Shown here: positions 1 to 33,814 of the stretch, piece by piece
How positions within the stretch are numbered: position 1 is the first letter of the stretch
Layout: each line of letters opens with the position of its first letter
Source of the DNA: Clostridia bacterium
GTDB lineage: Bacteria > Bacillota > Clostridia > Christensenellales > Aristaeellaceae
Direction of reading: 5' to 3'
DNA: 33,814 nt
NCBI GenBank assembly: GCA_017541205.1
Contig: JAFXZO010000062.1
Location: forward strand, 1-33,814
The notes under the pieces: generated by a model
Told to the model about the DNA's origin: nothing
The model's database searches: none
What the model saw: only the letters and a program-made list of their open reading frames with translations
Translations under genes and position numbers: made by a program

Positions 1-423
1 CAGATATAAAACGGCGTAGAGCAGGATGGGCAGCAGGCCCAGGAAAACGCAGGAGAAGGGCATTTCGGGCTGGTCCCAGGCAAAATAGGAAACGAGAGCA
101 AGCAGCGGGCAGACCAGATGCAGCCATAGATCATACCCGGCGAGCAGGGGCTTTAGCCCATACTGCCGGCTCAGGAAAAGGAACACGGTCAGGAGCGTCA
201 CGGTGACGGCCACGGTGCCGCTGTATTTCCAGATCAGCACGCCCTTGGGAACGAAGCCCAGCAGCCGAAAGACGGCGACGGCCAGGCAGGCGGCGGCGCA
301 GAACACGTTGGACTGGGCGGTGAAAAACTTCATGACGCTCCGCAGCGAGTTGCGCCTGACCGTCACGGCGACGGCGCAAAACGCGGCAATCGCCGCGGCC
401 AGATTGATGATGATGGAAGCCAT
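1..423 (-). CDS. Pr6Pr-like integral membrane protein (3' end outside window)
   Basis: The reading frame starts with ATG at 423 and stays open for 141 codons to the left edge, so the C-terminus is missing. GGGAGGG lies upstream at a suitable distance. The visible part is very hydrophobic, with about four membrane spans. It carries the segment FTAQSNVFCA near residue 36 and a later His-x-x-x-Pro segment (LHLVCPLLAL), which together resemble the Pr6Pr / FAR-17a-like family of bacterial membrane proteins. The biochemical role of that family is not established. The gene starts 18 bases after the kinase-fold gene and is probably cotranscribed with it. The family call is from motif memory only; any other small polytopic membrane protein remains possible. 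Confidence 0.6.
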   Translation of the reverse strand, partial: MASIIINLAAAIAAFCAVAVTVRRNSLRSVMKFFTAQSNVFCAAACLAVAVFRLLGFVPKGVLIWKYSGTVAVTVTLLTVFLFLSRQYGLKPLLAGYDLWLHLVCPLLALVSYFAWDQPEMPFSCVFLGLLPILLYAVLYL

Positions 424-441
424 GGGGCCGATCCCTCCCTG

Positions 442-975
442 TCAGTTGCTTTGGGCCAGGTATTCCTGAAATTCCGGCGTCATGCTCCAATAGCGGACGC
501 CCCAGGCGTCAAAGCTCCATTCGTCCATGTAATCGTTGCATTCGTAATCGATATACCAGATCAGGCCGTCCCGCACGACGAAATTGGTGGGGAAATAATC
601 GATGTTCAGGCCGGCGGCGCGGGCCTGCCGCGCCATTTCGCGCGCCTGGGGAATGTACCTTTCCACGGACCCGCCGCTTTTTACGAGCTCGAAAACCGTA
701 TCGCCTTCAATGTATTCTTTGATGATGCGCTCGGCCGCATCGTCGCACGCGATGAGGCGGGGGATGCGGATGCCCGCGGCCTCAAGGAGCTGATAATCCC
801 GCTTTTCCGCTTCGATCTTGTTGCCGAAGGTATAATAATCGCAGGGCTCGTGATGGATCTGCTTGCATACGAAGCGCTGCCCGTCCGCTTCGGCCAGATA
901 GGAATATCCGCCCTTGCCGTGGCCCAGGAGGCGGATCAAGACGTATTCTTTTCCGCAGACGGAAACGCTTTCCAT
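442..975 (-). CDS. Minimal protein-kinase-fold protein (177 aa)
   Basis: This small cytosolic protein has the hallmarks of a kinase/phosphotransferase fold. There is a Gly-rich loop LGHGKGGYSY (residues 18-27), Lys38 in FVCKQI as the beta3 lysine, and Glu57 as a candidate partner glutamate. NIDYFPTN (124-131) places Asp126 and Asn131 at the spacing of HRDxxxxN, and IDYE supplies Asp143 in the DFG position. It is far shorter than a full protein kinase (about 260 aa) and resembles RIO or LPS-kinase-like minimal folds. Substrate unknown. The start at 975 is set by AAAGGAGAT upstream. It lies 54 bases after the DUF1294 gene and 18 bases before the Pr6Pr-like gene, so it probably acts with membrane proteins. 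I infer catalytic competence from motif integrity only. Confidence 0.65.
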   Translation of the reverse strand: MESVSVCGKEYVLIRLLGHGKGGYSYLAEADGQRFVCKQIHHEPCDYYTFGNKIEAEKRDYQLLEAAGIRIPRLIACDDAAERIIKEYIEGDTVFELVKSGGSVERYIPQAREMARQARAAGLNIDYFPTNFVVRDGLIWYIDYECNDYMDEWSFDAWGVRYWSMTPEFQEYLAQSN

Positions 976-1029
976 GGGGGAATCTCCTTTTTCGCTGTTT
1001 TCATGCCCGCCCTTTTCGTTAGGCCGCCG

Positions 1030-1314
1030 TTACCTGGCGGGGATCACCCAGTACAAAAGGATCAGCACGGCGATCTGGACGACCAGAAAGAGGGGAAAGA
1101 ATACCTTGAAATACCAATGCTGGGTTTTATGGCGGCACAGCACCATGCCCAGCACCCCGCCAAGCCCGCCAAAGCAGGCGGCGGCGAGGAACAGCGTTTT
1201 TTCCGGCACGCGCCATTTTCCCTGTTTTGCGCAGCGCTTGTCATAAGCCATCAGGCAGAAGGAAAGCACGTTCAAGGCAAGGAGCGCGGCCCCTGCGATC
1301 AGATACAGCACCAT
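1030..1314 (-). CDS. DUF1294 family small membrane protein
   Basis: The protein has 94 residues and three hydrophobic segments. The loop after the first span, AYDKRCAKQGKWRVPE, and the following FGGLGGVLGM and RHKT are the signature of DUF1294, a family of short membrane proteins of unknown function (some members carry an N-terminal cold-shock domain, absent here). The frame is open further upstream, but ATG at 1314 is preceded by AGAGGTG at normal spacing, lies just downstream of a clear promoter and gives the usual family length. It is the first gene of a three-gene minus-strand operon with the kinase-fold and Pr6Pr-like genes. Confidence 0.82.
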   Translation of the reverse strand: MVLYLIAGAALLALNVLSFCLMAYDKRCAKQGKWRVPEKTLFLAAACFGGLGGVLGMVLCRHKTQHWYFKVFFPLFLVVQIAVLILLYWVIPAR

Positions 1315-1352
1315 GCGAAAGCACCTCTTTTTATGTTCGTTTTTCCGGTGAC

Positions 1353-1381
1353 AGTATAACATAGACGGGCGCAGGATGCAA
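1353..1381 (-). promoter_or_regulatory. Sigma-A promoter of the DUF1294 operon
   Basis: Reading the minus strand, TTGCAT (1381-1376) is followed after 17 bases by TATACT (1358-1353), a near-consensus sigma-70/sigma-A promoter. It points at the DUF1294 start about 40 bases downstream. Confidence 0.75.
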
Positions 1382-1449
1382 ACGGGGGAAGGATGCGGAA
1401 AAGAAATTTTTGCCGCACCTTTTTGCCGTGTGACATTCTGGAACGGGGA

Positions 1450-1478
1450 TTGATTCCGCACCGTCTCTTCGGTATCAT
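1450..1478 (+). promoter_or_regulatory. Sigma-A promoter of the GGDEF gene
   Basis: TTGATT at 1450-1455 and TATCAT at 1473-1478 are separated by 17 bases, pointing at the GGDEF protein start at 1562. The implied leader is about 75 bases. Confidence 0.55.
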
Positions 1479-1561
1479 AAGATTGCGCCGGTTCGTATGA
1501 GGGGGGCGGACGGCGCAGCTGCCGCAAGGGCAGGCCGATACTTTGGATCGAGGATGAACGG

Positions 1562-2653
1562 ATGATTTCAGAGCTTGCAAATCTGGCGGGCGGGGAACAT
1601 TATCTGGCGTTGCTGCTGGTTTTGATTTTCTCCTGTATCCTGCTGAGCAAAAGCATCATATCAGAGCATGTGAACCAGGAAAGATTCTGGATCACGCTCT
1701 TGGCCTGCGCGCTGCTGATCGTTCAGGATCTGACGGAAAACTATGCGCAGACGGATCCGGCCAGAAGAGATCTCCGGATGATTTCATCGATTGCGGGATA
1801 TATCCTGCGCCCCATGGCGATTCTTGGCTTTCTTCTGGTTGTATGGCCTTCCGGGCGGCCCAGCTGGTTCCTGTGGATCCCGTTCATCCTGAACGGCCTG
1901 CTATTCGGCTCCGCCATATTCGCTCCGCTGTCTTTTTCGTTCGACGCGGATTACTGCTTTCAAAGGGGCCCGCTGGGCAACGCCGTATTTTACGTATGCT
2001 TCGGTTATCTGGTCATGATCCTGTATACGATCCATATCCGGTTCAAGGACCGCCGCGCAGGCGACACCTTCATCATCTATCTGTGCGCGCTTGGCTGCAT
2101 CGGCGCCATGACGGTGGATGTTTTGTTCGAGGAGATCACGCTCATTTCCGCGATCCTGATCAGCAGCATGGTTTTCTATCTGTTCCTGCGGACCCAGGAC
2201 ATGGACCACGATTCGCTGACCCGGCTGTGGAACCGCTGGACCTTTTACGAGGACTGCAGGAAAAACGGAAACGCGGTTACGGCTGTGGCCTCGATCGATA
2301 TGAACGGCCTGAAAAAAATCAATGACGAACAGGGCCATGACGCCGGGGACAGGGCGCTTAAGACGATCGGGCGCGGACTGCGTGCCGTAATGGACAGAAA
2401 GAGGATCGCCTACCGGATGGGCGGGGATGAGTTCATGCTCCTTTTTTTCCATTGCAGTGAAGAAGAGATCAGCAAGACGGTCAAGGCCTTCCTTGACGAG
2501 ATGCGGAAGGCGGAAATGTCCATCGCGATGGGCCTTGCGAAAAAACAGGAATGCGCGGACTCCCTGGACGAGATGATCCGCGTCAGCGATCGGCGGATGT
2601 ACGAGCAGAAAAGCGAATATTACCGGACGCATGACAGAAGAAGGCTCAGATAG
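1562..2653 (+). CDS. Membrane diguanylate cyclase-like GGDEF protein
   Basis: Residues about 15-220 form six or seven membrane spans, followed by a GGDEF domain (about 225-355). The domain shows DSLTRLWNR at its start, the nucleotide-binding segment DMNGLKKIND, and an intact GGDEF at 287-291, so it should be able to make cyclic di-GMP. The inhibitory I-site (RxxD, with Asp six residues before GGDEF) is absent; the residue there is Arg, so product feedback is probably lost. The sensor half has QRGPLG at 134-139, which also appears at a similar position in the histidine kinase encoded just downstream. The start is set by GAGGA eight bases upstream of ATG 1562. Activity is inferred from motifs. 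Confidence 0.85.
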   Translation: MISELANLAGGEHYLALLLVLIFSCILLSKSIISEHVNQERFWITLLACALLIVQDLTENYAQTDPARRDLRMISSIAGYILRPMAILGFLLVVWPSGRPSWFLWIPFILNGLLFGSAIFAPLSFSFDADYCFQRGPLGNAVFYVCFGYLVMILYTIHIRFKDRRAGDTFIIYLCALGCIGAMTVDVLFEEITLISAILISSMVFYLFLRTQDMDHDSLTRLWNRWTFYEDCRKNGNAVTAVASIDMNGLKKINDEQGHDAGDRALKTIGRGLRAVMDRKRIAYRMGGDEFMLLFFHCSEEEISKTVKAFLDEMRKAEMSIAMGLAKKQECADSLDEMIRVSDRRMYEQKSEYYRTHDRRRLR

Positions 2654-2667
2654 AGCCGCTCCTTGGG

Positions 2668-2697
2668 TTTTCATATGGTTTATCCTTATGTTATAAT
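2668..2697 (+). promoter_or_regulatory. Extended -10 promoter of the two-component genes
   Basis: TATAAT at 2692-2697 is preceded by TG at 2689-2690, an extended -10 element. A weak -35 (TTTTCA, 2668-2673) lies 18 bases upstream. It is placed about 35 bases before the XRE-receiver gene, separating it transcriptionally from the GGDEF gene although read-through is possible. Confidence 0.65.
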
Positions 2698-2732
2698 GAA
2701 CGGGGATCATTTCCACGAAGGAGAAAAAGCAT

Positions 2733-3341
2733 ATGAACCAGACCTTTGCGGAGACAATCAGGCAGCTGAGGACAGAGAGGGGGCTGTCCCAGGCGCAGTT
2801 GGCCGAACAGATGTATGTCACCCGTTCCGCTGTCGCCAGGTGGGAATCCGGCAGCCGCATGCCGGACGCGATGATGATCGTACGGCTGGCCAAATGCCTT
2901 GGAACGAACACGGAAGCCCTCTTCAGCCTCCTGTCCGATCAGGAGGACATTCCCAACATTATCATGGTGGATGATGAGAAAATCATCCTCTCGGGCGGTC
3001 TTCCCGTGCTGGAGGAAGTGTTCCAGTATGCGAACATCACGGGATTCACAAAGCCCTCCGAAGCCATCAGCTATGCGCTGAACAACCGTGTCGCGCTGGC
3101 ATTCCTGGATATTGAGATGGGAAAGCATAACGGGCTGGATTTGTGCCGAGAGCTGCAGCAGATCAATCCGCATACCAATGTCATTTTTCTGACCGCCTAT
3201 ATGGATTATTCGTTGGACGCCTGGAAAACCGGCGCGTCCGGCTTTATCATCAAACCGATCACAGCCGCCGAAATACTCAGCCAGCTGCCCCGGCTCAGAT
3301 TCCCGCTGGGAGGGATGAAAGCGAACGATGAAAGCAATTGA
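2733..3341 (+). CDS. Response regulator with N-terminal XRE helix-turn-helix fused to a receiver domain
   Basis: Residues about 6-60 are a Cro/C1-type (XRE) helix-turn-helix, with the typical segments QLAEQMYVTRSAVARWE and AKCLGTNTEALF. Residues about 75-190 are a CheY-like receiver: acidic pair Asp80/Asp81, phosphoacceptor Asp126 (AFLDIEM), Thr in FLTAY and Lys174 in IIKP. Most response regulators place the receiver first and a winged-helix, LytTR or AraC domain last, so this order and this DNA-binding domain are unusual. AAGGAG at 2718-2723 supports the start. The gene overlaps the histidine kinase start by 14 bases, indicating translational coupling and a cognate pair. Target operator unknown. 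Confidence 0.88.
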   Translation: MNQTFAETIRQLRTERGLSQAQLAEQMYVTRSAVARWESGSRMPDAMMIVRLAKCLGTNTEALFSLLSDQEDIPNIIMVDDEKIILSGGLPVLEEVFQYANITGFTKPSEAISYALNNRVALAFLDIEMGKHNGLDLCRELQQINPHTNVIFLTAYMDYSLDAWKTGASGFIIKPITAAEILSQLPRLRFPLGGMKANDESN

Positions 3342-4617
3342 TCTGGTGAATTTTGCCGCGGCCTGCACAGGCATGGTCATCATCCTGCTCGGGCTGTTCT
3401 TTACGCTGGCGGTCCCCTATTTGGAGACGTGGACGCGCAGGTTCTTCCTGATCCTTTTTTCCGTTGCCGCCGCATATGTGTTTTCCGATCTGCTGTCGCA
3501 GGTTTCCCTGCTCTTCCTTGGGCCGGATTCTTCGACGCTCAGCAGGATCGCCATTTTTGGCGAATCGTTTTTCTCCTCCCTGCTGATGCCGATGATGACG
3601 CTGTATCTTCTTCGCTGTTCCGGCGAAAGAAGAAAATGGACGCCGCTGCTTGCAAGCATGATCACGCTGTGGCTGGTCTATGCCGCGCTGCTGGTCTTTA
3701 CGCAGTTTACGACGGAGATATACACCATTTCGCCGGATAACGTCTATCACCGCGGACCGCTGTATTCCGTGCTGCTGGCTCCGCCCGCCGCGATGATGGG
3801 ACTCAATTGCGTATCCCTGTTCTTCCGCCGGAAACGGCTGAGCAAAAAACAGCGTGCGGCGTTTGCTGTTTATCTGCTGGTTCCTTTCTGCTGTATGCTG
3901 ATCCAGATGGTCTCTTACGGCTTCCTGATGATCGTGATCGGCACGTCGGCGTCCGTCATGATCCTGTTTGCCTTTATTCTCCTGGACCAGGTGGAACACA
4001 GCATCCGCCAGCGGCAGGAAAACGCGGCGCAGCAGGTTAGCATCACCGTGCTGCAGATGCGCCCGCACTTTATCTATAACACCATGATGAGCATCTATTA
4101 TCTTTGCAGGCAGGATACGGAAAAGGCGCAGCAGGTCATTCTGGACTTTACCAGTTATCTTCGCCAGAACTTCACCGCGATCGCAAAAGAGGAAACCATT
4201 CCTTTCCCCGAGGAGGTGGAGCATACGCGGGCGTATCTGGCCGTTGAACAGGCCCGGTTCCAGGACCGTCTCCTGGTTGAGTTCGATACGTCCTTCACGG
4301 CGTTTCGTCTCCCGCCGCTGACGCTTCAGCCGATCGTGGAGAACGCGGTGAAGCACGGGCTGGATCCGGAATTGGAGCAGCTGTTCATCTCGGTCCGCTC
4401 CCGCCAGAAGGACGGATACGCGGAGATCATCGTGGAAGACAGCGGCCCCGGCTTCAAGCCAAGCGATGACGACGCGCCCCATATCGCGCTGTCCAATATC
4501 CGTGAAAGGCTGAAGATGATGTGCGGCGGAGAAATGGCCATCAGCAGCCGCGACTGCGGCGGAACGGCCATCACGATCCTGATCCCCGTGCAGCCGGGAA
4601 CCCCGGCGGAATCCTGA
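3328..4617 (+). CDS. LytS/YehU-type membrane sensor histidine kinase
   Basis: Residues 1-230 hold about seven membrane spans. The cytoplasmic part has a His_kinase (PF06580-type) domain with phosphoacceptor His247 in RPHFIYN and a HATPase domain. In the latter, LQPIVENAVKHG is the N box, DSGPGF the G1 box, and HIALSNIRERL is typical of this class. The kinase should phosphorylate Asp126 of the XRE-receiver protein, whose gene overlaps it by 14 bases. The loop HRGPLY (141-146) resembles QRGPLG of the GGDEF protein upstream, suggesting related sensory domains. LytS-family kinases normally pair with LytTR regulators, so the XRE partner is notable. The ligand is unknown. No terminator is visible after the gene. 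Confidence 0.9.
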   Translation: MKAIDLVNFAAACTGMVIILLGLFFTLAVPYLETWTRRFFLILFSVAAAYVFSDLLSQVSLLFLGPDSSTLSRIAIFGESFFSSLLMPMMTLYLLRCSGERRKWTPLLASMITLWLVYAALLVFTQFTTEIYTISPDNVYHRGPLYSVLLAPPAAMMGLNCVSLFFRRKRLSKKQRAAFAVYLLVPFCCMLIQMVSYGFLMIVIGTSASVMILFAFILLDQVEHSIRQRQENAAQQVSITVLQMRPHFIYNTMMSIYYLCRQDTEKAQQVILDFTSYLRQNFTAIAKEETIPFPEEVEHTRAYLAVEQARFQDRLLVEFDTSFTAFRLPPLTLQPIVENAVKHGLDPELEQLFISVRSRQKDGYAEIIVEDSGPGFKPSDDDAPHIALSNIRERLKMMCGGEMAISSRDCGGTAITILIPVQPGTPAES

Positions 4618-4721
4618 TCCCGATTGCTTTCGATCATTCGGCACAGGCGTGGCGGTAAGGAATATAAACAATATTGCATGAAAATTTACCAATTTATGTA
4701 TCGCCAAACCACGGAAACTGT

Positions 4722-4729
4722 GCTATAAT
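4722..4729 (+). promoter_or_regulatory. Extended -10 promoter before the secreted-protein operon
   Basis: TGCTATAAT (TG at 4722-4723, TATAAT at 4724-4729) is a perfect extended -10 with no convincing -35. It sits in the AT-rich stretch 4660-4737. The remainder of 4618-4818 holds no recognisable gene. Confidence 0.6.
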
Positions 4730-4818
4730 ATTCCGGTATGTTCGCGAGGGAAAAATGCGGCGTGCATAATCATCAATGGCGGGAGAAACCCGTGAAAGCG
4801 AAAGGAAGAACACTTACC

Positions 4819-5334
4819 ATGAAGAAACTGTCTGCGATCCTGATGGCTCTCGTGCTTATGCTGAGCACTATCCCTGCCCTGGCCACTGAGCTCAACTGGA
4901 GCGACTATGAAGCCGGCGTTGCCCAGATCGAAGCAAATACCGTGACCTTCGACCAAATCAGCATCCAGATGTGGATGCCCGCTGTGATGCAGCCTGTGGA
5001 GCTGGCCGACGAAGATAAAGAAGCGGGCTTTATCGGCTACTTCCTCAGCCCCGATGAAGCGTGCTATGTCACCGTGCAGTATGTGGATGTGGGCGGCATG
5101 TCGCTGGAGGAATATGCGGAGTATGTGCCCCAAATCGGCGGGAGCGGCGCGCAGATGATGGTCATTAACGGCATCCCCTGCCTGAATTACGATCTGGAAG
5201 AGGAAGCCGCCACCGCGGTTGCCTACGCCACCGAAATGGGCTACATCCTGCAGTTCACCTTCGGCCCGTATACCGATGAAAATTACGCCTCCACCATGCA
5301 GGTGATGGTCGCTTCCATCCGGCCTGTGGAATAA
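4819..5334 (+). CDS. Small secreted protein of unknown function
   Basis: The 171-residue product begins with a classical signal peptide (Lys-Lys, a hydrophobic run, then PALA followed by TELNW), so it should be exported and cleaved by signal peptidase I. The mature part is acidic, about 148 residues, with no motif I recognise. The pattern of a short secreted domain ending in a helix with a conserved SIRP-like tail resembles other small secreted proteins in this window. The frame is open back to 4738, but the extended -10 at 4724-4729 would put the transcript start at about 4736, and AAAGGAAG lies before ATG 4819. It is first of three secreted-protein genes reading into the clostripain gene. 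Confidence 0.7.
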   Translation: MKKLSAILMALVLMLSTIPALATELNWSDYEAGVAQIEANTVTFDQISIQMWMPAVMQPVELADEDKEAGFIGYFLSPDEACYVTVQYVDVGGMSLEEYAEYVPQIGGSGAQMMVINGIPCLNYDLEEEAATAVAYATEMGYILQFTFGPYTDENYASTMQVMVASIRPVE

Positions 5335-5355
5335 AAAACAGCAAAGCATAAGATC

Positions 5356-5381
5356 GCTCTCCTTGACGCGTCAGGGAGAGC
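5356..5381 (+). other. Perfect hairpin between two secreted-protein genes
   Basis: GCTCTCC at 5356-5362 and GGAGAGC at 5375-5381 flank the palindrome TGACGCGTCA, giving a nearly continuous 26-base fold with one U-G pair. No T-run follows, so it is not a standard terminator. It may protect or process the mRNA, or lower downstream expression. Confidence 0.5.
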
Positions 5382-5429
5382 ATCGTTGATTTCAGAAGCA
5401 AACACGAAAAGAAAGAGGAGGATACGATC

Positions 5430-5984
5430 ATGAAGCGGTTCATCAGTTTGTTCTTCGCCCTGCTGCTTGCCCTCTCCTGCCTGGGATGCGCCCATGCGGA
5501 GGGCGTGACGTTCAAGACCAACTATTATACCCTGACCCTGCAGGAAGGCTGGACGGTGAGCATGGAAGACGCGAATTCCGAAATGGCGGAAAACCTGGTT
5601 TTCCTGGGAGGCTTTTACGCCCCGAAGGCAAAGGACCTGGTCGTTGAAGCGTGGCTGGCATACTATGAAGACCTGAAGGACAAGGCGCTGTGGAACGGAG
5701 ACGAAGCGTTTCTCCAGGAATACATTGATATCGTTTTGGATGATTATGCCGAGGATAACGCGGTCTACCTGGATACGGTGATGGCCGATAAGATCCCCTT
5801 CGTGCTGATCAAGTGCGAGGATGCGGAAGGCGAATACCTTTACGCGGATACGATGTCCAACGGCTACGCGATCGTGTTTTACGCGTATGTGACCGACTAT
5901 GACGCCGAAAAAACCTTCCCGCTCAAGGACGCGGATATCGAACAGTTCAAGGCCATCCTCTCCACTTTCAAGCCGGTGAAATGA
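5430..5984 (+). CDS. Small secreted protein, PsbP/DUF1795-like pattern
   Basis: The 184-residue product has a signal peptide ending AHA before EGV, a good signal peptidase I site. Cys residues lie near the end of the hydrophobic run, but they do not fit a lipobox well. The mature part starts with a strand pattern, TFKTNYYTLTLQEGW, like the opening of PsbP/Mog1/DUF1795-type domains (a short strand followed by 'GW' and polar residues). It ends in a helix followed by FKPVK. Function unknown. AAGAGGAGG upstream supports the start. The gene follows the hairpin at 5356-5381 and is followed 35 bases later by the clostripain gene. The fold comparison is a weak inference. Confidence 0.65.
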   Translation: MKRFISLFFALLLALSCLGCAHAEGVTFKTNYYTLTLQEGWTVSMEDANSEMAENLVFLGGFYAPKAKDLVVEAWLAYYEDLKDKALWNGDEAFLQEYIDIVLDDYAEDNAVYLDTVMADKIPFVLIKCEDAEGEYLYADTMSNGYAIVFYAYVTDYDAEKTFPLKDADIEQFKAILSTFKPVK

Positions 5985-6019
5985 CCCGCGCAAACGATGC
6001 CTGAAAGGAGGGACCCCGC

Positions 6020-8305
6020 GTGAAGAAGCTGTTATCCGCGCTGCTTTCGTTGATGACGGCCGTTTCCTTTTTGCATGTGTCCGTTCCGAGCGCTTCCGCA
6101 GAGCTGAAGGAAGTGACCATCCTGGCCTACGTCTGCGGGGCGGACCTGGAAAGCGAGGAAGGCGAGGCCACCGGCGATATCCGGGAAATGATCTCCTCCG
6201 GGATCGGTAATTCCAGCGCGGTGACGGCCCTCATTGCCACGGGCGGCTCCACCAAATGGCACAATTACGGCATTTCTTCCCGGTCGGTGCAGTATTATCG
6301 GCTGGGGGCCAAAAGCCCGGAGCTGATCAAGGATGTGGGCAAGCGCAGCATGGGCGAAGCGGACACGCTGAGCGATTTTCTGCAATTCGGCATTTCCGCC
6401 GCGCCTGCCAAAAGGTATATCCTGGTCCTTTGGGATCATGGCGGCGGGCCGGTATACGGCCTGTGCAACGATGCGAACTATCGGGACGACAGCCTCTCCC
6501 TTTCCGAATTGCGCAGCGGGCTGGAAAAGGGCCTTGGCGGCGTTAAGCTGGACATCATCGGCTTTGACTGCTGCCTGATGAACTGCGTGGACCTGTGCGC
6601 CGATCTGTACGGCATTGCGGACAACGCGGTGCTCAGCCAGGAATTGGTGAACGGCACGGGCCTAAACTATGACGCGTGGATCAAGCCCATCGTGGACGAT
6701 CCCGCCCTGTCCACCCAGAAAATCGCCATGGCGATGGCGGAAACCTATGTGGAGGAAAACGCCCGGGGCCGCAACGCCAGCACGGCCACCATGTCCGTGA
6801 TCGCCATGGACAAAATGCCCGCGGTCATGGATGCGGCCAACGCGTTCAGCAGCGCCCTGTCCTCCCTGATGAAGACCAATGCGGCGGCCGTGATCCGCCT
6901 GCGCGCGGGCCTGACCTCCTTTGGCGAGTTCGCGGATTACGACGCGTCCGACCTGGTGGACCTGGAGGATATGTGCGACGCGTTCTCCGCGCTGCTGCCG
7001 CAGGAATGCGAGGAGCTCAAAAAAGCGGCGCGGCAGGCGGTGTGCTACAACTGCACCACCAACGATATCGCCTCCTACGCGCACGGGCTGTCCTTCTTTA
7101 TGCCCTATGAGACCGTTCGCAGCGACGGCAAGGAGATCCTTTCGCATTACAACACGGAGGACAGCGCGTACGCCAGCCTGGCCGTCACGATGGCCAGCCA
7201 GACGACGATGGGCGGCTATTCCTTCTCCGCGTCCAACTATACCCCGTACAGCTTCTATACCTGCGATGACTATTACGCGGGCGGCGCCTGCTCCGGCGCG
7301 CTGTGCGATATCTGGGACGGGTATTACGGCGATTACTGGAGCTTTAACGATATGTACGGCTACTGCGGCGGCGATATCTGGGCCGGGCTGGACAGCGCGT
7401 CCGGCTCCGTCTGGAACGGGTATTCCACCTCTTCCGGCATCTGGGACGGCTATGGCGGCGCTTCCGCAAGCTCTGCCGGCGCCGAGACCACCGCCACCGG
7501 GATCTGGGCCGGCCTGAACGAGCCCGTCGCAACGCCCGAACCCGCTTCCGCGTCCACGGCGCTTGGCAATATCTGGGCCGGGCTGCTCAATACCGGCGCG
7601 GATTACTATCAGCCCGGCGAAGAGAACCAGAACGTCCAGGAAGGCGTGAGCGAAGCGGTGCCCGCGGAGACGGTGCTCGAGGAAGCGAGCAGCTATTTCG
7701 CCACCGCCACCCTCAGCGCGCAGATGATCTATTCCGTCCAGCTCAACAAAACGGACCTGGACCACCTGTCCACCGCCAGCGGCGTGCTCAGCGTCCAAAA
7801 GGGCGATGAAGTGATCCGCCTGGGCGACCTGGGAAAGACCACGGTGGACTGGTCAACGGGCCTGATCTTCTCCATGTTCGACGGTTCCTGGCCCATGCTG
7901 GGCGGCCAGATGGTGCGCGCGGAATTCCTGTACGGGGATGAAGCGGGCAACGTTCGCTTCGTCATTCCCGCACGGATCAACGGGCTTAAAATGTATCTGC
8001 TGGGCAACCACACCGCCGAAGGAAAAACGGAGCTGCTGGGCGCGACCCAGGGCTATGACGAGAACGGCTTCGCGATCCGCGGCTATATTGCCCTCGATGC
8101 GGGCATGACCATTTATCCCCTGTTCACCGCCGTTGGCGCGGACGGAAGCGAACGCGAATACACGGGCGACGCCATCACCGTTTCACAGGACGGCTTGCAG
8201 CTCACCTGGAGCCGGATCCCCAGCGGCAGCTATCTCTACTGCTTCGGCCTTGCGGACCTGTCCGGCCAGGTGCATTACACCGATTCGATCGCGATCAGCT
8301 TCTGA
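6020..8305 (+). CDS. Secreted clostripain-like cysteine peptidase (family C11)
   Basis: The 761-residue product begins with a signal peptide (cleavage after SASA). The catalytic His140 lies in LWDHGGG and the catalytic Cys185 in GFDCCLMNC, at the spacing seen in C11 peptidases (clostripain cleaves after Arg; PmC11 after Lys/Arg). Residues about 30-400 form the peptidase domain. Residues 430-523 carry six spaced copies of a motif of the form [I/V]W-x-G-[Y/L], with Trp at 432, 454, 465, 475, 496 and 519. About 200 residues at the C-terminus form an extra, strand-rich domain. The start is GTG 6020 with AAAGGAGG nine bases before it. It ends the secreted-protein operon and is followed by a strong terminator. 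Specificity is inferred from the family. Confidence 0.9.
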   Translation: MKKLLSALLSLMTAVSFLHVSVPSASAELKEVTILAYVCGADLESEEGEATGDIREMISSGIGNSSAVTALIATGGSTKWHNYGISSRSVQYYRLGAKSPELIKDVGKRSMGEADTLSDFLQFGISAAPAKRYILVLWDHGGGPVYGLCNDANYRDDSLSLSELRSGLEKGLGGVKLDIIGFDCCLMNCVDLCADLYGIADNAVLSQELVNGTGLNYDAWIKPIVDDPALSTQKIAMAMAETYVEENARGRNASTATMSVIAMDKMPAVMDAANAFSSALSSLMKTNAAAVIRLRAGLTSFGEFADYDASDLVDLEDMCDAFSALLPQECEELKKAARQAVCYNCTTNDIASYAHGLSFFMPYETVRSDGKEILSHYNTEDSAYASLAVTMASQTTMGGYSFSASNYTPYSFYTCDDYYAGGACSGALCDIWDGYYGDYWSFNDMYGYCGGDIWAGLDSASGSVWNGYSTSSGIWDGYGGASASSAGAETTATGIWAGLNEPVATPEPASASTALGNIWAGLLNTGADYYQPGEENQNVQEGVSEAVPAETVLEEASSYFATATLSAQMIYSVQLNKTDLDHLSTASGVLSVQKGDEVIRLGDLGKTTVDWSTGLIFSMFDGSWPMLGGQMVRAEFLYGDEAGNVRFVIPARINGLKMYLLGNHTAEGKTELLGATQGYDENGFAIRGYIALDAGMTIYPLFTAVGADGSEREYTGDAITVSQDGLQLTWSRIPSGSYLYCFGLADLSGQVHYTDSIAISF
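7305..7590 (+). repeat. Six spaced Trp-Gly repeats inside the C11 peptidase
   Basis: The DNA codes for six copies of a short motif: DIWDGY, DIWAGL, SVWNGY, GIWDGY, GIWAGL and NIWAGL. They are separated by Ser/Ala/Gly/Tyr-rich linkers of 4-17 residues. It is not a known catalytic element of C11 peptidases. A binding or surface-attachment role is possible but not shown. Confidence 0.8.
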
Positions 8306-8330
8306 TTTTGAATTTCCCCCGTATATCACA

Positions 8331-8358
8331 AAAGCCCGCTTCGGCGGGCCTTTTATTT
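8331..8358 (+). terminator. Rho-independent terminator, bidirectional
   Basis: GCCCGC (8334-8339), loop TTCG, GCGGGC (8344-8349), then CTTTTATTT. AAA precedes the stem on the plus strand, so it can also stop minus-strand transcripts coming from the acylphosphatase gene. Confidence 0.93.
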
Positions 8359-8373
8359 GCGCGGATCGGAGGA

Positions 8374-8652
8374 TCACTGCACATGGAACCCTCTTTCGTA
8401 GGGCTGAATGGGCAGCGGGGTGATTTCGGACTTTTCGATGTGGAGATGCGGCTGGCTTTTGAGCTGGATGAGCAGCTTTCTCAGCTGCGATGTGCCGCCC
8501 TGCGCTTCCAGGAGCACGCTCCCGTCCGAAAGGTTTCTGACCCATCCGGTCAGATACAGCTTGCGGGCCAGATAGAGCGCCGTATAGCGAAAGCCCACAT
8601 GCTGCACCTGGCCGAAAAAGCGGACGCGCCACCTTGCCTGTGTTTCGCTCAT
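8374..8652 (-). CDS. acyP: Acylphosphatase
   Basis: The 92-residue protein has the acylphosphatase signature. GQVQHVGFR supplies the catalytic Arg (canonical GxVQGVGFR, here with His in place of the first Gly) and GWVRNLSDG supplies the catalytic Asn. The enzyme hydrolyses acyl phosphates such as acetyl phosphate and 1,3-bisphosphoglycerate in the cytosol. The open frame extends upstream to 8757, but ATG 8652 has GAGGAAG at good spacing and gives normal family length. The gene lies downstream of ptsI in the same direction, but a terminator at 8738-8772 intervenes. A GC-rich hairpin (about 8667-8696) lies directly upstream of the gene, and I see no clear promoter. Confidence 0.93.
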   Translation of the reverse strand: MSETQARWRVRFFGQVQHVGFRYTALYLARKLYLTGWVRNLSDGSVLLEAQGGTSQLRKLLIQLKSQPHLHIEKSEITPLPIQPYERGFHVQ

Positions 8653-8737
8653 GCTTCTTCCTCGGAAAAATGAACCCGCCCGGGCAGGGGGCCCGAGCGG
8701 GCGGAATCCATAGTTTATCGTATGATCGAATGAGAAG

Positions 8738-8772
8738 AAAAAAGCAGATGGTTTCATACCCCATCCGCTTTT
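8738..8772 (-). terminator. Rho-independent terminator of the PTS operon
   Basis: Read on the minus strand, AAAAGCGGATGG (8772-8761) pairs with CCATCTGCTTTT (8751-8740) through one G-U pair, and the T-run continues to 8738. It lies about 75 bases after the ptsI stop. A further 10-bp stem-loop (GGGGGAAACC at 8831-8822 with GGTTTCCTCC at 8798-8789) lies between it and the ptsI stop. Confidence 0.85.
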
Positions 8773-8846
8773 CTCGGAAGGGGGCCTGGAGGAAACCGCT
8801 CTTTGAGCTTCAAAGAAAGGTTTCCCCCAGCAAGTCTTCTAAAAGA

Positions 8847-10526
8847 TCAGATCGTGTTTTCGTCGCTGAGCAGGTCTGACAGCAGCTTTTCTTTGACGAG
8901 GGATACGTTGGTTTCCCGGATCTTTTGCCGAAGGGGCAGGACGGAGCGGGGAGAGACGGACAGTTCGTCGATGCCGATGGAGAGGAAGGTCTCCGTCAGG
9001 CTCAGATCAGCCCCGAGCTCGCCGCAGATGCCCACCCAGACGCCGTTCTTATGCGCGTTGTCGCAAACCATTTTGAGGGCGCGGAGCACGGCGGGATGAT
9101 GCGGGTTATAGAAGCGGCCCAGGTCCGCGTTCTGGCGGTCGCAGGCCAGGGTGTACTGGGTCAGGTCGTTGGTGCCGCAGGAGAAGAAATCCACTTCCTT
9201 GGCAAGCCGGTCGCTCATCAGCACGGCGGCGGGGGTTTCGATCATGATGCCGATCTCCACATCGTCGCTGAAGGGGATGCCCTCTCTGGTCAGCTCCTCC
9301 CGGACGCGCTCGCACATCTTCTTGGCTTCCTTCACTTCCCACACGCTGGTGACCATGGGGAACATGATGCCAAGCTTGCCGAACGCGCTGGCCCGGTACA
9401 GGGCGCGCAGCTGGGTATGGAAGATTTCGGGGCGGTTCAGGCAGATGCGCAGGGCGCGGTTGCCCAGGGCCGGGTTTTCTTCCTTGGGCATGTTAAAATA
9501 GCCGATCTGCTTATCCGCGCCGATGTCCAGCGTGCGGATCACCACTTCCTTGCCGCCCATATCGCTCAGGGCTTTTTTATAGGCTTCAAACTGGTAATCC
9601 TCGGTGGGATAATCGTCGCAGTTGAGATAGAGGAATTCGCTGCGGAAGAGGCCCACGCCGCCCGCGTCGTTGCCCAGCACCGCGGCAACATCATCGGGGG
9701 AGCCGATGTTGCAGTACACACGGATGCTTTGGCCGTCCAGCGTTTCATTGGGCTGGCCCTTCAGCTTTTCCAGCATTTCCCGCGTCTTTTTCTGCTCTTC
9801 CATCTTTTTGAGCAGATGGGCCTTCGTATCGGCGTCAGCCTCGATGACCACGCTGCCGGTGCTGCCGTCGATGATGACCTCGCGGCCTTCGTATTCGGGC
9901 TTCAGCTGATTGCCCACGCCGATGATGGCGGGGATGCCCATGGTGCGGGCGAGGATGGCGGTATGGCTGGAGCCGGAGCCGCCCTCGGTGATGAAGCCAA
10001 GGATCTTGCTCTTGTCCAGCTGCACCGTTTCGCTGGGGGCCAGATCATCCGCCGCCAGGATCACGGGCACGGGCGAATCAATGCCGCCCTGCACCACGCC
10101 GGTGAGCGCGGAAATGATGCGGCCGGATACGTCCTTCACGTCCGCGGCGCGGGCCTGGAAATACGCGTCCTCCATGGCGGCGAACATTTCGGCGAACTGC
10201 GCCGCGGTATCGGTCACGGCGGCCTCGGCGTTCAGCTTCGTTTCCTGGATGGCGGTCTGGATGGCTTCTTCGTATTCCATGTCCTCCGCCATCATTTGGT
10301 GGGTTTCAAACAGCAGCGCCGCTTCGTCGCCGGCCTCGGCGCGGGCCTTTTCGGCCAGTTCGCCCAGCTGCTCGATGGCCTTTTCCTGCGCGGCCTTGAA
10401 GCGCGTCCATTCGGCGTCCGTATCCTCCACCTCATAGCGGCGAATGGTGGATTTCGCGCGTTGATAGAAGTACAGCGGGCCGAGGGCTACGCCGGTGGAT
10501 ACGCCTTTTCCTTGAATGGAGATCAT
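8847..10526 (-). CDS. ptsI: PTS Enzyme I (phosphoenolpyruvate-protein phosphotransferase)
   Basis: The 559-residue protein autophosphorylates from phosphoenolpyruvate and passes the phosphate to HPr. The N-terminal phosphohistidine is His188 in GSGSSHTAILART; E. coli EI uses His189. The PEP-binding domain has GLFRSEFLY, IMIETPAA, GTNDLTQYTLACDR and the catalytic Cys in GICGELG, all as expected. Length matches the family (about 570). ATG 10526 is preferred over the upstream in-frame starts because GAGGAGGAGG precedes it. It is the last gene of the scrA-ptsH-(secreted)-ptsI unit. It is unusual for EI to sit in a sugar-specific locus with a secreted-protein gene between it and HPr. Confidence 0.97.
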   Translation of the reverse strand: MISIQGKGVSTGVALGPLYFYQRAKSTIRRYEVEDTDAEWTRFKAAQEKAIEQLGELAEKARAEAGDEAALLFETHQMMAEDMEYEEAIQTAIQETKLNAEAAVTDTAAQFAEMFAAMEDAYFQARAADVKDVSGRIISALTGVVQGGIDSPVPVILAADDLAPSETVQLDKSKILGFITEGGSGSSHTAILARTMGIPAIIGVGNQLKPEYEGREVIIDGSTGSVVIEADADTKAHLLKKMEEQKKTREMLEKLKGQPNETLDGQSIRVYCNIGSPDDVAAVLGNDAGGVGLFRSEFLYLNCDDYPTEDYQFEAYKKALSDMGGKEVVIRTLDIGADKQIGYFNMPKEENPALGNRALRICLNRPEIFHTQLRALYRASAFGKLGIMFPMVTSVWEVKEAKKMCERVREELTREGIPFSDDVEIGIMIETPAAVLMSDRLAKEVDFFSCGTNDLTQYTLACDRQNADLGRFYNPHHPAVLRALKMVCDNAHKNGVWVGICGELGADLSLTETFLSIGIDELSVSPRSVLPLRQKIRETNVSLVKEKLLSDLLSDENTI

Positions 10527-10573
10527 GGGAATCCTCCTCCTCAACTTTCATTTGCTTATGCCGGTTTGGAGCG

Positions 10574-11194
10574 TTACAGCCAGAAATAATTCAGCAATGC
10601 CTGCTCCGCGGCTTCCAAATTTTCGGCGGTGGCGGTAATGGTGATCATGTACTTGTTCTGCAAAAAGGAAAACTGGATCGCGGCGATATCGATAATGCCC
10701 ATGAAGCTGTATTCGATGCGGTAGCAGGCCATATCGCGGCCGTCGACGGTGATGCTGGATATTTCAAACGAATTGACGGTCAGACTGGCGGCGTTCAGGT
10801 TTTGCTTGATTCCGTCAGCCTGCGATTCATAGAACGCTTTCATACCCAGCACTTCCAGGATCAGGGCATTGGTTCCAAGATACGTCACTTCGGCGCCGAC
10901 ATTGTCAAACCCGTTCGACGCTGTGGCGCGCATGATCGTCACCGTGCCGAGCTCTTCCAGATTTTTTACCGAATCTTCTTCCATCATGGCTTTGGCGAGT
11001 TTATCGGTGCTGTCCAGCTCTTCCTGTGAGGAGTACTTCCAGCCTTCCCCGCGGAAGCCAAAGCCCATATACGCGTTGGAATAGGTATCTCCTTCGATCA
11101 CGCCCATGGCTTCCGACAGCGTCGCCTCTGAGAACGCATGGAAGGCGGCGAACAGCAGCATCAGCGCCAGGGAAAACGAGAGCAGCTTTTTCAT
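10574..11194 (-). CDS. Secreted protein of unknown function between ptsH and ptsI
   Basis: The 206-residue protein starts with MKKLLSFSL and has a signal peptide ending near AFHAFSEA, so it should be exported. After it, NAYMGFGFRGEGWKY matches the opening of PsbP/DUF1795-like small secreted domains common in clostridia (compare the proteins at 4819 and 5430). The C-terminal half alternates strands and ends NYFWL. No catalytic motif is visible. The frame is open back to 11332, but the signal peptide and a weak AAGGGACGG upstream fix the start at 11194. It lies 73 bases after ptsH (with a strong hairpin between) and 47 before ptsI, in the same direction. No PTS role is known for such a protein. 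Confidence 0.7.
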   Translation of the reverse strand: MKKLLSFSLALMLLFAAFHAFSEATLSEAMGVIEGDTYSNAYMGFGFRGEGWKYSSQEELDSTDKLAKAMMEEDSVKNLEELGTVTIMRATASNGFDNVGAEVTYLGTNALILEVLGMKAFYESQADGIKQNLNAASLTVNSFEISSITVDGRDMACYRIEYSFMGIIDIAAIQFSFLQNKYMITITATAENLEAAEQALLNYFWL

Positions 11195-11227
11195 GGTGTT
11201 CCGTCCCTTCTTTTGTTCAAATACAGC

Positions 11228-11256
11228 GGACGGCTGTCCATGGGGGACAGCCGTCC
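11228..11256 (-). other. 12-bp perfect hairpin just after ptsH
   Basis: GGACGGCTGTCC (11228-11239) and GGACAGCCGTCC (11245-11256) form a perfect stem with a five-base loop. On the minus strand it is followed by GCTGTATTTG, which is not a clean U-tract. It is best read as an mRNA 3'-end stabiliser or partial terminator that lets more HPr than EI be made. Confidence 0.65.
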
Positions 11257-11267
11257 ACAGGATCGAT

Positions 11268-11525
11268 TTACAGATTGGCCTTGAAGAACGCTTCGATGGC
11301 GGCGGCGGCGGTGTCTTCGTCCGCGCCCTCAATGGTGACCTTCACGGTGTCGCCCTGCTTGATGCCCATGCCCATGAGGGCCATGAGCTTCAAGGCGTTC
11401 ACGGATTTTTCACCCTTGGCCACGGTGACGGTGGACGTATACTTTTTGATCTCCTTGACCAGGACGCCGGCGGGACGGGCATGGATGCCCACAGGATCGG
11501 TGATGGTGTACTCGAAAGACTTCAT
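11268..11525 (-). CDS. ptsH: HPr phosphocarrier protein with Lys at position 46
   Basis: The 85-residue protein carries phosphate from Enzyme I to EIIA. The phosphohistidine is His15 in DPVGIHARPAG. The second family signature normally reads VN-A-K-S-I-M, with Ser46 as the target of HPr kinase. Here it reads SVNALKLMALMGMG, so Lys occupies position 46 and no Ser aligns. This protein therefore should not form HPr(Ser-P), the usual coregulator of catabolite repression in Bacillota. Length and the rest of the fold are normal. AAGGAGG before ATG 11525 is strong. It lies between scrA and a secreted-protein gene, and hairpins flank it on both sides. Confidence 0.95.
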   Translation of the reverse strand: MKSFEYTITDPVGIHARPAGVLVKEIKKYTSTVTVAKGEKSVNALKLMALMGMGIKQGDTVKVTIEGADEDTAAAAIEAFFKANL

Positions 11526-11548
11526 GGACTGTTCCTCCTTCTATTTTG

Positions 11549-11563
11549 TTCCGCTTCGCGGAA
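11549..11563 (-). other. Short hairpin in the ptsH leader
   Basis: TTCCGC (11549-11554) and GCGGAA (11558-11563) form a 6-bp stem with a three-base loop, 12 bases upstream of the ptsH ribosome site. The rest of the scrA-ptsH gap holds a GGGGGAAACC element similar to one after ptsI and a CGGAG/CTCCG hairpin. No second promoter is convincing. Confidence 0.45.
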
Positions 11564-11654
11564 GTTCATTCAGTGTACGGAAAAATGTACGATCAAAATA
11601 CAGCTTTCTTGGAAGGGTTTCCCCCGGAGAACTCCGTTCCCCGTTCTTCCGTCC

Positions 11655-13823
11655 TTACTTCGCGCCGCACTCGACGCCTTCCAGGTCGTCGGAGTTGGTG
11701 AGCAGCACGGCCACGGTATCGCTGTAGCCGGCGGCCTTGATCTTGGCGCGGTCAAAGATGATGAGGGGCTGGCCCGCCTTCACTGCGTCGCCTTCCTTGA
11801 CCAGGCAGGTGAAGCCGTCGCCCTTCATGTTCACGGTATCCACGCCCACGTGGATCAGCATTTCCATGCCGTTTGCTTCGATGCCGACCGCGTGCTGGCT
11901 TTCCGCGACGGAGGAGATGGTGCCGTCGAAGGGGGCGACCACCTTATCGTCGCTGGGCTGGATGCCGACGCCGTCGCCCAATACGCCGGAGGCGAAGGTA
12001 TCGTCGGGGATCTGGTCCCGGGCGATCACGGCGCCCTTGACGGGCTGGAGCACGTTGCCCGCGGCGCAGCGGATGACGCTGACGGTGGGCACTTCGATCG
12101 CAGGCGCTGCGGGCGCGGCGGCAGCGGCCTCCGGCTGCTCTTCCTTCCAGATCGCGGTGGTGAGCGCAAAGGCGACGCCGGCGGCGATCAGGAGCTCCAC
12201 GATGTACATCAGGGTATTGTTCACGGCGGGGATGCCGGGGATGCCGGTGACGCCGTAAGTGGTGGCGCCGAAGGCCACGGTTTCGCCCGCGGCGTTGGTG
12301 CCGTGCAGGAAGGTCGCGAACAGGGAGCCCGCCGCGCCGCCGACCATGCCGCAGATGAAGGGCTTCATGAAGCGGAAGTTGATACCGAAGATGGCCGGCT
12401 CCGTGATGCCCAGGGAGGCGGACAGGGAGGAGGGCAGGGCAACGGACTTGGTCTTCTGGTTGCGCACCTTGAGCGCCACCGCCAAGCAGGCGCCGAACTG
12501 GGCAAAGTTGGCGGCGGAGGCGATGGGCATCCAGGTGTTGACGCCGGTGGAGGCGATCATGCCTGCTTCAATGACGTTGAACATATGGTGCAGGCCCATG
12601 ACCACCGTCCAGGGATAGATGGCGCCCATGACCGTCGCGCCGATACCGCCCGTCTTGGTGACCAGCCATTCGGCGCCTGCCAGCACCCAGTTTTCCAGGA
12701 TGGAGAAGATCGGGCCGATGATCATGAAGGTGACGAAGGCCGTGACCAGCACGGTGCACAGCGGCGTCACAAACAGGTCGATCATTTCCGGCACATGCTT
12801 ATGCAGCCACTTCTCGATCAGGCACATGAACCAGACCGCCAGGATCACGGGGATCACGTGGCCCTGATAGCCGACCTGGGAGATGCCGATGCTGCCAAAG
12901 AGGTTCCATTTTTTGATGCCGCCCACTTCTTCGACGGTGTGGTTCGCTTTGATATGCTCCCAGATCCCGTCGGAGAGGCTCAGCGCTGCGTCCGGATCGT
13001 CTGCCGTCGGGCGGGGGAAGGAGGGCATGCTGCTCAGCTGCGTGGGCGCGATGTTGCCGTCCACCGTGCCGTCCAGGCCGTCCAGGGTGGTCAGATAGGC
13101 GTCCAGGCTGCCTCCCGGCAGGAGCAGAATCTCATCCTCCGTCAATTCGAGGCTGCCCATGGCGTCCCGCACATATTCCACGGAGATTGGCTCGTTAAAT
13201 TTGAGCGACACCTCCTTCACGTTGCCGGCGTTCCAGGCATTCAGCAGGGCGGGATGCACCAGCATCAGGCCGATGACGGCGCCCAGGAAGATATTGCCGC
13301 CGAAAACGCGGGCCGCGGAAATGGCGACCAGCACGGGCAGCAGGGCAAACGCGGTGTTCGCGACCAGATCCAGGAAGGCGAACCAGCCGGTATTCGCAAA
13401 GGCGGGCCAGAATTTCGGGATCGCTTCGACCAGACCCATCATGAGGCCCGAGGCCACGATGGCGGGCAGGATGGGAACGAAGATGTCGCCCGGGGTTTTG
13501 AGGATCTTCTTCCACCAGGGCATCTTGGAGGCGGCCGCCGCCTTCACATCGTCCTTGGTGGCGGCGGAAGCGCCGGTCACGGACAGGAATTCATCGTAGA
13601 CCTTGTTGACCGTGCCGGTGCCGATGATGAGCTGCAATTGTCCGTTGGACTCGAACATGCCCTTCACGCCGTCCACGTTCTCCAGGGCTTTCTTGTTCAC
13701 CTTGCCGTTGTCCGCGATGACCAGGCGGAGTCTGGTCGCGCAGTGCGCCGCGCTGATGACGTTGGAACCGCCGCCGATATTGGCCGCGATTTCCTCAGCG
13801 CATTTTCTGTAGTCGAGCGCCAT
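11655..13823 (-). CDS. scrA: Sucrose-type PTS transporter EIIBCA with a large EIIC insertion
   Basis: The 722-residue permease should import and phosphorylate sucrose (product sucrose 6-phosphate). Residues 1-85 are EIIB with Cys28 in SAAHCATRLRLV, the sucrose-subgroup form (trehalose EIIB has THCVTRLRF). Residues about 105-580 are EIIC with many membrane spans. Residues about 590-722 are EIIA (Crr-like), with His658 in LIHVGVD and a second His in SQHAVGIE. The usual EIIC reads from the segment HPALLNA almost directly to WNLFG; here about 105 residues (201-305), acidic and Pro-rich in part, are inserted. AAGGAGGG precedes ATG 13823. It has its own promoter and heads the ptsH-ptsI unit. Sugar specificity is inferred from sequence and neighbours. 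Confidence 0.9.
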   Translation of the reverse strand: MALDYRKCAEEIAANIGGGSNVISAAHCATRLRLVIADNGKVNKKALENVDGVKGMFESNGQLQLIIGTGTVNKVYDEFLSVTGASAATKDDVKAAAASKMPWWKKILKTPGDIFVPILPAIVASGLMMGLVEAIPKFWPAFANTGWFAFLDLVANTAFALLPVLVAISAARVFGGNIFLGAVIGLMLVHPALLNAWNAGNVKEVSLKFNEPISVEYVRDAMGSLELTEDEILLLPGGSLDAYLTTLDGLDGTVDGNIAPTQLSSMPSFPRPTADDPDAALSLSDGIWEHIKANHTVEEVGGIKKWNLFGSIGISQVGYQGHVIPVILAVWFMCLIEKWLHKHVPEMIDLFVTPLCTVLVTAFVTFMIIGPIFSILENWVLAGAEWLVTKTGGIGATVMGAIYPWTVVMGLHHMFNVIEAGMIASTGVNTWMPIASAANFAQFGACLAVALKVRNQKTKSVALPSSLSASLGITEPAIFGINFRFMKPFICGMVGGAAGSLFATFLHGTNAAGETVAFGATTYGVTGIPGIPAVNNTLMYIVELLIAAGVAFALTTAIWKEEQPEAAAAAPAAPAIEVPTVSVIRCAAGNVLQPVKGAVIARDQIPDDTFASGVLGDGVGIQPSDDKVVAPFDGTISSVAESQHAVGIEANGMEMLIHVGVDTVNMKGDGFTCLVKEGDAVKAGQPLIIFDRAKIKAAGYSDTVAVLLTNSDDLEGVECGAK

Positions 13824-13901
13824 TCAGGGATCCCTCCTTTTTAATTTTCCATTTCTTGTCATATTTGGAACAAAACCAGACAAATCTGCACGGATATAGA
13901 T

Positions 13902-13930
13902 ATTATACTGGATTCTTTGCCTGTTGTAAA
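13902..13930 (-). promoter_or_regulatory. Sigma-A promoter of scrA-ptsH-ptsI
   Basis: On the minus strand TTTACA (13930-13925), 17 bases, TATAAT (13907-13902): close to consensus. It lies in an AT-rich 140-base gap about 80 bases upstream of scrA. I see no antiterminator (RAT-type) hairpin in the leader, nor a clear LacI-type palindrome. Confidence 0.8.
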
Positions 13931-13965
13931 TGGATAATTATTGCCTATTTTGCACAAAAGAGCAA

Positions 13966-14790
13966 TCAGATCAAGCCGAGCTTTTGGAAGGCCCAGGCGA
14001 GGCCGTCGTCCTCCACGGCGGGACAGACCAGATCGCTGCGTTCCTTGAGGGCGGGGCTTCCATTTTCCATGCAGACGGAATAGCCGACGGTTTCGATCAT
14101 TTCCAGGTCGTTCATGCTGTCGCCAAAGCCGATGGTATCTTCAAGGCCCAGGCCGTAATGGTCCGCCACGATCTTGACGCCCCGGCCCTTATCGAACTTG
14201 CGGTTGATGAGCTCGCCGTTGAGGCACTGATAGGCCGCCACGTCCTGCACCACAAAGTTGAAATCCTTTTCCAGCGCGGCCCTCGCGGGCATGAGCTGCT
14301 CCTTGGTCTTGCACATGAACACGATCTTATAGACGGGCCGCCCGTCGTATTCCTTCATGGGCAGGATGTTCAGCTGCTCGGCCAGGGCTTTGCGCCAGCG
14401 CACCAATTCGCTGTTGCCCTCGCCGGCCTGGGCCAGGAATTCGCCCAGGTCCTCGTCGCCCCAGGTGGCGTCCTTGGCCTCGATGGTGCGGAAGACGCCG
14501 TTTTCTTTGAGCAGGCGCATGCCCGTTTCAAATTGTTCCTTCGTCATGGGGCAGTCAAAGAGCACCTCGTCGCCCGCGAACACATAGCCGCCGGCGCCGG
14601 CGACGGCCCCTTCAAAGCCGAGCGCCAGCACGGGGGCCAGCATGGCGGGGTTGCGCCCGGTGCACAGGAACACCTTGTGGCCGTTTGCCTGCGCCTTGCG
14701 GATGGCGTCCATGGCGCTTGCAGGCGGGTTATTGCTGCCCGCGGGGGTCAGCGTGCCGTCGATATCCAGAAAAATCAGTTTCTGCGTCAT
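13966..14790 (-). CDS. HAD-superfamily sugar phosphatase (type IIB, Cof/SPP-like)
   Basis: The 274-residue protein has all HAD motifs: I LDIDGT (Asp9 and Asp11), II FLCTGRN, III the Lys region in DKGRGVK and IV GFGDSMND. The large cap between motifs II and III is of the C2B type, as in Cof-type phosphatases and sucrose-6-phosphate phosphatase. Such enzymes hydrolyse sugar phosphates in the cytosol. The start (ATG 14790) follows TAAGGAGG, only 11 bases after the GH13 gene, so the two are cotranscribed. Placed between a GH13_4 enzyme and a sucrose PTS, it is a candidate for removing phosphate from incoming sucrose 6-phosphate. Substrates of the family are broad, so a general sugar-phosphate role is equally possible. 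Confidence 0.85.
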   Translation of the reverse strand: MTQKLIFLDIDGTLTPAGSNNPPASAMDAIRKAQANGHKVFLCTGRNPAMLAPVLALGFEGAVAGAGGYVFAGDEVLFDCPMTKEQFETGMRLLKENGVFRTIEAKDATWGDEDLGEFLAQAGEGNSELVRWRKALAEQLNILPMKEYDGRPVYKIVFMCKTKEQLMPARAALEKDFNFVVQDVAAYQCLNGELINRKFDKGRGVKIVADHYGLGLEDTIGFGDSMNDLEMIETVGYSVCMENGSPALKERSDLVCPAVEDDGLAWAFQKLGLI

Positions 14791-14801
14791 GTCAATCCTC
14801 C

Positions 14802-16646
14802 TTAAAAGGTATGCAGGAGCCAGCGGAAGCCGTGCGGCGGCAGGACGACCCGTCCGGCGTCCGCCCTTCCGCCGTCGATCAGGTCAACATAGGATTTTTC
14901 ATCTCTGAGCCAGGCGGTTTTTTCCTCCGCGCTGAAGTTGAACAGGGCCAGGAGCTGTTCGCCCCGGTAATAGCGCCCGATGCCCAATACCTGATCGCTG
15001 CCGGTATCCAGCAGCCAGGTATCCGCATCGGTATCGAAAACGGCGTGATGGGCCCGCTGCTGCTCCATATTGGTGATGGCGGAAAAAACCTTGCTCTCCG
15101 GGGTATCCTTTTGATTGCGAAGCTCCACCTTTTCCCAGTCCAGATCGCCGCGGTGCAGGTAGCGGCTGTCCTCGCGCTTCAAGGGATCGTCGTGGTACGT
15201 GCAGTCGTTCTCCTGGGCGATTTCGTCGCCGCTGTAGAGGACCGGCACGCCGCTTAACGTAAACATGAAGGCGTGCAGCATGGCGTCCGTACGGACGGCC
15301 TCCTCCATGGCGTTTGCATCGCCGCTTTCGCGCGCGGCCTGGATGCCGCACAGGCTGGCTGTGGTGCCGCAGAGCCTGGCGTCGCCAAGGCGCGGATCGT
15401 TGTTGTACAATTCGCCCCGGGCCTGGCTGCCGGGCCAGGCGCCGGTCAGGTAATCGTTCAGGTACTTCTTATGCGGCACTTCCTCCTGGCGGAACTGACG
15501 CAGGAACGCGTAATCCAGGCCCCAGCCGATATCGTCATGGCAGCGCAGATAGTTGAGGAAGGTATAAGCCTTGGGCAGGGAGAACACCTGCTCCAATTGA
15601 TGCCTCAGCAGCCGCACGTCCCTCGTGGCCACGGTGTGCCAGATGGTCGCCATGGTGGTCACGTTATAGAGCAGATGGCATTCCGGCTTTTCCACGGACC
15701 CAAAGTAGGGCACCACCTTGCTGGGCTCCATGACCACCTCGCCCAGCAGCAGCGTACCGGGGCAGACGATCTCGCATACCATGCGCATCATGCGCACCAG
15801 CACATGCACCTGCTTCAGGTTCCGGCAATTGGTGCCCAGCGCCTTCCAGATGTAGGGCACCGCGTCCAGGCGGATGACGTCCACGCCGTGGTTGCACAGG
15901 TTCAGCATGTTGTCCGTCATATCGTTGAAGACGGTGGGGTTGGCGTAATTCAGATCCCACTGGTAGGGATAGAAGGTGGTCATGACCACCTTTTTCGCTT
16001 CCTCGCACCAGGAAAAGTTGCCCGGCGCGGTGGTGGGGAAGACCTGGGGAACGGTCTGTTCAAAGGCGTTGGGCAGCGTCCAGTCGTCGAAGAAGAAATA
16101 GCGGTCCTGGTATTCCTTTTCCCCGGCCCTGGCGCGGCGCGCCCATTCGTGATCCTCGCTGGTGTGGTTCATCACAAAATCCAGGCAAACGGCGATGCCG
16201 CGCTCGTGGCAGTCGTCGGCCAGGGCGGCCAGATCCTCCATGGTGCCAAGCTCGGGCTGCACCTTGCGGAAATCGCTCACCGCGTAGCCGCCGTCGCTTC
16301 GGCCTTCGGGGCTTTCCAGCAAGGGCATCAGGTGCAGGTAATTCACGCCGCAGTCCGTGATGTAGTCCAGCTTTTTTCTCACGCCCTGCAGATTGCCCGC
16401 AAAGGCGTTCACGTACATCAGCATGCCTACCAGGTCGTGCCCTTTGTACCAATCCGGAAATTCCTCCCGGGCCCGGTCCATCAGTTTGAGCTTTTCAGAG
16501 CGTTCCTCCCACAGCCGGTAGAGCATGTCCACAAAATAGTCGTAGGCCCTCTGGTCGTTGTGGTACAGCTCGCAGTACAGCCATTTCAACTCGTCTTCAT
16601 GACGGCGGAAACGGGAGGCAAACTCGGGTAGCCAATGGTTTTTCAC
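14802..16646 (-). CDS. GH13_4 amylosucrase-like / sucrose hydrolase-like enzyme
   Basis: The 614-residue protein follows the amylosucrase pattern from end to end, including the N-terminal helical region with LMDRAREE. Catalytic residues are nucleophile Asp261 (IRLDAV), acid/base Glu303 (LLGEVV) and transition-state His370-Asp371 (RCHDD). The spacing matches Neisseria amylosucrase, where the nucleophile-to-acid distance is likewise 42. DGGYAVSDFRKVQPELGTM is diagnostic. Family members act on sucrose, transferring glucose to glucan or to water and releasing fructose. No signal peptide, so it is cytosolic. The start is GTG 16646, which overlaps the fructokinase stop (GTGA) and has AGGAGGG upstream: tight translational coupling. 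Whether it takes sucrose or sucrose 6-phosphate is open. Confidence 0.9.
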   Translation of the reverse strand: MKNHWLPEFASRFRRHEDELKWLYCELYHNDQRAYDYFVDMLYRLWEERSEKLKLMDRAREEFPDWYKGHDLVGMLMYVNAFAGNLQGVRKKLDYITDCGVNYLHLMPLLESPEGRSDGGYAVSDFRKVQPELGTMEDLAALADDCHERGIAVCLDFVMNHTSEDHEWARRARAGEKEYQDRYFFFDDWTLPNAFEQTVPQVFPTTAPGNFSWCEEAKKVVMTTFYPYQWDLNYANPTVFNDMTDNMLNLCNHGVDVIRLDAVPYIWKALGTNCRNLKQVHVLVRMMRMVCEIVCPGTLLLGEVVMEPSKVVPYFGSVEKPECHLLYNVTTMATIWHTVATRDVRLLRHQLEQVFSLPKAYTFLNYLRCHDDIGWGLDYAFLRQFRQEEVPHKKYLNDYLTGAWPGSQARGELYNNDPRLGDARLCGTTASLCGIQAARESGDANAMEEAVRTDAMLHAFMFTLSGVPVLYSGDEIAQENDCTYHDDPLKREDSRYLHRGDLDWEKVELRNQKDTPESKVFSAITNMEQQRAHHAVFDTDADTWLLDTGSDQVLGIGRYYRGEQLLALFNFSAEEKTAWLRDEKSYVDLIDGGRADAGRVVLPPHGFRWLLHTF

Positions 16647-17584
16647 TGTAATCCCTCCTGTACTTCTTGCAGCGTCGGCATGGCCGGGATAGCGCCGCGG
16701 CGGCTGGTGGTGATGGACGCGGCTTTATTGGCGAAGCGGACGAACGCGTTGATCTGATCGGCGGTCAGGCCGTCCAGGCCGCCGTGCGCGGCGATCCGGC
16801 TCAGGAACGCGCCGAAGAAGGTGTCCCCGGCGCCGTTGGTGTCCGCCACCTTGACGGGGCAGCCCGGCGCCCGGCCCTGCAAATCTCCGCAGCGCCACAT
16901 CGCGCCGTCGGGGCCCAGGGTGACCACGGCCAGCCTCACGCCCAGCGCCATCAGCTTATCGAGCGCTTCCTCGGGCGCTTTGACGCCGCAAAGCAGCGTC
17001 GTTTCCTCATCGCTGATCTTGACGATGTCGCAAAGCGGCAGCACGGCGCGCATTTGCAGGACGGCCGCATCCTCGTGTTCCCAAAGCGCCGCGCGGTAAT
17101 TGGGGTCGTAGGTGATGAGCGCGCCGTCGTTTTTCGCCGCCTGCACGGCGGTGATCACGGCGTCCCGGCAGACGGGATCGGTCAGGCTGACGCTGCCAAA
17201 ATGCAGGATGCCCGTGCCGCGCGCCGCCCGGATCGCCTCCGCCGCGTCGATCATGGTATCCGCGCCCGGCTTGCGGTAAAAGGAAAAGCTGCGTTCGCCG
17301 GCCGGGTCCACCGTCACGATGGCGAGGGTGGTATTGGCTTTGCCCGTCACCTGCAGGCCGTCCGTGGATACGCCGAAGCGGGTCAGCGTGTCCCGAAGCA
17401 GGCGGCCGTACGCGTCGTCGCCGACGCAGCCGATGAACCCGGCTTCGATCCCGAGCTTCGCGGCCGCCACGGCCACGTTGGCCGGCGCGCCGCCCGGATT
17501 GGCCGCAAAATGCGGGATGCCGTTTTCATCGATGTGCGTTTGGGTCATATCGACCAGGATCTCTCCGATGGATGTGATCTTCAC
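16643..17584 (-). CDS. scrK: Fructokinase, PfkB family
   Basis: The 313-residue protein has the PfkB N-terminal signature GGAPANVAVAAAKLG and the C-terminal catalytic signature DTNGAGDTFFGAF, whose last Asp is the base. It also has the start pattern ITSIGEILVDM typical of fructokinases. It should phosphorylate free fructose with ATP to fructose 6-phosphate. The open frame begins upstream with TTG at 17617, but the family normally begins at the ITSIGE strand. GTG 17584 with AAGG seven bases before it is the likely start. It is first gene after promoter 17685-17713 and overlaps the GH13_4 gene by four bases, matching a role in using the fructose that enzyme releases. Confidence 0.92.
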   Translation of the reverse strand: MKITSIGEILVDMTQTHIDENGIPHFAANPGGAPANVAVAAAKLGIEAGFIGCVGDDAYGRLLRDTLTRFGVSTDGLQVTGKANTTLAIVTVDPAGERSFSFYRKPGADTMIDAAEAIRAARGTGILHFGSVSLTDPVCRDAVITAVQAAKNDGALITYDPNYRAALWEHEDAAVLQMRAVLPLCDIVKISDEETTLLCGVKAPEEALDKLMALGVRLAVVTLGPDGAMWRCGDLQGRAPGCPVKVADTNGAGDTFFGAFLSRIAAHGGLDGLTADQINAFVRFANKAASITTSRRGAIPAMPTLQEVQEGLQ

Positions 17585-17684
17585 ATACTCACCTTCCCTA
17601 TATGTTTTTGAATCCAATTGCGTGTGGCACAGCCGGAGCGTCCGGGGAAAGGAAGACCTTGTTCATTTGTGTTTTATTAATACC

Positions 17685-17713
17685 ACTATACCATACTTGA
17701 TCGGGCTTTGCAA
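17685..17713 (-). promoter_or_regulatory. Sigma-A promoter of scrK-GH13-HAD
   Basis: On the minus strand TTGCAA (17713-17708), 17 bases, TATAGT (17690-17685). The -35 abuts the T-run of the upstream peptidase terminator. The transcript leader is about 95 bases. No strong palindrome for a LacI-type repressor is evident. Confidence 0.75.
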
Positions 17714-17748
17714 GAAAAAAACCCATGCCGTGCTGAAACGGCATGGGT
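17714..17748 (-). terminator. Rho-independent terminator of the M16 peptidase gene
   Basis: ACCCATGCCGT (17721-17731) and ACGGCATGGGT (17738-17748) form a perfect 11-bp stem with a 6-base loop. On the minus strand it is followed by a seven-base T-run (17720-17714). It lies 16 bases after the gene end. Confidence 0.96.
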
Positions 17749-17764
17749 GAGGAACGAAGAGGGA

Positions 17765-20700
17765 TTATTGCAGGAGATTGTTCAGGTTGAGGAGCGATTG
17801 CGCCAGCTCGCCGCGGGTCATGGGCTGATCCGTGATTTCGCAGACCGAGCCGTTTTCCAGGGGGAACTGCATGAGCGCGAAGAGCTGGACGACGATCTGA
17901 TCGCAGTCCGCGAAGGTGATCGGCGTATCCACGGTATAGTCGGCGGGCACCAGGCCGTAGGAGGCAAAGAATTCCGTCGCTTCTTCCGGCGCGTTCGCGG
18001 GGCCGCCGGCAAAGACGTACAGCGCGCCGCACAGATCGCCCACCGTGGCGGGATCCTCCACGCCGAATGTATCCTCGCCCTTGGCGGCCATCAGGCCGTT
18101 TTCAAAGACAAAGCGCACGGCGTCATAGTATTCGCTGCCTTTCGGCGCGTCGGTGAGCTCCACCTGGGAGGCGTCCGCGGCGTTGAAGGGATTGAGGATC
18201 ACATCGTACAGGTCGGCGTTCGCGTTGATGGCGGCGGCGCTGCCCGCGGTGGAGTGCACGCCGTTTTCCCAGGCTTTCCGGTAAATCTCGGCGGCGGCCT
18301 TCACGGTGTCGGGCGTGACGGCCTTGAGCTGGCGCATATAGTCCAGAAACCGGTCCAGCTTCTTTTCGTTCAGCGTGTCCGAAATCGCGCTGACCGCGCC
18401 CGCCAGCTCGCCCTGGGGCTTGGCCAGGCCGGAATAAGTGCTCATGATGTAGCCGTCCAGGGTATCCTGGTCCACGTCCATCTGGGCGATGATGTCCGAA
18501 AGGGAAGCGTACACATCGAAGGTTTCCTTCACGTTCGGGTCGCGGTAGGAAAGCAGGTACATGGCGCCGTTCTTTTCCACCATTTCGTTTACCGGCGTGT
18601 ATACGCCCATCTGGTCGCGCAGGATGGGCATCAGCACCTGGTCGCTCACCAGCGATGTGATGGCGGACAGGCCCGCGTCGTATTCGGTCAGGCCCATATC
18701 GTCAAGCGTGGCGATTACATTGTTGTACTGGATGTTGCCATCCACGATCAGGGCTTCCCGCTGCGCGCCCACGGGCAGGTCATACACGGCGGCTTCCCGC
18801 TCCACGTGGTCCAGCTTCGCCATGAAGGCGTCGGCCAGAGGACGGTTCAATTCGATACTCTGCTCATTGCCAGCGAAAGTGGCGATAGCGCCCGCGTTGT
18901 TATGGAAGAAGGATTGGATGGCTTCAAAGTGCTTCGTCACTTCTTCGGGGTTTTCGCTCAGCTGGGTTTCCAGGTTTTCCAGGAAAGCGTAGTAATCCAG
19001 GAAGTTCAAGTAGTTATAATAACGGTAGAAAGGAGAGTTGTCCGCCATGCCGCGGTACAGCATGATGTTGTAAGCGCTGCTGTTGATGGTGGCGCGCACG
19101 GAGGTTTTCTGGGCCTGCACCTGCTCCATCAGCTTCTGGGTGTCGTCGAAGCGGGTCTGGAAGAGCAATTCTTCCATCAGGTCATAGCCTGCGGCCAGGT
19201 CGTCGTCCAGGGCATACCATTCGGCCACCAGGTACGGATGAATGGCGTCGGTCATGTCCGCAGTTTCGACACCGGTGGTTTTGTTATACAGGTAGCGGCT
19301 AATGAGCACATCCAGTTCTTCCTTGGTGTGCCTGTCGGTGTCCAATTGGCCCAGCAGACGGGTGAAGAGGCGCATCCAGTGAATGTCCTCCTGGGGCAGC
19401 GCGGCGGCGTCCAGCTTGAGGGACACAGAACCGATGCCGTCCACGCCCGCGGGCACTTCGATATGGCGGATGCCGTTTTCGTCGGTAAAGTCATTGACCG
19501 TGTAGGTTTTGATCTCCTCGGGCAGGCTGTCCACGGTGACGGCCTTGATCTTCGCCATCAGTTCGGTGTTGTCCTCTTCCTTGGCCGGAGCGTTGGTTTC
19601 ATCCACGATGGCCTGCAGCTCTTCCTGCGTCATGCCGGCCTTGATTTCAGCCAGCTTCGCCTTCAGGGCCTCGTCCTGTTTTTCCTTCTCGCCGGGGGCG
19701 GGATAGGTGGTGGTGAGGGTGTAGAGCTTCTTGTCCGCCAGCCACTTCGCGGCCGCTTCCTTCAGCAGCCCGTCCCGGTTTTCCCGGTCGATGGCGGACA
19801 GGGAGTCAACGTAATCGACGTAGCTGAAAGGATCGCCTGTAACGGCGTATTGGTATGCGATGTTGCTCATCACGCCTTCAACGGGGTTGCCGCTTTCAGG
19901 CGCCAGCTTGGTGGAGATGTTCAGGCTGGTCATGGCGCTGTCCACCATATCCTGGGGGAAGCCGTTTTCAGCCACGTTCCTAAGCGCGTCGTCCACCAGC
20001 GCCTTGAACGGCTCGGCGTCGCCCCGGTTCATGCCGGAAGCCACGAAAACGATGGCGTCGTCCGGCGCGGCCAATTCGCGGCCGCAGCTGACGGAACCGG
20101 CGGGGAACGCTTTCTTGAAGCTCTGCTGCAGGGTGGAGGCATTTTCATTCAGCATGAGGCATACGTGATCGATCAGGTTTTCCTGCGCGGTGTCGCCCTT
20201 CATGCCGGGGCAGAGAATATAGTAGTAGATCACGGTCTGGTTGGTCACGTCCGTCCCTTCGGCCATGGGGAAGCCGAACTCGGCGGACACAGCTTCGGTG
20301 ATGGGGGCATAACCGGCGTCCTCAAAGGTGAATTCCGCCTTTTCATAAGGCGCGAAGGCTTCGTCCAGCAGGGAAAGGAAGGCGGCGTAATCCTCGATCT
20401 GGCCGTAGAGAACGGCGAAGCAGTTGGAGGGATGATAGTATTTGTCGTGGAAGTTCTTTACATCCTCATACGTCATTTCCGGAATGTTCTGTGGCATGCC
20501 GCCCTGGTTGAAGCTGAGCGTGGCGCCGGGGAAGGTGCGCTTGTTGGCGTTCTGCAGCGCCGCGCGGGCAAGCGTGATGGCGCCCTGCATTTCGCTGTAC
20601 ACAACGCCCTCGTAGGTCAATTCGCCGTCCAGGTCAGGCAGGTTATAATGCCACGCCTGGGTCTTGAAGATGCCCTCATCCGTCATGATGAGCGGATGGA

Positions 20701-21172
20701 AGCAGGAGTCCACATAGTAATCCGCCAGGCCCAGCAGCTGCGTTTCGGACAGGGAAGCGACGGGATAACTGGTGCAGGCGTCGAAGGTATAGGCGTTTAT
20801 GAGGGTATTGTAGGTTTGGTAGTTGATATTGAAGAACAGGGAAGTAGAGGGATACTTCTCCGACCCGAAAAGGGTGGCGTGTTCAAACACATGGGGCAGG
20901 CCGGTATCGTCGCTGGGCCGGGTGGGGAAGGTCAGCTGGAATGCCCGGTTGGTATCTTCATTGGCGATCCAGAGGAGCTTTCCGCCGGTTTTCTGATGCT
21001 CGAACAGCACCAGCTCCGCGCCGATCAGCGGGAAATCGCGGATTTCCTTCACTTCAAAACCGTTCACCACCTCGCCGACGGCGGGCAGCGCGTTGTCCGC
21101 CGCTTCGGCAAGCGCCGGCACGGCGCCAAGCAGCAGCGAAAGGATCAACAGAATGGACAGGACTTTTTTCAT
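17765..21172 (-). CDS. Secreted M16C (PreP/Cym1-like) metallopeptidase with S-layer-like C-terminal repeats
   Basis: The 1135-residue protein has a signal peptide (MKKVLSILL to PALAEA). The zinc site is the inverted motif HVFEH (His94, Glu97, His98), with the third ligand Glu194 in GVVYSEMQGA, as in M16C presequence proteases. An active N-terminal M16 half, a linker domain and an inactive C-terminal half run to about residue 1000, matching PreP length. The last 130 residues are extra: YYDAVRFVFENGLMAA and PMTRGELAQSLLNL look like degenerate S-layer homology repeats, which would tether it to the cell wall. PreP-type enzymes degrade short peptides inside a closed chamber. GGGAGGAAT supports the start. 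It is monocistronic, with its own promoter and terminator. Confidence 0.9.
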   Translation of the reverse strand: MKKVLSILLILSLLLGAVPALAEAADNALPAVGEVVNGFEVKEIRDFPLIGAELVLFEHQKTGGKLLWIANEDTNRAFQLTFPTRPSDDTGLPHVFEHATLFGSEKYPSTSLFFNINYQTYNTLINAYTFDACTSYPVASLSETQLLGLADYYVDSCFHPLIMTDEGIFKTQAWHYNLPDLDGELTYEGVVYSEMQGAITLARAALQNANKRTFPGATLSFNQGGMPQNIPEMTYEDVKNFHDKYYHPSNCFAVLYGQIEDYAAFLSLLDEAFAPYEKAEFTFEDAGYAPITEAVSAEFGFPMAEGTDVTNQTVIYYYILCPGMKGDTAQENLIDHVCLMLNENASTLQQSFKKAFPAGSVSCGRELAAPDDAIVFVASGMNRGDAEPFKALVDDALRNVAENGFPQDMVDSAMTSLNISTKLAPESGNPVEGVMSNIAYQYAVTGDPFSYVDYVDSLSAIDRENRDGLLKEAAAKWLADKKLYTLTTTYPAPGEKEKQDEALKAKLAEIKAGMTQEELQAIVDETNAPAKEEDNTELMAKIKAVTVDSLPEEIKTYTVNDFTDENGIRHIEVPAGVDGIGSVSLKLDAAALPQEDIHWMRLFTRLLGQLDTDRHTKEELDVLISRYLYNKTTGVETADMTDAIHPYLVAEWYALDDDLAAGYDLMEELLFQTRFDDTQKLMEQVQAQKTSVRATINSSAYNIMLYRGMADNSPFYRYYNYLNFLDYYAFLENLETQLSENPEEVTKHFEAIQSFFHNNAGAIATFAGNEQSIELNRPLADAFMAKLDHVEREAAVYDLPVGAQREALIVDGNIQYNNVIATLDDMGLTEYDAGLSAITSLVSDQVLMPILRDQMGVYTPVNEMVEKNGAMYLLSYRDPNVKETFDVYASLSDIIAQMDVDQDTLDGYIMSTYSGLAKPQGELAGAVSAISDTLNEKKLDRFLDYMRQLKAVTPDTVKAAAEIYRKAWENGVHSTAGSAAAINANADLYDVILNPFNAADASQVELTDAPKGSEYYDAVRFVFENGLMAAKGEDTFGVEDPATVGDLCGALYVFAGGPANAPEEATEFFASYGLVPADYTVDTPITFADCDQIVVQLFALMQFPLENGSVCEITDQPMTRGELAQSLLNLNNLLQ

Positions 21173-21208
21173 GCGTGGATTCCTCCCTTGATTTGGACTG
21201 TTTCCAAG

Positions 21209-21217
21209 ATTATAGCA
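21209..21217 (-). promoter_or_regulatory. Extended -10 promoter of the M16 peptidase
   Basis: TGCTATAAT on the minus strand (21217-21209), about 37 bases from the start codon; the -35 region is a T-tract with no good hexamer. Confidence 0.6.
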
Positions 21218-21249
21218 CAGGATTAAAAAAAATACACCTCTTTTTTCTT

Positions 21250-21263
21250 CGTATATTTATACG
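21250..21263. promoter_or_regulatory. Palindrome between divergent promoters (possible operator)
   Basis: CGTATA (21250-21255), TT, TATACG (21258-21263) is a perfect inverted repeat. It lies between the minus promoter of the peptidase and the plus promoter of the MATE exporter, a natural place for a shared regulator. No candidate protein is known. Confidence 0.35.
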
Positions 21264-21272
21264 TTCTTCCCC

Positions 21273-21301
21273 TTGCGGGGCCCAGCTGTTTTCCGTATAA
21301 T
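21273..21301 (+). promoter_or_regulatory. Sigma-A promoter of the MATE exporter
   Basis: TTGCGG (21273-21278), 17 bases, TATAAT (21296-21301). The 60-base leader contains a hairpin, CGTCCC/GGGACG (about 21325-21343), but no riboswitch class that I can recognise. Confidence 0.6.
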
Positions 21302-21371
21302 GAAGAAAGCCGGCCATCCGGAGCGTCCCGCGAGGGGGGACGGGCGATCTTAGGACGAAAGAGGCGTTCAG

Positions 21372-22736
21372 GTGGAAAAGAACAAGTACCTGGGGGACAA
21401 GGAATTTTATAAAAAAATCGCGATGATCGCCCTGCCGATCTCCGCCCAGCAATTGATCACCGTGGGCGTGAACCTGATGGACACGGTGATGCTCAGCTCC
21501 ATGGGCGACGCGCAATTGTCCGCCTCCGCGCTGGGCGGGCAGTTCATCAACCTCTTCCAGATCTTCTGCATGGGCATCGGCATGGGCGCGTCCGTGCTGA
21601 CCGCGCGCTATTGGGGCATGAAGGAGCTTCCGTCGCTTCGCAAGGCCGTCACGATCATGCTCCGCTTCGTCCTGGCCCTTTCCTCCGCCTTTACGCTCAT
21701 GACCGTGTTCGCCCCGTCGGTCATCATGCGCTTTTACACCGCGGAGGCGGATATCATCGATTACGGCGTCACCTACCTGATCTGGCTGATCCCCACGTAT
21801 TTCTGCATCGGGCTTTCGCTCACCTGCACGATCGTGCTGCGCAGCGTGGGCCAGGTCAGGATCCCGCTGTGGAGCTCCATCCTCGCGTTTTTTGTGAATG
21901 TGTTTTTCAACTGGGTTTTCATTTTCGGGCATCTGGGCATGCCCAGAATGGAAATCGCCGGGGCGGCGCTCGGCACGCTGATCGCCCGGGTGTTTGAGCT
22001 TGCGTTTATCTGCGGCCATTTTTTCTTCCGGGATCGGAAAATCAGCTATCGCCTGCGCGACCTGCGCATGAAATGCAGGGATCTGACGCGCGAATATTTC
22101 CGGGTATGCGTGCCGGTGCTGGTCAGCGACGGGCTTTTGGCCCTTGGCAACAACGCGGTGGCCATGGTGATGGGCCGCATCGGCAAAACGTTCGTCGCGG
22201 CCAATTCGGTCACCACCATCGTGCAGCAGCTTTCTTCCGTGCTCACCCAGGGCATCGCGCACGCCAGCTGCATCATAACCGGGCACACCATGGGCGAGGG
22301 CGATATGGAAAAGGCGCAGCGGCAGGGGTATACCTTCCTGGGCATCGGCCTGATGCTCGGCGTTTTCGCGGCGGGCGCCATCATGCTGCTGCGCGGCCCG
22401 ATCATCAACTATTACCAGGTATCGGAGGAAACGAAGGCGATCGCCTGGGAGCTGATGGACGCCATCGGCTTTATCGTCATTTTCCAGGCCATGAACTCCG
22501 TGCTCACCAAGGGCGTGCTCCGCGCCGGAGGCGATACCCGGTTCCTGATGGCGGGGGATATCCTGTTCCTCTGGGTCGCGTCCATCCCGCTGGGCATCCT
22601 GGCCGGGTTTGTGTTCCATTGGCCGCCCTTCTGGATCTACGCCATGCTGAAAATCGATCAGATCATCAAATGCGTCTGGTGCTTCTTTCGCCTGCGCAGC
22701 CGGAAATGGATGAAAAGGATCAGGCCGGCGGAATGA
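21372..22736 (+). CDS. MATE family multidrug/cation antiporter
   Basis: The 454-residue protein has twelve predicted membrane spans in two halves, the normal MATE length. Typical segments are IALPISAQQLITVGVNLMDTVMLS in the first span region (split here by position 18-41), GMGIGMGASVLTARYWG, and in the second half GIAHASCIITGHTMGEGD and LRAGGDTRF. MATE proteins export drugs or organic cations in exchange for sodium ions or protons across the cytoplasmic membrane. The start is GTG 21372 with AAAGAGG upstream. The small anchored-protein gene follows 66 bases later after a GGGCC/GGCCC stem without a U-tract, so read-through is likely. The substrate cannot be read from sequence. Confidence 0.92.
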   Translation: MEKNKYLGDKEFYKKIAMIALPISAQQLITVGVNLMDTVMLSSMGDAQLSASALGGQFINLFQIFCMGIGMGASVLTARYWGMKELPSLRKAVTIMLRFVLALSSAFTLMTVFAPSVIMRFYTAEADIIDYGVTYLIWLIPTYFCIGLSLTCTIVLRSVGQVRIPLWSSILAFFVNVFFNWVFIFGHLGMPRMEIAGAALGTLIARVFELAFICGHFFFRDRKISYRLRDLRMKCRDLTREYFRVCVPVLVSDGLLALGNNAVAMVMGRIGKTFVAANSVTTIVQQLSSVLTQGIAHASCIITGHTMGEGDMEKAQRQGYTFLGIGLMLGVFAAGAIMLLRGPIINYYQVSEETKAIAWELMDAIGFIVIFQAMNSVLTKGVLRAGGDTRFLMAGDILFLWVASIPLGILAGFVFHWPPFWIYAMLKIDQIIKCVWCFFRLRSRKWMKRIRPAE

Positions 22737-22802
22737 GATATTGAAAAAGGGCCCCGGCTGGGAGGCCCCCGATGATGGATCCCCCGGCAGGAGGAAGATG
22801 CG

Positions 22803-23354
22803 ATGAAGAGAAAAGGAACGTTAAGCGGAAAAACGCGGGAGGCGGGACGGAAAAACTGGAAGCGCCTGGGCTTTGCCGTGCCGGCCGCCGCCTGCCTTTT
22901 GCTGCTGTTCTATCTGCTTCCTTCCATTTTTTCAGGGGATCCGCACGTCCGGGTCCTCAGCGGCCTGGAATTCCGTATGCCCGACGGCTTTTCCCAGCGG
23001 TATTCGGACAGCCGCTATGCCGTCTGGGAATATACCGGGAAGGAGCGCAAGGCCGGAAGCCTGATCCTGGACGCGGACATCCGGGACGGAAAAGCGCGCA
23101 ATTTCAGCACCGTGGAAGCGGTGCTTTCGGAATGCGACTGGCTCCGGGACGCGGAAATCTACGTCAATCCCCAGGGCGTGCGCATGGTCCGGGGCTTCGC
23201 GGAATATACGGGCAGCACCGAGCGGCGGTATTACATCGAAAGCGCGGGCTCGGTGCTGCTGATGAGCATGCATGAGGATGAAAGGTATTACAGCCCGGAG
23301 GACTGCGAGACGCTCATGCTCGCGGTGGCGGAAGGCGTCCGCCGCGTGAAGTGA
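22803..23354 (+). CDS. Membrane-anchored protein of unknown function
   Basis: The 183-residue product has a basic N-terminus (about 22 residues), one membrane span (about 23-42, ending LLPSIF) and an exported domain of about 140 residues. The domain opens LSGLEFRMPDGFSQRYSDS, the same kind of opening (short strand, 'PDGF/GW', then Tyr/Ser) as the small secreted domains elsewhere in this window. A PsbP/DUF1795-like fold is possible. There is no cleavage site, so it should stay anchored. AGGAGGAAG precedes ATG 22803. It follows the MATE gene and converges on the MerR gene with five bases between the stops. Confidence 0.65.
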   Translation: MKRKGTLSGKTREAGRKNWKRLGFAVPAAACLLLLFYLLPSIFSGDPHVRVLSGLEFRMPDGFSQRYSDSRYAVWEYTGKERKAGSLILDADIRDGKARNFSTVEAVLSECDWLRDAEIYVNPQGVRMVRGFAEYTGSTERRYYIESAGSVLLMSMHEDERYYSPEDCETLMLAVAEGVRRVK

Positions 23355-23359
23355 AGGCG

Positions 23360-23788
23360 TTATTGGCGGTAATACGCGCTCAGGATGTCCGTCACCGCGT
23401 CCTCCGCGCCGGAGAGGATCACCCGCCACAGCTGCCCCGCGCTGAAAAACCGGAATTCGATATCCTGCCCGCGTTTGGTGATCTCCTCGCAGAAAAACGA
23501 GGAAATGTCTTTTGCTTCCTCCGCCGAGACCGGGAAATCCAGGATCGTGCAGATGCGGTTGGCTTTCTTGTAGGTATCGCCCAGAAAATCATAGATCAGG
23601 GCGTTCCGCTTGGCGGAGGACGCCTGCCGGACGGCGGGCCGGTCCAGGAAGGCGCTTAAGTCTTCTTCCGTAAAGCACCAGTTTCCATCGATTTTTTCTC
23701 CCTGCAGGATGCCCATTTTCAGATAACTGCGGAGCGTACGGGTGGTCAGCCCGGAAATCATCGCGACCTGGTTCAGATTGTAAGCCAT
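23360..23788 (-). CDS. MerR-type transcriptional regulator
   Basis: The 142-residue protein opens with a MerR-like helix-turn-helix: LNQVAMISGLTTRTLRSYL (residues 5-23) and then the wing IDGNWCFTEEDLSAFLD. The remaining 90 residues form a small C-terminal domain with Cys83 in NRICTIL and Cys99 in SFFCEEI, of unknown ligand. The usual MerR dimerisation coiled coil is short or missing. AAGGTTAGGAT precedes ATG 23788. Its promoter has the -10 inside an inverted repeat, which suggests autoregulation. The neighbouring MATE/anchored-protein genes converge on it and the beta-helix enzyme is read away, so its target is unclear. Confidence 0.8.
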   Translation of the reverse strand: MAYNLNQVAMISGLTTRTLRSYLKMGILQGEKIDGNWCFTEEDLSAFLDRPAVRQASSAKRNALIYDFLGDTYKKANRICTILDFPVSAEEAKDISSFFCEEITKRGQDIEFRFFSAGQLWRVILSGAEDAVTDILSAYYRQ

Positions 23789-23834
23789 ATCCTAACCTTC
23801 TTTCTAAAGATCATTTTGGAGAACCGTTCCCACA

Positions 23835-23869
23835 GCCCCCATTATAGGGGCGGGCGGAACCGAAAGCAA
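23835..23869 (-). promoter_or_regulatory. Promoter of the MerR gene with overlapping palindrome
   Basis: On the minus strand TTGCTT (23869-23864), 17 bases, TATAAT (23846-23841). GCCCC (23835-23839) and GGGGC (23847-23851) bracket the -10, a possible operator for autorepression. Confidence 0.7.
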
Positions 23870-23879
23870 GATGAAAACA

Positions 23880-23916
23880 GGCGCCGTTTTCACCCCATGA
23901 GAGATGAAACGGCGCC
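23880..23916 (-). terminator. Terminator of the beta-helix gene
   Basis: GGCGCCGTTTTCA (23880-23892) and TGAAACGGCGCC (23905-23916) form a long stem about 20 bases after the gene stop. On the minus strand TGTTTTCATC follows, a modest U-tract. On the plus strand CCGTTTTCC follows. Confidence 0.75.
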
Positions 23917-23935
23917 CCGTTTTCCTATTTGTTTT

Positions 23936-25852
23936 TTACAGCAGCGCATTGTACGGCCCGGGGAACACAGGGCCTTCGGGATGCGGCGCGCCGGAAGCGT
24001 CGCAGGAAACCAGGGGATCGGGCGCGACGGGCCGGATCGACGCGGGAGAGAGGATGAGCTTTAAGCGCTTCATTTGGCTGGGCAGGGCGAAGGGAGCTTC
24101 CTCGCAGGGGATCAAGACATAGCGGCCGTCCCTTTCCTCCATGCTGAGCCAGGCGTTCTGTCCGTCCAGGTCAAAGCCGTAAAACTCCTGCCAGGCGGGC
24201 AGGTTCAGGCAGTTTTCGGGCTCCGGGTACATGACCCTCAGGTATCCGCCCCGCATTTTCACGTACAGGTTGCCTTCCGCCCGGTTATCGGCGGTGGGGA
24301 AGCAGATCGCCGCCTCGCCGCAGTCATAGAAAATATTGTTGGCAATGACCGCTTTGCGGGAGGTGCCGCCCCGGTCCATTCCGGAAAAGCGGAAGGAGAC
24401 GGGCTTGGCGTAGTATCCGCCGTAGCGGCAGCGGCCGATCAGGTTATGCGCGATATGCAGCCGATCCGTGCCCTCGCCATAGATGGCGTAGCCGTTCACT
24501 GTGTCGTTTTCCCGCAGCTTGTACCAGCCGGAGGAGCCGGGCTCCGCGGGGATCTTCGCCGGATCGAAGCGGCCCTCCACATTCCAGATCACGTTGTTGT
24601 CGATCAGGTTCACCCCGTCGCGGGTGCACTCGATGAAGATGGCCTCCCTTTGCTCGATGCCGTTCAAGAACAGGTTGCCGGTGATGCGGTTGTTTTCGTT
24701 GCCGCAGTCCAGCCACAGGTGATCCGCGCGCAGGGTATTCCTAAAAACGTTGCGGCGGATCAGGCCGTTCACGCTGTTATGCAGCTTGATGGCCCCGGCT
24801 TCCCATGAAAGCTCCATTTTCTGCCAGCCCGTGCCCTCGATCACGTTGTCCTCGATCAGCATTTCCTCGGCGAACAGCCCCGCGACGCCGCACACCCCGG
24901 CGTCCCGGATCGTGCAGCCCCGGATCACCGAATGGCCGATGATCTGCCCGGGCGTATGCTCGTGATGCCAGCATTCGTTGCCCACGTCGATCGCCACGCC
25001 GTTGCTCCAGTTCACCTCGCAGTTTTCGATCACCCAGTGATGCCCGCGATAGGCGGAAATGGCTCCGCGCTGGGGCACCGGCGCGCCGGTGGCCGCGTGC
25101 TCGCAGACAAAGCCCTTCACTTTGATATAGGAAAGGAAGGGCTCCTCCGGCGCGAAGCACTGCTCCCGCACCGTGATTTCGATTCGGTGCGCGCCGGGGT
25201 CTTCATCGCCCGGCAGGCGGAAATGCACGGTCTGGCCGTTGTGCTCCACCCAGTACGCGCCTTCGCTGTCCGCCAGAAGGTTATACAGCGGCACCTGCTT
25301 TAAGGGCCTGCCGTCGCAGAAGACGCAGCCGCGGCGATTCAAATAGGGCGTCATATCGGTTTTGTCGTATTCGATGAACAGGCGGTCATGCAGGATATTC
25401 ACCGCGCAGAAGGGATTGTAGCCCCTAAACATGTCGGGGGACAGCCGGTGCGCCCAGATCCGCACACGGGAAAGATCCTTCCGGGGGCCGAAGCCCTGCA
25501 TGCGCCAGCCGGTGCTTAAAGCAAAATCCGTGATCTGCTCGGACGCGCGGATCACCACGGGCCCGTCGCCATAGGCTTCATAGCGGATCATGTCTTCCGG
25601 CCCCTTCCCGCCGCGGCGCGGATGCACGCACTCCCGGTACAGCCCGGCGTGTACCCGCACCAGCGTGCCGGGCCGGGCCAGATCAGCCGCGCGCTGGATG
25701 GTTCGGAAGGGGTGCGCGGCGCTCCCGTCATTGCTGTCGGAAGCGAGGGGGTTTTCCCCGTCCACATAGAGGGTTTCTTTGATCGGCGTTTCCTTCTCCC
25801 AGAAGGCAAACGCGTTCCCGTCGGGCAGGATGGCGGATAAATCGGGCTTCAT
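23936..25852 (-). CDS. GH120-like right-handed beta-helix glycosidase, probable intracellular beta-xylosidase
   Basis: The 638-residue protein starts with a DUF1565-like segment (LYVDGENP, NDGSAAHPFRTIQRAA, VHAGLYRE at residues 28-73) and continues with parallel beta-helix turns. It matches what I know of GH120 beta-xylosidase (XylC of Thermoanaerobacterium): equal length, no signal peptide, YIKVKGF then HAAT (242-254), AGAIKLH (352-358). The putative nucleophile Asp382 in HLWLD and acid/base Glu408 in AIFIE correspond to Asp382 and Glu405 of XylC. It would cleave xylo-oligosaccharides in the cytosol. AAAGGAAG sets the start at 25852; the frame is open upstream but not translated in my view. 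Other beta-helix sugar enzymes cannot be excluded. Confidence 0.68.
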   Translation of the reverse strand: MKPDLSAILPDGNAFAFWEKETPIKETLYVDGENPLASDSNDGSAAHPFRTIQRAADLARPGTLVRVHAGLYRECVHPRRGGKGPEDMIRYEAYGDGPVVIRASEQITDFALSTGWRMQGFGPRKDLSRVRIWAHRLSPDMFRGYNPFCAVNILHDRLFIEYDKTDMTPYLNRRGCVFCDGRPLKQVPLYNLLADSEGAYWVEHNGQTVHFRLPGDEDPGAHRIEITVREQCFAPEEPFLSYIKVKGFVCEHAATGAPVPQRGAISAYRGHHWVIENCEVNWSNGVAIDVGNECWHHEHTPGQIIGHSVIRGCTIRDAGVCGVAGLFAEEMLIEDNVIEGTGWQKMELSWEAGAIKLHNSVNGLIRRNVFRNTLRADHLWLDCGNENNRITGNLFLNGIEQREAIFIECTRDGVNLIDNNVIWNVEGRFDPAKIPAEPGSSGWYKLRENDTVNGYAIYGEGTDRLHIAHNLIGRCRYGGYYAKPVSFRFSGMDRGGTSRKAVIANNIFYDCGEAAICFPTADNRAEGNLYVKMRGGYLRVMYPEPENCLNLPAWQEFYGFDLDGQNAWLSMEERDGRYVLIPCEEAPFALPSQMKRLKLILSPASIRPVAPDPLVSCDASGAPHPEGPVFPGPYNALL

Positions 25853-25914
25853 GGCGTAACTTCCTTTCCAAATTCGTACGGCTGTGTTTTGCGTATCAGG
25901 ATGCGGCTGTACGC

Positions 25915-25943
25915 AGTATAGCATGAAAATGTCCGCCGCGGAA
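25915..25943 (-). promoter_or_regulatory. Extended -10 promoter of the beta-helix gene
   Basis: On the minus strand TTCCGC (25943-25938), 17 bases, TGC-TATACT with TATACT at 25920-25915. Confidence 0.55.
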
Positions 25944-25970
25944 CCGGGCGGGACGGAAAAATAAAAATTC

Positions 25971-25999
25971 TTCCGGAATCCGCCGTTTCGTGGTATAGT
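25971..25999 (+). promoter_or_regulatory. Extended -10 promoter of luxS
   Basis: TTCCGG (25971-25976), 17 bases, TATAGT (25994-25999) preceded by TG at 25991-25992. It implies an mRNA leader of about 185 bases before luxS. Confidence 0.55.
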
Positions 26000-26004
26000 G
26001 ATAG

Positions 26005-26175
26005 GGAGCATGAGAAACGAGGGGATGGCATGTGCGTTGGCCCGCTCAACGCGACCGCCGATCCCCGCGCGCTGGGCGGCCGTCCTTTGGCGGCCGCGGC
26101 GAGCGAACGCAATTGGAAAAGCGGCGAAACAGATCAATGGATTCGGCGCGTCAAACCCATGTTTACAGCGCCAAG
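26005..26175 (+). promoter_or_regulatory. Long structured mRNA leader of luxS
   Basis: GGGGAT (26021-26026) pairs with ATCCCC (26061-26066) and encloses GCGTTG/CAACGC (26034-26039 and 26047-26052). A separate 7-bp stem GCGGCCG/CGGCCGC (26076-26082 and 26091-26097) follows. No terminator U-tract is present, so regulation at translation would be more likely than attenuation. It does not match the SAM or SAH riboswitch consensus as I know them. Confidence 0.4.
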
Positions 26176-26190
26176 AAGGAGGAATGCGCA

Positions 26191-26715
26191 ATGGACCTGA
26201 TCCCGAGCTTTTCTGTGGACCACACAAGGATCGTCCCCGGCATCTTTGAAAGCCGGGTGGATACCCTTGGAGAAGAACTGGTGACCACCTTCGACGTGCG
26301 CCTGAAGAAACCGAACGCGGAACCGGCGATCGACCCGGCCGCCATGCACACGATGGAGCATATCGTCGCCACGTACCTGAGGAACCATCCTAAATGGAAG
26401 GATAAGCTCATTTACTGGGGGCCAATGGGCTGCTTGACGGGCTTTTACATCATCGTCAAGGGCCGCCCCGCCGCCCGCGATATGTACCCGATCATCCTGG
26501 ATTCGTTTCGGTACGTGAGCGAATTTGAGGGAGAGGTGCCCGGCGCGACAGCGGAAAACTGCGGCAAATACCTGATGCACGACCTTCCGATGGCCAAGTG
26601 GGAGGCCAAAAGATATGTGGAATACCTGACGCGCGCGAAAGAAGAAAACATCTTTGAATATCCCAAAACGGAAAGGCTGACCCTCGAAGACGGCCAGGCG
26701 TTCTTTGATTCCTGA
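26191..26715 (+). CDS. luxS: S-ribosylhomocysteine lyase LuxS
   Basis: The 174-residue protein has the metal site His53, His57 (HTMEH) and Cys124 (ENCGKYLMHDL), the catalytic Glu56 and the catalytic Cys81 in GPMGCLTGFY. It cleaves S-ribosylhomocysteine to homocysteine and DPD, the precursor of autoinducer 2, as part of the activated-methyl cycle. It is about 15 residues longer than the usual 157 through a C-terminal tail after YLTRAKEE. The frame is open to 26032, but AAGGAGG (26176-26182) and family start (MDLIPSFSVDHT) place it at 26191. It stands alone and faces the MutS2-like gene tail to tail. I see no pfs gene beside it. Confidence 0.97.
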   Translation: MDLIPSFSVDHTRIVPGIFESRVDTLGEELVTTFDVRLKKPNAEPAIDPAAMHTMEHIVATYLRNHPKWKDKLIYWGPMGCLTGFYIIVKGRPAARDMYPIILDSFRYVSEFEGEVPGATAENCGKYLMHDLPMAKWEAKRYVEYLTRAKEENIFEYPKTERLTLEDGQAFFDS

Positions 26716-26736
26716 CGAAGGCGTTGCGCGGACGCT

Positions 26737-28662
26737 TTATTCCTTCCCGTTCCCGCCGTCCGTTTTCCCTTCTTTGAGGACGGCCACGGCATTGGGATCA
26801 TATTTGCGCGCCATGGTGTGCGCGGCCTTGCGGTTGGCCACGGTATCAAAAACAATGGAAAAATCGTAATCCGGCGGGTAGAGCTGGGCGGCGGGCACCA
26901 GAAGCCTCAAGCGGTTATGGCGCACCGTCATTTTTTGCCCCTGGAACTGGATGATCACATTGCCCTCGTCGTCCGCCGGCTGATACACGATCGCCGTCTT
27001 CTTATGGGGAAGCAGCATCACGCTGTCGCCCATCGTGAAACGCTCAAACTGGGCTTCAGGCGCTGTGTGCAGGCGCGTCAGGCGGCTTGCGGGAATGCGG
27101 GCGCAGGGGCGCTTCCCGGGTCCTTTGGGCGCGCCCGGCCCCTGCTGCGCGACCTGCTTCGCCCGCGAAAGGATGCCATCCTCCATGCCGAGGCGGCGGG
27201 CGATCTCAATGGCGCAGCTTTCGCCGCTCACGCCCATTTCGAGCCTGTACAGCGGCAGGAGCGACACCCAGTCAAAGGCCATGCGCGCGGAGATCACGCG
27301 CTCCGTCTGCTCCGCCCATTGCTTGATCTGCGGATCGTGCGTGGTCACGAGGAAAAAGCAGCCGCGCCGGAGCAATTCCTCCAGGATCGCCGCGGCCAGG
27401 CCGGAGCCTTCCGCCGGGTCCGTTCCGCTGCCCAGCTCATCGAGCAGCACCAGGCTGTCCCGGCTGCATTCGCGCAGGATGCGGATCACGTTGGTGATAT
27501 GGCCGGAAAAGGTGGACAGATTCTGGCTGATGCTCTGGCTGTCGCCGATATCGCACAGGACCGCGTCCATCATGCCGATCACGGTGCCCTCCCCGCAGGG
27601 GATATGCAGCCCGCTTTGCGCCATCAGCGTGAGCAGGCCGACGGTTTTCAGGCATACCGTTTTGCCGCCGGTATTCGGCCCGGTCACGGCGATGCCCGTA
27701 TCCGGCAGCGCCAATTCGAGGTTCAGCGGCACGCAGGCGTTTCGGTCCAGCAGGGGATGCCGGGCTTCGACCAAACGGATCCGCCGCTCCGCGCTGATCT
27801 CAACCGGCCTGGCGTCCATTTCCGCGCTCAGCTTGGCGCGGGCAAAGAGCGCGTCCAGATCGATCATCGCGCTGATCGCCTCTCTCAGCGGCTCTTCCTC
27901 GGACGCGACCCGGTCGCTGAGCGTCCAGAGGATGCGGCGCTCCTCGGTGTCGATGTCTATCAGAAGCGTTTCCAGGGTCTGCCGAAGCGTCTGTACGGCC
28001 GTGGGCTCCATGAACACGGTATTCCCCTTGGCGGAGGAATCCACCGCGCGGCCGGGAAACACGCTCTGATACTTTTTCTGCACGGGCACCACGTATACGC
28101 CGCCGCGCTGGGTGATATAGTTGTCCGCCAATTCCTGCTTATGGCGGGATAAAACCTGGTTGAGCTTTTCGCGGATCTCCTGTTCGCTGCGTTCACGCTG
28201 GCGGCGCAGGCTGCGCAGCGCGGGCGAAGCGTCGTCCAAAATGACGTCCTCGCGGATGGAGCGGTCGATCTCCTCCTCGAGCGCGCACAAGTCAGGCAAT
28301 TGCGTATGCCAGGACGCGATGCCGGCGTTAAAGCTCCGCGCGCCCTCCAGATATCGGCGCATACGGCGCACCGTCACGCAAAAACGCGCGGTCTGGCTCA
28401 ATTGCGCGGGAAGAAGCATGCTGCCCCGGGCAGCCTGCGTCAGGCCGCTTTCCGTCGCGTCCGTTTCCGCCAGCGGCGGAAGCCCCGCGTTTTCAAGCAC
28501 ATACCGCGCGGCGGTCGTTTCCTCCATGCGCGCCTTGCAAAGCCCTTCATTCAGGATCGGCGCGGTTTCAGAAAGCTTTTGACGCGCCGCGCGCGAAACG
28601 GCGTGATTTTGCAGCTTATCAAGGATGATATGGAATTCAAGCGTCTGCATATCCTGTGTCAT
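26737..28662 (-). CDS. MutS2-like ATPase lacking the Smr nuclease domain
   Basis: The 641-residue protein has the MutS core of MutS2. It starts MQTLEFHIILDKL, has a long helical clamp (about 130-270) and the ATPase with Walker A GPNTGGKT (328-335), LSTFSGHI, and Walker B SLVLLDELGSGTDP (403-416). Full MutS2 (about 790 aa) ends in a Smr endonuclease domain. Here the sequence ends after a KOW-like segment and a short tail (DYDFSIVFDTVANRKAAHTM), with no Smr HGKG or DLRG motifs. It may act in recombination control or ribosome rescue as an ATPase without cleavage. AGAGGGAT supports ATG 28662. It could be a natural subfamily rather than a truncation, since the tail is ordered and the stop is clean. 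Confidence 0.85.
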   Translation of the reverse strand: MTQDMQTLEFHIILDKLQNHAVSRAARQKLSETAPILNEGLCKARMEETTAARYVLENAGLPPLAETDATESGLTQAARGSMLLPAQLSQTARFCVTVRRMRRYLEGARSFNAGIASWHTQLPDLCALEEEIDRSIREDVILDDASPALRSLRRQRERSEQEIREKLNQVLSRHKQELADNYITQRGGVYVVPVQKKYQSVFPGRAVDSSAKGNTVFMEPTAVQTLRQTLETLLIDIDTEERRILWTLSDRVASEEEPLREAISAMIDLDALFARAKLSAEMDARPVEISAERRIRLVEARHPLLDRNACVPLNLELALPDTGIAVTGPNTGGKTVCLKTVGLLTLMAQSGLHIPCGEGTVIGMMDAVLCDIGDSQSISQNLSTFSGHITNVIRILRECSRDSLVLLDELGSGTDPAEGSGLAAAILEELLRRGCFFLVTTHDPQIKQWAEQTERVISARMAFDWVSLLPLYRLEMGVSGESCAIEIARRLGMEDGILSRAKQVAQQGPGAPKGPGKRPCARIPASRLTRLHTAPEAQFERFTMGDSVMLLPHKKTAIVYQPADDEGNVIIQFQGQKMTVRHNRLRLLVPAAQLYPPDYDFSIVFDTVANRKAAHTMARKYDPNAVAVLKEGKTDGGNGKE

Positions 28663-28945
28663 GGTATCGATCCCTCTTATATTTTTATTGACATGTATAA
28701 AGGATCGGGATATGCGGCAGGGAGGAAAACGCAATCAAAAAAGTGCCCGGCATCCGTCCGTACCGCGCCATGGCATCAGCAAACAAGCGGCCATGCCGCC
28801 GCTTCTTTCAATCAGCCATGTTCCCCGTTACAGAACCGATTCCAAACACTGCCTCCACTGGATTGCCCGCTTATGGCGGGATCACTGACGGGATCATGAT
28901 AGCACGCCCGAAAAGGAAAGTCAATCGTTTTCTTGCTGCAATCGT
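28663..28945. other. Intergenic gap with possible plus-strand promoter and hairpins
   Basis: No gene is visible. The plus strand has TTGACA (28688-28693), 17 bases, TATGCG (28711-28716), then hairpins AAGCGG/CCGCTT (28785-28804) and CCCGC/GCGGG (28866-28880). The nearest plus-strand gene is 3 kb away. On the minus strand TATACA (28697-28692) is a weak -10 for the MutS2-like gene. No terminator is evident after the symporter. Confidence 0.35.
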
Positions 28946-30361
28946 TTATTTGCCCGCTTTTTTTCGTTCTTTTCGCGAGGCGGACGCCCGATTGCCAAAG
29001 AGCCTGCTTCTGAACAGGATCACGTTCATCAGCGCGAAGAAACCCATCAGGATCAGCAGCGTCAGCCAGGGCCTGACAGGCGCCAGCGTGGCCAGCAGCA
29101 TCAGCGGGAAGCCGAACGCGATGGCGGGAAAATTCTGATACACCATATTATCCGAAGCGGGGGTCTTAAAATCGCCGTCGATTTCGCGAAGCAGCACGAT
29201 GCCGGTGCTGGCCGTTCCGGTGAGCATGCCGTACATCATCAGAAATTGCTCCTGCGCGTATTCGGGAAAGAGGGATTTCGCCACGAGAAGGTTGTATACA
29301 TACGTGATGGCAAGCCCTGTCACCCCCATGATGAGCAGGACGCCCGGATAGTTTCTCAGCTCGCTCACCCGGATCGCCGCGATGCCAGCCACCACCATCA
29401 GATCGAAAAAGAAATTGCTTGCGCGGGTCATCAGGAACGTGTTGATATGCTCCTTCCGAATGATCTTTTTCTTTTTCATCCAGTTCATCAGGAGCTTGAC
29501 CAGCGTGGCGGACAGGACGCCCAGCAGGAAATTGAACCCGAAGACCACCGATTTCATCCCGGGCAGCAAAAGGCCCAGGCCGTGCATCAGCAGATACGTC
29601 ACCAGATATGCGGTAAAGATCAGGGCGATCTGGATCGTCATTTTATCGATGCTTTCCTGCATGGGGATCTCATCGTAGGATTGGATCTCCTCGGAGCGCA
29701 GGGGCTTTTCCTGATGGTCGCTGATCTGGATGATCCCCTTCTTTTTGAGGATGTTCAGGTGGATCACGCCGCCGACGCTGGCGCTGAGAAAGCCCAGGGC
29801 AGCGATGGTGAGGCCGAAGCTTTTGCCGCCCTCAAAGCCGTATGTGTTTTCATAGATGCCGCCGTAGTTGAGGGCCTGGCCCGTGCCCTGCCCGTAACCG
29901 AAAGGCAGAAGGATGCCGGCGGCGGAAAAAAGATGGCCCGCGATCAAGGAAGCCACGAGGGAAATGGCCAGGCCGAAAACCGCCTGGAGCAGATAGGTGC
30001 CCACGGTGGTGACGCCGGTATTGAAGATTTCCTCGGCCCTTTTCTTCGTCAGCTTTCCCCGGGAAGGCTTGAACGCGGAAGCGATGAACCCCAGGGCAAG
30101 GCAATGGTAAGTGATCATTTCCAGCACGGCGGAGCCGTTGCCGCCGAAAAACTGCGTATCGAACATCGCCTGGCCGGTGATCCCCTTATAAACGCCTTCC
30201 GCGGCGAGAAGGAGGCCGCCGCCAAGCACGGAAATGGGGATCAGGGATTTTCTAAGGAACGGGATGGATTTGCGCAGAACGTTTGCCGCCAAAAGGCTCA
30301 CCAGCAGGATGGCCACCAGGTTCAGCCATCCCCAAACATTAAAGTCCCAGAAATTTTCCAT
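28946..30361 (-). CDS. ESS-type sodium/glutamate symporter-like protein
   Basis: The 471-residue protein has about eleven membrane spans. GYGQGTGQALNYGGIYE (about 175-191) resembles the substrate-site signature (GHGTAG) of GltS, and the second half has a matching ASDNMVYQNFPAIAFG region; IRVSELRNYPGVLL is another family-like segment. It should carry glutamate or a related acid with sodium across the cytoplasmic membrane. It is longer than E. coli GltS (about 400) because of a cytoplasmic loop near residues 215-240. AAAGGAGA precedes ATG 30361. The gene overlaps the acyltransferase stop by 23 bases, so the two are translated together. Specificity is unknown. Confidence 0.78.
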   Translation of the reverse strand: MENFWDFNVWGWLNLVAILLVSLLAANVLRKSIPFLRKSLIPISVLGGGLLLAAEGVYKGITGQAMFDTQFFGGNGSAVLEMITYHCLALGFIASAFKPSRGKLTKKRAEEIFNTGVTTVGTYLLQAVFGLAISLVASLIAGHLFSAAGILLPFGYGQGTGQALNYGGIYENTYGFEGGKSFGLTIAALGFLSASVGGVIHLNILKKKGIIQISDHQEKPLRSEEIQSYDEIPMQESIDKMTIQIALIFTAYLVTYLLMHGLGLLLPGMKSVVFGFNFLLGVLSATLVKLLMNWMKKKKIIRKEHINTFLMTRASNFFFDLMVVAGIAAIRVSELRNYPGVLLIMGVTGLAITYVYNLLVAKSLFPEYAQEQFLMMYGMLTGTASTGIVLLREIDGDFKTPASDNMVYQNFPAIAFGFPLMLLATLAPVRPWLTLLILMGFFALMNVILFRSRLFGNRASASRKERKKAGK

Positions 30362-31544
30362 TCTGTTCTCCTTTGCCGATGTCTTTATACCGGAAATAAA
30401 AATTCATGTATTTGAGGGCGTTGAACCGTTTTCCGGCCTTTAGCTGGTAGGTCGTTTCGCCGTGATAGATATTCAGCTTGTTTTTCCCCAATACCGCCAT
30501 GCCCTTTATTTCGGAAAAGGGCAGGGAAAGGGCGCTTTGCCCGCCTTCGTCGATCACGATCCGGTCGCCGTAAAGGGAGAGGGCGGCGTCTTTGCGCAGC
30601 AGTTTTTTTTGCTTGCAAGCGATCACTTCATACAGCGCCGATCGATCCCGGTACAAGGGCGTTTCGGTATGCCGGCTCATGTCCAGGCCGCTTACGAACG
30701 CGTTTTGATAATCATACCATTCGGTGATATACCGGAAGGGAAAGGCACAGCCCACGCCGGTCAGCTTTTTATCCCTTCCGTATTCGATCCCTCGCCCGCA
30801 TTTTTTGCATACGGCGCGGCTGCCGCCGCTCTCAAACTCGGAAAGCCCGCACCAGGGGCAAACGTACATGGCCCTTTCCAGGTATTCCGCCCGTTTCCTG
30901 GATTCATACAAGCCGTCCGAAACGCCCTCGTTCACCATCAGGCCCTCCCGGATGCGGCGGAAAAGCTCGTCGTCGGACAAACGCGCGTATTCGTCCGGCT
31001 CCAGCACCTCGGACACATACGCGTGGATCCTGCCCCGGCGGATGTTATCGCTCCAGCGGGGCTGCACGCCGTACCCTCCCTCGATGCGGTAGAGGGCGAC
31101 GGGCAGGTTCAGCATGCGGGCCAGGGTCGCGATGGCCGGGCTCATATACTCGGTTTTGCCGCTGTAGGTGCGGTTTCCTTCCGGGGCGATGGCGATGGTG
31201 CCGCCTTCTTTGGCAACCTTGACGCAATTGCGCAGCGCCGAAAGATCGACGGTTTGCTTGCGGATCGGGATCGGCGCGGCGCCCCAGCGGATCACATCGG
31301 AGATCCAGCCCTTGGAAAAAATATCCTCCGTCGCCAGATAGTATACGGGCCCTGAGAAGGAAAGGCCCACAAAAAACTGGTCAAAGGGGGTCTGGTGGTT
31401 CATCAGGATCAGATAAGCGCGGCTGCCCTGCTCTCTGAAACGGTCGGCCTTCGCCCCGTACAGCCAGCGGGCGAAGGGATAAAGCAGGACGGCGGCTATA
31501 TTGCGCATCACCCGATGGCGGCGTCTGATCCAGGTTTTCTGCAT
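30339..31544 (-). CDS. PlsC-type acyltransferase with zinc ribbon and PH-like C-terminus
   Basis: The acyltransferase domain (residues about 15-200) has the NHQTPFD active site (His50, Asp55), the PEGNRTYSG substrate motif (about 120-128) and a hydrophobic N-terminal anchor. Such enzymes transfer acyl groups, usually to lysophosphatidic acid, at the cytoplasmic membrane. Residues 229-249 form a zinc ribbon (CPWCG, 13 residues, CKKCG). The last 60 residues (DRIVIDEGG, FSEIKGMAV, YQLKAG) look like a small PH-type domain. A plain PlsC is about 240 aa. ATG 31544 with GAAGG upstream is chosen, but ATG 31559 is also possible. It is first gene of the operon with the ESS symporter, which overlaps it. 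Confidence 0.85.
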   Translation of the reverse strand: MQKTWIRRRHRVMRNIAAVLLYPFARWLYGAKADRFREQGSRAYLILMNHQTPFDQFFVGLSFSGPVYYLATEDIFSKGWISDVIRWGAAPIPIRKQTVDLSALRNCVKVAKEGGTIAIAPEGNRTYSGKTEYMSPAIATLARMLNLPVALYRIEGGYGVQPRWSDNIRRGRIHAYVSEVLEPDEYARLSDDELFRRIREGLMVNEGVSDGLYESRKRAEYLERAMYVCPWCGLSEFESGGSRAVCKKCGRGIEYGRDKKLTGVGCAFPFRYITEWYDYQNAFVSGLDMSRHTETPLYRDRSALYEVIACKQKKLLRKDAALSLYGDRIVIDEGGQSALSLPFSEIKGMAVLGKNKLNIYHGETTYQLKAGKRFNALKYMNFYFRYKDIGKGEQNGKFLGL

Positions 31545-31559
31545 TGTGCCTTCACGCAT

Positions 31560-31970
31560 ACGCTTACTTCATTTCATTGTTATTTCCGCCCGCGGCAGGG
31601 GTTTACGATTTCCGCGTGTCCCCGCAATCTCCATCCCATGGACGCTGTATCGGGAGCGCCGAAGCGGGAAAGCAGATTTCCCCGCTATTATATCGCAAAA
31701 AACTGCTTCATACAATCAAAAAGCATCAAAAGATTTGCATTATTTCTGTTCCCTGGCTTTGCGTCAGGCGGCGGGAGTCCGAAAACGAGGAGCGGCGCAG
31801 CATCGTCCATTTCCCGGATTCTTCTCTTTTGGCCTGGAAAAAAGGAGGAATACGAGCGATCAAAATAGAAATAATGGTTCATCGCTTTCCATGGAACTTT
31901 TTTACGGCTTCCCCGTCTATATCCATGGAAGCCACACAACAGCGCTATGGCGCGGAATGGAGAATGAACG
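31560..31970. other. 410-base intergenic region
   Basis: It holds the acyltransferase promoter at 31687-31715, AT-rich patches and several stray in-frame stretches. AAGGAGG at 31842-31848 has no start codon at usable distance. Codon usage and family motifs give no gene. No plus-strand promoter for the cystatin-like gene is convincing. It may be decayed sequence. Confidence 0.5.
31687..31715 (-). promoter_or_regulatory. Sigma-A promoter of the acyltransferase-symporter operon
   Basis: On the minus strand TTGTAT (31715-31710), 17 bases, TATAAT (31692-31687). Leader about 135 bases. Confidence 0.75.
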
Positions 31971-32351
31971 ATGATGAAAAAGATCCTTGCGATCGTCCTT
32001 GCTGCCCTGATGCTTGCCGGCGCCGCCTGCGCGGAAGAAACGCAGCCCCTGAGCGGCGGATGGACGCCCGCCGAAGATTACGCCGTCACGGAGGAAATCA
32101 AGCTCCTGCTCAACAAGGCGATGGACGGCATGTCCGGCGTGGGCTATACCCCTGTCGCCTACCTCGGCTCCCAGGTCGTTGCCGGGACCAATCACGCCAT
32201 CCTTTGCCAGGCGGCGGTCGTCTATCCCGGCGCGAAGCCCTATTGGGTCATTGTTTACCTGTATGAGGATCTGTCCGGGAACGTCAGCATCCTGAACATC
32301 GCGGATCTGGATGTCGGCGCCCTGTGCACATACGGGGCTGCCGAGCAGTAA
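31971..32351 (+). CDS. Secreted cystatin-like cysteine peptidase inhibitor
   Basis: The 126-residue protein has a signal peptide (MMKKILAIVLAALMLAGAACA, cleaved before EE). The mature 105 residues carry the three parts of the cystatin inhibitory wedge. These are an N-terminal Gly-Gly (SGGWTPAE, residues 28-35; plant cystatins have GGWxPI), the first loop QVVAG (68-72, followed by TNH, where stefins have TNY), and a Pro-Tyr-Trp (KPYWVIVYLYED) in place of the second-loop Pro-Trp. The helix between (VTEEIKLLLNKAM) fits the fold. Cystatins block papain-like and sometimes legumain-like peptidases. GGAGA precedes ATG 31971 (ATG 31974 also possible). Extracellular by prediction. Inhibition is not shown. 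Confidence 0.78.
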   Translation: MMKKILAIVLAALMLAGAACAEETQPLSGGWTPAEDYAVTEEIKLLLNKAMDGMSGVGYTPVAYLGSQVVAGTNHAILCQAAVVYPGAKPYWVIVYLYEDLSGNVSILNIADLDVGALCTYGAAEQ

Positions 32352-32376
32352 GCAGGCATGGGATCTGCCGAATTGA

Positions 32377-32544
32377 ATCGAGGATCAGGCGAGAAAGACG
32401 GGGCACAGAAGAATCTGCCTGGAAACCCACACGAACCTGCAGGCGGCGATCCATCTGTACGAAAAGGCGGGATACGAAGAGATCGAACGGCCGGCGGCCG
32501 TCGTCCGCAGCACCATGAATAAGTTTTACCTGAAGGAGCTATAA
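32377..32544 (+). pseudogene. Remnant of a GNAT acetyltransferase (C-terminal end only)
   Basis: A 55-residue stretch, open from 32377 to TAA at 32544, contains the GNAT motif-B pattern CLETHTNLQAAIHLYEKAGY and the ending STMNKFYLKEL. The acetyl-CoA binding motif A (R/QxxGxG/A) and the N-terminal strands are missing. An in-frame TGA lies at 32374-32376 and no start codon or ribosome site precedes it. The cystatin-like gene ends only 25 bases upstream, so the 5' part was probably deleted. Confidence 0.78.
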
Positions 32545-32595
32545 GGCGATGCCGCGGGCGGCAGGCCTCAGCCCGTCGAACGAGGAGAAGCGGAC

Positions 32596-32958
32596 ATGAA
32601 AAAATGGTACGACGAAGAATACGAATTCACCGTGGAGGTGACCGGCTTTCTGCACGGGGACCATACGGAGCGGTATTGCCGCAATGGAGAGGAAATCGGC
32701 GATACGTACAAATGCACGTACGGCTGCCCCGTGAACCAGGCGGGGTACGGGATCTGCTCCAAGACCATGATGATGCTCTATCCCCTGATGGAAGCCGTGC
32801 GAAGCGGAGGCGACCTGGAAAACCTGGGCGGCGACGGGAAATATTCAAAAACCATCGTTTGCCCGGATGGATGCGTCATCTTCCATCTGACGGCAAAGCC
32901 CCTGGGGAACGAGAACTTCCACAAGGGCGGCTTCTGGGATTATCCGGACGAAACGTGA
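32596..32958 (+). CDS. TIGR04076-like small protein
   Basis: The 120-residue cytosolic protein has four or more Cys residues. Strand segments YEFTVEVTGF, then GEEIGDTY, GICSKTMMMLYPLMEAVRSGG and TIVCPDGCVIFHL follow the order of TIGR04076, a family of about 90-120 residues whose function is unknown. The CPDG and IC motifs and the YPLxxAxRxGG helix are the best match. GAGGAG precedes ATG 32596. It follows the GNAT remnant by 51 bases and is closed by a terminator at 32979-33009. A metal-binding role for the Cys residues is possible. Confidence 0.68.
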   Translation: MKKWYDEEYEFTVEVTGFLHGDHTERYCRNGEEIGDTYKCTYGCPVNQAGYGICSKTMMMLYPLMEAVRSGGDLENLGGDGKYSKTIVCPDGCVIFHLTAKPLGNENFHKGGFWDYPDET

Positions 32959-32978
32959 TGCGAAAAGCGCAAGAAAAT

Positions 32979-33009
32979 CGAGGGAGGACGAAAGCCCACC
33001 CTCGTTTTT
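32979..33009 (+). terminator. Rho-independent terminator, usable in both directions
   Basis: CGAGGG (32979-32984) and CCCTCG (32999-33004) with inner partial pairing, then TTTTT. The reverse strand has ATTTTC after the stem, so it also serves the solute-binding protein gene. Confidence 0.85.
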
Positions 33010-33025
33010 CTTGCAGAATACTTTT

Positions 33026-33814
33026 TTACTTCGCCATGAATTCCTGAAGCTGACGGTTCACTTCGGCCACGTATTCGATGATGCCGGCGGCCTCCAGCTC
33101 CGCGATGGCCTTGGGATACTCGGTTTCAAAATCCACATAGCCGTACAGGATGGGAGCGAGCTTCTTGAAGGCTTCGATGCACGCGGTTTCGACGGCTTCA
33201 AACCCGGTGTTGTCGAAGGCGAAGCCCAGCATGGCGGAGGGGATCGCCTCGTCGTCCCAGTGGCGGTACATCTCGATGTATTCGTCCGAAACGCCCTCGC
33301 CGAACACCTGATAATTGGCGTTGCGGAACATCCACTCATAGAAGTAGCCGTCGCCGCGGGCGGTTTCGGACAGGGTGACCAGGCGGCCGTTTTCATCCAG
33401 CTTCCAGTCCTTGCCTTCCTCGCCGTAGAGGCAGAAGAGGTAATTCTCCTGGCTGCCCCACAGCCAGGCCAGGAATTTGAGCGCGCCTTCGGGGTTCTTG
33501 GCGGAATAGGGCACGCACAGCACTTCGCCGCCGGTGGCGTTGATATAGCGGGGCTTTTCGGGAGCCAGCAGATAGTTCTTGAGCACCGCGTCGGGATCAG
33601 CCACCTTCACGCTGCCGATGATCTCGTTTTCCTTGCCCAGAGAGCCTTCCACCCACAGGTACAGGCCGGTCTGCATGCGGCTGTCGCGCTCGTTGTACTT
33701 GATGGAGACTTCATCGCCGTACAGGCTGTCCAGGAACATTTCGCGGTTGAATTTCGCCACTTCCTGGAACGCCTGGGTATGGGCGTAGCTGTACGCGGTC
33801 TTGCTTTCCTCGCC
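33026..33814 (-). CDS. Extracellular solute-binding protein, DUF3502-type (5' end outside window)
   Basis: The frame is open from the right edge to TAA at 33026, giving the last 262 residues. It has the features of a bacterial ABC-transporter substrate-binding protein: ALKFLAWLWGSQENYLF is the typical late helix, and the C-terminus (MLGFAFDNTG, GYVDFETEYPKAI, AGIIEYVAEVNRQLQEFM) matches DUF3502-type binding proteins of Bacillota, thought to bind complex oligosaccharides. The signal peptide and lipobox would lie outside the window. Apparent internal starts (GTG near 33760) are not real starts, since the frame continues upstream with no stop. The permease genes are probably upstream on the minus strand, outside the window. 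Confidence 0.86.
   Translation of the reverse strand, partial: GEESKTAYSYAHTQAFQEVAKFNREMFLDSLYGDEVSIKYNERDSRMQTGLYLWVEGSLGKENEIIGSVKVADPDAVLKNYLLAPEKPRYINATGGEVLCVPYSAKNPEGALKFLAWLWGSQENYLFCLYGEEGKDWKLDENGRLVTLSETARGDGYFYEWMFRNANYQVFGEGVSDEYIEMYRHWDDEAIPSAMLGFAFDNTGFEAVETACIEAFKKLAPILYGYVDFETEYPKAIAELEAAGIIEYVAEVNRQLQEFMAK

Follow-up and report, generated by a model that had tools for sequence, protein, structure and literature searches.

Classical sucrose PTS loci have the composition scrA-scrB-scrK, and the genes of a sucrose PTS are commonly taken to supply a GH32 sucrose-6-phosphate hydrolase. In Enterococcus faecalis, maltose is imported by a PTS and a phosphatase, MapP, then acts on the PTS product (PMC3737437, citing Mokhtari 2013). 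Synechococcus PCC 7002 has an operon spsA-sppA-frkA-amsA (PMC11046441), the phosphatase of which is of the HAD-IIB type (PMC9971976). The fructan cluster reported for Faecalibacterium prausnitzii comprises an amylosucrase, a fructokinase, an ABC transporter and a GH32 enzyme, and a recombinant strain with this amylosucrase broke down sucrose (PMC8894670). Loci of Ruminococcus gnavus encode a GH13_18 sucrose 6F-phosphate phosphorylase (PMC6521584).

Here we examined a stretch of 33,814 nucleotides from a Clostridia bacterium (the window), in which six genes lie on the minus strand in the order fructokinase (FRK), GH13_4 enzyme, HAD phosphatase, EIIBCA, HPr and Enzyme I (EI). Our analysis bears out the preliminary description of these genes as contiguous and arranged in two promoter-defined units, each having a promoter-like site upstream. 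The features are as follows.

17685..17713, minus strand: promoter-like site of unit 1 (FRK-GH13_4-HAD), 9/12
16643..17584, minus strand: FRK, PfkB-family fructokinase, GTG start (PF00294, 208 bits)
14802..16646, minus strand: GH13_4 enzyme (amylosucrase / sucrose hydrolase type), 614 aa
13966..14790, minus strand: Cof-type HAD-IIB phosphatase, 274 aa, catalytic motifs intact
13902..13930, minus strand: promoter-like site of unit 2 (EIIBCA-HPr, possibly EI), 11/12
11655..13823, minus strand: PTS EIIBCA, 722 aa, sucrose-specific EIIBC nearest (PF00367, PF02378, PF00358)
12927..13217, minus strand: insert within EIIC, about 95 aa, bounded by the alignment gap against an insert-free relative
11268..11525, minus strand: HPr, active-site His15, Lys at position 46 (PF00381, 99 bits)
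11226..11258, minus strand: terminator-like hairpin 3' of HPr, 14 pairs
10574..11194, minus strand: secreted or lipoprotein-like ORF between HPr and EI, 206 aa
8847..10526, minus strand: Enzyme I (ptsI), 559 aa (TIGR01417, 602 bits, cut-off 341.7)
8674..8702, minus strand: terminator-like hairpin 3' of EI

The start of the GH13_4 gene and the stop of FRK overlap by 4 bases. The top NCBIfam model for FRK is fructokinase PRK09434, at 205 bits and thus below its cut-off of 450. The 206-aa ORF has a 34% relative in the equivalent position of locus L127, and at the EIIBCA insert region some relatives have longer ORFs.

The window locus resembles classical scr loci in its sucrose-type EIIBC, its fructokinase and the predicted import of the sugar as a phosphate ester. 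It differs from them in that GH13_4 and the HAD phosphatase replace the in-locus GH32 sucrose-6-phosphate hydrolase by which a classical locus is recognised, and in that the operon has its own HPr and EI. With the MapP pathway, in which the sugar is maltose, it would share PTS import followed by dephosphorylation of the PTS product, here predicted from sequence. The set of phosphatase, fructokinase and amylosucrase-type enzyme is that of the cyanobacterial operon, where, however, the sucrose phosphate comes from synthesis rather than, as proposed here, from a PTS, and the phosphatase belongs to the SPP rather than the Cof family. A comparison of gene lists also reveals a likeness to the cluster of F. 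prausnitzii, a gut clostridium in which amylosucrase and fructokinase likewise lie next to a sugar transporter; there an ABC transporter stands in place of the PTS, and a phosphatase is absent from the gene list shown in that source. The R. gnavus loci similarly involve a GH13 enzyme in phosphorylated-sucrose metabolism, but GH13_18 is another subfamily with another reaction, and its substrate carries the phosphate on the fructose side. The locus thus varies on systems already known, namely a sucrose PTS, dephosphorylation of the MapP type and the cyanobacterial grouping of phosphatase, fructokinase and amylosucrase; the gene set as a whole is apparently undescribed.

We favour, with a probability of roughly 0.6, the reading that this is a sucrose-uptake operon in which a phosphatase handles the disaccharide phosphate instead of, or beside, a GH32 enzyme, as the first of two hypotheses in the preliminary description had it. 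EI, HPr and EIIBCA would take up sucrose and deliver it as sucrose 6-phosphate, from which the Cof-type HAD phosphatase would release free cytoplasmic sucrose. The GH13_4 enzyme would either hydrolyse the glucosyl part to glucose or transfer it to an alpha-glucan, for example glycogen, and the fructose set free would be converted by the fructokinase to fructose 6-phosphate. The sequences show the gene set, the conservation of the block, catalytic residues that are intact, an EIIBC of sucrose-like type and the presence of GH13_4 in every HAD-bearing genome found without GH32; the transported sugar, the HAD substrate and the order of steps are inferred. Counting against such a pathway, the phosphate spent by the PTS would be discarded, and one high-energy bond would be lost if the glucose were rephosphorylated.

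The gene order recurs in other genomes, a check that the preliminary description had proposed. Of 80 HAD-anchored loci, a sample biased towards HAD, 53 contain GH13_4, HAD and EIIBCA as a group, with gene counts resting on tblastn. The hosts are Clostridia, Erysipelotrichaceae and Spirochaetota, many of them gut bacteria and from two phyla, and this recurrence rules out a locus unique to the window genome. When EIIBCA served as the anchor, a close EIIBCA was found in 16 genomes (12 of 150, and four further ones from 396, namely those of L135, L138, L149 and L186). HAD was linked in 11 of these, with linkage in G100 inferred across contig ends and in G056 spanning two intervening genes, and GH13_4 was linked as well in nine; the five genomes lacking a linked HAD all have GH32, adjoining EIIBCA in two. 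In the family sample of 150 genomes, 8 have both HAD and EIIBCA where 1.0 would be expected, and 11 have both HAD and GH13_4 where the expectation is 3.7 (uncorrected for kinship); a HAD of this kind was missing at E 1e-40 from four of the EIIBCA genomes. Some genomes occur in more than one set (L124 is G083, L159 is G116, L169 is G011, L150 is G100, L135 is G243, L138 is G357, L149 is G226 and L186 is G158). Variant arrangements include L130, with HAD-EIIBCA and GH13_4 missing, and L152 and L165, where GH32 occupies the place of GH13_4 in a GH32-HAD-EIIBCA order and the genome is without GH13_4. The EIIBCA match has one in-frame stop in two spirochaete genomes (L158, L164).

HAD was also identified in ten EIIBCA-free genomes: five belong to the family sample, where 13 genomes bear HAD, and five come from the 13 HAD-anchored loci lacking EIIBCA. 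A genome-wide EIIBCA check covered 21 genomes, two of which (L181, L185) already had EIIBCA in the locus. In those ten the HAD cannot serve this PTS. GH13_4 is present in nine of them, once as a fragment, and in G091 (two contigs, 97% complete) the two genes are still adjacent. The nine genomes that keep both genes without EIIBCA count against the proposed pathway.

The window HAD scores 170 bits with PF08282 (Hydrolase_3) and 141 bits with TIGR00099, above the cut-off of 137, and this score and its catalytic motifs place it among the Cof-type HAD-IIB phosphatases. The motifs are invariant in 34 aligned sequences from the 79 full-length relatives found. Assignment to the SPP (sucrose-phosphate phosphatase) family was rejected (TIGR01482, 65 bits against a cut-off of 107.15); Pfam S6PP gives 37 bits, over its cut-off of 20.3, but is far outscored by Hydrolase_3. 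In predicted fold, two uncharacterised HAD-IIB proteins (3fzq, 2pq0) come closest, followed by the sugar-phosphate phosphatase BT4131, and the comparison with SPP 1s2o reaches a TM of only 0.50-0.56. HAD-IIB phosphatases are frequently promiscuous.

The GH13_4 enzyme is homologous to solved members along its entire length, and amylosucrase and sucrose hydrolase structures score equally against its predicted fold. Since this model has low confidence near the active site, it was used for fold comparison only; hydrolase and polymerase are both kept as candidate activities. A GH13_18 sucrose phosphorylase identity was rejected (TIGR03852, 67 bits against a cut-off of 334.4), and no sucrose phosphorylase over that cut-off was detected under 24 handles (22 distinct genomes), a negative of unproven sensitivity, as none of the 14 control genomes passed it either. 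On our presumed mapping of NpAS positions onto the window enzyme, in which we take Tyr147 and Phe250 to be pocket residues, the catalytic Asp286 and Glu328 and the pocket residues are present, all 12. The residue list follows PMC6949346, where the pocket of NpAS is described as shaped by an Asp144-Arg509 salt bridge and the +1 pair is printed as Arg394/Asp446, taken here as Asp394/Arg446.

These residues bear on the second hypothesis of the preliminary description, by which GH13_4 would act directly on sucrose 6-phosphate and yield glucose 6-phosphate plus fructose, with HAD working elsewhere, for example in sugar-phosphate stress relief. Such a route would save the phosphate, has a GH13 precedent acting on sucrose phosphates in the GH13_18 sucrose 6F-phosphate phosphorylase (PMC6521584), and fits the occurrence of HAD in genomes without this PTS. 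However, all 57 of the 57 PTS-linked GH13_4s carry the same 12 residues (rows that include three duplicate genomes, G112, whose locus retains just an EIIA remnant, and L146 and L181, with one partner gene on the opposite strand), as do 31 of 32 from EIIBCA-free genomes, the single deviating row being FL079 (G109). The 20 positions that most distinguish the two groups include none of the 12, and this invariance with or without the PTS gives no sign that GH13_4 has been retuned for a phosphosugar. A second GH13_4 copy in the window genome lies outside the 32-row set. On a quick GH13_4 tree the forms from EIIBCA-bearing and EIIBCA-free genomes are intermingled: absence of EIIBCA (32 rows, 30 from the family-sample search and two from the genome-wide EIIBCA check) amounts to 17 changes, at least 11 of them forced by supported branches, a count that gaps in assemblies would inflate. 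We used this count because the alternative labelling by linkage, which gives 18 changes, scores some loci ending at a contig edge as unlinked and sets the window row apart. Given the invariant pocket and the mixing on the tree, we regard direct cleavage of sucrose 6-phosphate by GH13_4 as improbable. Prior release of sucrose by the phosphatase is better supported, by pocket invariance and block conservation, with the qualification that HAD and GH13_4 also occur without this PTS.

Another explanation is that a GH32 enzyme hydrolyses sucrose 6-phosphate as usual and GH13_4 and HAD form a side branch, for glucan storage or the recycling of leaked sucrose. The preliminary description reported no GH32; this stands for the locus (no PF00251 match on the window's contig in a profile search) and for a number of other genomes with the locus, but not for the window genome (85% complete), where one unlinked scrB-family GH32 on contig C1, the sole PF00251 match, rules out genome-wide absence. 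That enzyme could cleave sucrose 6-phosphate directly, which counts against the phosphatase pathway. Relatives of it (77-86% identical) lie 2.9-9.8 kb from HAD in nine other loci, some clipped by the contig or locus end. A GH32 regulated with scrA had been named as evidence against the original proposal, and the proximity in these nine loci goes part of the way. In G108 and G146, moreover, EIIBCA is beside GH32 and HAD is missing, and Neisseria amylosucrase is described as making intracellular glycogen (PMC11046441). Against this, GH32 was not found in 20 of 50 tested genomes with the HAD locus, including all six spirochaete-labelled ones; the 50 were drawn from the 80 HAD-locus genomes and the omitted 30 include 12 of the 13 loci with GH32 already seen, so that the proportion 20/50 does not extend to the full 80. 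GH13_4 is present in all 20, in the locus in 17 and elsewhere in three (once as two fragments). Unless the assemblies are incomplete, the locus must function without GH32 in these genomes, and we consider the side-branch explanation unlikely.

It is also conceivable, though very unlikely, that EIIBCA takes up another sugar and that GH13_4 and the fructokinase serve sucrose from a different transporter. The EIIBC part scores best of all models with the sucrose model TIGR01996, at 506 bits under the curated cut-off of 559.3 (two insert-free relatives score 508 and 512). In L111, L121 and L123 a glycerate-kinase-like gene, named by eye, lies between HAD and EIIBCA, and in G094 HAD-EIIBCA-HPr-EI is separate from FRK-GH13_4, with ABC-transporter-like genes (again by eye) beside each. 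Nevertheless, the sucrose model leads the trehalose model (365 bits) by 141 bits, GH32 adjoins the close EIIBCAs of G108 and G146 and the 53%-identical ones of G255 and G346, and the operon fructokinase suits a fructoside. The model scores and the adjoining GH32 genes make trehalose, raised in the preliminary description as a sugar that would speak against its proposal, an unlikely substrate. On its suggestion that this may be the only PTS of the organism, a PF02378 profile search of the 85% complete genome gave this EIIC as the sole match.

A more specific form of the phosphatase reading, which we offer tentatively and consider less likely than not, is that the locus is a mobile and self-contained module for sucrose PTS uptake, equipped with an EI of its own and with an HPr that has no regulatory Ser46. 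A dedicated phosphatase would regenerate sucrose from the PTS product, and an amylosucrase would build storage glucan with no ATP spent on a nucleotide sugar. PTS uptake would in this way lead straight to glycogen in rumen Clostridia and spirochaetes. If the sucrose-uptake reading as such is true, many gut and rumen bacteria place a phosphatase step after the PTS and ahead of an amylosucrase-type enzyme, and the metabolic models built for these uncultured groups would err on the enzyme needed, on energy yield and perhaps on glycogen. It would also show what one clade of amylosucrase homologues does physiologically and suggest the likely substrate of an orphan HAD phosphatase.

The genes of the sugar locus in the window are contiguous on the reverse strand.

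Genes of the sugar locus in transcription order (window coordinates, strand, product)
17584-16643, -, first: fructokinase (FRK), PfkB-type
16646-14802, -, second: GH13 enzyme (GH13_4), 614 aa
14790-13966, -, third: HAD phosphatase, Cof-type, 274 aa
13823-11655, -, fourth: EIIBCA, 722 aa
11525-11268, -, fifth: HPr
11194-10574, -, sixth: secreted-type ORF between HPr and EI, 206 aa
10526-8847, -, seventh: Enzyme I (EI)

The fructokinase stop and GH13 start overlap by 4 bases, and 11 bases separate the GH13 stop from the HAD start. Fructokinase and EIIBCA are each preceded by a promoter-like site, HPr and EI each followed by a terminator-like hairpin. On these grounds, the contiguous gene set in two promoter-led units reported in the preliminary description stands. 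The secreted-type ORF has a 34% relative at the same place in locus L127. An insert of ∼95 aa lies inside EIIC (12927-13217, -), placed after VHPALLNAWNAG; the majority of EIIBCA ORFs in relatives are shorter than 660 aa, and longer ones occur in 11 HAD-anchored loci, 9 of them shown with an insert at the same place, and also in genome G056. Ser46 of HPr is the site of HprK-type regulation; since the window HPr has Lys at this position, like 48 of the 51 rows compared from these loci, such regulation through this protein seems impossible. Proteases flank the locus on both sides (clostripain-family C11, 6020-8305, +; PreP-like M16C, 17765-21172, -). Beside a histidine kinase, a small protein (2733-3341, +) carries a helix-turn-helix domain ahead of a response-regulator receiver domain, the reverse of the usual order.

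Among 150 genomes of the family, 43 have a GH13_4 relative (identity 46% or more; in one case a short fragment), 12 an EIIBCA orthologue (that of genome G112 a remnant), 13 HAD (E 1e-40) and 95 GH32, the sucrose-6-phosphate hydrolase of classical sucrose PTS loci. With kinship uncorrected, HAD and EIIBCA occurred together in 8 genomes versus 1.0 expected (Fisher p 1.1e-7), HAD and GH13_4 in 11 versus 3.7 (p 1.9e-5), and EIIBCA and GH13_4 in 10 versus 3.4 (p 6.7e-5). In genome G100, GH13_4-HAD closes one contig and EIIBCA-HPr-EI opens another. In the G112 locus (L041), GH13_4 is followed by the EIIA end of EIIBCA alone, with HPr and EI behind it; deletion or an assembly loss appears to have removed HAD and EIIBC, and the search of that genome for GH32 gave no match.

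A scan with the HAD protein, limited to a single genome for each species, yielded 172 relatives; the analysis used the 80 best loci. In 53 of these 80, GH13_4 lies within 1.3 kb upstream of HAD and EIIBCA within 3.1 kb downstream, both on the strand of HAD. The preliminary description had asked whether the gene order recurs elsewhere; it does, both in these 53 loci and as the complete order FRK-GH13_4-HAD-EIIBCA-HPr-EI in three family genomes (G083, G011, G116). Loci with GH13_4-HAD-EIIBCA come from records labelled Clostridia, Lachnospiraceae (Oribacterium and others), Eubacteriaceae, Oscillospiraceae, Erysipelotrichaceae (Solobacterium) and Spirochaetota, single labels of which may be wrong because the records are mostly metagenome assemblies. 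The six GH13_4 rows with a spirochaete label nonetheless cluster together within the clostridial tree with good support (SH-aLRT 99), the pattern expected from a transfer. A glycerate-2-kinase-like gene was seen by eye between HAD and EIIBCA in loci L111, L121 and L123 and after HAD in L120, with a GntP-like permease too in L111 and L123.

As HAD was the entry point to this set, we also counted from EIIBCA. In 16 genomes with a close EIIBCA, HAD is linked in 11, and GH13_4 as well in 9; each of the other five genomes contains a GH32, which in two stands beside EIIBCA. GH32 adjoins the EIIBCAs of 53% identity in G255 and G346, and neither HAD nor GH13_4 was found in the stretches read around these (one only 4.5 kb). 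In G108, by eye, a different HAD-IIB-like protein (L117:10976-11740, +) follows a GH32 adjoining EIIBCA.

GH32 was absent from 20 of 50 HAD-locus genomes searched. All 20 have GH13_4, 17 in the locus and three elsewhere (L141, L145 and L174, the last as two fragments). Eighteen HAD genomes lacked a same-strand GH13_4 next to HAD in the stretch read; 15 have it elsewhere, including L146, where it is divergent in the same locus. It is missing from three genomes, L130, L152 and L165. In L152 and L165, GH32 takes the position of GH13_4, at 49 and 57 bases upstream of HAD. Thus HAD-bearing genomes, wherever both were searched, carry GH32 or GH13_4, the pattern expected if the PTS product is the substrate of HAD and the sugar set free by HAD that of the splitting enzyme. 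Beyond GH32 and GH13_4, the search for sucrose-splitting enzymes covered sucrose phosphorylase rather than alpha-glucosidases in general, and none scored above the cut-off in 24 entries (22 distinct genomes, window genome included).

Alternatively, GH13_4 might split sucrose 6-phosphate itself. An enzyme specialised for a phosphorylated glucosyl group would be expected to diverge from its PTS-less relatives around that group. We compared 12 residues of the amylosucrase pocket and catalytic centre, and all 12 were identical in 57/57 PTS-linked GH13_4s, in two additional sets, of 7 and 6, whose genomes have EIIBCA elsewhere, and in 31/32 from genomes without EIIBCA, the exception (G109) being a long branch. 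None of the 12 positions separates PTS-linked from EIIBCA-less enzymes, a comparison at sequence level that could miss a change elsewhere in the pocket. On the GH13_4 tree, EIIBCA absence takes 17 changes, and supported branches force no fewer than 11 of these (a quick tree; incomplete assemblies add false changes). Against dephosphorylation before cleavage, ten genomes keep HAD without EIIBCA, nine of them with GH13_4, which adjoins HAD in G091, G054, L120 and L168. Incomplete assembly is an unlikely reason in G091, which is on two contigs. There, HAD must act on another substrate, persist as a relic, or process sucrose phosphate that is made by synthesis, as in cyanobacteria. Two spirochaete EIIBCA matches contain an in-frame stop.

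GH32 lies 2.9-9.8 kb from HAD in nine relatives, and the window genome (84.86% complete) has one GH32, on contig C1, scoring 430 bits against a sucrose-6-phosphate hydrolase subfamily cut-off of 356.4. The earlier claim of no GH32 therefore holds for the locus and fails for the genome, and the two routes may run side by side. By eye, genes around it on C1 encode, among others, GNAT-like, NUDIX-like and FeoB-like proteins, with no sugar transporter recognised there. A profile search found one EIIC (PF02378) in the genome and three PF00381 matches, the two outside the window beginning at profile positions 18-19, past the active-site histidine. One, after a WhiA-like gene on contig C116 (L007:3302-5261), is in a 334-aa ORF that by eye looks like an HPr-like domain fused to a nucleotidyltransferase; the other, on C87 (L008:580-807), is an HPr-like protein of 75 aa that lacks the active histidine and is encoded behind the end of a gene that, by eye, resembles PEP carboxykinase. 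A second GH13_4 copy (C16, L080:9146-10525, +) is decayed, with 156 window positions lacking a counterpart, Glu as nucleophile and Gly as acid/base residue. It adjoins ABC-transporter-like genes and occupies the slot holding an intact FRK-GH13_4 in same-genus genomes G094 and G134.

Each half of the proposed pathway has a published precedent. MapP shares PTS import and subsequent phosphatase action with the proposed pathway, its sugar being maltose (PMC3737437). A Synechococcus operon combining sucrose-phosphate phosphatase, fructokinase and amylosucrase (PMC11046441) is a precedent for the other half. In F. prausnitzii an ABC transporter lies beside amylosucrase and fructokinase, and E. coli expressing this amylosucrase degraded sucrose (PMC8894670); for Ruminococcus gnavus, PTS plus GH32 and a GH13_18 phosphorylase are described (PMC6521584). 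Among papers listed by searches of an open-access library on GH13_4 or amylosucrase with PTS, on rumen amylosucrase, on amylosucrase combined with fructokinase and phosphatase, and on sucrose-6-phosphate phosphatase with PTS, no title or abstract opening describes this gene set; subscription journals lie mostly outside that library. The arrangement is real and conserved, and apparently so far undescribed. Specialists would find its spread over several groups, and the genomes without GH32, surprising, and the question lends itself to direct testing, but known counterparts exist for every component. We read the locus as a variant form of sucrose catabolism through a PTS, in which dephosphorylation probably (probability about 0.6) comes before cleavage.
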